From Synergistaceae bacterium (GTDB lineage: Bacteria; Synergistota; Synergistia; Synergistales; Acetomicrobiaceae), in contig JAAYTM010000108.1 of NCBI GenBank assembly GCA_012518015.1, forward strand, positions 1-47,990: a stretch of DNA of 47,990 nucleotides, written 5' to 3'. The notes under the pieces are model-generated. The model made no database searches, was not told the origin of the DNA, and saw only the letters and a list, made by a program, of their open reading frames with translations. Numbering within the stretch: position 1 is the stretch's first letter; each line of letters opens with the position of its first letter. The position numbers and the translations under genes are program-made. Positions 1 through 47,990 of this stretch are shown here, in pieces.

Positions 1-1151
1 TAACCCTCTTCTTTTAAGAGCTGCTTTGCTTCAACGAGGAAGCGAGATGGTACTTTTATAACCGGACCGGTACAACCCATGGCTGATTCTGCATAAATTC
101 CATGAGCCCACAGAACTTTCACGGCATCCTCAATGGTCAATACATCTATGCCTTGGATTTCTTCGTCCGTCGGCTCCGGCTTGGGAGGTTCAATCTCAAC
201 CTCTTTCTCTTCCTTCTTGCCGTGAAGCTCCGCCAACACCCCTTCAAGGCCTGCATCTTTTGCCATTGCCATTTCTCGTTTGGCCAAGGACGGTAATCCG
301 GCTAATGCAACTTCGGCCGTAAAATGAATCGCATTTGCAATGACAGGAGCCCCGGAGGCTCGAGAGATAATGGAAATCACGTAAGGCCAATCTTCACCAA
401 CGGAAGGGCCGTACCCCCAACCAAGCGACTCATAATTTCCGCCCGTGTTGTAAGCACTAAAGACCTTGACCAAGACATTTCCCGTCAAGGTATCGGTGAC
501 ACAAACGTCAACCGAGCCAGCTATAAGATCGTTTCCCCTAAGGATAGATCCTCCCTCTTGCCTAACAGTACTACCAAATGCGATCTCGTACCCATTTTCT
601 TCCAGTCGCTTTAGGGATCTGTAAACAATTTGCGCCCCATCCACATTTAAAATACCGACCTTTGGATCTTCGATGCCCCTTGCCTTAGCTACAGCTGTGC
701 CATAAATAGCGTTCAAGATCATTGCTTCCACTCTATCAGTCGAGGTGGTACCGGTCGAAGTCGAAATTATTAGGGGTCTTCCCTTCGCAGGAGTGTATAT
801 CATTCCAACGGTTGCAACCCCCAAAGGAAAAGGATAGTGAAGAGCTACCGCTCCCTTTATGAGACCTTCCCTTAAGGCCTCTTCCATGGCCTTTTGAATG
901 TCAGCTTCACAATCATCGGTCTCTATCCACTCAAGGTCGCTGAAACCTTCAATTCGAGGGCCTATCATTACAACCTTGATAAAGCGGTATTGCTCTTGCG
1001 CGAGCCTGCCTCCCAAGGCTAACTCATTTGAGCCCAGTTCGCTTCCGCTGCTCATTAAACCTATAGGAACAAGCTCGCCGCTCCCCTTTGCTGCTCTCAC
1101 AATCTCATCTAATGCCTCGCCAATGAATTTTTTCGCTTTGGACTTATCCAC
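1..1151 (-). CDS. grdD: Glycine reductase component C, subunit GrdD (partial, runs off window)
   Basis: Absent from the ORF track but open without a stop from a GTG at 1151 to the window edge (383 codons). GrdD is the PlsX/phosphotransacetylase-like subunit of protein C, which turns the acetyl group formed by glycine reductase into acetyl phosphate. The GTG is preceded by a strong ribosome binding site (GAGGTGAGG). With this start, the cysteine of the motif MGCTGPVIKVP is residue 360. Cys359 of Eubacterium acidaminophilum GrdD is the known acetyl-thioester residue, so identity and start support each other. A charged linker rich in Glu, Lys and Pro lies around residues 315-330. It follows grdC by 20 bases as the last grd gene visible. 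Only the extreme C-terminus is missing. Confidence 0.93.
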   Translation of the reverse strand, partial: MDKSKAKKFIGEALDEIVRAAKGSGELVPIGLMSSGSELGSNELALGGRLAQEQYRFIKVVMIGPRIEGFSDLEWIETDDCEADIQKAMEEALREGLIKGAVALHYPFPLGVATVGMIYTPAKGRPLIISTSTGTTSTDRVEAMILNAIYGTAVAKARGIEDPKVGILNVDGAQIVYRSLKRLEENGYEIAFGSTVRQEGGSILRGNDLIAGSVDVCVTDTLTGNVLVKVFSAYNTGGNYESLGWGYGPSVGEDWPYVISIISRASGAPVIANAIHFTAEVALAGLPSLAKREMAMAKDAGLEGVLAELHGKKEEKEVEIEPPKPEPTDEEIQGIDVLTIEDAVKVLWAHGIYAESAMGCTGPVIKVPSRFLVEAKQLLKEEG

Positions 1152-1171
1152 TATACCTCACCTCTCGTACC

Positions 1172-2722
1172 TCACTTCGCATTCGCACCCTTCAGGGATT
1201 TAGCGATATCGGCAAGCACTTCAAGAATTGTGTTCTTTACTTCTTCCTTGGTAAGGGTTTCTACTTTTTCTTCAACTGCTGGCGATGGAGCCTCTATCAT
1301 GAATGACACTCCATCAGAAAGATTAGTTAAACGAGCCAAAAATAAGCTTCCTTTTCCGATGATCATGGCTCGTTTCATCTTGCCATTTTTTATATTTTCG
1401 CAAGCATAACCTATAAACGGCACACCTGAAGGGATGTGGCCTTGGGTCGGTGCAAAGCCGGGCATTCCGCGAGTTTTTATAAAATCAGTCATACCCGCTT
1501 TATCAAGTTCCCTTTTCATAACGGCCAAAGCAGCGATCATTTTAAAGTTCGCCTCAGGAACATTACCTGCTCCTGCCGGCAATGTAATTTCTGGATTTTG
1601 TAATTCTGCAGCGTATTTGTCCACATCCAGAAATCCTAAACCTATGCGTTTCAGTGGCTTGTAAACCAACGCTTCCGTTATGGCTTGTGGAGATGCTCCC
1701 GCTCCTATGGAATGTTTTCCTACGGCGTCAAGCCTCATTACTGGGGACTCTCCATCTTCAGGGGCAAGTAACACGGCAAAATTGCCTAACATGTCCTCCA
1801 ATGCTGGCATGCCTTTTTTGACATGATCTCTCGCGTTCATATAAAGCTTAGGAAGGGCCCCACCCGCCAATACTACTACGTTTTCCCTCACGCCCGAGGC
1901 TACTTGTGCTGCTGCGTCCACCAAGGCATAAACCGGACCTGCACAAAAGCCCCGTATATCACATCCGCTAGCGTTGCTGCAACCAGCAATCTCGCCTATG
2001 GATTTAGCAAAATTCCCCCCACCTCTTTGATTCATGTCGCCGGCTGCTTCTTCTGAACATTCAATGATGAAATCCACTTCCTCTGGCTTCATGTTCGCTC
2101 GTTTCAATAAATGCAGCAAGGCTAAAACACCGCCCGCTTTGCAGGCAATATTCTCGAGCAATACATAAGATGATAAGCACTCGTCAAACTCATGGGCCTT
2201 TCTGCAACATCCAACAATTTCGCCCCCCGAATAAAGGGGCACGGCTCCATCTTCCCTTATTTCCTTTTCAATTTCCTCGAAAATATGCCCCTTCTCCAAA
2301 CGCTGCAAAATGCTTGAATTCATCAACGGATGCGCCTGAAGCTTATCTTCAACTTTTTTAGAAAAAGACTGCTCCAACCAAATGATATCAAAGACATCGC
2401 AGATATCCATCAAACCGAGAAACTCATCCTCAGGCATTATCTCTCCAAATGTACCGTAACGCGAAACGTCCTTTAACGGGTTTTGATACCAGGGCGTTTG
2501 ATGTGCCTCTAATTCTTCAAGGGATATTCCTCCAATAAAAGCTTGATTTGGTGCGTAACCGATGGCTTCATCGTAGGTTCGTATGGACTTTGACAGAGAA
2601 AGCAGAAACTCTGATTCTCCCTTAATCTTTCTCTCCCAAAAAGGCGTATTGCCATAGTGATAAGCTAATTCAGGCGTGTGATTGAGGCAATAAGCATACT
2701 CTTTTATCGCAACTTTTCGCAT
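1172..2722 (-). CDS. grdC: Glycine reductase component C, subunit GrdC
   Basis: GrdC is the FabH/thiolase-like subunit of glycine reductase protein C, which together with GrdD releases the acetyl group from protein A as acetyl phosphate. The N-terminus KEYAYCLNHTPELAYHYG and the central GCDIRGFCAGPVYAL segment are typical of the family. The ORF track begins at a TTG (2761), but I prefer the ATG at 2722 (protein begins MRKVAIKEYAY). A GAGGAG lies 13 bases upstream of it, and it gives 516 residues, close to the usual family length of just over 500. A perfect hairpin lies between grdB and this gene, so its expression may differ from that of grdEAB. The spacing of the ribosome binding site is slightly long, which leaves the exact start a little uncertain. 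Confidence 0.93.
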   Translation of the reverse strand: MRKVAIKEYAYCLNHTPELAYHYGNTPFWERKIKGESEFLLSLSKSIRTYDEAIGYAPNQAFIGGISLEELEAHQTPWYQNPLKDVSRYGTFGEIMPEDEFLGLMDICDVFDIIWLEQSFSKKVEDKLQAHPLMNSSILQRLEKGHIFEEIEKEIREDGAVPLYSGGEIVGCCRKAHEFDECLSSYVLLENIACKAGGVLALLHLLKRANMKPEEVDFIIECSEEAAGDMNQRGGGNFAKSIGEIAGCSNASGCDIRGFCAGPVYALVDAAAQVASGVRENVVVLAGGALPKLYMNARDHVKKGMPALEDMLGNFAVLLAPEDGESPVMRLDAVGKHSIGAGASPQAITEALVYKPLKRIGLGFLDVDKYAAELQNPEITLPAGAGNVPEANFKMIAALAVMKRELDKAGMTDFIKTRGMPGFAPTQGHIPSGVPFIGYACENIKNGKMKRAMIIGKGSLFLARLTNLSDGVSFMIEAPSPAVEEKVETLTKEEVKNTILEVLADIAKSLKGANAK

Positions 2723-2775
2723 GTGATCATGCACGCTCCTCTTGTCAAAATGACTGTTCAATCTTACAAAAGTTC

Positions 2776-2812
2776 ACAAAAGGGGCCAAAGATTTAATTC
2801 TTTGGCCCCTTT
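2776..2812 (-). terminator. Hairpin between grdB and grdC (attenuator or mRNA-stabilising element)
   Basis: A perfect 13-bp stem (AAAGGGGCCAAAG with CTTTGGCCCCTTT) encloses an 8-base loop. On the minus strand it is followed by a short T run and a second TTTT a few bases later. It lies after the grdB stop and before the grdC start, inside what should be one operon, so partial termination or 3'-end protection of grdEAB mRNA is more likely than complete termination. The U tract is weak for a strong terminator. Confidence 0.65.
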
Positions 2813-2828
2813 AACGCTACGACATTCG

Positions 2829-4136
2829 TCAATTTCCGAAAATAGTTTGTTCCTCAATATCAGCCTGCAAAGCTTCTAGGGCCTTGAGCAACAAACGACG
2901 CCTTATTGCCTTCTCTTCCTCAAGGGGCTTGGTGGGATCGCCCAAGGGATGCGGTATAGCCACAGAGGGTACTATCCTGTTTGCTCCCACTGTTTGCGAA
3001 ATGGGGACGATAGTACATACGTGGACGGTGGGTAGGCCAACTCGTTCAAGTTCCTTCACGATCGTTGCACCGCAACGAGTACAAGTCCCTCAAGTAGAGG
3101 TAAGTATCACTCCGTCAACGTCAGCTTCTTTCAACTTTTTGGCGATTTCCTCGCCAAATTTCTTGGCGTAAGCGACTGGCGTGCCGTTACCGACAGTTGC
3201 ATAGTATTTATCGTGGAGTGAGCCAAAGGCGCCTTCTTTTTCAAGTTCCCTGGCTACATCTAATGGCAGCACTCTGTCTGGATCGTCGTTAGCATAAGTC
3301 GGATCATAACCGCCATGAACTGTCTCATGAGTTTCGGGCGTAAGGTTTTCGAGACCTGCTATGCTGTATTCACCATATTTAGTGGCACTTGAAGCTTCGA
3401 TCCTATCAGGGTTTCCCTTTGGAACTATACCCCCAGATGTAACGAGGGCAATCTTAGCCTCCCTTATGTTCTGTATTGCTGGTGCCGGAGGAACGCGATC
3501 GAAGGAAGGCATAGGATACTCAGTTGCAAAATCCTCGCCTTTCAATTTTTTTATGAGCATGTCAACTGCTCGCTCCGCACCTATTCGGTCACGAAAGATG
3601 TTGACACGAATGCCCCGCTCTATGTAGCCTTCTTCTTCGGGACGCCCTAAGGGTTCGCCATTTAACTGTTTCAGTATCAAACGCGCCATTTTAGGTATGG
3701 CATCGCGCATGCCCCTAGCGCTATCAGAGGTTTCTACGATGTATAAATCTTTTCTGTAAATTTCTACGGCTGGATTTTCTGGATACATGGCAGTAACAAC
3801 TGGTATGCACAACTTTTTGCTCACTGCATCGCATAGGGCACCACATGCCATCCCATAACGCCCGGCGTTGAAAGCAGGCCCTGCAACTAAGGCATCTGGG
3901 CGATAGCTTTCCAATAGCCCGATGATCTTATCGACAGCCTCCTCCGCATGTTCCGCGAAATAATCATCTCCACAGACTAAGGTAGCAACCACAACAGCCT
4001 CTTCTCCTAATGCTGCCTGCAAAGCCTGGCCAGGGCCCACAACGCCCTCGCGAAGTTCCGGAGGATAATCTGCCCTTTCCTCGCCACCTATACCGGCAAA
4101 AAACTGGTTTATATAATGGACCACTCTATAAGTCAC
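2829..4136 (-). CDS. grdB: Glycine reductase component B selenoprotein GrdB (in-frame UGA at 3092-3090)
   Basis: GrdB is the substrate-binding selenoprotein of protein B, which with the GrdE-derived subunits presents glycine to the selenol of GrdA. The ORF track splits it into pieces of 348 and 76 residues. The two are in the same frame and separated only by TGA at 3092-3090, giving one 435-residue protein with selenocysteine at residue 349. The local motif is TSTUGTCTRCGA, that is U-x-x-C-x-x-C, as in known GrdB, where Sec is at about residue 350. Translation starts at GTG 4136 behind GGGGGGA. A small hairpin just after the UGA is a candidate SECIS. The gene follows grdA by 25 bases. Glycine specificity, as opposed to sarcosine (GrdF) or betaine (GrdH), is inferred from the riboswitch and gene order. 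Confidence 0.95.
3062..3078 (-). promoter_or_regulatory. Candidate SECIS hairpin of grdB
   Basis: On the minus strand, TCGTTGC-GGT-GCAACGA forms a perfect 7-bp stem with a 3-base loop beginning 11 bases after the UGA codon. This is the position where bacterial SelB-binding elements lie. The loop is smaller than in the E. coli fdhF element, so the assignment rests on position and perfect pairing, not on a conserved loop sequence. Confidence 0.55.
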
Positions 4137-4161
4137 TAATTATCCCCCCTATCTCTTGCTG

Positions 4162-4647
4162 CTACTCTAAAGTGTACTTGCTATATTGCTCGCGCATATT
4201 TGCAACTGCTTGAGACAGGGCCTCGGGATCCAAGACCATTTCCATCATTTCCATCTGTTCTTCCCAAACTGCCGGATCTACTTCTTCCCTAATTTCTGGC
4301 TCAAAAATGTGGTAAACTGCGAGTCCCAACGGGACTCCCGCCAAAGGACCTGCGTAAGTCGGATCACCGTTTGTCACGGTCTCTGCGTAAATTTCGGCGC
4401 CTTCAGGATCGGAGCTTCCAAGTATAACTATTACATTCTCAGCTCCATATTTCTCAACAACATCCTTCACGCGTTGTTGGTTCTGCAGGTCCATGGCTCC
4501 CGCGGCCGTTCAGACGAAACATTCGGTCACGGAAAACACTGTTTCTGCGCCACTATCCTTCAAGCAGGCCTCCATGACAGGGCCAGGAATGCCATCTCTT
4601 TCGCCAAGGAGAATCAACTTTTTACCGGCCAATTTACCCTTTGCCAT
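4162..4647 (-). CDS. grdA: Glycine reductase component A selenoprotein GrdA (in-frame UGA at 4512-4510)
   Basis: GrdA is the small selenoprotein that attacks the substrate bound to protein B, forms a Se-carboxymethyl intermediate and passes it to protein C. The track shows only the part after the stop (110 residues from 4494). Reading through TGA at 4512-4510 gives 161 residues from ATG 4647, beginning [19 protein letters not shown]. Selenocysteine is residue 46 in [13 protein letters not shown], which matches the family motif CxxU (known GrdA has Sec44). The residues around the UGA form only a short possible stem, so no convincing SECIS is claimed. The ribosome binding site is GGGAGGTG. The gene lies 25 bases after grdE and 25 bases before grdB. 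Confidence 0.96.
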
Positions 4648-4672
4648 AGCTTGTTACACCTCCCATTTTATT

Positions 4673-5962
4673 TTATCTGGTCTCGGCCGAGAAACAGGTG
4701 AAACCAAGCTCGTTGGTAGCTCCAGTTATCGCCTGCAATTCGACCTCGATGGAACCGTCATCCTTTAAGCTTCCGGAAAATCCTCCAGCTATAATGTCAA
4801 CATATTCACTGAAACCAATCACCCTTTCCATGGGCGGTAACTTTACAATAGGGTTAGCATTTCCGACGCTTACTACAGCGTTGGCTTCCGGCGACGCATC
4901 GGCAAGAGATTGACTCGCTCCATCTCTACCCGCATATTCGTCTGTGATCAGAACTGTTTTTATACCAGCGAGTTCTGCCTTTTTACAGTTCATGATGAGG
5001 TCTGTATCGGGATTGCCGAATCCTTCTTCAGTAATGATTACACCGTCGACACCCAACATCCTGGCAAGCTTTACTGTGTAAGAGGAATTTCTCTTTTTAT
5101 CCTCTAACGTGACATTTTCGTTTGTTATTATGCAGCCAATAAAGTTTATTTCCTCGCCATGACGCTTGTATAATGCCTCTATTACCGGGTTATTTTGGTG
5201 AACATAGGTACTATTTTTGTCGCAAGCCGATACGCAGTTTCCCGATACTATCGCACCGTCGAAAACTTCATTAGGGTGAATTAAAGTAGGCAGTATCTTT
5301 TTTGCATCTACTCCATACACGTAGGTATCATGAAGCAACCCCTGCGATTGCAACATATAGATGTAGGCCACTTTAGGGAGTTTTTCAAGTTCCTTGGACC
5401 TTTTTGTTATCTCCTCAAGCTCGTATAGGGACACTTCATCTGGAGACACATCTTTAGCCTTTGTGGCCAAGAAATGAGCGACCTTTAGTCCAGCTACGCG
5501 ACAAGCAGCTTCGTAGTCATGCCTTTCAATATCTGCCCTTGGAGTAAAGACCAAGACCACATTATTTGTCTTGGAAAAAGGGGTATAATCCGCCCCTGGC
5601 CCAGACATATCTATTATGCCTTCTTGGAAACCCATTATTTTGCCACAGGTCACAACCGCTGCTCCAGTGAGAGCTAAGGTCTTTCCCTCTCCTACGGTTC
5701 CTTCAACGTCTCCAATGAAGCCAGGAAAAACATCTCCTTCGCCCTCAATTTTACATCTTGGCTCTATCACGTCTTTAACCGGCACGATGCGGACCTTTTC
5801 TCCCGGACGAGCCAAATCAACCTCGACGCATTCAAAGCGATCGTCCTTAGAAAGTAAGGAACTTATTTCTTCTTGGTTAATATAAAGTACTTTGTCTTCA
5901 ACTTTGGTGGTATTTCCCCATTTAATATCGTTTATTTTGACTTTGTGCAATTCAAGCCTCAC
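4673..5962 (-). CDS. grdE: Glycine reductase component B proprotein GrdE (alpha and beta subunits)
   Basis: GrdE is made as a proprotein cleaved between Asn and Cys; the new N-terminal Cys becomes a pyruvoyl group that binds the amino group of glycine. The cleavage site is visible as VSGN/CVSACDKNSTYVHQNN. The track start at 5983 is an ATG lying directly in front of the AGGAGG ribosome binding site. I place the start at GTG 5962, nine bases after AGGAGG, giving 429 residues (MRLELHKVKIND...). This puts the cleaved cysteine at residue 243, against Cys242 in E. acidaminophilum, which supports the choice. It is the first catalytic subunit of the operon, after trxA and before grdA. Confidence 0.96.
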   Translation of the reverse strand: MRLELHKVKINDIKWGNTTKVEDKVLYINQEEISSLLSKDDRFECVEVDLARPGEKVRIVPVKDVIEPRCKIEGEGDVFPGFIGDVEGTVGEGKTLALTGAAVVTCGKIMGFQEGIIDMSGPGADYTPFSKTNNVVLVFTPRADIERHDYEAACRVAGLKVAHFLATKAKDVSPDEVSLYELEEITKRSKELEKLPKVAYIYMLQSQGLLHDTYVYGVDAKKILPTLIHPNEVFDGAIVSGNCVSACDKNSTYVHQNNPVIEALYKRHGEEINFIGCIITNENVTLEDKKRNSSYTVKLARMLGVDGVIITEEGFGNPDTDLIMNCKKAELAGIKTVLITDEYAGRDGASQSLADASPEANAVVSVGNANPIVKLPPMERVIGFSEYVDIIAGGFSGSLKDDGSIEVELQAITGATNELGFTCFSAETR

Positions 5963-5998
5963 TAACACACACCTCCTTTTCATTTTTAAAATTACTAA

Positions 5999-6319
5999 CT
6001 ACTGCAATATCTTTTCCACTCGCTCTTTTATCGCCTCTATTGTTACTTCATTTCCCGTAATTCTATCCTTCAATTCCCCTCCTTGATAAAATAGGAACGT
6101 TGGGACCCCCATGACCTTTAGACTAATTGCCAAACGGCGGTTCTCGGCCACATTAAGTTTGCAAAACTTAACTTTACCTTCATACTGAGAGGCAAGCTCC
6201 TCCACCTGAGGCATCAACGCAAGGCACGGACCGCATTTTGGTCCCCAGAGATCTACAACTACCGGTAATTCACTTTGCAGAACTTCCGATTCAAAATTGT
6301 CCTTATTTACCTCTATCAA
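5999..6319 (-). CDS. trxA: Thioredoxin of the glycine reductase operon
   Basis: A 106-residue thioredoxin that supplies reducing equivalents to the selenoproteins of glycine reductase. The fold begins VDLWGPKCGPCLALMPQVEEL, with the redox pair in CGPC and the cis-proline motif GVPTFLF. The tryptophan usually found just before the first cysteine (WCGPC) is lysine here (KCGPC). The start is TTG 6319 behind AGGAGGTG, and the first 17 bases overlap the end of grdX, suggesting translational coupling. No thioredoxin reductase is in the window; it may lie beyond grdD or elsewhere. Confidence 0.95.
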   Translation of the reverse strand: MIEVNKDNFESEVLQSELPVVVDLWGPKCGPCLALMPQVEELASQYEGKVKFCKLNVAENRRLAISLKVMGVPTFLFYQGGELKDRITGNEVTIEAIKERVEKILQ

Positions 6320-6719
6320 TTAAACACACCTCCTGTTTTGATACGATCCCATACCGACAAAGTACGGGCATGATCAACTGTTCGTCAAGGTATTGCATAT
6401 CTTCCAGAACTTTCTGATCAAGCTTGATGCTTGAAAGACTTTGATCTTTACAAAATTCTAAGGTACTTTCAATTACATTAAGGGATTCTATATCAGTGAA
6501 ATGACCTTCACAAGGGGATTGAGCAAGGATAATTGTCATAAAAATCCTCATCGAAGGAGCTATATTCCCAGATAAAGGATGAGATAAAATTTTGTATCCC
6601 ACGTGCACCTTATCACGAGCAGCTACCAGCACATCTAAAATAGATCCTTCTACGTAGATGCACCTGGGAAGGGTTCTTATTCGCGGATTATTGGATATAA
6701 GATAATACGAGGAGGACAT
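6303..6719 (-). CDS. grdX: GrdX, accessory protein of glycine reductase operons
   Basis: A 138-residue protein matching the GrdX family, found at the head of glycine, sarcosine or betaine reductase operons; its biochemical role is unknown. Typical features are the N-terminal LISNNPRI, the central YVEGSILDVLVAARDKVHVG and KILSHPLSGNIAPS. There is no signal peptide or membrane segment, so it should be cytoplasmic. The ATG at 6719 follows GGGAGG by 8 bases. This ribosome binding site is next to a stem that can form with the end of the glycine riboswitch, so grdX is the gene directly read by the switch. Its end overlaps trxA. Confidence 0.9.
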   Translation of the reverse strand: MSSSYYLISNNPRIRTLPRCIYVEGSILDVLVAARDKVHVGYKILSHPLSGNIAPSMRIFMTIILAQSPCEGHFTDIESLNVIESTLEFCKDQSLSSIKLDQKVLEDMQYLDEQLIMPVLCRYGIVSKQEVCLIDRGK

Positions 6720-6721
6720 TA

Positions 6722-6753
6722 GCCAAACCTCCCTTCCATTCGGATAATTTGGC
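6722..6753 (-). promoter_or_regulatory. Putative expression platform of the glycine riboswitch (RBS-flanking stem)
   Basis: GCCAAA (6753-6748) can pair with TTTGGC (6727-6722). The pairing encloses the grdX ribosome binding site GGGAGG (6733-6728) and ends just before the ATG. The first bases of this stem are also the 3' bases of the closing helix of aptamer 2 (GGGGCC, ending at 6751), so the two pairings compete. Glycine binding would favour the aptamer helix and expose the site. No T-tract terminator is seen, so control of translation is the simplest reading. Confidence 0.6.
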
Positions 6754-6929
6754 CCCTGTCCTCTTTACCCTCAGGGATTCGCCACTTTTTATCGGGCTTG
6801 CCCCTTTGGCAGACCTTCAAAGGTCTTTTCCAGGGCCCCGTCACATCGCAATCCTTTTGCCTGAGAGATTAGGACTTTTCCCTTACACCTTCGGCTTCTC
6901 GCCCAGAAGGCAAGACATCTCTTGCGATG
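6751..6929 (-). promoter_or_regulatory. Tandem glycine riboswitch (two aptamers)
   Basis: Two successive glycine aptamers lie upstream of grdX. Aptamer 1 (about 6929-6844) is closed by CATCGCAA with TTGCGATG. It contains the conserved segments GCCGAAGG and TCTCTCAGGCAAAAGGA. Aptamer 2 (about 6838-6751) is closed by GGCCCTG with CAGGGGCC (one bulge). It contains GCCAAAGGGGCAAGCCCG and CCCTGAGGGTAAAGAGGACA. Each core matches the known gcvT-type motif. It is unusual only in controlling glycine reductase instead of the glycine cleavage system; both are glycine-consuming, so switching on with glycine is expected. Confidence 0.95.
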
Positions 6930-6960
6930 CTCATCCGGAATGTGCATTCTTCCATCTAAC

Positions 6961-6989
6961 ATTTTATATATATGATTTCAAAGGGTCAA
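6961..6989 (-). promoter_or_regulatory. Sigma70-type promoter of the grd operon
   Basis: TTGACC (6989-6984) and TAAAAT (6966-6961) are separated by exactly 17 bases. This would start transcription about 25-30 bases before the first riboswitch helix. No terminator is seen after hypE, so read-through from hypCDE is also possible. Confidence 0.75.
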
Positions 6990-7021
6990 GCATGCTTTTA
7001 TCCACAAAGCCACTTCAGGCA

Positions 7022-8002
7022 CTAACATATCCTCGGCACCATTTCTCCAACGAGCATATCGATCACCCTCATGCCTCCTATTTTTGTCTTAAGCCCCACG
7101 ATCCCGACATGATCTTCTGTAACCTTACCTATGACAGAACAATGGGGGGCGACCTTTTTCAAAGACGAAAGAACTTCTCTTAAATAATCCGGATCTACGG
7201 CAAGAACCGCCGTACCCTCGCATGCTAAATGCAGCACATCGAAACCTAAAACATCAGCTACGGATACTACCTCTGAATTTACTGGTATGAGTTCCTCCTC
7301 GATCTCGATGCCGATGTTGGATCCTTCAGCCCATTCACACAAGACAGTCCCTAAACCGCCTCGCGTACAATCCCTTGCGCACTTAACGCCTGGTATGCTA
7401 GTTAAGGGTTCCATAAGTGGCCACAAAGGCTTGCAATCGCTTATCAATTCATCCACCTCAAGGCCGTAGTGAAGGGCCGATATTAAAGCACCGTGTTGTC
7501 CTATAGGACCAGTAACGATTAAATAGTCGCCCGGGTATAGATTTTTAATTCCCCAGTGGTTGTCAGTAAGGACTTCTCCTAAGGCACAACAAGTTATATA
7601 CATGCCATCCGCCTGGCCCCTGGGCAAAACTTTTGTATCACCAGCAACGAGTTTAACATCCAGATCCCTGCTTACGCGATAGGCGCTCTCGATGACTTTT
7701 AGCAATTCTTCCTTCAGTAATCCTTCTTCTATGAGAATGCCCATAGCCAAATAAAGTGGCTTAACTCCTCTTACTGCTAGATCGTTAGTGCTGCCACATA
7801 TTGCAAGCTTGCCAATGTCTCCCCCAGGGAAAAATCTCGGACTTACGGTAAAACCATCAATTGTGACGCCAATGCCATTTTCAATCAAGGCGCAATCTTC
7901 CATATCCTTATTGCTCTGATTGCCGTATATATTTAATATTTCTTTGATAAGTTGTTGAGTTGGCCTGCCACCACTACCATGTCCTAATTCTATAAACATC
8001 AT
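7022..8002 (-). CDS. hypE: Hydrogenase maturation protein HypE (carbamoyl dehydratase)
   Basis: HypE converts a carbamoyl group on its C-terminal cysteine into thiocyanate, the source of the cyanide ligands of [NiFe]-hydrogenases. The 326-residue protein has the PurM/ThiL-like fold: N-terminal ELGHGSGGRPTQQLI, the ATP-binding region VTIDGFTVSPRFFPGGDIG and the CTRGGLG motif. It ends in the characteristic PRIC, whose final cysteine is the carbamoyl acceptor. It overlaps hypD by 4 bases (ATGA). The HypF carbamoyltransferase it needs is not in the window. Confidence 0.96.
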   Translation of the reverse strand: MMFIELGHGSGGRPTQQLIKEILNIYGNQSNKDMEDCALIENGIGVTIDGFTVSPRFFPGGDIGKLAICGSTNDLAVRGVKPLYLAMGILIEEGLLKEELLKVIESAYRVSRDLDVKLVAGDTKVLPRGQADGMYITCCALGEVLTDNHWGIKNLYPGDYLIVTGPIGQHGALISALHYGLEVDELISDCKPLWPLMEPLTSIPGVKCARDCTRGGLGTVLCEWAEGSNIGIEIEEELIPVNSEVVSVADVLGFDVLHLACEGTAVLAVDPDYLREVLSSLKKVAPHCSVIGKVTEDHVGIVGLKTKIGGMRVIDMLVGEMVPRIC

Positions 8003-9087
8003 CGCATCACCTTGTAAGAATACTTATAACAAGCAGCGCAGTTGCCTTCGCTAGATACCATACATGGACCTACCGGATCATCGGGAGTGCAACGAATCGA
8101 AAACAAGGGACACTCCTCCGGCCTTAATTTGCCCATCAATACTTCACCGCATTTGCATCCAGAGGGCAAGGGAACTTCTTTGATGTCTAAATCAAACCTC
8201 GTAATGGCATCGAAGCAGGCAAATTCGGGCTTTAACCGTAACCCAGAATTTTTAATCTTCCCAAGTCCTCGCCATCTGGCATCCGCTTCATCGAAGACTC
8301 GTCTTATAAACTTTTTGGCTCGGGTGTTTCCCTCTGGCCTTACTGCCCTAGCATAAAGCAGACTAACCTTGGGGTCCTTATCGTGAACTTGTCTAGCTAG
8401 TTCCACCAAACCTTCCATGATATCTAGGGGTTCAAATCCCGCAATCGTGCAGGATATGTTAAAATCTCTGGGCAAAAATTCATAGGGCTTTACGCCTATG
8501 ACAACGGTTACATGCCCCGGAAGCAAAAAGCCATCCACTTTAAGTTCCCTTGACTCAGCAAGGAGTCGCAATGCCGGCGGAACAAGTTTATGAAAACAAA
8601 GAACGGAAAAGTTTCGGACCTTTTTCTCTTCTGCCTCTAAAATGATAGCAGCCGTAGAGGGAGCTGTCGTCTCGAATCCAACACCTAAAAAGACAACTTC
8701 CTTCGTTGGATTTTTCAAAGCTAGGTCCAATGCCTCATCGCAGGATCTCACCACTCGAACATCAGCTCCTTGAGTCCTAAGATTTCGCAAAGAGCCTTTA
8801 GTACCGGGAACGCGCATCATATCCCCGTAAGTAGCAAAAATCAAACCTTTTTTTTCGGCAAGCTTTATCGCCGCGTCCACTTCTCCTTGGTCTGTAACGC
8901 AGACGGGACAGCCAGGCCCGGAGACAAGTGAAATGTTTTTTGGAAGCAATGACCTTAATCCGCTCCTGTAGATGGCAACCGTGTGTGTGCCGCAAACTTC
9001 CATGAAGGTCATGGGCTCTTTGGCAAAAAATCCTAAAGCACGTTGAAGTAATTCAGCTTTGTCCCTAAGATTGCCTTTTTCCTGCAA
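7999..9087 (-). CDS. hypD: Hydrogenase maturation protein HypD
   Basis: HypD is the iron-sulfur scaffold that with HypC assembles the Fe(CN)2CO group of [NiFe]-hydrogenases. In 362 residues it shows MEVCGTHT near residue 25, SGPGCPVCVT near residue 60, GVGFETTAP near residue 140, and C-terminal 4Fe-4S cysteines in SIRCTPDDPVGPC and GNCAACY. The start is TTG 9087, the earliest start after an in-frame stop; a later ATG would remove part of the N-terminal domain. The first 23 bases overlap the end of hypC, implying coupled translation. Confidence 0.96.
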   Translation of the reverse strand: MQEKGNLRDKAELLQRALGFFAKEPMTFMEVCGTHTVAIYRSGLRSLLPKNISLVSGPGCPVCVTDQGEVDAAIKLAEKKGLIFATYGDMMRVPGTKGSLRNLRTQGADVRVVRSCDEALDLALKNPTKEVVFLGVGFETTAPSTAAIILEAEEKKVRNFSVLCFHKLVPPALRLLAESRELKVDGFLLPGHVTVVIGVKPYEFLPRDFNISCTIAGFEPLDIMEGLVELARQVHDKDPKVSLLYARAVRPEGNTRAKKFIRRVFDEADARWRGLGKIKNSGLRLKPEFACFDAITRFDLDIKEVPLPSGCKCGEVLMGKLRPEECPLFSIRCTPDDPVGPCMVSSEGNCAACYKYSYKVMR

Positions 9088-9301
9088 TATTCAACACTTC
9101 TTTCCACAATTCTTCCAATTCTTGGCCCTCTTTTTCTTCGCACTTTTCTATAATAAAACCAGCGTGCACCAAAACCACATCGCCCACATTTACACTATCG
9201 ATCAAGTCCGTCCTTGCCTCCACTTTCAAGGATCCCGCCCGTGCAATTACCCTGCGCGAATCCAAAATTTTTTCTATTCTATGTGGAACAGCCAGACACA
9301 T
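9065..9301 (-). CDS. hypC: Hydrogenase maturation chaperone HypC
   Basis: HypC carries the Fe(CN)2CO group from HypD to the large-subunit precursor of [NiFe]-hydrogenase. The track start at 9409 is upstream of the real one. The family begins Met-Cys, and MCLAVPHRIEKI starts at ATG 9301 behind AAGGAGG, giving 78 residues. The essential Cys2 is present, and the rest has the OB-like beta pattern (VGDVVLVHAGF). A rho-independent terminator lies 35 bases upstream, leaving little room for a separate promoter. Confidence 0.95.
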   Translation of the reverse strand: MCLAVPHRIEKILDSRRVIARAGSLKVEARTDLIDSVNVGDVVLVHAGFIIEKCEEKEGQELEELWKEVLNIAGKRQS

Positions 9302-9335
9302 ATTTCTACCTCCTTCACCTTCCATTAAAACGAGT

Positions 9336-9370
9336 AAAAAAGCGGGACCTATTGAATTTTGGCCCCGCTT
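9336..9370 (-). terminator. Rho-independent terminator after ymdB, directly upstream of hypC
   Basis: The stem AAGCGGGGCC with GGTCCCGCTT (10 bp, one G-U pair) has an 11-base loop and is followed by a run of Ts on the minus strand. It should end the rny-ymdB transcript. Because it is so close to hypC it may instead act as an attenuator for the hyp genes. Confidence 0.85.
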
Positions 9371-9444
9371 CGTCTTTTGTGCCGAACGTTCATTCAAGCA
9401 ATTCAACAAGCTTTCGACGTTATCGCCCGGGGCAACTTAAACCC

Positions 9445-10251
9445 TTATGAGTTCGTTGCCAGTTCGTCGTTCTTCTCATCCACTTTCTCGCTAATTCTGC
9501 GGATGCTCAAAGCATTGCCCGTTAGCGCATCTATATCCAAACAAACGCCGTTGAGTCTTAAATCCTCGTTGCACGCATCAAATCGAGCTGGCATTGACGT
9601 CAAAAAACGACTTATGACCGATTCCTTCCTCATGCCAATAACTCCGGCGTGCCCTCCCGTCATACCCACATCGGTTATAAAGGCAGTTCCTTTGTCAAGT
9701 ATATCTTCATCTGCCGTCGCAACATGGGTATGGGTGCCTAAGACCGCCGATACGCGCCCATCAAGATATAATGCTAAGGCTCTTTTTTCCGATGTTGCCT
9801 CGGCGTGAATATCCACCAATATGGTGGTGGTTGAAGCCTCCTGTAAGATTTCATCGGCCTTCCTAAAAGGGCAATCCACGTCGTACATAAATGTTCGACC
9901 CAAGAGGTTCAAAACTAACAACCTTCCCTCTCCGCACTTCAAAACTGCGCTTCCTCGGCCGGGACAGCCTGGAGGATAATTGGCAGGTCGTAGCAACTTG
10001 GGTTCCGAATCCAATAGGGATAAACCTTCTTTTTTGTCCCATATGTGATTGCCCGACGTCATGCAATCGATTCCCATTGCCAATAGCTCGTCTAATACCT
10101 TTTGGGTTATACCAAAACCACCGGCAGAGTTTTCCACATTTGCAATGACGAAATCAAAAGGTCCATAAGTGTTTCTCACCTTGGGCAAGAGCTTTTGAAG
10201 CGTCCTTCTCCCTGGTCTGCCAACGATATCTCCTATAAAAAGCACTCTCAT
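9445..10251 (-). CDS. ymdB: YmdB-type metallophosphoesterase (cyclic nucleotide phosphodiesterase)
   Basis: A calcineurin-like phosphoesterase of the YmdB family (TIGR00282); Bacillus YmdB hydrolyses 2',3'- and 3',5'-cyclic nucleotides and is tied to RNase Y. Metal-binding motifs are FIGDIVGRPGR near residue 5, NVENSAGG near 38, SGNHIWDK near 65 and GTHTHVATAD near 175. The conserved start MRVLFIGD is ATG 10251, not the upstream start of the track (10278), giving 268 residues. It lies 10 bases after rny, the usual partner. Confidence 0.94.
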   Translation of the reverse strand: MRVLFIGDIVGRPGRRTLQKLLPKVRNTYGPFDFVIANVENSAGGFGITQKVLDELLAMGIDCMTSGNHIWDKKEGLSLLDSEPKLLRPANYPPGCPGRGSAVLKCGEGRLLVLNLLGRTFMYDVDCPFRKADEILQEASTTTILVDIHAEATSEKRALALYLDGRVSAVLGTHTHVATADEDILDKGTAFITDVGMTGGHAGVIGMRKESVISRFLTSMPARFDACNEDLRLNGVCLDIDALTGNALSIRRISEKVDEKNDELATNS

Positions 10252-10261
10252 GACAACATTC

Positions 10262-11800
10262 CTACTTCGCAAACTCAATGGCCCTGAGCTCCCTTATGAC
10301 TGTCACCTTGACTTGGCCAGGGTACTTAAGGTCTTCTTCTATCTTTCGAGCAATATCGTATGCAATCTTATATATGGTACCATCATCTCCTGCTTCAGGA
10401 GATATCATGACTCGCACTTCCCTTCCAGCCTGGATGGCGTATGCTTTCTCCACTCCCGTAAAGGAAGAAGCTAAATTTTCCAGTTTTTCAAGTCTTCTTA
10501 TATAGGCTTCTATGCTTTCGCGCCTCGCCCCAGGCCTTGAAGCACTTACGGCATCGGCAGCAAGTACTAAGACAGCATACACACTTTTAGGCTCTTCCTC
10601 CTCGTGATGAGCAGCAATCGCGTTTACTATGACCTGCGACTCGCCGTATCGTTTCGCAAGGTCTGCTCCTATTAAAGCGTGCGAGCCTTCCACCTGGTAA
10701 TCTATAGCTTTACCAATATCATGCAACAGTCCCGCTCTCCTTGCGATCATTTCATCAAGCCCAAGTTCTGCCGCCATTACCCCGGTCAAGTGAGCGACTT
10801 CCAAGCTGTGAGCCAATGCATTTTGGCCATAGCTTGATCTATAGGTAAGCCTCCCCAAGGTCTTGACGATCTCAGGATGTACGCCTTCTATATTAACCTC
10901 GAGCAAAGCATTTTCGGCTGCCTCAAGCATATGTTCGTCAACTTCCTTACGCACTTTTTCTACGATCTCCTCAATGCGCGCCGGATGAATCCTTCCGTCA
11001 AGGATGAGCCTCTCCAGGGAAATACGGGCAATCTCACGCCTTACAGGATCAAAACAGCTTAGCGTCACCGCCTCAGGCGTATCATCCACAATCAAATCGA
11101 CGCCTGTCAAACTTTCGAAGGCCCTAATATTCCTTCCTTCTCTGCCGATTATTCTGCCCTTCATATCGTCTGAGGGCAGGGGTACAACGCTAACCGTAAC
11201 TTCAGAAGTATGATCGACAGCACATCGCTGAATTGCTGTGGTTAAAATCTCCCTTGCCTTTTTATCAGCCTCACGTTTAAAATTTTCTTCCAACTCCTTC
11301 AATTTCAACCCAATAGAAGAGGAGGCTTCCTCTTCTACCTCTTTTAGTAGAAGTTCCTTTGCCTCTTCTCGTGAAAGCCCAGCGACTTTCTCTAGTTTAA
11401 CGATCCGTTCCCGCAAAAGCCTTTCGGCCTCCAGTTTTGCCTTTTCTACTTCTGTCAACCTGGCCTTTAGCTCTTCTTCTTTCTTCGCTAAATTTTCAAG
11501 TTTTCTGTCGAGACTTTCCTCTCTTTGTTCAAGCCTTCTTTCGGCTCGCTGAATTTCGCTCCTGCGCTCTTTAAGTTCTCTTTCCAATTCGTGTCGAATC
11601 TTCAGCGCTTCTTCTCTAGCCTCGGCAAGAACTTCTCGCTTCTTGGTTTCGGCCTCTCTTTTTGCTTCTTCAACTATCTGTTCAGCAATTTTCTTCGTGC
11701 TTAAAATCTTTTTTTCATCATGTATTTTTCGAACGTAATAGCCAACGGCAATACCGACCACGCCAGCCAACACGCTCGATAAGAGCATGACAAATCCCAT
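10262..11800 (-). CDS. rny: Ribonuclease Y
   Basis: RNase Y is the membrane-anchored endoribonuclease that starts mRNA decay in many bacteria without RNase E. The 512 residues show an N-terminal membrane segment (residues 3-22), a long charged coiled coil (about 25-190), a KH domain with [15 protein letters not shown] near residue 215, and an HD domain with [10 protein letters not shown] near 360 and HHEEEEP near 395. The length is as expected. The ATG follows GAGGGGTGA. A possible promoter lies about 100 bases upstream. Confidence 0.97.
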
Positions 11801-12058
11801 TTAGAAATCACCCCTCATTCAATTGTCAAGGTTCAAGGCATGCGAACAACACGTTTTAAAAGATCATCGCAATTTAATAGTCTTTAAAATACATCCTGGG
11901 CATTATTTTACAGAATGTCTCATAATACTACAAGTGTGATTGCAAAAGTCAGGTACCCAATCGAGTAGAAAATGGCACTTCATACCAGTCTTTTAACTAA
12001 GGCTTCTGAATTTTTTTGACAACCCCAGGACTCAAAGATAACGACCATATCGGGCGCA
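11801..12058 (-). other. Intergenic region upstream of rny
   Basis: About 260 non-coding bases between the MetS-like gene's terminator and rny. I see one candidate promoter and no convincing ORF. The 62-residue ORF in the track (11980-12168) spans the terminator and lacks a usable ribosome binding site. TTGACA occurs close to the rny start but has no -10 in register. Confidence 0.6.
11905..11933 (-). promoter_or_regulatory. Candidate promoter of rny
   Basis: TTGTAG (11933-11928) and TAAAAT (11910-11905) are 17 bases apart on the minus strand, about 105 bases before the rny start. The -35 hexamer is only a partial match. Confidence 0.4.
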
Positions 12059-12094
12059 TTAAAAAATCGGGAAGGGAGATCCTCCTTCCCGATT
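12059..12094 (-). terminator. Rho-independent terminator after the NSS transporter and MetS-like genes
   Basis: The stem AATCGGGAAGG with CCTTCCCGATT (11 bp) has an 8-base loop and is followed by TTTTTT on the minus strand. It lies about 60 bases after the end of the small MetS-like gene. Confidence 0.92.
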
Positions 12095-12155
12095 TGTTTG
12101 ATTTGCTCACGCTGTTTTATATTTATTAACGCTTGCGAGGACAAACCTTTTAGGT

Positions 12156-12266
12156 TTAATCCTCCCACTCACCGCCCCCCTTGCCCATTCGACTGAAACA
12201 AAAGGCTAGTCCCGCTATGATAATTACGGCCATGAATATGGTTGTTCCAATTGCAGCGTTCGTCAT
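12156..12266 (-). CDS. metS: MetS-like small subunit of an NSS amino-acid transporter (36 aa)
   Basis: Too short for the ORF track. The ATG at 12266 overlaps the stop of the upstream NSS transporter (ATGA), and the ORF encodes a 36-residue protein: a short polar N-terminus, one hydrophobic segment (IGTTIFMAVIIIAGLAFCFS), then a basic-glycine stretch and the acidic end GEWED. Length, single membrane span and position match the MetS small subunits that accompany MetP-type sodium symporters, where the small protein is required for transport. A terminator follows. The family assignment rests on these features, without an alignment. Confidence 0.85.
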   Translation of the reverse strand: MTNAAIGTTIFMAVIIIAGLAFCFSRMGKGGGEWED

Positions 12267-13786
12267 CTAACCTCCCCTCCTTCTTGCTCGCTTACTTCCG
12301 TCTTTGATTTCATGCCTTGCAATATGAAGCTAGCGATCAGGACTGCCACCATGATGATCCAAATGAAGTTAGACCAACTTCCGTACCCTCCATAGGGTTC
12401 CTTAAGGTCCTGCATAAAACCGCCGTAAACTACGACGAAAAGAAGTCCTACCGGCACCACGATCTTGATAAGAAAATCCATCCAAGGACCTACCTTGATA
12501 TCTGAAGTGGCATTCACGTGCTCGCGAAGCTTATCGGCACCAAAGACCCAACCTACAACCAACGAGGCAATGGCACCGCCTATGAGCAATGTATAGAAGG
12601 CAACCGTCCTGTCAACGATGTCAAGCCAATACATTCCCCCCTGAGTACAATAAAGAAGTCCGATCAAAAATCCGACTAGGCATCCCCAAAAAGTAACTTT
12701 TTTCCGCTCCCATCCGAACTTGTCCATCAAGGGAACAATGTATCCCGCGTAAGCCAAATAATACGCTGAACTGAGTCCTATCATCCAAAACATGAGGAAG
12801 AATAAAACGCCTGTCAATCGACTCAAAGCAGGCATCAACGATATACCGACAGGGTAAGTTACAAAAGCCACTCCAATACCAGCGATGGCCACCTCTTGCA
12901 AGGACACTCCCAGAGCTTGCATTATATAACCGACTGTGCTAAAGACAGCAAAACCCGCCAAGAATGCAAAGCTGGTGTCGCAAAACACTGTAATAACGGT
13001 GTTGTTCGTTATATCGCCCTTTCTAGCGATAAAACGTCCGTAGGCATACATTCCCGCCATCCCAACAGAAAGCGAAAATGCTATCTGGCTAAAGGCAGCA
13101 AACCAGACGCCTCCTCCCTTTAAGACGGACCAATCGACATCGAGGTAATAATTAAGCCCCTCCACGGCTCCGGGCAGTGTTAAGCTTCTTACTAATATCG
13201 CCACGATCAAAACCCACGCTAACGCCATGACTACTTCTGAGACCTTCCCAATTAATTCAGCACCTCGATGTATCACGAAATAAATGACGATCCAAGTGAA
13301 GGTTAACGCTCCAACTATGGGCCACCTTAACCCACCAAGCACCCCAGGATTGTCTGAAAGGCCAAGCACTGTGCTAAAAAAGTAATCTCCTGCCTGATGG
13401 GCACCCACTTCTCCCACACCCCAAGCTAAAGTCATGGAACTAAACATGTAAATTAGGGTCCAAGCCATGATCACACAATAATAAGTATCGATTAAAAAGG
13501 CCGATATGCTTGGAAACCATCCTACCCATTCCCATTTTTTGCCTATGCTGCTAAAGACTCCAGGGGCTCCTTTTTGAAAATAATGCCCCATTCCAAACTC
13601 AGTGAGAAGCCACGGAATCCCAATGGCAAAAATGCCTATGATGTAAGCCACCAAAAAGGCAGCTCCCCCATACTGGTAACACATATAAGGAAACCGCCAG
13701 ACGTTGCCCAAACCGATGGCTGACCCTATAGCTGCAAAAATCATATGACGCCGCTTTAAAAACATTTCCCTTCCAGCTTCCGCCAT
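12263..13786 (-). CDS. Sodium-dependent amino-acid transporter, NSS (SNF) family, MetP-like
   Basis: A 507-residue integral membrane symporter of the neurotransmitter:sodium symporter family. The signature of helix 1, AAIGSAIGLGNVWRFPYMCY, contains the unwound segment that binds sodium and substrate, and GGAAFLVAY follows in helix 2. About twelve hydrophobic segments can be counted and the C-terminus is short and charged. The overlapping MetS-like gene suggests a MetP-type methionine/alanine/branched-chain importer, but the substrate cannot be read from sequence. A second, different NSS gene lies 91 bases upstream. Confidence 0.92.
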   Translation of the reverse strand: MAEAGREMFLKRRHMIFAAIGSAIGLGNVWRFPYMCYQYGGAAFLVAYIIGIFAIGIPWLLTEFGMGHYFQKGAPGVFSSIGKKWEWVGWFPSISAFLIDTYYCVIMAWTLIYMFSSMTLAWGVGEVGAHQAGDYFFSTVLGLSDNPGVLGGLRWPIVGALTFTWIVIYFVIHRGAELIGKVSEVVMALAWVLIVAILVRSLTLPGAVEGLNYYLDVDWSVLKGGGVWFAAFSQIAFSLSVGMAGMYAYGRFIARKGDITNNTVITVFCDTSFAFLAGFAVFSTVGYIMQALGVSLQEVAIAGIGVAFVTYPVGISLMPALSRLTGVLFFLMFWMIGLSSAYYLAYAGYIVPLMDKFGWERKKVTFWGCLVGFLIGLLYCTQGGMYWLDIVDRTVAFYTLLIGGAIASLVVGWVFGADKLREHVNATSDIKVGPWMDFLIKIVVPVGLLFVVVYGGFMQDLKEPYGGYGSWSNFIWIIMVAVLIASFILQGMKSKTEVSEQEGGEVR

Positions 13787-13877
13787 GCTCCTCTCCTCCT
13801 TTTTTAAGTTTTACTCATACTAAGCAAATAAACAAATCTAGCCATCCCTATTTCTTTTTTCACCTCCTCTGCGTTGA

Positions 13878-15236
13878 TTAACCAAAGAACTGGATGTAAC
13901 CCATGATCAATATAACGGCGATGATTACCGGCAAGACGTAAGTCATATAACCTCTCAAGCCCTCTGGGAATTTCGGTCCTATGCCCGTATTGGCCTCTTT
14001 AATAAAGTTTTCCCATCCCCAGCCATATTTGGAGGTGCAAAAGAGGACAAAAACGAGAGAGCCTATGGGAAGCAAATTAAAACTTACTATGAAATCTTCC
14101 AGATCAAGGACTACGGTTCCCTCTCCAAAAGGTTGAAACCCGCTCCAGGGGCCAAATCCCAAAACGCAGGGCAATGAAGCGATGAATAAGACCAGGATGC
14201 CCACATAACAGGCCTTTTTGCGACTCCACTTCCACTCGTCCATGGCAAAGGCTATGAGATGCTCAAATACAGCAATTACAGTCGTTAAAGCTGCCAAAGA
14301 TATAAATACGAAAAATAAAGTACCCCATAATCTACCGCCAGTCATAGCATTGAAGACGTTTGGAAGAGTGACGAATATCAAACCAGGACCCGCTCCAGCA
14401 TCGACGCCAAAAGCAAAACAAGCGGGGAAAATTACCATTCCTGACATCAATGCTATCAGTGTATCAAGGATTATAATATAGACAGACTCACCCAGAAGGG
14501 CCCTTTCTTTGCTCAGGTAACTCCCAAATATTAACATGCTGCCGATTCCTAAGCTCAAGGTGAAAAAGGCCTGGCTTTGGGCAGCAAAAACTGCTTCCCA
14601 AGTTAGCTTAGAAAAGTCTGGCTTAAGGTAAAAAGCTATGCCCTTTTCAGCTCCAGGCAGTGTCACGGAACGAACTATGAGCACAACGAGCAGCATAAAA
14701 AGGCCAGACATCAAAATCTTAGTTATTCGTTCAACGCCTGCCTGCAAACCTCTCGAACAAACCAGGAAGCCAAGCAATACCGCCAAAGCCATCCACATGG
14801 TCAGTTCAGGAGTATTGGATATGAAAGAACCAAAAAAGGCACCCACTTCTTCAGGAGAAAGCATTGAAAGATGTCCTACTGCAACGTGATAAGTATAAGC
14901 CAGGCCCCAACCTGTAACAGTGGTATAGAACATCATCAATACCATGTTTCCGAGCACACCGAGATAACCGTAAATATGCCACTTGGTACCAGGCGGCTCC
15001 AAGACAAGCATCGCGCCGGCTAAATTTCTACGGCTGGCTCGCCCCATGGCAAATTCGCATACCATGATGGGAAGACCCATGATAGCCAAAAAAATTAAAT
15101 AAACTATTACAAAAGCTGCTCCACCATATCGGCCTGTGATATAGGGAAATCGCCACACATTTCCCAAACCTATAGCACATCCTGCAGACACCAATATAAA
15201 GCCTAATCTGGAAGCTAACTGTTCTCTCTCAGCCAC
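13878..15236 (-). CDS. Sodium-dependent amino-acid transporter, NSS (SNF) family
   Basis: A second NSS symporter, 452 residues, with the helix-1 signature VSAGCAIGLGNVWRFPYITG and GGAAFVIVY in helix 2. The track begins at ATG 15263. I prefer GTG 15236, because AGGGGGTG lies six bases before it while the ATG has no ribosome binding site. The family's N-terminus (EREQLASRLGFIL) then starts almost at once. It is shorter than its neighbour, probably with eleven membrane segments, and has no small-subunit gene of its own. A good promoter lies just upstream, so this gene, the next NSS gene and the MetS-like gene likely form one unit. Substrate unknown; an amino acid is expected. Confidence 0.92.
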   Translation of the reverse strand: MAEREQLASRLGFILVSAGCAIGLGNVWRFPYITGRYGGAAFVIVYLIFLAIMGLPIMVCEFAMGRASRRNLAGAMLVLEPPGTKWHIYGYLGVLGNMVLMMFYTTVTGWGLAYTYHVAVGHLSMLSPEEVGAFFGSFISNTPELTMWMALAVLLGFLVCSRGLQAGVERITKILMSGLFMLLVVLIVRSVTLPGAEKGIAFYLKPDFSKLTWEAVFAAQSQAFFTLSLGIGSMLIFGSYLSKERALLGESVYIIILDTLIALMSGMVIFPACFAFGVDAGAGPGLIFVTLPNVFNAMTGGRLWGTLFFVFISLAALTTVIAVFEHLIAFAMDEWKWSRKKACYVGILVLFIASLPCVLGFGPWSGFQPFGEGTVVLDLEDFIVSFNLLPIGSLVFVLFCTSKYGWGWENFIKEANTGIGPKFPEGLRGYMTYVLPVIIAVILIMGYIQFFG

Positions 15237-15266
15237 TGCAATCACCCCCTCTTTATTGTGCATATC

Positions 15267-15295
15267 ATTTTATAGCATATTAGATATAAAGTAAA
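15267..15295 (-). promoter_or_regulatory. Promoter of the NSS transporter operon
   Basis: TTTACT (15295-15290) and TAAAAT (15272-15267) are 17 bases apart on the minus strand in AT-rich DNA, about 30 bases upstream of the chosen GTG. The -35 is a partial match and the -10 is good. Confidence 0.6.
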
Positions 15296-15360
15296 TTAGG
15301 ATTAAAGACCCAACTCAAGCAAATGATAAAGTGAATTGGTACTAATGAGCAAATATTATA

Positions 15361-17451
15361 CTATGCTGTAAAAATCAGGGATAGGGCGTCGCCCAAGGAC
15401 GACAATAGTTTTTTTCTCAAATCTGGATATTGAAATAGGGTGGGGTCAAGGCAAGCCAAATTTTGGGCTTCTGTGCGAGCTTTATACAACAAGCTAACAT
15501 CCTTTACGAGGTCTGCGACTTTAAAGTCCGTTATGCCATGCTGCCTGACTCCGCAAAAGGCACCTGGCCCTCTCAGTTTTAAATCTTCCTCAGCTACTAT
15601 AAAGCCGTCATTGGTGGAACACAAGACCTTAAATCGCTTTCTAGCCTCAGGGGTAGGAGCTTCTCCCAATAAAAAGCAAAAGCCCTGACTTTTGCCGCGG
15701 CCTACTCTTCCTCTGAGCTGATGAAGCTGAGATAGACCAAACCTGTATGCATCCTCTATTACAATTATGTTAGCGCTGGGCACGTCAATGCCCACTTCTA
15801 TTACGTTGGTAGCCACAAGCAAATCTATCTCCTGGCGTACAAAGGCCTGGTAAGCTTCGTCCTTGTCAAAAACCTCCAAACGACCATGCAGCAAGCCTAC
15901 CCTGAAGTTTGAAAACTCCTGACATAAAGACTTATAGCGTTCTTGCACGGAAGTCGCTTCTATGGATTCACTTTCATCTATCAAAGGACACACCCAATAG
16001 GCTTGATTGCCTGAGGATAATTTTGCTTTAATAAATTCATATAGAGCGGGCAATTTATTTTTTCTTATCCATTGGGTTCTAACCGGGTTCCTACCTGGAG
16101 GTAGTTCGTCAACTACGGACATGGAAAGGTCTCCGTACACGGTCAATGCCAACGTTCGCGGGATGGGAGTAGCAGTCATGACTAAAGTATGAGGATGTCT
16201 GCCCTTGTCCATCAAGGTTCGTCGTTGCAACACTCCAAAACGATGTTGTTCGTCGATCACTACCAAGCCCAGCCTTTGGAATTTAACCCCTTCTTGAATT
16301 AAAGCGTGTGTCCCAATGACGATATGCGATCTTCCCTCGCAGATATCTTCGTATCTTTCCCCCCTCTCTTGAGGAGTTAAAGCGCTAGTCAGTAAAGCAA
16401 CCTTCAGATTTAGCTTCGACAGCCAATTTACTATTTTGGTGTAATGCTGTTTGGCCAAAACCTCGGTCGGAACCATCATTGCAGCTTGATATCCGGCATC
16501 CACAGAGGCAAGCATCGCTGCCACCGCAACTACGGTTTTGCCCGAGCCTACATCCCCCTGAAGCAAGCGATTCATAGGCACGCTTTTAGTCACATCATCC
16601 GCTATTTCCCGTAAAACCCTTTCTTGAGCACAAGTGAGTTTAAAGGTTAAACATTCTTTGATGAAAGCACTCTGCAGGGGACCGTGCCAAAGTAAAACAG
16701 GGGCATTAGTCTCCTTTTCCAATTGTTCCTTTTTCAAGGCCAACCCAAGCTGAAGAAGAAACAGCTCATCAAAAACGAGCCTTTTGCGACATAAGCCCCA
16801 CTGCTCTTCGCTATCAGGATAATGATAACCCCAGATGGCTTCCTTGAGGGGTAATAACTCATTTCGCACCAAGATCTCAGAGGGCATGAATTCCTCTACA
16901 AAAGGCAAATATTCTAAAAGTGCCCCCTTTATCAAAAGTCTAAGCCATCTTTGGTTTAATCCTTCCGTGAGAGGATAGACTGGCACAATTCTACCCATCT
17001 CCTCCATGGTTGCATCGGATTCGACTACTTCAAATTCGGGGTTGACCACCTGTAGCATGCCAAAATCACTTTTCACTTTTCCATACAGGGCAACCATGGA
17101 GCCCGGTGTAAGAACTTTTTCCAGCCTTTTTCTGTTAAACCATATAGCCTGAGCAATTTGAGTTCCATCAGTTATTGTGGCTATCGTAAGGTCTAAGTTA
17201 CGCCTTTTTGTAACTTTCTTTTCCACCCCAACTATTCGCACCAACATGGTTGTGACAATGCCAGGTTTCAAGGAACTTATAGGCGTTATATTTCTTCTGT
17301 CCTCATAACGTCGCGGAAAGAAGTAAAGCAAGTCCTCGATAGTTTTGATACCCAATTTGGATAGAAGATATGATCTTTTTGGCCCTACGCCTTTTAAAAA
17401 TCTAACATCCTTAGCCAAGATATTTTCATTCGATGGACTAGCTTTCATCAT
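15361..17451 (-). CDS. recG: ATP-dependent DNA helicase RecG
   Basis: RecG remodels stalled replication forks and Holliday junctions. In about 696 residues it has an N-terminal FLKGVGPKRSYLLSKLGI wedge-associated region, the Walker A motif LLQGDVGSGKTVVA near residue 300, the DEQH box (VIDEQHRFG) near 400, TATPIPRTLAL near 430, and the C-terminal QLRGRVGRG and LRGPGAFCG motifs. The start is uncertain: the track uses TTG 17457 (6 bases after GAGG) and I list ATG 17451; the difference is two residues. The gene overlaps the end of divIVA. Confidence 0.97.
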   Translation of the reverse strand: MMKASPSNENILAKDVRFLKGVGPKRSYLLSKLGIKTIEDLLYFFPRRYEDRRNITPISSLKPGIVTTMLVRIVGVEKKVTKRRNLDLTIATITDGTQIAQAIWFNRKRLEKVLTPGSMVALYGKVKSDFGMLQVVNPEFEVVESDATMEEMGRIVPVYPLTEGLNQRWLRLLIKGALLEYLPFVEEFMPSEILVRNELLPLKEAIWGYHYPDSEEQWGLCRKRLVFDELFLLQLGLALKKEQLEKETNAPVLLWHGPLQSAFIKECLTFKLTCAQERVLREIADDVTKSVPMNRLLQGDVGSGKTVVAVAAMLASVDAGYQAAMMVPTEVLAKQHYTKIVNWLSKLNLKVALLTSALTPQERGERYEDICEGRSHIVIGTHALIQEGVKFQRLGLVVIDEQHRFGVLQRRTLMDKGRHPHTLVMTATPIPRTLALTVYGDLSMSVVDELPPGRNPVRTQWIRKNKLPALYEFIKAKLSSGNQAYWVCPLIDESESIEATSVQERYKSLCQEFSNFRVGLLHGRLEVFDKDEAYQAFVRQEIDLLVATNVIEVGIDVPSANIIVIEDAYRFGLSQLHQLRGRVGRGKSQGFCFLLGEAPTPEARKRFKVLCSTNDGFIVAEEDLKLRGPGAFCGVRQHGITDFKVADLVKDVSLLYKARTEAQNLACLDPTLFQYPDLRKKLLSSLGDALSLIFTA

Positions 17452-17902
17452 CAGCAATTTCAGCCTCTATCATTTCAGCATATTTGTTTAGAACTGCCCT
17501 AAATTCGGCAACAAAGGATATTTTGAGTTTTTTCATCCTCTCAATCTCGGCTTTACTTCTGTCCAAGGCTCGCGAAGCTTCCTCGAGCATCCTTTCAGCC
17601 TTGGCTTTTGCCTCAGCAACGATGGCTTCGGCTTCCCTTTTTGCGGCCTCTACCTTTTCATCTGCACTTTGCTGCGCCATGAGAAGGGCTTCCTGAAGGG
17701 AATCCCTTAAGTTTCTGTAATCTTCAAGCTGCCTTTCAAGTTGATGAATTATGCGCTCCTGCTCGCCACATTTTTCTGCATAAAAGTGCAAACTCTCTGC
17801 AACCAAATCCAAGAAGTCATCCACCTCGATAGGATCGTATCCTCGCAAAGATCTCTTAAAATCTTTATTTATGACGTCAAGTGCCGACAAAACTTCACTC
17901 AT
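17438..17902 (-). CDS. divIVA: DivIVA-domain cell division protein
   Basis: DivIVA proteins bind curved membrane at the division site and poles and recruit division or wall-growth factors. The 154 residues begin with the typical domain (SALDVINKDFKRSLRGYDPIEVDDFLDLV), followed by a long coiled coil with heptads rich in Ala, Glu and Lys to about residue 130. There is no membrane segment. It overlaps the end of sepF by 8 bases, and the order yggS-sepF-divIVA is the classic division cluster. Confidence 0.93.
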   Translation of the reverse strand: MSEVLSALDVINKDFKRSLRGYDPIEVDDFLDLVAESLHFYAEKCGEQERIIHQLERQLEDYRNLRDSLQEALLMAQQSADEKVEAAKREAEAIVAEAKAKAERMLEEASRALDRSKAEIERMKKLKISFVAEFRAVLNKYAEMIEAEIADDES

Positions 17903-18284
17903 GGTTTTGGGCCACCTCTTTTTCCTCCTCCCATAAATCGATGAGGCTTCTATTAGGCGAAGCCAAAAAGACCGCTGGTGCTATCCTCATGACAACACCT
18001 CTCATAGCATAAGCCACACCGCAAATGAAATCGAGGGCGCTCTGTCCTTCGGCTTTATCGACGTTGCGCAAGTCAACTATAATGATCTTACCGTTATGTA
18101 AAGCTTCTGCCAAATCTTCCCTTCGTTCCGCACACATGTAACCCTTACAAAACACCAATGCAGCTTGCTTGGCACGTGATTGTGGGATGCGATCAACATC
18201 TTCATATGATTCTAGGCCTTCCTCTTGCAAATTCTCCTCTTTTTGCACTGTGATGCCCAACAGTGCCAGGAGTCGTTCAAGCAT
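17895..18284 (-). CDS. sepF: Cell division protein SepF
   Basis: SepF is a membrane-binding protein that bundles FtsZ filaments. The protein has 129 residues: an N-terminal amphipathic helix (LERLLALLGI), an acidic linker, and the SepF core with IIIVDLRNVD near residue 70, ALDFICGVAYAMRG near 83 and PAVFLASPN near 103. The length is a little short for the family because of the compact linker. The ATG follows GGAGGAGAGAGG. It sits between yggS and divIVA. Confidence 0.94.
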   Translation of the reverse strand: MLERLLALLGITVQKEENLQEEGLESYEDVDRIPQSRAKQAALVFCKGYMCAERREDLAEALHNGKIIIVDLRNVDKAEGQSALDFICGVAYAMRGVVMRIAPAVFLASPNRSLIDLWEEEKEVAQNHE

Positions 18285-18314
18285 TCCCCTCTCTCCTCCT
18301 AAAGTAAACTTTAT

Positions 18315-19019
18315 TTAATTTCCTCTAGGACCAAATATGGCACGACCTAAACGCACCATAGTACTTCCTTCCGCGATCGCTATCTCGAAGTCATCGCTCA
18401 TGCCCATGGATAATTCGGGAAGCTCTACGCCAAGATCCTCTTCCAATTCTTCCTTTAGACGGCGAAGCAGAGCGAAAGACGATCTTATCCTTTTTTTCTC
18501 GTCCGTCAAAGGACCTATCCCCATCAATCCAATTAACTTTAAATGTGGACAAAGGCCCAAAATATGCTCCGCCAATACACGGGCATGGTCTGGCTCAACG
18601 CCATACTTTGAGGCTTCGCTAGATATCTTTACTTCGATAAGCACAGGCATAGTCTTTCTCAACAACACTAATCGCTGCTCTAAAATATCTGTCAGATTAG
18701 CGCTATCGATACTTTGTATGACATCGAACAATTGAACGGCAACCTTGGCTTTATTGCGTTGTAAATGACCAATCATATGCCAAGTAGTGCTTGGGCTTTT
18801 AGGCCATTTTTCTTTCTTTTTCCTAGCTTCCTGGACTCTGTTTTCGCCAATTCCATCGATGTATCCGGTCTCTACAGCCTGAATCATCGCTTCCAAAGGT
18901 TGACCTTTTGTGGCTGCGATTATCTTTATTTGATCAGAATCTCTGCCGATGCTTGCTGCAGCTTTAGCGATTTTATACTTCACTATTTCGATATTATTAT
19001 ATACATCTGCGCTTACCAT
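18315..19019 (-). CDS. yggS: YggS-family pyridoxal-phosphate homeostasis protein
   Basis: A 234-residue PLP-binding protein of the YggS/PROSC family, which keeps free pyridoxal phosphate and amino-acid pools in balance and has a single alanine-racemase-like barrel. The PLP lysine is in IIAATKGQPLEAM near residue 36; GENRVQEARKKKEKW, WHMIGHLQRNK and the C-terminal SMGMSDDFEIAI with GRAIFG are typical. It overlaps the preceding HlyD-like gene by 7 bases and heads the sepF-divIVA cluster. Confidence 0.95.
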   Translation of the reverse strand: MVSADVYNNIEIVKYKIAKAAASIGRDSDQIKIIAATKGQPLEAMIQAVETGYIDGIGENRVQEARKKKEKWPKSPSTTWHMIGHLQRNKAKVAVQLFDVIQSIDSANLTDILEQRLVLLRKTMPVLIEVKISSEASKYGVEPDHARVLAEHILGLCPHLKLIGLMGIGPLTDEKKRIRSSFALLRRLKEELEEDLGVELPELSMGMSDDFEIAIAEGSTMVRLGRAIFGPRGN

Positions 19020-19939
19020 AGAAAGACCCTCCCCTCTCTAGCCTTATCACCGTTCAATATCACGATCTCGCCAGGAAGCAAACCCTCTTCTACGAAGTAC
19101 ATGTTGCCTTCCATGGGAATGCCTTTTATTTCCTTAAAAGTTGCCAAACCTTTAGAGACTACATACACTCCTTGCTTGCCTTTCTTGAAAATTACGCTTT
19201 CTTCGGGAAGGAGCACCCCGTGCCTTCTGCCTTCGTATATCATGAAGTTTAATTTGCGATCAATCGTCAAATGAGCAGGAAAATACGGCGTCAAGGCAAT
19301 GTTAACCCTTGCCTTCAATCCTAAAATTTCCTTCGCAAGCACTTCAACCCTAAAGGGAACGTCCATTTCATCAAGTCGTATCCACAGAAAATTTTTCTGC
19401 AGATTTTCTTTCACCTTGGGCGTCAAATACACATAGAAGACACAGCGTAACGCCTGCGGTAAGGGAATAACTTTTCCAATGAGTGTCCCCTTTTGCACGT
19501 TAACTCCTTGTGGCACAGTCCTTGCCTTTACCGCTTTGGGCAAATTGTCGTAATCCAACCAAACCCTGGCAAAGTTCCAATTTCCTTCTTCTCCGTCCAG
19601 CGCCGGAACAAAATAACCAGCCTTTGGCGCCCAAATCACCTTTCGTTCAGCGCCCTCTATGACAGCAATGGCCTCGCCTTTAGCTACTCTGGCCACCTTT
19701 CCGCCGTTAACAAATTTAAGGACGCCCTTTACCGGCGAGCTAACTACCTCTTCCTGCCACAATAACCAACCTTCTACGGGAAATTCATCAACGTGCAGGG
19801 CGGGCTTTGCCACAACCACATTAGGGTGCTTAAAACGGTGATGGTTTTGCCAAGCCAAAAAGAAAAACACCGCTAATGAGACAAGCACTACACACCATAT
19901 GGCATAAATGATTTGAGCGAAACCTTTGTTCTCTTTCAT
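19013..19939 (-). CDS. HlyD-like membrane protein of unknown function
   Basis: A 308-residue protein with one N-terminal membrane segment (IIYAIWCVVLVSLAVFFFLA) and a large extracytoplasmic part. Residues about 55-100 read as a biotinyl-lipoyl-like hairpin (VSSPVKGVLKFV, VAKGEAIAVIEG), as in HlyD-type adaptor proteins. The long helical hairpin of true efflux adaptors is missing and no transporter gene is adjacent. It lies between nrdJ and yggS. Similar proteins occur next to ylmE/sepF clusters of other anaerobes, so a link to division or envelope assembly is possible. Function not assigned. Confidence 0.75.
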   Translation of the reverse strand: MKENKGFAQIIYAIWCVVLVSLAVFFFLAWQNHHRFKHPNVVVAKPALHVDEFPVEGWLLWQEEVVSSPVKGVLKFVNGGKVARVAKGEAIAVIEGAERKVIWAPKAGYFVPALDGEEGNWNFARVWLDYDNLPKAVKARTVPQGVNVQKGTLIGKVIPLPQALRCVFYVYLTPKVKENLQKNFLWIRLDEMDVPFRVEVLAKEILGLKARVNIALTPYFPAHLTIDRKLNFMIYEGRRHGVLLPEESVIFKKGKQGVYVVSKGLATFKEIKGIPMEGNMYFVEEGLLPGEIVILNGDKAREGRVFLW

Positions 19940-19961
19940 CTCCGTGTATATTTACATATGC

Positions 19962-22181
19962 CTAATCGCATTTACAGTAATCGCAACTAATGCATCGTTC
20001 ACACCCTTCTGCGTGAATTAAGGGAGCACCACAAACGGGACACATATCTCCTCTTTCTTGCACTTCCACCAATTTGCCCAAAGCCTTTTCCAATCCCCTC
20101 GCTATTGCGTCAGGCAAACTCAAAATCAAAGAATCGCCTTCAAGAAAGGGAGTGCTTCCTCCTATTCCTTTTAACTGCTTTATTATTTCGTCTATAGGTA
20201 TGCCACTTCTTAGCGCCAAAGAAATTAACCTTCCCAAAGCCTCTGTGTGCGCTTGCGTATCTTTGCCAGACTTCCCCAAAGTAGCAAACACTTCAAAGGG
20301 CTGACCATCGATAAAGTTCAAAGTAAGATAGAGATTGCCATAGCTTGTCCCAATTTTAACGGTCTTTCCCGAAAGCACAGGAGGGCGTTTTTTAGGCTTA
20401 ACATAGCCTTGTTCAACGACGCTCATTACGGTAATTTTATCGCTTTCTTTTCCCGTTTCTTGCTTGGCGCCTACGTAAAGCACTTGATCTTCCTTGCACC
20501 TGTCCCTAAAAATTGTTATTCCCTTGCAACCAAGCTCGTATGCCAACAAAAAGGATTTTTTTACATCCTCTACAGAAGCATCGTGGGGTAAGTTTATGGT
20601 TTTACTCACTGCATTATCGGTAAACTCCTGAAAAGCTGCCTGCATCCTTACGTGCCATTCAGGGACGATGTCGTGCGCTGTTACGAAGACTTTTTTTATG
20701 TCTTCGGGTAAATCCAAATCCCTTAGGGATCCCTTGGTCAATATCTCCTCGATCAGCTCTTCAGTATATAATCCCTCTTCTTTAAGGGCATCAAGCAGAA
20801 TTTCATTGACGTAAGTCAAGCTAGCACTTCCACCAAAGGCCTTTCGTTTATAAGCCAGAGCAAAGACTGGTTCTATGCCACTTGATACCTCGGCAATGAG
20901 CGAGATGGTCCCTGTAGGCGCAATGGTGGTAACTGTGGCGTTTCTCATTAAAATGCCGCTTTCTTCCCACTTGCTTCCCTTCCATGCAGGGAAGGGGCCC
21001 CTTTCTTCTGCAAGTTTTGAACTTTCCTCATGTCCAATTTTGCTTATAAAGCACATCACTTGACGAGCAAGCTCCAGTGCATCCTCGCTATCGTAAGGAA
21101 TGCGAGCCTTGAAAAGTACGTCAGCCCAACCCATAACACCTAATCCAATTTTTCTTGTAGTTTTAGTCCTATCGGCAATTTCTTTTATTGGGAATTGGTT
21201 TATCTCGATCACGTCATCCAAAAAACGAACTGCCATTCGAGTAGTTTGTTCTAGCTTATCCCAATCAATTTCGCGATTTGACAAAATCATGTTTGATAAG
21301 TTAATACTTCCCAAATTGCATGATTCGAAGGGTAAAAGTGGCTGCTCTCCACAGGGATTGGTGGCAACAATGGAACCCAAATGGGGTGTGGGATTTGAAG
21401 CTTCGATTTTATCCAGAAAAATCATTCCGGGATCACCCGTCTTCCAGGCCATTTCGCATATGAGATCGAATAAATACAGTGCCTTGATTCTATCCACTAC
21501 TTCTTTTGTTCGCGGATTTATCAGATCCCAATCTTCATCGTTTAAAATAGCTCGCATAAACTTTTGAGTGACACCTATTGAAATGTTAAAATTTCTTAAC
21601 TTGCCTTCTTCTACCTTAGCCTTGATGAATTTAACCACATCGGGATGATCGGCATTTAATATCCCCATGTTGGCACCGCGCCTCATTCCACCCTGTTTTA
21701 CTACGTCGGTGGTGTGATCAAAAAGCTCCATAAAAGAGACCGGGCCCGAGGCGACGCCTTTAGTGCTCTTTACAATATCACCATAAGGACGAAGTGACGA
21801 AAAATTAAACCCCGTCCCTCCGCCGGATTTATGCACCAGGGCAGTATATTTAAGAGCATCAAATATCTCTTCCATGCTATCGCCGATAGGCAGGACAAAA
21901 CAAGCCGATAGTTGCCCTGCAGATGTTCCGGCATTCATCAACGTGGGAGAATTGGGCAAAAAATCAAGTCTTGCCATCATACCGAAAAACCTTTCGGCCC
22001 ACTCTTTTTCCGATCCTTCATCGCCAAAGGATCCTTCGGCCTTTGCAACAGCACGTGCTACCCGCCATAACATGTTCTCGGGCGTTTCTATTAGATTTCC
22101 CTTTTCATCTTTTAATAAATATCTACGCTCTAAAACCTTGATCGCATTTTGTGAAAAAGAAGGCCTTATTTGTTCAGACAT
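19962..22181 (-). CDS. nrdJ: Adenosylcobalamin-dependent (class II) ribonucleotide reductase
   Basis: The 739-residue enzyme reduces ribonucleotides to deoxyribonucleotides with a radical generated from coenzyme B12. Visible active-site elements are SAGQLSACFVLP (first redox Cys, near residue 93), TNPCGEQPLLPFESCNLGS (radical Cys, Glu and second redox Cys, near residues 277-290) and APTGTISLIAEVSSGIEP (near 430). The C-terminus carries CPVCGAPLIHAEGC and CISCDYCKCD, the cysteine-rich tail that re-reduces the active site. It needs no oxygen and works with or without it. I see no NrdR box immediately upstream; only 7 bases separate it from the HAD gene. A second, class III enzyme is encoded at 44641-46764. 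Confidence 0.97.
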   Translation of the reverse strand: MSEQIRPSFSQNAIKVLERRYLLKDEKGNLIETPENMLWRVARAVAKAEGSFGDEGSEKEWAERFFGMMARLDFLPNSPTLMNAGTSAGQLSACFVLPIGDSMEEIFDALKYTALVHKSGGGTGFNFSSLRPYGDIVKSTKGVASGPVSFMELFDHTTDVVKQGGMRRGANMGILNADHPDVVKFIKAKVEEGKLRNFNISIGVTQKFMRAILNDEDWDLINPRTKEVVDRIKALYLFDLICEMAWKTGDPGMIFLDKIEASNPTPHLGSIVATNPCGEQPLLPFESCNLGSINLSNMILSNREIDWDKLEQTTRMAVRFLDDVIEINQFPIKEIADRTKTTRKIGLGVMGWADVLFKARIPYDSEDALELARQVMCFISKIGHEESSKLAEERGPFPAWKGSKWEESGILMRNATVTTIAPTGTISLIAEVSSGIEPVFALAYKRKAFGGSASLTYVNEILLDALKEEGLYTEELIEEILTKGSLRDLDLPEDIKKVFVTAHDIVPEWHVRMQAAFQEFTDNAVSKTINLPHDASVEDVKKSFLLAYELGCKGITIFRDRCKEDQVLYVGAKQETGKESDKITVMSVVEQGYVKPKKRPPVLSGKTVKIGTSYGNLYLTLNFIDGQPFEVFATLGKSGKDTQAHTEALGRLISLALRSGIPIDEIIKQLKGIGGSTPFLEGDSLILSLPDAIARGLEKALGKLVEVQERGDMCPVCGAPLIHAEGCERCISCDYCKCD

Positions 22182-22188
22182 TTACAGA

Positions 22189-22881
22189 TCACTCCTCCTG
22201 CGATGCATTCTTGCCGCGTGGTTTCATCACGTTCGCCTGGAGAATCGTGCTATCTAAAAAGATTTTCAGCACATCGTTTACGCTTGACAAGACCAGAAAA
22301 GCCCCAGCTTCCACGAGTTCTTCCTCGCTTGATGGTCCAGTAGTCACTCCTATACCAACTATACCGGCATTTTTTGCGGTGAGCATATCGATAACAGTGT
22401 CTCCAACATAAGCTACTTGGTCGCAGTCAACTCCTAAGCTTTCAATTGCCTCTAAAAGGATGTAGGGTTCGGGCTTAGGTATATTTACCTCCTCTAAGCC
22501 CAAAACTAAATCAAAATACTCTCCCAAACCTAGATGATCAATGGCTTTTTTAACACTTCTTCTATTTGAAGTAATTGCAAGCTTCAATCCCCTATCTCTT
22601 AATGCTTTTAAAGTTTCAGGCACGCCAGGAAAAGGTCTCATTTTCTCATATTCCAAGGGTCTGCATTCACTTGAGTAAATGTCCAACCACTCCGGCTTTG
22701 CCACCTGCCACAAAACAGATAAAGACTTCTCCATGGGCAAGCCGATTGTGGCCAACACCTCATCGTAACTGACCTTTCGTAATCCCATTATTTCGGCAAA
22801 GCGGTTCATAGCATAAGCTATGGCATGGCTTGTATCAACTAAAGTCATGTCGAAATCAAATATAATCGCCTTTATCTCCAC
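22189..22881 (-). CDS. HAD-superfamily phosphatase (phosphoglycolate phosphatase/PpaX-like)
   Basis: A 230-residue HAD hydrolase with motif I FDFDMTLVDT (near residue 9), motif II ITSNRRS (near 106), and the motif III/IV region KPEPYILL and VGDTVIDMLTAKNAG. A helical cap between motifs I and II fits the phosphoglycolate phosphatase or PpaX group. The start is GTG 22881 behind CGGAGGTG. It is 33 bases after the hydroxyacid dehydrogenase gene. The substrate cannot be decided from sequence. Confidence 0.88.
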   Translation of the reverse strand: MEIKAIIFDFDMTLVDTSHAIAYAMNRFAEIMGLRKVSYDEVLATIGLPMEKSLSVLWQVAKPEWLDIYSSECRPLEYEKMRPFPGVPETLKALRDRGLKLAITSNRRSVKKAIDHLGLGEYFDLVLGLEEVNIPKPEPYILLEAIESLGVDCDQVAYVGDTVIDMLTAKNAGIVGIGVTTGPSSEEELVEAGAFLVLSSVNDVLKIFLDSTILQANVMKPRGKNASQEE

Positions 22882-22914
22882 AAAAACACCTCCGCTTCAA
22901 GTTCAAAGTAAAAA

Positions 22915-23883
22915 TTATGTAGCTTTTTGGATCGAATTAATATTGACGCAAGAGACAGGAAGCTCTCCCTTTGACAATCTATCCACGTTGCTTGCAATAA
23001 AAGCAGGGATACCCTTAAGGGTTTCATCGTTAGTTCCACCAATGTGAGGCGTTACGTAAAAGTTGGGCAGGTTTAATAAAGGATCGTTTGGGTCAGGAGG
23101 CTCCTCCCAGAAAACGTCAAATCCACATCCGGCAATTTTGCGCTCCTTCAAAGCCCTTTCCAGGGCCCTTTTTTGTACTATGTCCGCACGTGCGACATTT
23201 ACCAAAAAGGCGTTCTCGTCCATGCTCTCAAGCACTTCTTCGCCGATTAGCCCTTTGGTCTCGGGAGTCAAGGCCAAAGTTACAACCACAAATCGGCACC
23301 CTTTTACAGCGGCACTTAAATCATCAAGGCTAAAAAATTGAGTTAACGGCAAAGAATCAAATTCCGTTCTCCGTGTTCTGTTCACTCCCACTAAGTTCAC
23401 CTCAAAAGCACTTAAGCGCCTCGCCAAGACCATGCCGACGTTACCCAACCCAACTATGGAAACTCGCTTACGCCAAAGCGTCAAGCCCCTTGGCGAAAAC
23501 ATTTTGCCCCTTTGCAAATTCTCTTGCGATTTATTGTAACCTTTGGCCAAAAGCAGCATATGCAAAATGGCCACTTCGGCAACCCCTTCAGCATTACCAG
23601 TGTTAATGGAAGGAACGTTGCAAACGAAAACACCCTTCGCCGAACAAGCTCCGATGTCGATGCCTTCAACGCCAACTCCCCATTGACAAACCATCTTCAA
23701 GTTTTGCGCAAGAAAAAGCATTTCAACAGTAAAAGGCTCCGTTCCTTTTATGAGAACTTCAGCCCATCGAAGAGGCCTCGGGTCCTCGAGGATATTGGCA
23801 TAGAGAACCTCGTGACCCTTGAAAAGAGGTTCTATTATTTCTTTGAGACGCTCAAAACTCGTGTTAGAAAAAAGCACCTTCAT
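22915..23883 (-). CDS. D-isomer-specific 2-hydroxyacid dehydrogenase (phosphoglycerate dehydrogenase-like)
   Basis: A 322-residue NAD-dependent dehydrogenase. The Rossmann motif is VGLGNVGMVLARRL near residue 145; the substrate-binding Arg is in VNVARADIV near 233, the catalytic Glu in the DVFWEEPP region and the His in VTPHIGGTND near 282. There is no C-terminal ACT domain, so it is shorter than many SerA proteins. It overlaps queD by 4 bases. Substrate unknown; a neighbouring HAD phosphatase could suggest a serine-like route, but this is only a guess. Confidence 0.87.
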   Translation of the reverse strand: MKVLFSNTSFERLKEIIEPLFKGHEVLYANILEDPRPLRWAEVLIKGTEPFTVEMLFLAQNLKMVCQWGVGVEGIDIGACSAKGVFVCNVPSINTGNAEGVAEVAILHMLLLAKGYNKSQENLQRGKMFSPRGLTLWRKRVSIVGLGNVGMVLARRLSAFEVNLVGVNRTRRTEFDSLPLTQFFSLDDLSAAVKGCRFVVVTLALTPETKGLIGEEVLESMDENAFLVNVARADIVQKRALERALKERKIAGCGFDVFWEEPPDPNDPLLNLPNFYVTPHIGGTNDETLKGIPAFIASNVDRLSKGELPVSCVNINSIQKAT

Positions 23884-24275
23884 GATAGAGCCTCTAAACG
23901 GTCACAAAAGTCCTTGAAGTCTTTTTCATCGATGAGAACGGAGCTTTTAGGACTTTCCCATACTTGAACGTGCTTCAATGCACGCACACCATCATTTATA
24001 AAAGGCGAAATTTCTCTCCAAATCCAAAGAGCTATGTACTCCGCCGACGGCTGTCTTATAATATCGTTGAGACAGGCATGGTCCAGCTTAGATAATATTT
24101 TCTCCTGAATGAGTTCCTTCAACTCAACAAAATCCATGACCATGCCCTCTTCATCGGGGACCCCTTCGATATAGATGGCCCCTCTATAGGTATGTCCATG
24201 TAATTTCTCGCATTTGCCATGATAATCGGGTAAAAAATGTGCGGCATCAAAGGTAAACTCTCGCTTTAATATCAC
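23880..24275 (-). CDS. queD: 6-carboxy-tetrahydropterin synthase QueD
   Basis: QueD makes 6-carboxytetrahydropterin, an early step towards preQ0/queuosine. The 131 residues show the zinc ligands and catalytic Cys in FDAAHFLPDYHGKCEKLHGHTY, then DFVELK, LDHACLND and the PSAEYIALW motif. It overlaps the genes on both sides by 4 bases, so it is cotranscribed with the DUF72 protein and the dehydrogenase. No other queuosine gene is in the window. Confidence 0.93.
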   Translation of the reverse strand: MILKREFTFDAAHFLPDYHGKCEKLHGHTYRGAIYIEGVPDEEGMVMDFVELKELIQEKILSKLDHACLNDIIRQPSAEYIALWIWREISPFINDGVRALKHVQVWESPKSSVLIDEKDFKDFCDRLEALS

Positions 24276-25249
24276 CTCAACTCCCTCCCTTTTATCTCGT
24301 CATCTTCAGCTTCTTTTAAAGCCTCAAGCAAGCTAATTTGTAACGGCAAAGCATCATCTTTTGTCAACCCAAACAATCTTTTCATCGAAAGGGCATTTTG
24401 AACTGCGTAATCTTTATAGCAATTATTGAACATTATAAATACCCTTTTGGGCAAAGCCATGCTTAATGCAAGATCTCTCCATAACTCCAACTCTTTGAGG
24501 GTATATTTGTATTTGTATTTCTCTTGAACTGTAGCCCCCTTACTCCATCCTGCCGCATTTCTTCCGTGGAATCTAACTATGCTTCCCCAAGAAGCGGTTA
24601 CATACCAATCATTTGGTATCGTCCACGACAACGCAGGCTCATCGACAGCCACGTAGGCCATATTTTCTTCTGTCAGTAAACCCAAGAACCTATCTTTCGC
24701 CTTTTCACTGAACCATGAAACATGCCTTACTTCTATGGCGATATGATAGGATGGAAGCATCTCGCGTATCCTTTTCATGTATACAAGCCATCGCTCATCG
24801 AACCTCGTGTATGGAGAAAACTGAAATAAGACGTAACCTAATCTTTTCGTCGATTTCAGGATAGAAAGCAAAGATCTATATTCTTCAAGTAATTGCCTTC
24901 TAGTCTTTTTATCCAGATGCTTTAAAGTAACGCGCATTGTTTTTTCGCCAAGTTTCGCCCTGCACCAAAGCGGCAGGTTCCTCGTTGAAACAAAATGGTT
25001 TGTAAAAAGCGCGTGCGCTTTGACGTTGAACAAAAATTCCGGCGGCGTTGCAGCTATCCAAGAATAAATTGCCGATGGACCGGGCAAGGCATAAAAGAAG
25101 CTATCTGCTTCTACTGTGTCAAAAAATGAGGAATAATACCGCAATCTTTCCCTGCCCTTTTGACAATTCTTGGGATACCACTCGCTGGAAAGAAGTGACT
25201 TATCGGCCCAAGAGCAGGTGCCAATCCTAAAATCTACATCCAACTTCAT
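24272..25249 (-). CDS. DUF72 (YecE-like) protein
   Basis: A 325-residue DUF72 family protein with a predicted TIM-barrel fold and no established function. Family motifs are FRIGTCSWADKSLL at the N-terminus, WYPKNC, YYSSFFDTVEADSFFYALP near residue 40, FNVKAHALFT near 75, FQFSPYTRF near 140 and AIEVRHVSWF near 175. The track start is TTG 25303 with no ribosome binding site. I choose ATG 25249 (MKLDVDFRIG), which has GGAGGG upstream and gives the usual N-terminus. It is the first gene after dnaB on this strand. Confidence 0.88.
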   Translation of the reverse strand: MKLDVDFRIGTCSWADKSLLSSEWYPKNCQKGRERLRYYSSFFDTVEADSFFYALPGPSAIYSWIAATPPEFLFNVKAHALFTNHFVSTRNLPLWCRAKLGEKTMRVTLKHLDKKTRRQLLEEYRSLLSILKSTKRLGYVLFQFSPYTRFDERWLVYMKRIREMLPSYHIAIEVRHVSWFSEKAKDRFLGLLTEENMAYVAVDEPALSWTIPNDWYVTASWGSIVRFHGRNAAGWSKGATVQEKYKYKYTLKELELWRDLALSMALPKRVFIMFNNCYKDYAVQNALSMKRLFGLTKDDALPLQISLLEALKEAEDDEIKGRELR

Positions 25250-25346
25250 AATCCGCTTTATTCCCTCCGCCTCGAGCCATGTCCAATTTGCAAATTTATA
25301 CAAAGGAGAAGGCCCGAAATAAATTAGTTTCCTAGGGATTATTTAA

Positions 25347-26699
25347 TTACTTAGGCAAGTTCCAGGAGGCAAGATTTTCAAATCGCGTATATTCCTTGAA
25401 GAAGAGTAACTGAACCGTTCCAGTGGGACCATTTCTATGTTTTGCAATTATTAGATCCGCAACATTGTCGTCACTTTCGTTTTCATTGTAATAACCCTTC
25501 CTGTAAAGAAAGACCACCAAATCGGCATCTTGTTCTATGGCACCGCTATCCCGGAGATCTGCAAGTTGAGGTTTTTTTACCTGTCTTTGCTCAACAGCAC
25601 GAGACAGCTGTGAAAGTGCCAGAACAGGTACGTTTAATTCCCTTGCTACGCCTTTTAGAGATTTTGATATTTCAGCAACTTCCTGTTGCTTGTTTTCCAC
25701 CCTTCTCGATAAGCTCATCAATTGAAGGTAGTCGACAATTATAAGTCCCAAATTTGGATATTGCGCTTTAAATCTCCTAGCTCTAGCGCGAAGATCTAAA
25801 GTGGACAGAAAAGAGCTATCGTCAATGTAGATCGGAGCTTCATTCAACGTGCCGGCGGCTTTAACAAGTTCATCCCAGGCACCTTCCGGAAAAACCCCGG
25901 TTCGCATATCATGAATGTTAACTTTGGCTTCAGACCCGAGCAACCGCAGTAAAAGCTGTTCAGCCCCCATCTCCAAGCTAAATATCAATACGGGAGTTTT
26001 CTGTGCTATAGCCACATGCTGCGCTATGTTCAAGGCCAAGGCGGTCTTTCCCATGGAGGGGCGAGCGGCTAGAATGGCCAAAGATCCTGGATGAAACCCT
26101 CCCGTGATCCGATCAAAGTCGATATAACCTGAAGGAATTCCGGTAACAACCTTGCCCTTACTAAATTGTTTTTCTAAATCTTTGAAGGATGCCTTTAATA
26201 TCTCTCCTATCTTTTTAAATACTACTAAATTACCGCGAGTTGCAACATCGAAAACAGCCCTTTCGGCCTCATCTAAAATTTCTTCAAACTCCACCTCTTC
26301 TGAGTAACCCAATTTCGTAATATAGGTGCCAACTTGAATCATCTTTCTATGTACAGATTTATCTCTTACAATGCGAGCATGATATTCCACGTTTGCAGTA
26401 GTAGGAACTGTATCTATCAAAGAAGCGATGAACGATTGCCCTCCCAATCTATCGAGGAAGCCTCGGTTTTTTGCCTCCTCTATAAAGGTTAGGGGATCCA
26501 CCGCTTTGTCTTTTTTAAGCATCTCTGAAATAATTTCATATGACAGTTGATGCATAGCATCGTAGAAATCATCTTTTCGCAACGTCTCGACCACATATAA
26601 AGCTGCATCTTTATCGAGCAAGCAAGATCCCAGCACTGCCCTTTCGGCATCGAGATTATGTGGCATTACCCTGTCAATTTCTTGGTTCAAGCTTTTCAC
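25347..26699 (-). CDS. dnaB: Replicative DNA helicase DnaB
   Basis: The hexameric helicase that unwinds DNA at the replication fork. In 450 residues it has the N-terminal domain (MPHNLDAERAVLGSCLLD near residue 12), Walker A LAARPSMGKTALALN near 213, Walker B LIIVDYLQLM near 318, and the C-terminal LADLRDSGAIEQDADLV motif. It overlaps rplI by 4 bases, a common arrangement (rplI-dnaB). No intein is present. Confidence 0.97.
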   Translation of the reverse strand: MKSLNQEIDRVMPHNLDAERAVLGSCLLDKDAALYVVETLRKDDFYDAMHQLSYEIISEMLKKDKAVDPLTFIEEAKNRGFLDRLGGQSFIASLIDTVPTTANVEYHARIVRDKSVHRKMIQVGTYITKLGYSEEVEFEEILDEAERAVFDVATRGNLVVFKKIGEILKASFKDLEKQFSKGKVVTGIPSGYIDFDRITGGFHPGSLAILAARPSMGKTALALNIAQHVAIAQKTPVLIFSLEMGAEQLLLRLLGSEAKVNIHDMRTGVFPEGAWDELVKAAGTLNEAPIYIDDSSFLSTLDLRARARRFKAQYPNLGLIIVDYLQLMSLSRRVENKQQEVAEISKSLKGVARELNVPVLALSQLSRAVEQRQVKKPQLADLRDSGAIEQDADLVVFLYRKGYYNENESDDNVADLIIAKHRNGPTGTVQLLFFKEYTRFENLASWNLPK

Positions 26700-27139
26700 G
26701 CCTCCACTTTTAACTTCATTTCCACTTCAACATCTGTGTGAAGTTTTATCTTTATGGGATAAAGACCAAGCTCTTTAATGGGTTCTTCCATTTTTATAAG
26801 CCTTTTATCCACTTCAACTCCCAACTGCTCTAAAATAGCCTCGCTGATGTGGGCATTGGTAACACTTCCAAATAACTTTCCCTTTTCCCCTGCGCTAACG
26901 CGTATAGTTACTTGCTTGCCTTGAAGTAGTTTTGATTTTTCACGCGCCTCCTCTTCCATCTTTTGCGCTCGTCTCTCCTCAACTTTTTTAATTTCCTCTA
27001 GCTTTTTAATTTTACCGGGCGTTGCTTCCTCAGCTAGACCACGAGGTATCAAATAGTTTCTCGCGTAACCATCAGCAACCTTTACGAGATCTCCTCTCTT
27101 TCCCAATTTATCAACATCCTGCTTCAAAATTACCTGCAA
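26696..27139 (-). CDS. rplI: 50S ribosomal protein L9
   Basis: L9 binds 23S rRNA near the L1 stalk. The 147 residues begin with the conserved N-domain MQVILKQDVDKLGKRGDLVKV and GYARNYLIPRGLA, followed by the long connecting helix and the C-domain (VEVEMKLKVEA end). It is preceded by the DUF2232 gene by 6 bases and overlaps dnaB. Confidence 0.97.
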   Translation of the reverse strand: MQVILKQDVDKLGKRGDLVKVADGYARNYLIPRGLAEEATPGKIKKLEEIKKVEERRAQKMEEEAREKSKLLQGKQVTIRVSAGEKGKLFGSVTNAHISEAILEQLGVEVDKRLIKMEEPIKELGLYPIKIKLHTDVEVEMKLKVEA

Positions 27140-27145
27140 ATCAGA

Positions 27146-28102
27146 TCACCTCCAAAATTTTGACCGAAGATCCACTAAAATGTCCAAAAAACCTAACATT
27201 ATCACAACCATAGAGAGGATCGGAACAAATATAATCATTACCACGACTAAAATGCCGACCCATCTTTTCATGTTATGTTTTGATAATTTCGATAATAAAT
27301 ACCAAACAGTCGCCAAACCTTGAATCAAAAAGATCATCATTGAAATAACTTTTAAGTTTAAGCCCACTACATATAGCACACCAATATTATTACCGCTGCG
27401 GCCAAAAAAAGAAAGAACAAGGGCAATGAAAAAAGCGAACAAGGTGCTCTTAGGAAAACGCCACTCGCCTAAAGGAGGCATCCCAGGCAAGAAAACTATC
27501 CTGAACCTTCGGGCAATTTTCTCGCTAATAACATAACTTATGACGCAATCCAAAAAGGAGGCAGCCATTAAAATGGCTGGCAAGATATGTACCATTATTC
27601 TACTCATAGTCTCAACCTGCATCCTCATTGTCTCTAAAAAAGCTTCTCCATGACTGCCAGAAAGCACGCCCATGACATTATTGAAAGATTCCATAAGGGT
27701 GTCGGGATCAATTGCGAAGGGGTTCATACCTGTCAGCAATTTTACTAAAGCCATGAGGACAAGTTTGCAAGAAAGAGAAATCAAAAAGCCATAGGACAAA
27801 ATATCGGACACCTTTTCAAAGCGCCTCCCCAAAACGCCAAGTGATACACCCATCAAAGCAAACCCGAAAAGAAAAAAGAACCCTCCTAGCAATCCCAGGA
27901 CGAATGTCGTAAGGACAAAAGCTACGAAGGCTCCTGTAAAGGCATTTTGAACGGGCACTTTAAGCCCGAGTATTACCAGCGGCACGGGGCAAAAAAAGGA
28001 TATTATAATTCCGATGACCGGCAAAAAATGACTAGCCAGAAACAGGACGACAGAAAGCGCGACTAGTAACGATGTTTCTACCATGGTTCGAGTACTTTTC
28101 AT
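27146..28102 (-). CDS. DUF2232 (YybS-like) integral membrane protein
   Basis: A 318-residue membrane protein with about eight hydrophobic segments, starting MKSTRTMVETSLLVALSVVL. The position directly before rplI matches the YybS/DUF2232 family, which is fused or adjacent to ribosomal-dnaB clusters in many Firmicutes and related phyla. The N-terminal half resembles the substrate-binding (S) components of ECF transporters, but this is inference. Function unknown. A terminator lies only about 17 bases before its start, leaving no room for a promoter. Confidence 0.82.
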   Translation of the reverse strand: MKSTRTMVETSLLVALSVVLFLASHFLPVIGIIISFFCPVPLVILGLKVPVQNAFTGAFVAFVLTTFVLGLLGGFFFLFGFALMGVSLGVLGRRFEKVSDILSYGFLISLSCKLVLMALVKLLTGMNPFAIDPDTLMESFNNVMGVLSGSHGEAFLETMRMQVETMSRIMVHILPAILMAASFLDCVISYVISEKIARRFRIVFLPGMPPLGEWRFPKSTLFAFFIALVLSFFGRSGNNIGVLYVVGLNLKVISMMIFLIQGLATVWYLLSKLSKHNMKRWVGILVVVMIIFVPILSMVVIMLGFLDILVDLRSKFWR

Positions 28103-28118
28103 CTAAATACCTCCCGGT

Positions 28119-28147
28119 AAAAAAAGGGGAGAGAACATCCTCTCCCC
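28119..28147 (-). terminator. Rho-independent terminator after rpsR
   Basis: The stem GGGGAGAG with CTCTCCCC (8 bp, 6-base loop) is followed by seven Ts on the minus strand. It lies 30 bases after the rpsR stop and immediately before the DUF2232 ribosome binding site, so partial read-through must feed rplI-dnaB unless an internal promoter exists. Confidence 0.92.
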
Positions 28148-28176
28148 AAATCGTTGCCAGTTTGATAGTTTATAAA

Positions 28177-28407
28177 CTACTCTACCGTGAACGGCAAAAG
28201 CGCCATGAACCTGGCCCTTTTAATGGCCCTAGCAAGTTGTCTCTGGTGTTTGGCACAATTTCCCGTCACCCTATGGGGCAAAATCTTTCCCCTCTCGGTC
28301 AAAAATTTCTTAAGCTGTTCAACATTTTTGTAATCCACGTATTCTATCTTATTCGCACAAAAACTGCACACCTTAGGACGACGTCTTCGACGTCTAAACT
28401 CCGCCAT
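28177..28407 (-). CDS. rpsR: 30S ribosomal protein S18
   Basis: S18 pairs with S6 on the platform of the small subunit. The 76 residues ([17 protein letters not shown]...) contain the conserved [25 protein letters not shown] and the [16 protein letters not shown] end. The CSFC-type cysteines and a C-K-H segment suggest a zinc-binding form. The start is ATG 28407, nine bases after GGGAGG; the track's upstream TTG is too close to that site. The order rpsF-ssb-rpsR is standard. Confidence 0.97.
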
Positions 28408-28432
28408 GCACAATAACCTCCCTTTTCAAAAA

Positions 28433-28906
28433 CTAAAATGGGATATCAGCCTCTTCCCCTTCATCTTCCATCTCAGATATATCCGTGGGAAATTCATCGG
28501 GGAATTCATCCCTTAAGCTTCCAATGGTCGATGCAGGCTCCGGAAATGCCCTATAATCTTGCGATTCGCGAGATCCACCGCTTAAAAAGATGACGTTTTG
28601 CGCCACAACCTCCGTGACCCATCGCCTCTCGCCGACTTTAGTTTCATAGCTTCTAACCTGTAACCTTCCCTCAACTAATACAGGACGCCCTTTATGTAAA
28701 TACTTCTCGCAATTTTCAGCTTGATTGCCCCACACGACTACGGGGATGAAGTCGGTACGCTCCTGCTGATTGCCATCGTGATCTCTCCAACTGCGTCCCA
28801 CAGCTACAGTGAGCCTTGCCACTGCCTGTTTGGAGGCAGTATACCTTATCTCGGGATCGCGAGCAAGGTTCCCCATCAGTATTATTCTATTGTATCCTCG
28901 CGCCAT
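28433..28906 (-). CDS. ssb: Single-stranded DNA-binding protein
   Basis: SSB coats single-stranded DNA during replication and repair. The 157 residues have the N-terminal OB-fold (YNRIILMGNLARDPEIRYT, then DFIPVVVWGNQAENCEKYL), a flexible linker from about residue 110, and the acidic tip EEADIPF that recruits partner proteins. It lies between rpsF (12 bases upstream) and rpsR. Confidence 0.97.
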   Translation of the reverse strand: MARGYNRIILMGNLARDPEIRYTASKQAVARLTVAVGRSWRDHDGNQQERTDFIPVVVWGNQAENCEKYLHKGRPVLVEGRLQVRSYETKVGERRWVTEVVAQNVIFLSGGSRESQDYRAFPEPASTIGSLRDEFPDEFPTDISEMEDEGEEADIPF

Positions 28907-28918
28907 TTTTATCTTCTC

Positions 28919-29203
28919 CTACTTCTCATCAAGACGTACTATCAAATGCCTCAAAACAGAATCGCGCAACTTCAATAACCGCTCCACCTCGCCTATATGG
29001 GAAGGCTCCAAGTTGAAATCGAGCAAGGCGTAATACCCTTCTGTTTGCTTCTTAATAGGGTATGCCAGTCTCCTTTTTCCCCAGATATCAGCCTTGAGAA
29101 ATTCTCCTCCTAAGCCTTTAATAATCTCAGAAATTTCATCGACCTGAACTTTTACTTCCTCAGTATCGGGATGAATAAGCACCATCAACTCATAGGGTCG
29201 CAT
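28919..29203 (-). CDS. rpsF: 30S ribosomal protein S6
   Basis: The 94-residue S6 has the family pattern MRPYELMVLIHPDTEE, the central WGKRRLAYPIKKQTEGYYALLDF and the C-terminal VLRHLIVRLD. It heads the rpsF-ssb-rpsR operon. The leader contains a promoter with a perfect -10 box and a hairpin that could serve S6:S18 autoregulation. Confidence 0.97.
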   Translation of the reverse strand: MRPYELMVLIHPDTEEVKVQVDEISEIIKGLGGEFLKADIWGKRRLAYPIKKQTEGYYALLDFNLEPSHIGEVERLLKLRDSVLRHLIVRLDEK

Positions 29204-29235
29204 ATCATCAACACCTCCTCCCTTTGGCCTTTAAG

Positions 29236-29257
29236 ATCCCCTCGCTATGAAGGGGAT
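29236..29257 (-). promoter_or_regulatory. Hairpin in the rpsF leader, possible ribosomal-protein autoregulatory site
   Basis: ATCCCCT and AGGGGAT form a 7-bp stem with an 8-base loop between the promoter and the rpsF start. Leaders of rpsF are known S6:S18 binding sites in many bacteria, but the diagnostic CCG-containing loop is not clear here, so only the hairpin itself is certain. Confidence 0.35.
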
Positions 29258-29277
29258 AGGGACACCAACGAAAGAGC

Positions 29278-29306
29278 ATTATAAACAGAAACGCCATATT
29301 TAACAA
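29278..29306 (-). promoter_or_regulatory. Promoter of rpsF-ssb-rpsR
   Basis: TTGTTA (29306-29301) and a perfect TATAAT (29283-29278) are 17 bases apart on the minus strand, 75 bases before the rpsF start. A further TTGACA at 29354-29349 could mark a second, weaker promoter. Confidence 0.75.
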
Positions 29307-29370
29307 GATCCATCCTTCAGGTTTTTTATCTTATATGCATCAAGTATGTGTCAATTTTGATTGATAGGGA

Positions 29371-29667
29371 TCATTCTTTGTTTTCCTCAGGCGTATAGTA
29401 CTCCAAAATATAGATCTTCTCGCCCGGTAGGACAAGGTTAAATTCCTGGCGCGCCATCCTGGCTATTCCCTCAGCCGTATTATAGTAAGCTATCTTTTCG
29501 CTTTTATCCTCGATGTCTAATCTTAATTGGACCAAAATCCGAACCCGTTCATCGATACAATTCGAGAGTTCGTTTAGCTTTTTCACCTCTCGGATGTAGC
29601 CATTGAATAACATTAAAAACACTATTATTGAAAAAAGCGATATGACTATCCACCTTAGCCTCGGCAT
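29371..29667 (-). CDS. FtsB/DivIC-like septum formation initiator
   Basis: A 98-residue bitopic membrane protein: a short basic cytoplasmic N-terminus, one membrane segment (IVISLFSIIVFLMLFNGYI, residues 7-25), a coiled coil (about 28-65) and the typical end YNTAEGIARMARQEFNLVLPGE. This is the FtsB/DivIC family of the divisome. It starts directly after argS (no gap) and is followed by the rpsF promoter region. Confidence 0.88.
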   Translation of the reverse strand: MPRLRWIVISLFSIIVFLMLFNGYIREVKKLNELSNCIDERVRILVQLRLDIEDKSEKIAYYNTAEGIARMARQEFNLVLPGEKIYILEYYTPEENKE

Positions 29668-31347
29668 TTACATCACTTCCGGGGCGTTTATTTTCAGTAA
29701 ATGCAATATGTTAAGCAAGACCACCTTAACAGCACGGACTAAAGTCAACCTTGCGTTAGTCAAAGAGTTTTCCTCCCCCAAAACCCTGTGAGCGTTGTAG
29801 AAAGAATGAAAGGCCTTGGCCAAATCGTACACGTAGTATATGAGTATGTGAGGAGCGAGATCGTTTGCCGCCTTTTTTATCTCTTCAGGAAATCTGGCTA
29901 GACACTTTATAAGTGCCTTCTCTTCTTCAGTACTAAGCATGGAAAGTTCAACCTTTTCAGGATCAACTACAGCAACACCCCTGGAAGCTGCTTCCTTAAA
30001 TATGCTGTGTATCCTTGCACTAGCATATTGTACATAATATACAGGGTTATCGGTTGACGCGCTCTTAGCAAGATCTATATCGAAATCCAGGTGAGAATCG
30101 CACTTCCTCATTAAGAAGAAATACCGCATCGCGTCTACGCCTACTTCGTCCATCATTTCTCTCAAGGTAACAAACTGCCCTGCTCTCGTTGACATGGGCA
30201 CCAACTTCCCGCCCTTGATCAAACTAACAAATTGTATAAGAAGGATTTGCAAGGCATCGGGAGACTTACCAAGCGCCTGAACGGCCGCCTTCATGCGAGG
30301 CACGTATCCATGATGATCTGCGCCCCATACATCTATGACGAGATCAAAACCCCTATCAAATTTATCCTTATGATATGCCACATCGGATGCAAAGTAGGTA
30401 GGTTCCCCGTTAGATTTAATCAATACCCTATCTTTTTCGTCACCAAACAACGTCGATTTATACCATAGAGCTCCGTCCTTTTCGTAAGCAAGCCCCCTTC
30501 TTGTTAAAAAATCCACCATTTCATCGATGAGACCCCGCTCATGTAGGGATTTTTCGGAAAACCATACGTCAAAGTTAACGCGAAAATCTTCCAAATCCTT
30601 TTTAATTTCATTTAATATAACCTCTAGGGCGTAATCTCTAAAGTAATCAAGGGTCTCTTCAGTAGGAAGGCTAAAAAATTTATCTCCTTCTTCTGCAATG
30701 ATCTCTTCAGCAATTTTGTAGATATAGTCACCTTTATAGCCATCCTCGGGAAAAGGCGCATGCTCTGGCTTTCCTAGCAACTCAAAATATCGCGATTGAA
30801 CGGATCTGCCCAAGATCTTGGTTTGAAGTCCTACGTCATTAATGTAATATTCCCTTTCCACGTACCACCCGGCAAAGGACAATATGCTCGCCGTTGCATC
30901 ACCAACCGCAGCACCCCTACCGTGACCTATGTGTAAAGGTCCCGTGGGGTTAGCGCTCACAAACTCTACTTGGGCTTTTTTACCCCTGCCAATGTCTGAC
31001 TTTCCATAATCAGGACCTTTAGCAAGGATATCTTTGATGACACCCGTTAGCCATTCATCGGATAGGAAAAAATTTATAAAGCCCGGTCCTGCTACCTCTA
31101 CCTTTTCTACATACTCGCTTTGCCCTAAATGCGCCTTTATGATCTCAGCTGCATCCCTTGGCTTCATACCCCAGTGACGAGCTATCAACATTGCCACGTT
31201 AGTAGCATAATCGCCTTGACCTTCTCGACGAGGTCTTTCGAGAATTATCTCAAGTCCTTCCGGAAAAACCAAGTCTTTGTTCCTTACAGCCGAATTTATG
31301 GCATCCGATAAAAGATCTTTTATATGAGATTCCATGTCAATCATCAC
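29668..31347 (-). CDS. argS: Arginine--tRNA ligase
   Basis: ArgS charges tRNA-Arg. The class I signature is VSANPTGPLHIGHGRGAAVGD near residue 130; the KMSK-equivalent loop is the degenerate VPMSTRAGQFVTL typical of ArgS; the C-terminal DALR domain ends the protein. The track extends upstream into the neighbouring gene. The real start is the GTG at 31347 (10 bases after GGAGG) or the next ATG at 31344, giving 559 or 558 residues, the usual length. It overlaps the preceding gene's end region without sharing its frame of function. Confidence 0.95.
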   Translation of the reverse strand: MMIDMESHIKDLLSDAINSAVRNKDLVFPEGLEIILERPRREGQGDYATNVAMLIARHWGMKPRDAAEIIKAHLGQSEYVEKVEVAGPGFINFFLSDEWLTGVIKDILAKGPDYGKSDIGRGKKAQVEFVSANPTGPLHIGHGRGAAVGDATASILSFAGWYVEREYYINDVGLQTKILGRSVQSRYFELLGKPEHAPFPEDGYKGDYIYKIAEEIIAEEGDKFFSLPTEETLDYFRDYALEVILNEIKKDLEDFRVNFDVWFSEKSLHERGLIDEMVDFLTRRGLAYEKDGALWYKSTLFGDEKDRVLIKSNGEPTYFASDVAYHKDKFDRGFDLVIDVWGADHHGYVPRMKAAVQALGKSPDALQILLIQFVSLIKGGKLVPMSTRAGQFVTLREMMDEVGVDAMRYFFLMRKCDSHLDFDIDLAKSASTDNPVYYVQYASARIHSIFKEAASRGVAVVDPEKVELSMLSTEEEKALIKCLARFPEEIKKAANDLAPHILIYYVYDLAKAFHSFYNAHRVLGEENSLTNARLTLVRAVKVVLLNILHLLKINAPEVM

Positions 31348-31363
31348 ATCAATCAACCCTCCG

Positions 31364-33241
31364 TCATCTTCTGCGAATGGGAACAGTTCTATTGCTCCAT
31401 TGCTGCAACACTTTAAGGCCTGCGTGCAAAGTAGAGAGTGCCTCTTCTTCCAAAGAGAATTCCTCCACCAAGAAGCGCCACCTTGCATCAACAATTCTAC
31501 CACGACTTTTCTCGTCAATAGATTGTTCCCACCGTATTTTTCCATCCGATTTAGATGACAGGTAAGGCAGCGAAAAGGCTTCATATCCTGAAGGCAATTT
31601 GATTGTCACGAACCCTTCTAATAAAAAGGGGAAGCGTAATTTTGCTCCAACATCGAGCCCTCTTAAAGCCCTTAAACTATCAAACGAAATCGATGGCAAC
31701 ATCAAAAGCATTTGGTTACCGCTTGTGATTCCCAACATCCCTGCAACAGGATATATGATGGTTAACCCGTTTGGTTTTTCTAAGACTTCCCCTTCTTTCC
31801 ACTTTACATCCACTTGGGGGGGATAAAGATGGGTAATAGACGACATGTCCAAAGAATAACCTTGGCAACCAAATATAACGTAAGGCCATCCTCCGCTTAA
31901 CATTAATTCAAGGGTTCCTTGTACTTCTCCAGTATCGGCTAGTTCTAAATTCCATCTCGCCCTTAATCGATGATCGGCGATGTTCCCACGATCCAACTGC
32001 TTGAGCTTTACGTCCATTCCATCGTATAAGCAGACTGTTTTTCCCCATAAAGCATCGGGCATAAGGCCTGTTTCTTCCCTCAAAGATCCACCAAAATCAT
32101 AGAACTTGTAAGAACCGCTACCAGGTGATCTTGCCTCAAATATTGGTCGTGAAATCATATGCGGGGTGCCGGGGACATTCTCGTTTTTGTTCGGTACAAA
32201 GAGGGGCAACCAGTTGATCCGCACATCCCATCCCGCCAAAGAAAGCCAATGAGCCAGCAAGACATTTCTTTCCCACAAAGTCCATGGCCCCTCCTTAGGT
32301 ATCTCTTCAGCGCTTCTTCTTATCTTCCAAATACTAGAGCTGCCCAGGAGTAGCTGCTTATTTTTAGCCCACTGCAAAATTTCTAGGCCACTTTTCGATT
32401 TGTCTTTCTTCTCCAGAATTTTCTTTACGTCCTCGTGCATTACAGTTTTAAGGCTATTTGCCCAGTCTTCTAACGGCTTTATCGCATTGAGCCAACCGTT
32501 TCGCATGCTAAATGACAGCAAATTGCTATTTTCTACTTCCAAGGCAAATTCGCTTGCGGGGAATCGGTTTACAAATTCCCATAGATAGGTATCCTCTACA
32601 CCTTGCACGAGGCCGGGAGCCATATGGTTGTTCTTGGTAGTAGCCCAAACAAGCGAAGAATCATGTGGCACGCTCACGCTTACAATAGTTCTCCATTGAG
32701 GAAGGTCTAGATCTATGGGGACCACGTCATCAACATTCCATCTGCCGGGAAATTCTTTCAGGTAGCAAAGCGAAAAAACGTGAGGAATATTCATAGGAGG
32801 AACATCGATTTCAAGCCACGATAAGCCTCGATGATCAACCGTAATAGGAGAAAGAGTCTTGATCAGTTTAAAGTCTATTGGATCATAAATCGCGGCTTCT
32901 TTAAGCTCTACCCCTTCGTCGCCGACAAAGGGAATTATCCACTTGCCCCAACTTTCTGGCAAAGGCGATTCCGAGTATATAAGCCACCTTGAAGTTTTAA
33001 CCAAAGTGCCATCGGCAAGCATTTTATATGTATGACTTCTATGCCATACCATTGCCTTAACATTTTTCCCATATGCGGTCAAGGGAGGCGATTGCTGAAC
33101 GTACTTTCGTATCAGCGCCAAAGTATCTTCTTCCTCGGCAAAAGCAGAAAACATTCCCAAAAGCAACAAAGAAGTGGCAACAAGAAGTAAAATAGCCGAC
33201 TTAAGAAACATCCCCTTGTTGAAGTTTCCCACCCTTTGCAT
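31364..33241 (-). CDS. Exported DUF3857/transglutaminase-like protein, apparently without catalytic cysteine
   Basis: A 625-residue protein with a signal peptide (FLKSAILLLVATSLLLLGMFSAFAEE). Residues about 40-260 resemble the beta-rich DUF3857 domain, including a YESPLPESW-like stretch and a central IDVPPMNIPHVF. The region around residues 320-370 (LWERNVLLAHWLSLAGWDVRINWLPL) resembles the transglutaminase core of such proteins, but no cysteine stands where the nucleophile is expected. The C-terminal third is again beta-rich. It lies 3 bases after secA, so it is probably cotranscribed. The family call is by resemblance only; function unknown. Confidence 0.6.
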   Translation of the reverse strand: MQRVGNFNKGMFLKSAILLLVATSLLLLGMFSAFAEEEDTLALIRKYVQQSPPLTAYGKNVKAMVWHRSHTYKMLADGTLVKTSRWLIYSESPLPESWGKWIIPFVGDEGVELKEAAIYDPIDFKLIKTLSPITVDHRGLSWLEIDVPPMNIPHVFSLCYLKEFPGRWNVDDVVPIDLDLPQWRTIVSVSVPHDSSLVWATTKNNHMAPGLVQGVEDTYLWEFVNRFPASEFALEVENSNLLSFSMRNGWLNAIKPLEDWANSLKTVMHEDVKKILEKKDKSKSGLEILQWAKNKQLLLGSSSIWKIRRSAEEIPKEGPWTLWERNVLLAHWLSLAGWDVRINWLPLFVPNKNENVPGTPHMISRPIFEARSPGSGSYKFYDFGGSLREETGLMPDALWGKTVCLYDGMDVKLKQLDRGNIADHRLRARWNLELADTGEVQGTLELMLSGGWPYVIFGCQGYSLDMSSITHLYPPQVDVKWKEGEVLEKPNGLTIIYPVAGMLGITSGNQMLLMLPSISFDSLRALRGLDVGAKLRFPFLLEGFVTIKLPSGYEAFSLPYLSSKSDGKIRWEQSIDEKSRGRIVDARWRFLVEEFSLEEEALSTLHAGLKVLQQWSNRTVPIRRR

Positions 33242-33244
33242 GGT

Positions 33245-35911
33245 TTACGCATCCCCTCCGCAGCAGTATTTGTACTTTTTTCCGCTTCCGCAGGGGCAAG
33301 GCGCATTACGCCCAACTTTATGAACTCGTCTCGGGGTATGGCTGGGTTCCGCCTTTTTGTCAGAGCCGTGCTCGCGGGCAGAAGCGACTAAGGCAATGTC
33401 CCTACCTTCTCGCAAGGAAGCAAGAGGCCTGCTCTCCTCGGGCACAACAGAGACCCTTAAAGCTAACCTCGCTACGCCTTCGCGAATGCTTCCCAACATC
33501 TGCTGAAATAGATTGTAGGATTCAAATTGATACTCTAACAAGGGGTCCTTCTGTCCTAACGCCCTCAGCCCGATACCCCTGCGCAGCTCATCCATAGCGA
33601 GCAAGTGTTCTTTCCAATGGACGTCAATAACGCGCAACAAAATCATTTTGAATATCCCGTTCGCCGCTTCCGGTCCCAATTCCTTGAGCTTTGCGTCAAA
33701 TCCTTCTCTCAAAAGCGCTATCATCTTTTCTCGTGCATCGGGTAAAAGTGAGCGATCGTCCGCCTTGGACAAGCATTCAGCAATTTTAGCGCCGAATATG
33801 GTCTTGACCTTTAAAAATGCACCCCTGGGATCCGCTTCTTTATCGTCAGGGAAATACGCCTCTAGTATCCCGTTCAAAGCGTCCGTTATAATCTGCCAAG
33901 TGTGTTCGATCAAATCCTCGGCTAAAAGGATGTTCTTTCTTTCTTCATAAATAGCTGTTCTCTGTTGATTCATCACGCTATCGTATTGCAGTAATTGCTT
34001 CCTTATGTCGAAATGATATTGCTCAACCTTTTTCTGAGCTGATTCTATGGCTTTGCTTAAAAGGGGATGATCTATGGACTCCCCTTCCTTCATTCCCAGC
34101 TTTTCCATAATGCCTTGTATCTTATCTGACCCAAATAGGCGAAGCAAATCATCTTCCAAGGAAAGATAAAACCTGGATGAGCCCGGATCCCCCTGACGAC
34201 CGCTACGTCCTCTTAGCTGATTATCGATCCTTCGGGACTCGTGCCTTTCAGTGCCTACAACGTGAAGACCGCCCAAAGAGACTACTTTTTCGTGTTCCTT
34301 GTCGCATAATCTCTTAAATTCTTTTAAGATAGCTTCGTAGGCCTCTTTGTCTTGCTCTATGTCAATGCCTTTTTTTTGTGCTTCCTCCAGTGCAAGAAAT
34401 TCCGGGTTGCCACCAAGCAATATATCGGTACCCCTTCCTGCCATGTTGGTGGCCACCGTCACAGCGCCTACGCGTCCTGCTTGGGCAATTATCTTCGCTT
34501 CCTTTTCATGATATTTTGCATTTAAGACTTGATGTGGTATATGGCGTGCAGAGAGAAGCCTGCTTAACTTTTCGGAATCTTCTATTGAAGTGGTCCCCAC
34601 CAATACCGGTTGTTGACTTTCATGGCATTTCTTTATTTCATCCGCCACAGACGCAAACTTTTCCCGTTTTGTCCTATAAATTACGTCAGGGTAATCACAA
34701 CGGATCATCGGCTTATGGGTTGGGATAACCACCACTTCCAATCCATATATCTCCTTAAACTCCTCTGCCTCGGTAGCGGCAGTACCAGTCATGCCCGCCA
34801 ACTTATCGTACATCCTAAAGTAATTTTGCAAAGTGATGGTGGCAAGGGTTTGATTTTCCTTGCCAATGGTAACACCTTCTTTAGCCTCGATTGCTTGATG
34901 CAATCCATCGGAATATCGGCGTCCGTACATTAATCTACCCGTAAATTCGTCTACTATTATTACCTCTCCATCTTTTACAACATAATCCACATCTCGTTTA
35001 AATAGATGTCTTGCCTTAAGTGCTTGCACTATTTTATGAAGCAATTCAGAGGTTTCAACCTCTGCATAGATATCATCAATCCCTAGTATCTTTTCACAAT
35101 GCCTTATTCCAGCCTCGGTCAAAGCAACATTTTTTTCCTTTTCCTCTATCTCAAAGTCCTCATTTAAAATCAGAGATCTCGCAATTTTATCAGCAAGCTT
35201 ATAAGGTTCAACCGATTCCTCAGATGGACCAGATATTATAAGTGGAGTTCGAGCTTCATCGATCAAAATGGAATCAACTTCGTCAACTATTGCGTAATGA
35301 TGGCCCCTTTGCACCAACTGCGTGGGTGAAATAATCATGTTGTCCCTTAAATAGTCAAAACCAAATTCGCTATTAGTGCCATAAGTGACGTCGGCCTCAT
35401 AGGCCTTTTTTCTTTCATCGATGCTCATGAAGGGATAGATCACGCCTACAGATAAACCTAAAAAGCGGTAAACCTTTCCCATCCACTCGGCATCACGTTT
35501 AGCCAAATAATCATTCACCGTTACTACGTGTACGCCCTTTCCAGTCAAAGCATTCAGGACGACAGGCATCGTAGCAACTAGGGTTTTCCCCTCCCCTGTC
35601 TTCATTTCTGCAATTTTCCCCTCGTGTAAAGCTATGGCACCCATGACTTGCACGTCAAAATGGCGCATGCCCAAGCTCCGCTTCGCGGCTTCTCTCACTA
35701 TGGCAAATACTTCGCACATAACTTCATCCAAGGACTGTCCGTTTTCGATGACTTCATGGCGTATTCTCTGGATTTCTCTTGCCAAGTCCTCGTCACTTAA
35801 AACAGCAATGCCATCTTCCAAGGCATTAACTTCATTTACAATCTCGGTATATCTTTTTAACGTTCTTTCATTTGCATCTAATCCCAAAATCTTTTTTAAC
35901 CCATCAAACAT
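33245..35911 (-). CDS. secA: Protein translocase ATPase SecA
   Basis: SecA drives preproteins through SecYEG. In 888 residues it has Walker A MKTGEGKTLVA near residue 100, the DEVD-type box IVDEVDSILIDEARTP near 205, TGTAATEAEEF near 370, the second nucleotide fold (NMAGRGTDILLGG, LRGRSGRQGDPG near 490-575) and the C-terminal zinc-binding tail NAPCPCGSGKKYKYCCGG. I choose ATG 35911 (MFDGLKKILGLD) over the upstream GTG of the track because GGGGTGAAAGG fits it and the family starts there. Confidence 0.97.
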   Translation of the reverse strand: MFDGLKKILGLDANERTLKRYTEIVNEVNALEDGIAVLSDEDLAREIQRIRHEVIENGQSLDEVMCEVFAIVREAAKRSLGMRHFDVQVMGAIALHEGKIAEMKTGEGKTLVATMPVVLNALTGKGVHVVTVNDYLAKRDAEWMGKVYRFLGLSVGVIYPFMSIDERKKAYEADVTYGTNSEFGFDYLRDNMIISPTQLVQRGHHYAIVDEVDSILIDEARTPLIISGPSEESVEPYKLADKIARSLILNEDFEIEEKEKNVALTEAGIRHCEKILGIDDIYAEVETSELLHKIVQALKARHLFKRDVDYVVKDGEVIIVDEFTGRLMYGRRYSDGLHQAIEAKEGVTIGKENQTLATITLQNYFRMYDKLAGMTGTAATEAEEFKEIYGLEVVVIPTHKPMIRCDYPDVIYRTKREKFASVADEIKKCHESQQPVLVGTTSIEDSEKLSRLLSARHIPHQVLNAKYHEKEAKIIAQAGRVGAVTVATNMAGRGTDILLGGNPEFLALEEAQKKGIDIEQDKEAYEAILKEFKRLCDKEHEKVVSLGGLHVVGTERHESRRIDNQLRGRSGRQGDPGSSRFYLSLEDDLLRLFGSDKIQGIMEKLGMKEGESIDHPLLSKAIESAQKKVEQYHFDIRKQLLQYDSVMNQQRTAIYEERKNILLAEDLIEHTWQIITDALNGILEAYFPDDKEADPRGAFLKVKTIFGAKIAECLSKADDRSLLPDAREKMIALLREGFDAKLKELGPEAANGIFKMILLRVIDVHWKEHLLAMDELRRGIGLRALGQKDPLLEYQFESYNLFQQMLGSIREGVARLALRVSVVPEESRPLASLREGRDIALVASAREHGSDKKAEPSHTPRRVHKVGRNAPCPCGSGKKYKYCCGGDA

Positions 35912-36074
35912 ACCTTTCACCCCATAAAACACAGGATATCCAAAAACGCAAAGAAGGGGATCCGCCTTTTGACTTAAGGAACAAACCCCCTTTTTTATTT
36001 ATCGCATAATGCACCCTCATCTTGATGTTCCCCGAACAAATCAATCAGTTGTCTTTATTTTTTCATATACAAGA
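35912..36074 (-). other. Intergenic region between the M20 peptidase and secA, with a hairpin
   Basis: 163 non-coding bases. AAGGGG (35954-35959) pairs with CCCCTT (35987-35992), with an inner CCTT/AAGG stem. The T run (six Ts) follows the hairpin on the plus strand, while the minus-strand side has only CTTTG. Nothing is coded on the plus strand nearby, so it could be a weak terminator of the M20 gene, a secA leader structure, or the end of an antisense RNA. No clear secA promoter was found. Confidence 0.45.
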
Positions 36075-37298
36075 TTATAGGCTTTTGAGCATAAGATGAG
36101 CAAAGACTTTTGCCTCATTTACCATATGTTCTATTACTGCGTACTCGTTTGGCATATGAGCTGTATCGGCTTCCTGAGCCCATACAGCTGCTGGAATTTC
36201 TCGAGCTCTAAAAAATGCCGCACAAGTGCCTCCGCCAATACCACCAATGACGGGGTCCACTCCTAAAACTTCTTTGATAGTTTTTTTCAACAAACGTACG
36301 ACTGGTGCATCGGCATTTGTAGGAGGCGCAGCGTCATTTCTTTGTAAAATTTCGTATTCTATAAGCGCTCCGCTTTCATTTGCTTTGCGTCTGCATATTT
36401 CATCGATAACTTCTAGCACATCATCTAAAGCCACACCTGGGAGAATGCGACAATCAAAGGCAAAAACTTCTTTTCCAGGAACTGTGTTAATATTGGCGAC
36501 GTTGGGCTCCCTTTTTGTGGGCTCAAAGGTTGAAAGGGGAGGTATAAAAATGTCATCTTTATCGGGAAAGGCAGAATGTAACGCCCGGTCTAAATCTACC
36601 GAAAGCTCGTTTGCTATCCTGCAGGCATTTAATCCCTCATTGGGCTTGCTTGCATGAACCTGTTTGCCGAAGACCTGAACATTAAACCACAAGATCGACT
36701 TCTCGGCAATTTCAATAAAGTCTCCTCTTTCAGTTCCACCATCAGGCACTACTACCAAATCTTGCGTTGAAAACAGACCGTTTCTTAAAAGATATTGAAT
36801 GCCGTAAAAGCTTCCCGTTTCTTCGTCAGCTACAAAACAAAGACATATCTCCCTAGCGGGCGTTAAATCTAGCTTTTTAAGGGCATAGGCGGCAAAAATA
36901 GAGGCGACGATTTCCTGCCCGTTGTCATTGGCCCCGCGGCCATATACCTTGCCTTCTTTAACCACTGGGGAAAAGGGATCCGTTTCCCATAAGGACCTAT
37001 CCCCTTCTGGCACCACGTCCATGTGTGTGACTATCCAAAGGCGTTGAGTTGAGCTGCCCGGTATCCGAACCACAATGTTTGGCCTCAAACCTCCTTCCGC
37101 CCTGGGATCACTTGCATCAAAACGCTCCGGGTGTCCGAGCCCTAATTTCCTGATATATTGGCTTAAGAAGGCCGCTTTCTCTGCCTCCCCCCTGCCGCCG
37201 CTTTTGGGGGAAATTGCAGACACCGACACCAAATCACAAAGCAGCTGAACCATATCCCCTCTCAGGGAATCCAAAAGATCTGTTATATTTTCCGCCAA
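36075..37298 (-). CDS. M20-family metallopeptidase (PepV/dipeptidase-like)
   Basis: A 407-residue zinc hydrolase. Metal-ligand motifs are VTHMDVVPEGD near residue 90, GRGANDNGQE near 123 and VADEETGSFYG near 158 (catalytic Glu-Glu); a dimerisation domain lies at about 200-315; the last ligand His is in TAHMPNEYAVIEH near 385. Length and the DEETGS motif fit the dipeptidase/Sapep branch of ArgE/DapE/M20 enzymes. A role in peptide breakdown fits the amino-acid-fermenting lifestyle. Exact substrate unknown. Confidence 0.88.
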   Translation of the reverse strand: MAENITDLLDSLRGDMVQLLCDLVSVSAISPKSGGRGEAEKAAFLSQYIRKLGLGHPERFDASDPRAEGGLRPNIVVRIPGSSTQRLWIVTHMDVVPEGDRSLWETDPFSPVVKEGKVYGRGANDNGQEIVASIFAAYALKKLDLTPAREICLCFVADEETGSFYGIQYLLRNGLFSTQDLVVVPDGGTERGDFIEIAEKSILWFNVQVFGKQVHASKPNEGLNACRIANELSVDLDRALHSAFPDKDDIFIPPLSTFEPTKREPNVANINTVPGKEVFAFDCRILPGVALDDVLEVIDEICRRKANESGALIEYEILQRNDAAPPTNADAPVVRLLKKTIKEVLGVDPVIGGIGGGTCAAFFRAREIPAAVWAQEADTAHMPNEYAVIEHMVNEAKVFAHLMLKSL

Positions 37299-37322
37299 TA
37301 AATGCGTCCCCCTTTGCCTCCA

Positions 37323-37844
37323 TCACTTTACAAGAAACTCTTTGCCCTTTATCAAGTAGTCCATCCCAGACCAAATCGTTAAAATCATGGCGATCCACAT
37401 CATGACCATGCCCCCGGAAATCTCGAACATCATCATAAAGATGGCAATGATTTGGCTAACTGTTTTGGCTTTACCGCCCTTGGATGCTGCGATTACCTCG
37501 CCTTCAGCAGCCGCTAACATTCGCAATCCCGTTACGATGAACTCCCTTGAAACGATGACGACCACTATCCAGGCTGGCAACCTTTGAAGCTCCACCAGGG
37601 CAACCAAAGCAGCCGTAACCAGAATCTTGTCCGCCAAAGGATCTATGAATTTGCCTAAATTGGTGACCATGCCGTGCTTTCTTGCGATATATCCATCGGC
37701 CATGTCGGTAAATGCAGCTATGATAAACACAATTCCCGCCAGTACGTCGCCATGCTTTATCCCTATGCTTAAAAACACCAGCATCAGTGGAACCAAAAAG
37801 ACTCTCGAGAGGCTCAATGCATTAGGAAGATTCATGCTACCCAT
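37323..37844 (-). CDS. pgsA: CDP-diacylglycerol--glycerol-3-phosphate 3-phosphatidyltransferase
   Basis: PgsA makes phosphatidylglycerol phosphate at the membrane. The CDP-alcohol phosphotransferase signature is complete: DMADGYIARKHGMVTNLG followed by KFIDPLADK, with about five hydrophobic segments. The track start at 37898 overlaps livF. I prefer ATG 37844 (MGSMNLPNALSLSRVFLVP), 11 bases after GGAGG, giving 173 residues. A second ATG three codons on is possible. Confidence 0.94.
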   Translation of the reverse strand: MGSMNLPNALSLSRVFLVPLMLVFLSIGIKHGDVLAGIVFIIAAFTDMADGYIARKHGMVTNLGKFIDPLADKILVTAALVALVELQRLPAWIVVVIVSREFIVTGLRMLAAAEGEVIAASKGGKAKTVSQIIAIFMMMFEISGGMVMMWIAMILTIWSGMDYLIKGKEFLVK

Positions 37845-37890
37845 CTTAGTTGCGCCCTCCTTTGATGACTTCTCGTCGCAAATAGGTTCA

Positions 37891-38595
37891 TTACACACCG
37901 AGATAAGCCTCCCTCACCTGCGGATTTCTTATCAACTCTTCTCCCGAACCTTCAAGGACGATCTCGCCCACTTCTAAGACGTAAGCATAATGAGTAAGGT
38001 TAAGGGCAGCAAAAGCGTTCTGCTCGACGAGAAGTATGGTCTTTCCTTGTGCGTTTATCTTCTTTATTATATCAAATACTTCTTTTACCAAGATTGGCGC
38101 AAGTCCCAAAGATGGTTCATCCATCATTATAAGTTTCGGATCACTCATAAGTGCCCTGCCAAGAGCGAGCATCTGCTGCTCGCCTCCAGATAAAGTTCCC
38201 CCTTTCTGCCACGACCTTTCCTTCAACCGCGGAAAAAGCTCAAAAACTTGCTCCAAATCCCTTTTTATTCCCTCGTCATCTTTTCTTAGATATGCACCGA
38301 GCATCAAGTTCTCCATGACAGTGAGGTTTGGGAAAATCTTTCTACCCTCAGGGACCAATACAATTCCGCTTTCTACGATTTTTTCGGGAGACAGTTTCGA
38401 AATATCCACGTCATTGAAAGTTATGCTCCCGCTTTTCTGTTTAATCAAACCGGCTATGGATCTTAAAGTACTACTTTTGCCAGCTCCGTTCGCTCCAATC
38501 AATGTGACGATGGCTCCATCTGCCACTTCAATGGAAATGCCCTTTATGGCGTGAATGCCTCCGTAATAAACGTGAAGGTCTTTAACTATTAACAT
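37891..38595 (-). CDS. livF: Branched-chain amino-acid ABC transporter ATPase LivF
   Basis: One of the two ATPases of the Liv importer. It has Walker A IGANGAGKSSTLRSIAG near residue 35, the signature TLSGGEQQMLALGRAL near 135, Walker B LIMMDEPSLGLAP near 157 and the H-loop region ILLVEQNAF. I use ATG 38595 (MLIVKDLHVYYGG), giving 234 residues, the family length; the start overlaps the end of livG by 14 bases. It is the last gene of the liv group. Confidence 0.95.
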   Translation of the reverse strand: MLIVKDLHVYYGGIHAIKGISIEVADGAIVTLIGANGAGKSSTLRSIAGLIKQKSGSITFNDVDISKLSPEKIVESGIVLVPEGRKIFPNLTVMENLMLGAYLRKDDEGIKRDLEQVFELFPRLKERSWQKGGTLSGGEQQMLALGRALMSDPKLIMMDEPSLGLAPILVKEVFDIIKKINAQGKTILLVEQNAFAALNLTHYAYVLEVGEIVLEGSGEELIRNPQVREAYLGV

Positions 38596-39379
38596 AACGA
38601 GCGTACTCCTCTCCCAAATAAGCTTCAATAACCCTTTCGTTGGATTGAATAAAGGAAGGAGGACCTTCCGCAATTAAAATGCCATAATCTAAGACCCATA
38701 TATGCTCGCATATCCCCATCACCACACGCATATCATGCTCTATGAGCATGATAGTTAAACCAAAAAGATCCCTAATCTCTTTGATAAACTCCATAAGTTC
38801 ATGGGTTTCTTTTGGGTTCATCCCCGCAGCCGGCTCATCCAGCAAGAGTATTTCCGGGTCAGTTGCCATGGCACGTGCTATTTCCAAACGCCTTTGTTGA
38901 CCGTAAGGAAGGGAGGTTGCCACTTCGTCGGCCAGGTGCTCTAGCCCAACCTTACGCAATAAATCCATGGCTTTGTCTTTAATCATGCGCTCTTTTTTAA
39001 GGGTGGAGGGCAGCAATAACGGCGGCTCCCACCACTTTACGGGCATCCTTACGTTGCAAGCTACCATCACGTTTTGAAGCACCGTCTCGTTGACAAACAA
39101 CCTGATGTTTTGAAAAGTACGTGCGATTCCTAAGGAACACACCTCATGGGGTTGTTTGCCAGATATATCCATTCCCCTAAATAGGATCTTGCCAGCAGTG
39201 GGTTGATAAAACCCGGTTATCACATTGAAAACCGTAGTCTTTCCAGCACCATTTGGCCCTATGAGACCTACTATGCTGCCTTTAGGGACCTCAAGGGAAA
39301 GATCATTGACGGCCGTCAACCCACCGAATTTCATAGTTAGACCTTCCAACTTCAAGGTAGAACCAATGGAATCATTCAT
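38582..39379 (-). CDS. livG: Branched-chain amino-acid ABC transporter ATPase LivG
   Basis: The second ATPase of the Liv importer: Walker A IGPNGAGKTTVFNVITG near residue 40, signature TSLPYGQQRRLEIARAM near 155, Walker B ILLLDEPAAGMNP near 178 and the H-loop MLIEHDM. The start is ATG 39379, ten bases after GGGGAGG, giving 265 residues; the track start at 39415 lies within livM. It overlaps livM by 8 bases. Confidence 0.95.
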   Translation of the reverse strand: MNDSIGSTLKLEGLTMKFGGLTAVNDLSLEVPKGSIVGLIGPNGAGKTTVFNVITGFYQPTAGKILFRGMDISGKQPHEVCSLGIARTFQNIRLFVNETVLQNVMVACNVRMPVKWWEPPLLLPSTLKKERMIKDKAMDLLRKVGLEHLADEVATSLPYGQQRRLEIARAMATDPEILLLDEPAAGMNPKETHELMEFIKEIRDLFGLTIMLIEHDMRVVMGICEHIWVLDYGILIAEGPPSFIQSNERVIEAYLGEEYARYVNS

Positions 39380-40415
39380 GTCCTTTAAACCTCCCCAGGT
39401 AGCCAAAAATGTCATCCCACGTCAGCTCCCTCATGCCCATTATGCCTTCGCGCCTGAAAAGTATTATGAATATCAAGGCTAGCGAGAAGATGACCATCCT
39501 CATGCCGGGTATCCCAGGGATATGGATAGGGCCTAAAGTCATAGGACTTTCAACTATCCTAAGCCACTCCAACAATATAGTAATTACAGCACTTGCTATG
39601 CATGTGCCTGTTATGGATCCAAGCCCTCCAGCTACCACCATCATGAGGACATTAAAGGTTAAGGTAAACATGTACATTTTGGGATCTATGGTGGTTATAA
39701 AGCTTGCCTGTAATGCTCCGCCGACACCCGCAAGGAAGGAGCCCATGGCAAAAGCTTCGATCTTATATCTAAAAACGTCGATTCCCATGGCTTTCGCAGC
39801 CATTTCGTCATCCCTTATTGCCTTCAGCGCATTACCATAATTACTGTTAACTAATCTAATCATGGCATAGAGCCCGACGAAGAGGAAACCGTAATTCCAC
39901 CATAGATTTGCGTAAGACGGAATTCCCTTCAAACCCAAGGCTCCATTTGTTATGCTTGGGATATTATTAGCCACTACCCTAACTATCTCAGCAAAACCCA
40001 TGGTAGCTATTCCAAGATAATCACCGCCAAGCCGAAGAATGGGAATTCCAATCAATATTGCAAAGATCGCAGCTATGGCACCTCCCAAAAGAACAGCGGC
40101 CAAAAAGGGCGCTTGCAATACCGAAAAGGGCCATCTCAGAGGCTGAAGTATGAAGATCATTTTCTTCTGTAAGGGAGGGAGTATTAAAAGTGCGCATGTG
40201 TAGGCTCCTATGGCCATAAAGCCCGCATGCCCTAAAGAAAACATGCCTCCGAATCCATAAATCAAATTAAGACCTAAAGCTAGTATGGTATTTATAGCTA
40301 TTAAATTTATAATTTGAACTTGATATCCGGAAAGATGTCCTTCGGCCCACCACAAAAATAGTCCAAACACGGCAACGGCTAAAAGATTTAATATATGGTT
40401 ACGCGATAATGACAT
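39372..40415 (-). CDS. livM: Branched-chain amino-acid ABC transporter permease LivM
   Basis: A 347-residue membrane permease with about ten hydrophobic segments. Family hallmarks include NTILALGLNLIYGFGGMFSLGHAGFMAIGAY near residue 42 (abbreviated: GLNLIYGFGG, SLGHAGF), GGDYLGIATMGFAEI and GGLGSITGTCIAS near 245. The start codon overlaps the livH stop (TAATG). Confidence 0.94.
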   Translation of the reverse strand: MSLSRNHILNLLAVAVFGLFLWWAEGHLSGYQVQIINLIAINTILALGLNLIYGFGGMFSLGHAGFMAIGAYTCALLILPPLQKKMIFILQPLRWPFSVLQAPFLAAVLLGGAIAAIFAILIGIPILRLGGDYLGIATMGFAEIVRVVANNIPSITNGALGLKGIPSYANLWWNYGFLFVGLYAMIRLVNSNYGNALKAIRDDEMAAKAMGIDVFRYKIEAFAMGSFLAGVGGALQASFITTIDPKMYMFTLTFNVLMMVVAGGLGSITGTCIASAVITILLEWLRIVESPMTLGPIHIPGIPGMRMVIFSLALIFIILFRREGIMGMRELTWDDIFGYLGRFKGHE

Positions 40416-41308
40416 TATACCTTCTCCTCCAATCGTTCTCCCATAATGCCAGTTGGTCTTAAAAGTAGTAAGAAAATGAGAAGGATAAAGGCAAAAGCAT
40501 CTTTAAATCCTGATAAATTAGGGAAAAAGGCTACTATCATTATTTCAATGAAGCCAAGGAACATGCCTCCAATCACAGCTCCCTGAATGGAACCTATGCC
40601 CCCCACAACCGCGGCAATGAAGGCCTTAAATCCGGGAATCATTCCCATCATGGGATGAACCTGGGGATATCTTAGTGACCACATGATGCCCGAAGCCGCG
40701 GCCAAGGCCGAACCAATCATGAAGGTTATGGCTACAATTTGGTCCACCGAGACACCCATTAAACGACTCGTCTCGATATCCTTGGAAATCGCTCGCATGG
40801 CAAGTCCTGGTTTAGTCTTATAAACCACGTAAAGAACCACTAACATCAAAACGAAGGAAATTAATGGCACCACAAGAGTTAGGGGCAAAAAATGAACTCC
40901 ATGCACCAATAAAGGCATTACTAACCAATCGGGGCGATAAACTGGACGAGGTATGGCAGAGAACACCACGATGGCAAAGTTTTGCAAGAAAAAGGAAACA
41001 CCTATAGCGCTGATCAGGGCCGAAATCCTCGGAGCATCTCTCAAGGGCCTGTAAGCACACCTGTCTACCAAAACCCCACAAAAGGCCGTGGCAATTATAG
41101 CAACCGGAACAGCTGCTACCCACGGCAGATGGAAAAGAGTTGTCCCCCAGAAGACGAAATAGGCTCCCAACATGAAAATTTCGCCATGGGCGAAATTTAT
41201 CAACCTCAATATTCCATATACCATCGAATAGCCTATGGCGATCAAGGCATACAAACTTCCCAGGGTAATCGCGTTCAGAAAATGTTGTATAAACATCTGA
41301 TACGACAT
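40415..41308 (-). CDS. livH: Branched-chain amino-acid ABC transporter permease LivH
   Basis: A 297-residue membrane permease with about eight hydrophobic segments. Hallmarks are GSLYALIAIGYSMVYGILRL near residue 17, NFAHGEIFMLGAY near 38 and AAVVGGIGSIQGAVIGG near 228. The ATG follows GGAGGAAA. A palindromic hairpin lies between livJ and this gene and may lower expression of the membrane genes relative to the binding protein. Confidence 0.95.
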   Translation of the reverse strand: MSYQMFIQHFLNAITLGSLYALIAIGYSMVYGILRLINFAHGEIFMLGAYFVFWGTTLFHLPWVAAVPVAIIATAFCGVLVDRCAYRPLRDAPRISALISAIGVSFFLQNFAIVVFSAIPRPVYRPDWLVMPLLVHGVHFLPLTLVVPLISFVLMLVVLYVVYKTKPGLAMRAISKDIETSRLMGVSVDQIVAITFMIGSALAAASGIMWSLRYPQVHPMMGMIPGFKAFIAAVVGGIGSIQGAVIGGMFLGFIEIMIVAFFPNLSGFKDAFAFILLIFLLLLRPTGIMGERLEEKV

Positions 41309-41335
41309 AATTTTCCTCCTTTAGGCAACATCCTA

Positions 41336-41361
41336 AAAATAGGGGGAGGCATGCCTCCCCC
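41336..41361 (-). terminator. Palindromic hairpin between livJ and livH (attenuator)
   Basis: A 20-base perfect palindrome (GGGGGAGGCATGCCTCCCCC) is followed on the minus strand by TATTTTT. Such hairpins after binding-protein genes give partial termination or protect the upstream mRNA; the later liv genes are still in the same unit. Confidence 0.75.
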
Positions 41362-41397
41362 GCAGTATCTTTGTCACTTGCCAAAAGCTGCCTAGCC

Positions 41398-42543
41398 TTA
41401 CTTCCCGCTTTCAGGAGGAACGGTAGCAACGTAGATTTGTTTTCCCTCTTTAACCATCTTGATCCCCACAGATTTGATAGCGTTGTGGTTTTCATCGATG
41501 GTCGTGGGACCAGTTACTCCAACCCAATCCTTGGTCGCGGCAAGTTGCTCCGTAATGGCTTCAGGATCTGCCTTTCCGGCTCTTTTTATACAATCAATGA
41601 GCAACATGTAGCAGTCATATCCAAGGGCAGCATTGGCATTAGGTTCTTTCTTGAACTTCTCTCTGAAGGCTTTGGTAAATTCCTGTGCAATGGGATTCAT
41701 ATCGGGCATCTCCGGCGCATAGGGGAATGTAGTGTAGATGAAGCCCTCTACTGCCTCCCCGCCTATTTTGATCATGTCAGGATTATCCATTGCATCTCCG
41801 CCCATGATATGAAACTTGCCACCCAATTCACGGGCTTGCTTCATGATTATTGCTCCCTCGGCGAAGTAGGAAGGGATATAAAGGAGTTCAGCATCCTTGC
41901 TTATAATCTCGGTCAATTGTGCAGTAAAGTCTTGATCGCCGGACTGATAGTTAAGGTCAGCTACCACCTCGCCTCCAAGATCCAAGAAGGCCTTCTTAAA
42001 GAAAGCCGCCAATCCAACGCAGTAATCCTGCGCTACGTCCTTTAATATTGCAGCCTTTCTAACACCTAGCTGTTCGTAGACATATCTGGCAGCAGCTGCA
42101 CCCTGGAAGGGATCGATAAAACACATGCGGAAATAATATTTTTTGCCCTGCGTAACCAAGGGATTAGTTGCCGAGTCAGTAATACAAGGTATGCCGTATT
42201 GCTCAGCTACCTCACCTCCAGCCATGCACAGCGAGGATCCATAGCTTCCGATGATTGCAACAACTTTATCCCTTTCAATTAAGCGTTTAACGGCGTTCGC
42301 TGCTTCAACTTTATCGGATTTGTTATCCACAATCACTAATTCAACCTTTTTGCCCAACACTTCGGGAGCCTGCTCGTGGGCAAGCTGTATTCCTTCAACG
42401 GTTAGCTGGCCACCAAAGGCGTTTTGGCCTGTGAGTGGCTCATAGACACCGATCTTGATCACCTCTTCGGCAGCATAAGCCGATATCCCACAAACCGCCA
42501 AAATTAACCCAGCAAAAAAAAGAAACCGCATAAATCTTTTCAT
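41398..42543 (-). CDS. livJ: Branched-chain amino-acid ABC transporter substrate-binding protein
   Basis: A 381-residue secreted binding protein of the Leu/Ile/Val (periplasmic binding type I) family. A cleavable signal peptide is visible (FMRFLFFAGLILAVCGISAYAAE), followed by VIKIGVYEPLTGQNAFGG, the ligand-site segment IGSYGSSLCMAGGEVAE near residue 95 and YVYEQLGVRKAAIL near 150. There is no lipobox cysteine at the cleavage site, so a free periplasmic protein is suggested. It is the first gene of the liv operon; amino-acid preference cannot be read from sequence. Confidence 0.94.
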   Translation of the reverse strand: MKRFMRFLFFAGLILAVCGISAYAAEEVIKIGVYEPLTGQNAFGGQLTVEGIQLAHEQAPEVLGKKVELVIVDNKSDKVEAANAVKRLIERDKVVAIIGSYGSSLCMAGGEVAEQYGIPCITDSATNPLVTQGKKYYFRMCFIDPFQGAAAARYVYEQLGVRKAAILKDVAQDYCVGLAAFFKKAFLDLGGEVVADLNYQSGDQDFTAQLTEIISKDAELLYIPSYFAEGAIIMKQARELGGKFHIMGGDAMDNPDMIKIGGEAVEGFIYTTFPYAPEMPDMNPIAQEFTKAFREKFKKEPNANAALGYDCYMLLIDCIKRAGKADPEAITEQLAATKDWVGVTGPTTIDENHNAIKSVGIKMVKEGKQIYVATVPPESGK

Positions 42544-42750
42544 TTACACCCCTCCTCTAGTATTGATATTAGAATGCCCTTTGTTATTATATAAAAAGCC
42601 TGCTGAGAATGGAAGCTATGTTAACTATTTTGAGCTGAAAAATATTTGCTACGGCCCGGTGGATTAAACAAATCGTTATTTTTTGCAGCAATGCCCAAAC
42701 TAATGGACTTTTAGGACTTTCGTATGGTTTTAATTACCTCGTAAGATATT
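42544..42750 (-). promoter_or_regulatory. Intergenic region upstream of livJ with candidate -10 box
   Basis: 207 non-coding bases between kbl and livJ. A perfect TATAAT (42591-42586) lies about 45 bases before the livJ start, but no good -35 is found at 16-18 bases. No clear terminator follows kbl, so read-through from the nrd-kbl unit cannot be excluded. Confidence 0.45.
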
Positions 42751-43932
42751 TTAGATAATGCCCAAGGACCTCCCTACTTTAGAAAATTTGTCGACAGCAA
42801 AGTCCAGATCCTCCTTAGAATGTGCCGCTGAAACCATGGCCCTCAACCTGGCGCTGCCTAAGGGAACGGTCGGATAGGCGATGGATTGTATAAATATTCC
42901 CTCCTCAAACAATTTCAAACTAAACTCCTTTGCTTTATTCGCATCACCAACCATTATCGGAGTGATGGGCGTTTGAGACCTACCGATGTTAAACCCTTTC
43001 TCCTTTAAGGACTTCTTGAGGTAGTTGCCATTTTCCCAAAGCTTTTTCACTAAATCGTCACTTTCTTCCAAGATATCCACAGCCGCGATATTGGCGGCAA
43101 CGTCAGGAACAGTTAGAGCGCTGCTAAACAAGTTAGGACGAGCTTTTTGACGCAAAAACTCGATCAACTCCTTGCTTCCTGCAATAAATCCTCCGACAAC
43201 ACCAAAGGCCTTGGATAAAGTGCCAACTTCAATGTCAACTTTTTCGCCCAAACCGAAATGATCAACAATTCCCCTTCCTCCACGACCTAAAACACCTTCG
43301 CCGTGGGCATCATCGACCATGACCATGGCGCCATACCGATCCGCCAATTCCACTATATCAGGCAAAGGAGCTATGTCCCCATCCATAGAAAAGACCCCAT
43401 CGGTGACTATGAGCTTCCTGCAATCTTTATCTACATATTCTTTCAGCTTAGCCTCAAGGTCAACCACGTCACAGTGGGCATATCTTACTATCTCAGCCCT
43501 GCTCAACCTACAACCATCAATTATCGAGGCGTGATTCAACTCATCGCTAAATATGAGATCGCCTCTTTCAACTAGCGGTGGAATCGCCGACAAGTTAGCG
43601 CAAAAGCCGGATTGTACGACGAGGGCAGCTTCGGCGCCCTTGAAGGTCGCCAATTTTTCCTCTAACTCAACGTGTATTGACATCGTACCAGCGATAGTGC
43701 GAACGGCGCCAGGCCCAACACCGAATTTATCGATGTATTCCTGGGCCTTTTCGCATAACCTGGGATCATTGCAAAGCCCTAGGTAATTATTTGAACACAA
43801 GTTTAAAACTTGCCTTCCCTCTATTTGTACCCACGGACCTTGAGGGCTTTCAAGGACCCTAATATGGACGTACAATCCCTCGTCCCTAAGGCGCTTAAGC
43901 TCCTCCTCCACGAATTTCATTTTAGATGACAT
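42751..43932 (-). CDS. kbl: Glycine C-acetyltransferase (2-amino-3-ketobutyrate CoA ligase)
   Basis: Kbl is a PLP enzyme that cleaves 2-amino-3-ketobutyrate with CoA into glycine and acetyl-CoA, the second step of threonine breakdown. The 393 residues have the alpha-oxoamine synthase pattern: [15 protein letters not shown] near residue 45, [14 protein letters not shown] near 82, [12 protein letters not shown] near 127, [12 protein letters not shown] near 202 and the PLP lysine in [12 protein letters not shown] near 238. Length is typical for Kbl. The threonine dehydrogenase partner is not in the window. It follows nrdG by 31 bases, an unusual place; its glycine product would feed the grd operon. 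Confidence 0.92.
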
Positions 43933-43963
43933 GCCCGCAGTCCCTCCTTGAGATTGTCATATT

Positions 43964-44653
43964 CTATCTAATGATAGCACTGGGAAACTTCTCGCGCAAA
44001 ACCTCACGTTCCGGCTCCTTTGTTCTCCTCAAAGCTTCATCCATGGCATTTTCAGGTCTGAAACACTGTATCACCCAACGGACGTTTTCGACTAAATAGC
44101 TTTGAATTATAGAAAGGTCATCATAATTCATTAAAGCTGGTACGAAGGTTGTTCGAATTTCGACTTCGAGGTCAAGATGCAATAATAAGTACAGGGACTC
44201 TTGCACCAAATTTGTATCGACGATACAACCACACAAAAGTTCATATTTTTCCCAAGGCGCCTTTACGTCCATGGCGATAGCATCGACAAATCCCCCTGAC
44301 AACAACCCTTCAATGACCATTGGGTTGCTGCCATTCGTATCCAGCTTTATGGGCAAGCCAATATCCTTAAAGCGCGGCAATAACACCTTCAAACGATTGG
44401 GATCCAGCGTAGGTTCACCGCCACTTATGACAACCCCGTCCAAGAAATCTTTCCTCGATCTAATGTGCTCCACGATGAGCTCCTCGTTTAAAACAGGCAA
44501 CTGCCCCATTACCATTGAACCATTATGACAAAAGGGGCATCTAAAATTACACCCCCTAAAAAACAAAACAGCCGACACATGTCCCTCCCAGTCTATGAAT
44601 GACGAAGGAATATAGCCTCCTATGCCTTTAATATCAGGCCTCATAAACTCCAT
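43964..44653 (-). CDS. nrdG: Anaerobic ribonucleotide reductase activating protein (radical SAM)
   Basis: A 229-residue radical-SAM enzyme that installs the glycyl radical in NrdD. The 4Fe-4S motif is FFRGCNFRCPFCHNG (CxxxCxxC) near residue 33, followed by VISGGEPTLD near 76 and KLDTNGSNP near 103. It is of the longer NrdG2 type. The first 13 bases overlap the end of nrdD; ATG 44653 is listed, but the in-frame ATG at 44644 would also work. Confidence 0.93.
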   Translation of the reverse strand: MEFMRPDIKGIGGYIPSSFIDWEGHVSAVLFFRGCNFRCPFCHNGSMVMGQLPVLNEELIVEHIRSRKDFLDGVVISGGEPTLDPNRLKVLLPRFKDIGLPIKLDTNGSNPMVIEGLLSGGFVDAIAMDVKAPWEKYELLCGCIVDTNLVQESLYLLLHLDLEVEIRTTFVPALMNYDDLSIIQSYLVENVRWVIQCFRPENAMDEALRRTKEPEREVLREKFPSAIIR

Positions 44654-46764
44654 CTCTTTCTGCCTTCAAGCTCTGCCCTTTTTCCAGCATTCCAAGAGGA
44701 GATTTTGGTAAAATACCCCGTTATTCGCGTCACTCCATCAACGTTCGTCGAACGGCATCTATTGCAAGAAGACAGCAGGCCCCTCTCAACTATGCCACAG
44801 TCGTTGCATATGGTGAACTCTGGGCTAAAGGCCACCTGTGCGTTCTGAGAATGCAAGAAAATTTTGCGAACAAAAGAGGCCAAAGCTTTGGCATCAGGTT
44901 TATGTTCTCCCATCCATACGTGAGTTATAGCACCAGCTTTAATGAAGGGATGGAATCGTCCTTCTCTGACTACCCTTTCAATTGGGTCAACATCCGCTTC
45001 GTAGGGTATATGGGTACTGTTCGTATAAAATACCTCATCTGCCTCAACATTGCCCTTAACTACGTGCTTTGCCTCGGGAAACTTTTTCAAGTCCAATCTG
45101 GCAAGCCTATGAGCAGCGCTCTCGGCTGGAGTTTGTTCTAACACAACTTTAAATCCAACTCGTTCGGTCATTTCTTGACATTTGAGTTCCATGAACTTTA
45201 CTATGGCCAACCCTAGCTCTTCTGCTTCCTTTCCTTCGTAAAGCTGCTTGCCACATAAAACTTGTACCGCTTCATTAAGGCCAAGCAATCCTATTAAGTG
45301 GCTTGCCTTTTCCAGCCTTATGTAACTCTCGCCATCATGCTCTACTGTCAAAAGCGACAACGGCCCTTTGTCCTTTAAATCCAGAAGATTTTTAATGAAG
45401 CTCCTCTTTTGAACATGCGCCTTGAGCGCAATTTCCATCAAATTTTCTAGTATTCCGAAAAAGGTCTCGAGATCACCTTGAGACCTGAAAGCAACTCGGG
45501 GCAAATTTATAGTTACGTTCTGCAAGGCTGAATATCTCATTTTCCAGGGAGTTTTGGCTTCTAGCAAGTCTTCCTCAGTTAGCTCGAAGGAGAGGCGACA
45601 GCATTCACTGAGCTTAGTCACGCCTCCTCTGTCAAAAACAAAATAGGTGTTGCCCTTTTCCGAAGCTACCATACAAGCCAACTCAAGCATCTCTTGCCAT
45701 CCATCTTCCTTAAAGAAGGCATCAGTTATGTGAAGAAGCGGTTTTGGGAAAAAGAAGGGTTGAGATCTGCTATCTCCCTCCAAGTAAACTTCAAACAAGG
45801 CTCGCAAAAAACGTTTTGAGGTTAAACTGTAATCTCCATAAGTCTTGCCACTTAACTTACCACCAGGGCCAATGGCTGGCACATGGCGGAAGTGCTTTGG
45901 AATTTCATAGTACAAGTTTATGTCCGTGAAGGCTACTTGCCCTCCCCTGCCACCAGCTAATTGATTAAATTCAAATATCAACATCTGGGCCAATTGACGT
46001 AGATCGCGATCGCTGCAACCCTCAAGATAGGGAGCGAAAAACATGTTAATGGCATCCCAACCGATGGCCCCGGCAAAGTTATTCTGCAACACCGAAGTCA
46101 TCTTGAGTAAATGGGCCAAAAGCACATCCGGATGTTTGGCCGGAGATGAGACACTCGTTATGGAAGGCAAGTTTAGCCCAAACTTAGCCACATATGCGGG
46201 GCTCTGTCCGCTGCAGTAGGGCCTTATTACCATCCCAAGGTCGTGAAGGTGAATGTCGCCATCTAGATGTGCGCGTGCGACATCGCGGGAAAAGAGCTTA
46301 CTCAAGGCGTAATCTTTTATGATCATCTCAGCTATCGTCAAATTAACGGATTCCGGGTTGTAAGATGTATTGCTATTTTCTTTATTTGGAGAAAACATCA
46401 AAGTCTCAAGATCATAAACAGGTATACCTACCCTGGAATGATCGACAAGATAAGCATCCAACCCCCTTTGAAAAAGTTTGGTGTTAGCCATTTCCCTTAT
46501 TATCGAAGTGGTAAGCCTGTCCTTGCCGCGGCGAATCACCTCCTCCTCGATTTCTACGGCAATCGAAAGGGCCGTTTCTGGATCGACCCCAGCCTCTCTG
46601 ATAAGGGCATCCTTTATTTTAGCGGCGTCCCATGGACTGCGTTCCTCCTTGGAATGAGTCTCCACCATCAAGGCAAGATCCGTTGATTCTGGCCTATTGA
46701 ACAAAAATTGCTGTATGCTCATTTCCGCATCGCAAAAACGGTCAAACTTCATGGACGAAGCCAT
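44641..46764 (-). CDS. nrdD: Anaerobic (class III) ribonucleoside-triphosphate reductase
   Basis: The oxygen-sensitive glycyl-radical ribonucleotide reductase. The 707 residues comprise an N-terminal ATP cone (ERSPWDAAKIKDALIREAG near residue 40), the central barrel (LDGDIHLHDLGMVIRPYCSG near 165), a C-terminal zinc site (CNDCGIVERGLLSSCNRC near 645) and the glycyl-radical loop (ITGYFTKISSWNAGKRAEL), whose Gly in NAGK is the likely radical site. It lies 2 bases after nrdR, which probably controls it, and overlaps nrdG. Confidence 0.96.
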   Translation of the reverse strand: MASSMKFDRFCDAEMSIQQFLFNRPESTDLALMVETHSKEERSPWDAAKIKDALIREAGVDPETALSIAVEIEEEVIRRGKDRLTTSIIREMANTKLFQRGLDAYLVDHSRVGIPVYDLETLMFSPNKENSNTSYNPESVNLTIAEMIIKDYALSKLFSRDVARAHLDGDIHLHDLGMVIRPYCSGQSPAYVAKFGLNLPSITSVSSPAKHPDVLLAHLLKMTSVLQNNFAGAIGWDAINMFFAPYLEGCSDRDLRQLAQMLIFEFNQLAGGRGGQVAFTDINLYYEIPKHFRHVPAIGPGGKLSGKTYGDYSLTSKRFLRALFEVYLEGDSRSQPFFFPKPLLHITDAFFKEDGWQEMLELACMVASEKGNTYFVFDRGGVTKLSECCRLSFELTEEDLLEAKTPWKMRYSALQNVTINLPRVAFRSQGDLETFFGILENLMEIALKAHVQKRSFIKNLLDLKDKGPLSLLTVEHDGESYIRLEKASHLIGLLGLNEAVQVLCGKQLYEGKEAEELGLAIVKFMELKCQEMTERVGFKVVLEQTPAESAAHRLARLDLKKFPEAKHVVKGNVEADEVFYTNSTHIPYEADVDPIERVVREGRFHPFIKAGAITHVWMGEHKPDAKALASFVRKIFLHSQNAQVAFSPEFTICNDCGIVERGLLSSCNRCRSTNVDGVTRITGYFTKISSWNAGKRAELEGRKRWSL

Positions 46765-46766
46765 CG

Positions 46767-47240
46767 CTATATTCTCCTCCCCTCTTCCTTCTCCAAAAGC
46801 CTTGATATCTCTTCAATAAAACTATTTAAATCGGTAAATTCACGATATACGGAGGCAAATCTAACGTAAGCAACGTGGTTTATGCTCTTCAGGGCATCTG
46901 CCACCATTTCTCCAATCATTGCGCTCGAAACTTCTCCCACGGCTAACGCGAAAAGCTCCTCCTCTATTAAAGCAACCGCGCTTTCCAGGGTCTCCAAGGG
47001 CACGGGTAGTTTTTCACAGGCGCGTATCATCCCCCTTAAAACCTTCTCCCTATCGAAAGCTTCTCTTCGACCGTCTTTTTTGACGACCAAAAGCACCGTG
47101 CTCCTTTCGATCCTCTCATAAGTCGTAAATCGCCGACCGCATTTAGGGCATTCCCTCCTTCTGCGGATGACGATGCCATTTTCAACCGCTCTCGTCTCTA
47201 TAACCCTGCTATCATCATGGTTACATCTTGGACAACGCAT
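46767..47240 (-). CDS. nrdR: Ribonucleotide reductase repressor NrdR
   Basis: NrdR is a zinc-finger/ATP-cone repressor that senses ATP/dATP and binds paired NrdR boxes at nrd promoters. The zinc finger is [17 protein letters not shown] with [16 protein letters not shown], followed by the ATP cone ([19 protein letters not shown]). The family starts at MRCPRC, so I use ATG 47240 (157 residues), not the TTG two codons earlier in the track. It is the first gene of nrdR-nrdD-nrdG-kbl. Confidence 0.96.
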
Positions 47241-47278
47241 GCACAACCCTACCTGTATGGTATATGCCTTTTTTATTT

Positions 47279-47292
47279 ACTACATATAGTGT
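47279..47292 (-). promoter_or_regulatory. Candidate NrdR box upstream of nrdR
   Basis: ACACTATATGTAGT is a near-palindrome close to the NrdR box consensus (ACACWATATATWGTGT-like) and lies about 40 bases before the nrdR start. NrdR usually binds two boxes about three helical turns apart; I see no convincing second copy, so autoregulation is likely but not certain. Confidence 0.6.
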
Positions 47293-47433
47293 AATTCCTG
47301 ACTGGAATGACTGAAAGGCCTTTACGCTTAAAGTTGCTCAAATTTTTGGTCCTTAGGACTCAATCAAACTTGAAAGGCTTTGGTTTGTTATTTGATGTCT
47401 ACCAATCTTTAAGACTGTGTTGCACTTATTTAA
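47293..47433 (-). other. Intergenic region between the rpsU terminator and nrdR
   Basis: About 140 non-coding bases that should hold the nrdR promoter. No strong -35/-10 pair is seen; TACACT overlapping the NrdR box could be a -10. A small GTCCTTAGGAC palindrome occurs near 47351. No ORF of interest. Confidence 0.4.
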
Positions 47434-47477
47434 AAGTTAAAAGGGGAAGACGAATATTCGTCTTCCCCTTTTAACTT
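47434..47477 (-). terminator. Terminator after rpsU (44-base perfect inverted repeat)
   Basis: A perfect inverted repeat centred between 47455 and 47456, with GGGGAAGACGAAT as the GC-containing arm and AAGTTAAAA/TTTTAACTT at its base. The T-rich 3' arm on the minus strand (CCCCTTTTAACTTTT) makes it a rho-independent terminator; being symmetric, it could act in both directions. Confidence 0.88.
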
Positions 47478-47520
47478 GCAAGCAGAAAACAACAAGCCCG
47501 ACTTTTATAGCGGGGACCCA

Positions 47521-47694
47521 CTAACCCCGGCGCTTTCTTGGACTTGATCTTTTCTTCTTTCTTATCTCGCTCGGCTTTTCGTAGTGCTCGTGTTTCCTCG
47601 CATCTCGAAGAACTCCAACTTTCTTAACCTCTCTTTTAAAGCGGCGCAAAGTATCATCTATCGATTCGTTTTCTCTTCTGTAAACTTTAGCCAT
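47521..47694 (-). CDS. rpsU: 30S ribosomal protein S21
   Basis: Below the size cut of the ORF track. The 57-residue product begins [19 protein letters not shown], followed by [24 protein letters not shown] and a very basic tail ending RKRRG, as in S21. The ATG at 47694 follows GGGGGGAGAG. It lies 32 bases after the HIT gene and is followed by a terminator, so HIT-rpsU is probably one transcript. Confidence 0.96.
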
Positions 47695-47726
47695 CTCTCT
47701 CCCCCCTTTCGCATCTCATGACAGCT

Positions 47727-47990
47727 TCAACCGGGGGGCCAACCAAATTTGCGCCCAGAAAGCAAATGTAGGTGAAGATGAAATATGCTCTGACACGCCT
47801 GGCTCCCGCAATTTATAACGACCCTGTAACCAGAGTCTACTAGCCCCATCCGCTGTGCTACTATTGTTAAAACTTCCATGAGATTAGCCCAGATGGAAGG
47901 ATCTCTTACGTCTTGAGAGGTTGGTATGTGTAATTTTGGGATTATCAAGTAATGATGAGGTGCTTGTGGTGCTACATCCCTAATTGCTAA
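47727..47990 (-). CDS. HIT-family nucleotide-binding protein (partial, cut by window edge)
   Basis: The frame is open to the window edge; the track's 47948 start is an internal TTG. The visible 87 codons cover the second half of a histidine-triad protein: APQAPHHYLIIPKLHIP, then VINCGSQACQSIFHLHLHLLSG with the H-x-H-x-H nucleotide-binding motif, ending FGWPPG. Such proteins hydrolyse AMP-linked compounds (HinT/PKCI type). The N-terminal part is outside the window. Confidence 0.93.
   Translation of the reverse strand, partial: LAIRDVAPQAPHHYLIIPKLHIPTSQDVRDPSIWANLMEVLTIVAQRMGLVDSGYRVVINCGSQACQSIFHLHLHLLSGRKFGWPPG

Follow-up and report, generated by a model that had tools for sequence, protein, structure and literature searches.

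For Stickland fermenters, glycine reductase is a main route to energy, and its control by glycine is known in Clostridia. How is glycine read out when a second phylum carries a glycine riboswitch in front of the same operon? The stretch of DNA analyzed here (hereafter, the window; 47,990 nucleotides of contig JAAYTM010000108.1) comes from a genome that groups with Acetomicrobium (Synergistota), its closest named relative being Acetomicrobium sp. UBA5826 (GrdE 87% identical). It contains a tandem glycine riboswitch on the minus strand (6938-6746), directly 5' of grdX and the glycine reductase operon. Based on the sequence and on computed folds, we consider it quite likely that this riboswitch responds to glycine by turning on translation of grdX, probably along with that of the coupled genes.

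The genes 3' of the riboswitch are arranged in the order grdX, trxA, grdE, grdA, grdB, and grdC, with the following features:

6728-6733, minus strand: Shine-Dalgarno sequence GGGAGG of grdX
6303-6719, minus strand: grdX (NF038093, 87.4 bits, cut-off 40)
5999-6319, minus strand: trxA, thioredoxin (NF047697, 136.5 bits, cut-off 140; PF00085)
4673-5983, minus strand: grdE-type component B subunit (PF09338, E 4e-213)
4162-4494, minus strand: grdA, selenoprotein A, part 3' of the probable selenocysteine codon (NF040748 profile positions 47-151)
3090-4136, minus strand: grdB, selenoprotein B, part 5' of the probable selenocysteine codon (TIGR01918 and PF07355)
3052-3089, minus strand: SECIS_4 element at the grdB UGA (RF01990, 52.9 bits)
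1172-2761, minus strand: grdC (NF040746, 759 bits)

Read from the raw sequence only, grdD probably follows grdC at about position 1150 and lower. The same strand carries hypE immediately upstream of the riboswitch (7022-9409), together with hypD-like and hypC-like frames; hypE was checked by a family search, and the hypD and hypC assignments follow the look of the frames. Further upstream (12263-15263, minus strand), two adjacent sodium-dependent transporters (SNF family) have no glycine riboswitch match of their own.

The leader of grdX combines a promoter and two aptamers with strands that can form alternative helices:

6961-6989, minus strand: sigma-70-type promoter TTGACC-17-TAAAAT (10 of 12 consensus positions matched; common to all five Acetomicrobium congeners)
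6936-6938, minus strand: leader CCG, putative partner of linker CGG (6840-6838), aligned to the outer stem of RF03166
6839-6934, minus strand: glycine aptamer 1, canonical core (RF00504, 61.9 bits)
6746-6843, minus strand: glycine aptamer 2 (domain 2), full length in the window (RF00504, 39.9 bits)
6831-6835, minus strand: P1 5' strand of aptamer 2, CCCTG
6754-6758, minus strand: P1 3' strand of aptamer 2, CAGGG
6757-6763, minus strand: GAGGACA, 5' arm of the outer OFF helix, comprising aptamer-2 core and the start of the P1 3' strand (pairing probability 0.99, 37 C)
6748-6753, minus strand: GCCAAA, 5' arm of the inner OFF helix (no differences among the six Acetomicrobium leaders)
6722-6727, minus strand: TTTGGC, 3' arm of the inner OFF helix (likewise invariant in the six Acetomicrobium leaders)
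6712-6718, minus strand: TGTCCTC, 3' arm of the outer OFF helix, formed by the final two start-codon bases together with codons 2-3

An earlier note on this DNA had claimed the promoter and two glycine-aptamer cores, and both were recovered. The two RF00504 matches exceed the gathering score of 32 (E 1.5e-10 for aptamer 1; the score of aptamer 2 is from the whole-genome search), abut with a short linker (6934-6839 and 6843-6746), and are followed directly by genes of glycine metabolism; they are the only matches to this family in the 1.75-Mb assembly. Aptamer 2 scores far below aptamer 1 and may perhaps also bind glycine. Assignment to the type-1 singlets with a ghost aptamer was rejected for the window, given that its aptamer 2 remains recognizable to RF00504. 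The full length of the tandem model RF03166 (glycine-GGAnGA) could be aligned, outer leader-linker stem included (6938-6752, minus strand; 75.7 bits, E 4.3e-16); this is below its gathering score of 110 and membership was therefore rejected (relatives score 61-87 bits). The leader CCG and the linker CGG would presumably form the leader-linker kink-turn stem. The folding z-score of the whole leader is -3.4. No terminator-like site was found on the minus strand in 6600-7150, and the leader was therefore not placed in the transcription-attenuating class.

The alternative helices meet at the start of grdX. The inner helix GCCAAA/TTTGGC (6753-6748 and 6727-6722) brackets the Shine-Dalgarno sequence (6733-6728), as the earlier note had described, and extends into an outer helix GAGGACA/TGTCCTC (6763-6757 and 6718-6712), resulting in a single longer hairpin. 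The outer helix ties the aptamer-2 core and the P1 3' strand to the grdX start, and thereby excludes P1 of aptamer 2 (6835-6831 with 6758-6754). As in translation-controlling riboswitches, pairing within the aptamer and pairing with the start region are mutually exclusive, since positions 6758-6754 overlap the OFF hairpin. The proposed competition with the closing helix of aptamer 2 is thus real, but GCCAAA lies mostly beyond P1 and the direct conflict comes from GAGGACA/TGTCCTC. Similarly, a translation switch is present, but GCCAAA/TTTGGC makes up only its inner half, and the main switching helix runs between the aptamer-2 core and the first three codons.

The 57-nt platform hairpin has a folding energy of -28.0 kcal/mol (shuffle mean -14.5, sd 2.8), and none of 1000 dinucleotide shuffles was as stable. 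In the unliganded fold of the window leader, the outer and inner OFF helices form with probabilities of 0.99 and 1.0 at 37 C, and of 0.91 and 0.97 at 60 C. When P1 of aptamer 2 was imposed, start-codon pairing dropped from 0.66 to 0.23, at a cost of about 7 kcal/mol when computed without ligand or tertiary contacts. In this P1-forced state, a 6-bp hairpin between GGGAGG and CCTCC of codons 3-4 is possible, and the ON state is therefore not cleanly open. Taken alone, the outer helix of the window is unexceptional, because among 39 genera of other families, 6 have codons that equal or exceed its own in pairing with the aptamer strand. Within Acetomicrobium, the six leaders (three of them distinct in this region) vary too little to support a covariation analysis of the OFF helices; the inner helix is invariant in the genus and therefore has no covariation support.

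These results are consistent with the following mechanism. Without glycine, the aptamer-2 core and 3' strand (AGAGGACAGGGGCCAAA) would pair with the start region of grdX (TTTGGCTAATGTCCTC), so that the start codon is buried and the Shine-Dalgarno sequence enclosed. Glycine on aptamer 1, perhaps also on aptamer 2, would stabilize P1 of aptamer 2, and the start region would be freed because P1 takes the strand that is used by the OFF helix. Translation of grdX would rise, probably together with that of the coupled downstream genes. Sequence and computation established the promoter and the aptamers, together with the alternative helices and the maintenance of these across the phylum (see below), and we infer glycine binding, the ON direction, the coupling to grdE, grdA, grdB, and the other genes, and the size of control. 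Burial of the start region in the unliganded state is familiar from other translational ON riboswitches (e.g., the add adenine riboswitch, in which aptamer P1 and a start-region helix are likewise exclusive, but which has a different aptamer class and ligand). Activation by glycine at the level of grdX translation, as proposed earlier, appears to be supported by the two RF00504 matches, the lack of a terminator, the ligand-free pairing of the start, and the compensating changes described below.

To place the window among its relatives, we searched 188 Synergistota genomes, of which 119 contain RF00504 and 126 contain GrdX. The comparison set comprised 100 leaders (40 genera) in which the two are adjacent, with start codons assigned by our own scoring of Shine-Dalgarno sequences and motifs (five by hand). 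Across these relatives, the P1 strands of domain 2 are separated by 24-93 nt, and in many of them the domain resembles the ghost aptamer of type-1 singlets (PMC6944388). The closing strand of domain 2 pairs with the initial codons of grdX in most families (domain-2 strand/grdX codons):

Group f4: TTCCGGAC/GTCCGGAA
Group f5: TGCGACAG/CTGTCGCA
Group f6: GCCATACGACAG/CTGTCGTATGGT
Group f7: TATACGAC/GTCGTGTA
Group f8: AACGAGGACGAA/TTTGTCCTCGTT and GATGGGGACGAA/TTCGTCCCTATT
Group f10: TTTCTGGA/TCCAGGAG

The N-terminal residues of GrdX vary widely between groups (MSFF, MSCR, LDCR, MGLSS, VFQE) with the pairing kept, and the constraint on the grdX start therefore appears to lie on the RNA. No convincing helix was found in genera g3, g5, g9, g13, g16, g17, g20, g21, and g56; the large group of leaders from genus g16 (L097-L111, f5) retains the aptamer, along with a domain 2 that is very short, and has no helix with the grdX codons. 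When P1 of domain 2 was forced in ensemble folding, the start codon opened in 9 and closed in 9 of 35 genera, and the wider initiation region became modestly more open on average (pairing 0.74 to 0.69). Folding thus supports the switch for the window, with no consistent opening of the start codon predicted across genera.

Complementarity of this kind could be a by-product of conserved P1 and core motifs on one side and of the GrdX N-terminus on the other, without a regulatory role. Indeed, domain 2 has a conserved GACAG, codons resembling CTGTC occur repeatedly (MSCR, MDCR), and about 20 of the 100 loci are expected to reach the threshold even when given the codons of another family (maximum 30 in 300 draws); the observed number was 59. 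Using one leader per genus (40 genera), we summed the best helix between the P1 3' window and codons 1-9, and obtained a score of 729, compared with 547 +/- 19 for swapped partners (0 of 20,000 permutations reached 729) and 561 +/- 21 after synonymous recoding of the codons (about 8 s.d. below the observed score, which exceeded all recodings). With one genus per family, 0.17% of permutations reached the observed score. Related genomes are not independent, and these figures describe the strength of the signal rather than an exact probability. In codons 10-18, which served as a control, a strong helix was present in 6 of the 100 leaders. The paired fraction exceeded all 500 column shuffles in the fixed-register groups f5-f7 and f8, and paired cells in the f4/f10 group were not above the maximum of the shuffles. 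Widening the pairing windows to include the Shine-Dalgarno sequence increased the noise and reduced the per-genus significance. With the N-termini differing as widely as they do, we regard the by-product explanation as very unlikely; the sequence comparison supports an OFF pairing that has been maintained by compensating changes across Synergistota.

A regulatory helix could still be secondary to an output that is mainly transcriptional, through termination that might include Rho-dependent termination when grdX is untranslated. This alternative draws on the Bacillota, in which all 17 grd leaders examined (C. difficile is not among these loci) have a terminator-like U-run hairpin after domain 2, often beginning with the P1 3' strand itself, and translation switches could in principle be coupled to Rho-dependent termination. 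It is unlikely for Synergistota, given that the window leader lacks an intrinsic terminator on the minus strand, that a U-run hairpin better than -10 kcal/mol was present in just 4 of 101 Synergistota leaders, and that pairing with coding sequence is maintained. The direction of control could also be reversed, with glycine turning grdX off, if the Shine-Dalgarno sequence pairs with CCTCC of codons 3-4 in P1-forced states. Such a 6-bp hairpin was seen in the window, and OFF switches are known among the glycine riboswitches that precede transporters (PMC11477304); but CCTCC is not kept (congeners have CCTTT), the start codon is more hidden in the ligand-free fold, repressing glycine degradation at high glycine makes little sense, and grd of C. 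difficile is induced by glycine (PMC11477304). We give this reversed reading hardly any credence and favor glycine-activated translation of grdX.

The association of sensor and target is not new. Compared with the glycine cleavage system and transporters, which the earlier note had named as usual targets, control of grd is not unusual, since a glycine riboswitch is annotated upstream of the glycine-induced grd operon of C. difficile (PMC11477304, PMC10880999), which shares with the window the ligand class, an operon starting with grdX, and a predicted ON response. Unlike the Bacillota grd leaders, the window has no U-run hairpin, and its aptamer-2 strand pairs with the grdX start instead; the same aptamer and gene thus appear, from their leaders, to use a transcriptional version of the ON logic in Bacillota. 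No U-run terminator was found after domain 2 in two Desulfovibrionaceae grd leaders. One of them (L186, contig CAJTFO010000004.1, near 3807-4010) shows a Synergistota-like pairing with the gene start (CGCGCGAC/GTCGCGCG), perhaps acquired by transfer or convergence. Type-1 singlets (PMC6944388; Ruff 2016 and Torgerson 2018, cited in PMC9481103) consist of a glycine aptamer and a 3' ghost aptamer, and are reported to control gcv in 93% of cases. Many Synergistota leaders are alike in having a binding aptamer followed by a second domain with P1 kept, whereas aptamer 2 of the window is full length and its target is grdX, not gcv.

A separate observation concerns GrdX itself. In 12 leaders from three Synergistota families (L068-L071, L148-L150, L151-L153, L156, and L157), the GrdX frame contains one in-frame TGA near residue 15-22, always after leucine, with the reading frame well conserved beyond. 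These are candidates for a selenocysteine-containing GrdX; no Rfam match to a SECIS element was found near the in-frame UGA of these genes. GrdX of the window has no in-frame TGA.

Our literature search, which covered few subscription journals, found no description of the start-codon platform and no paper naming Acetomicrobium together with a glycine riboswitch; for glycine riboswitches and translation in Synergistota, it returned only general riboswitch papers or unrelated uses of the words. On balance, we think it likely that most Synergistota grd riboswitches share a single expression platform built on pairing between the closing strand of domain 2 and the first grdX codons, so that the RNA switch shapes the N-terminal codons and the output is translational, compared with the transcriptional output in Bacillota. 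This suggests that a second phylum has kept both the sensor and its target but reads out glycine at translation, through the first codons of the gene itself, and it provides a simple, testable case of expression-platform exchange and of a coding sequence constrained by an RNA switch.
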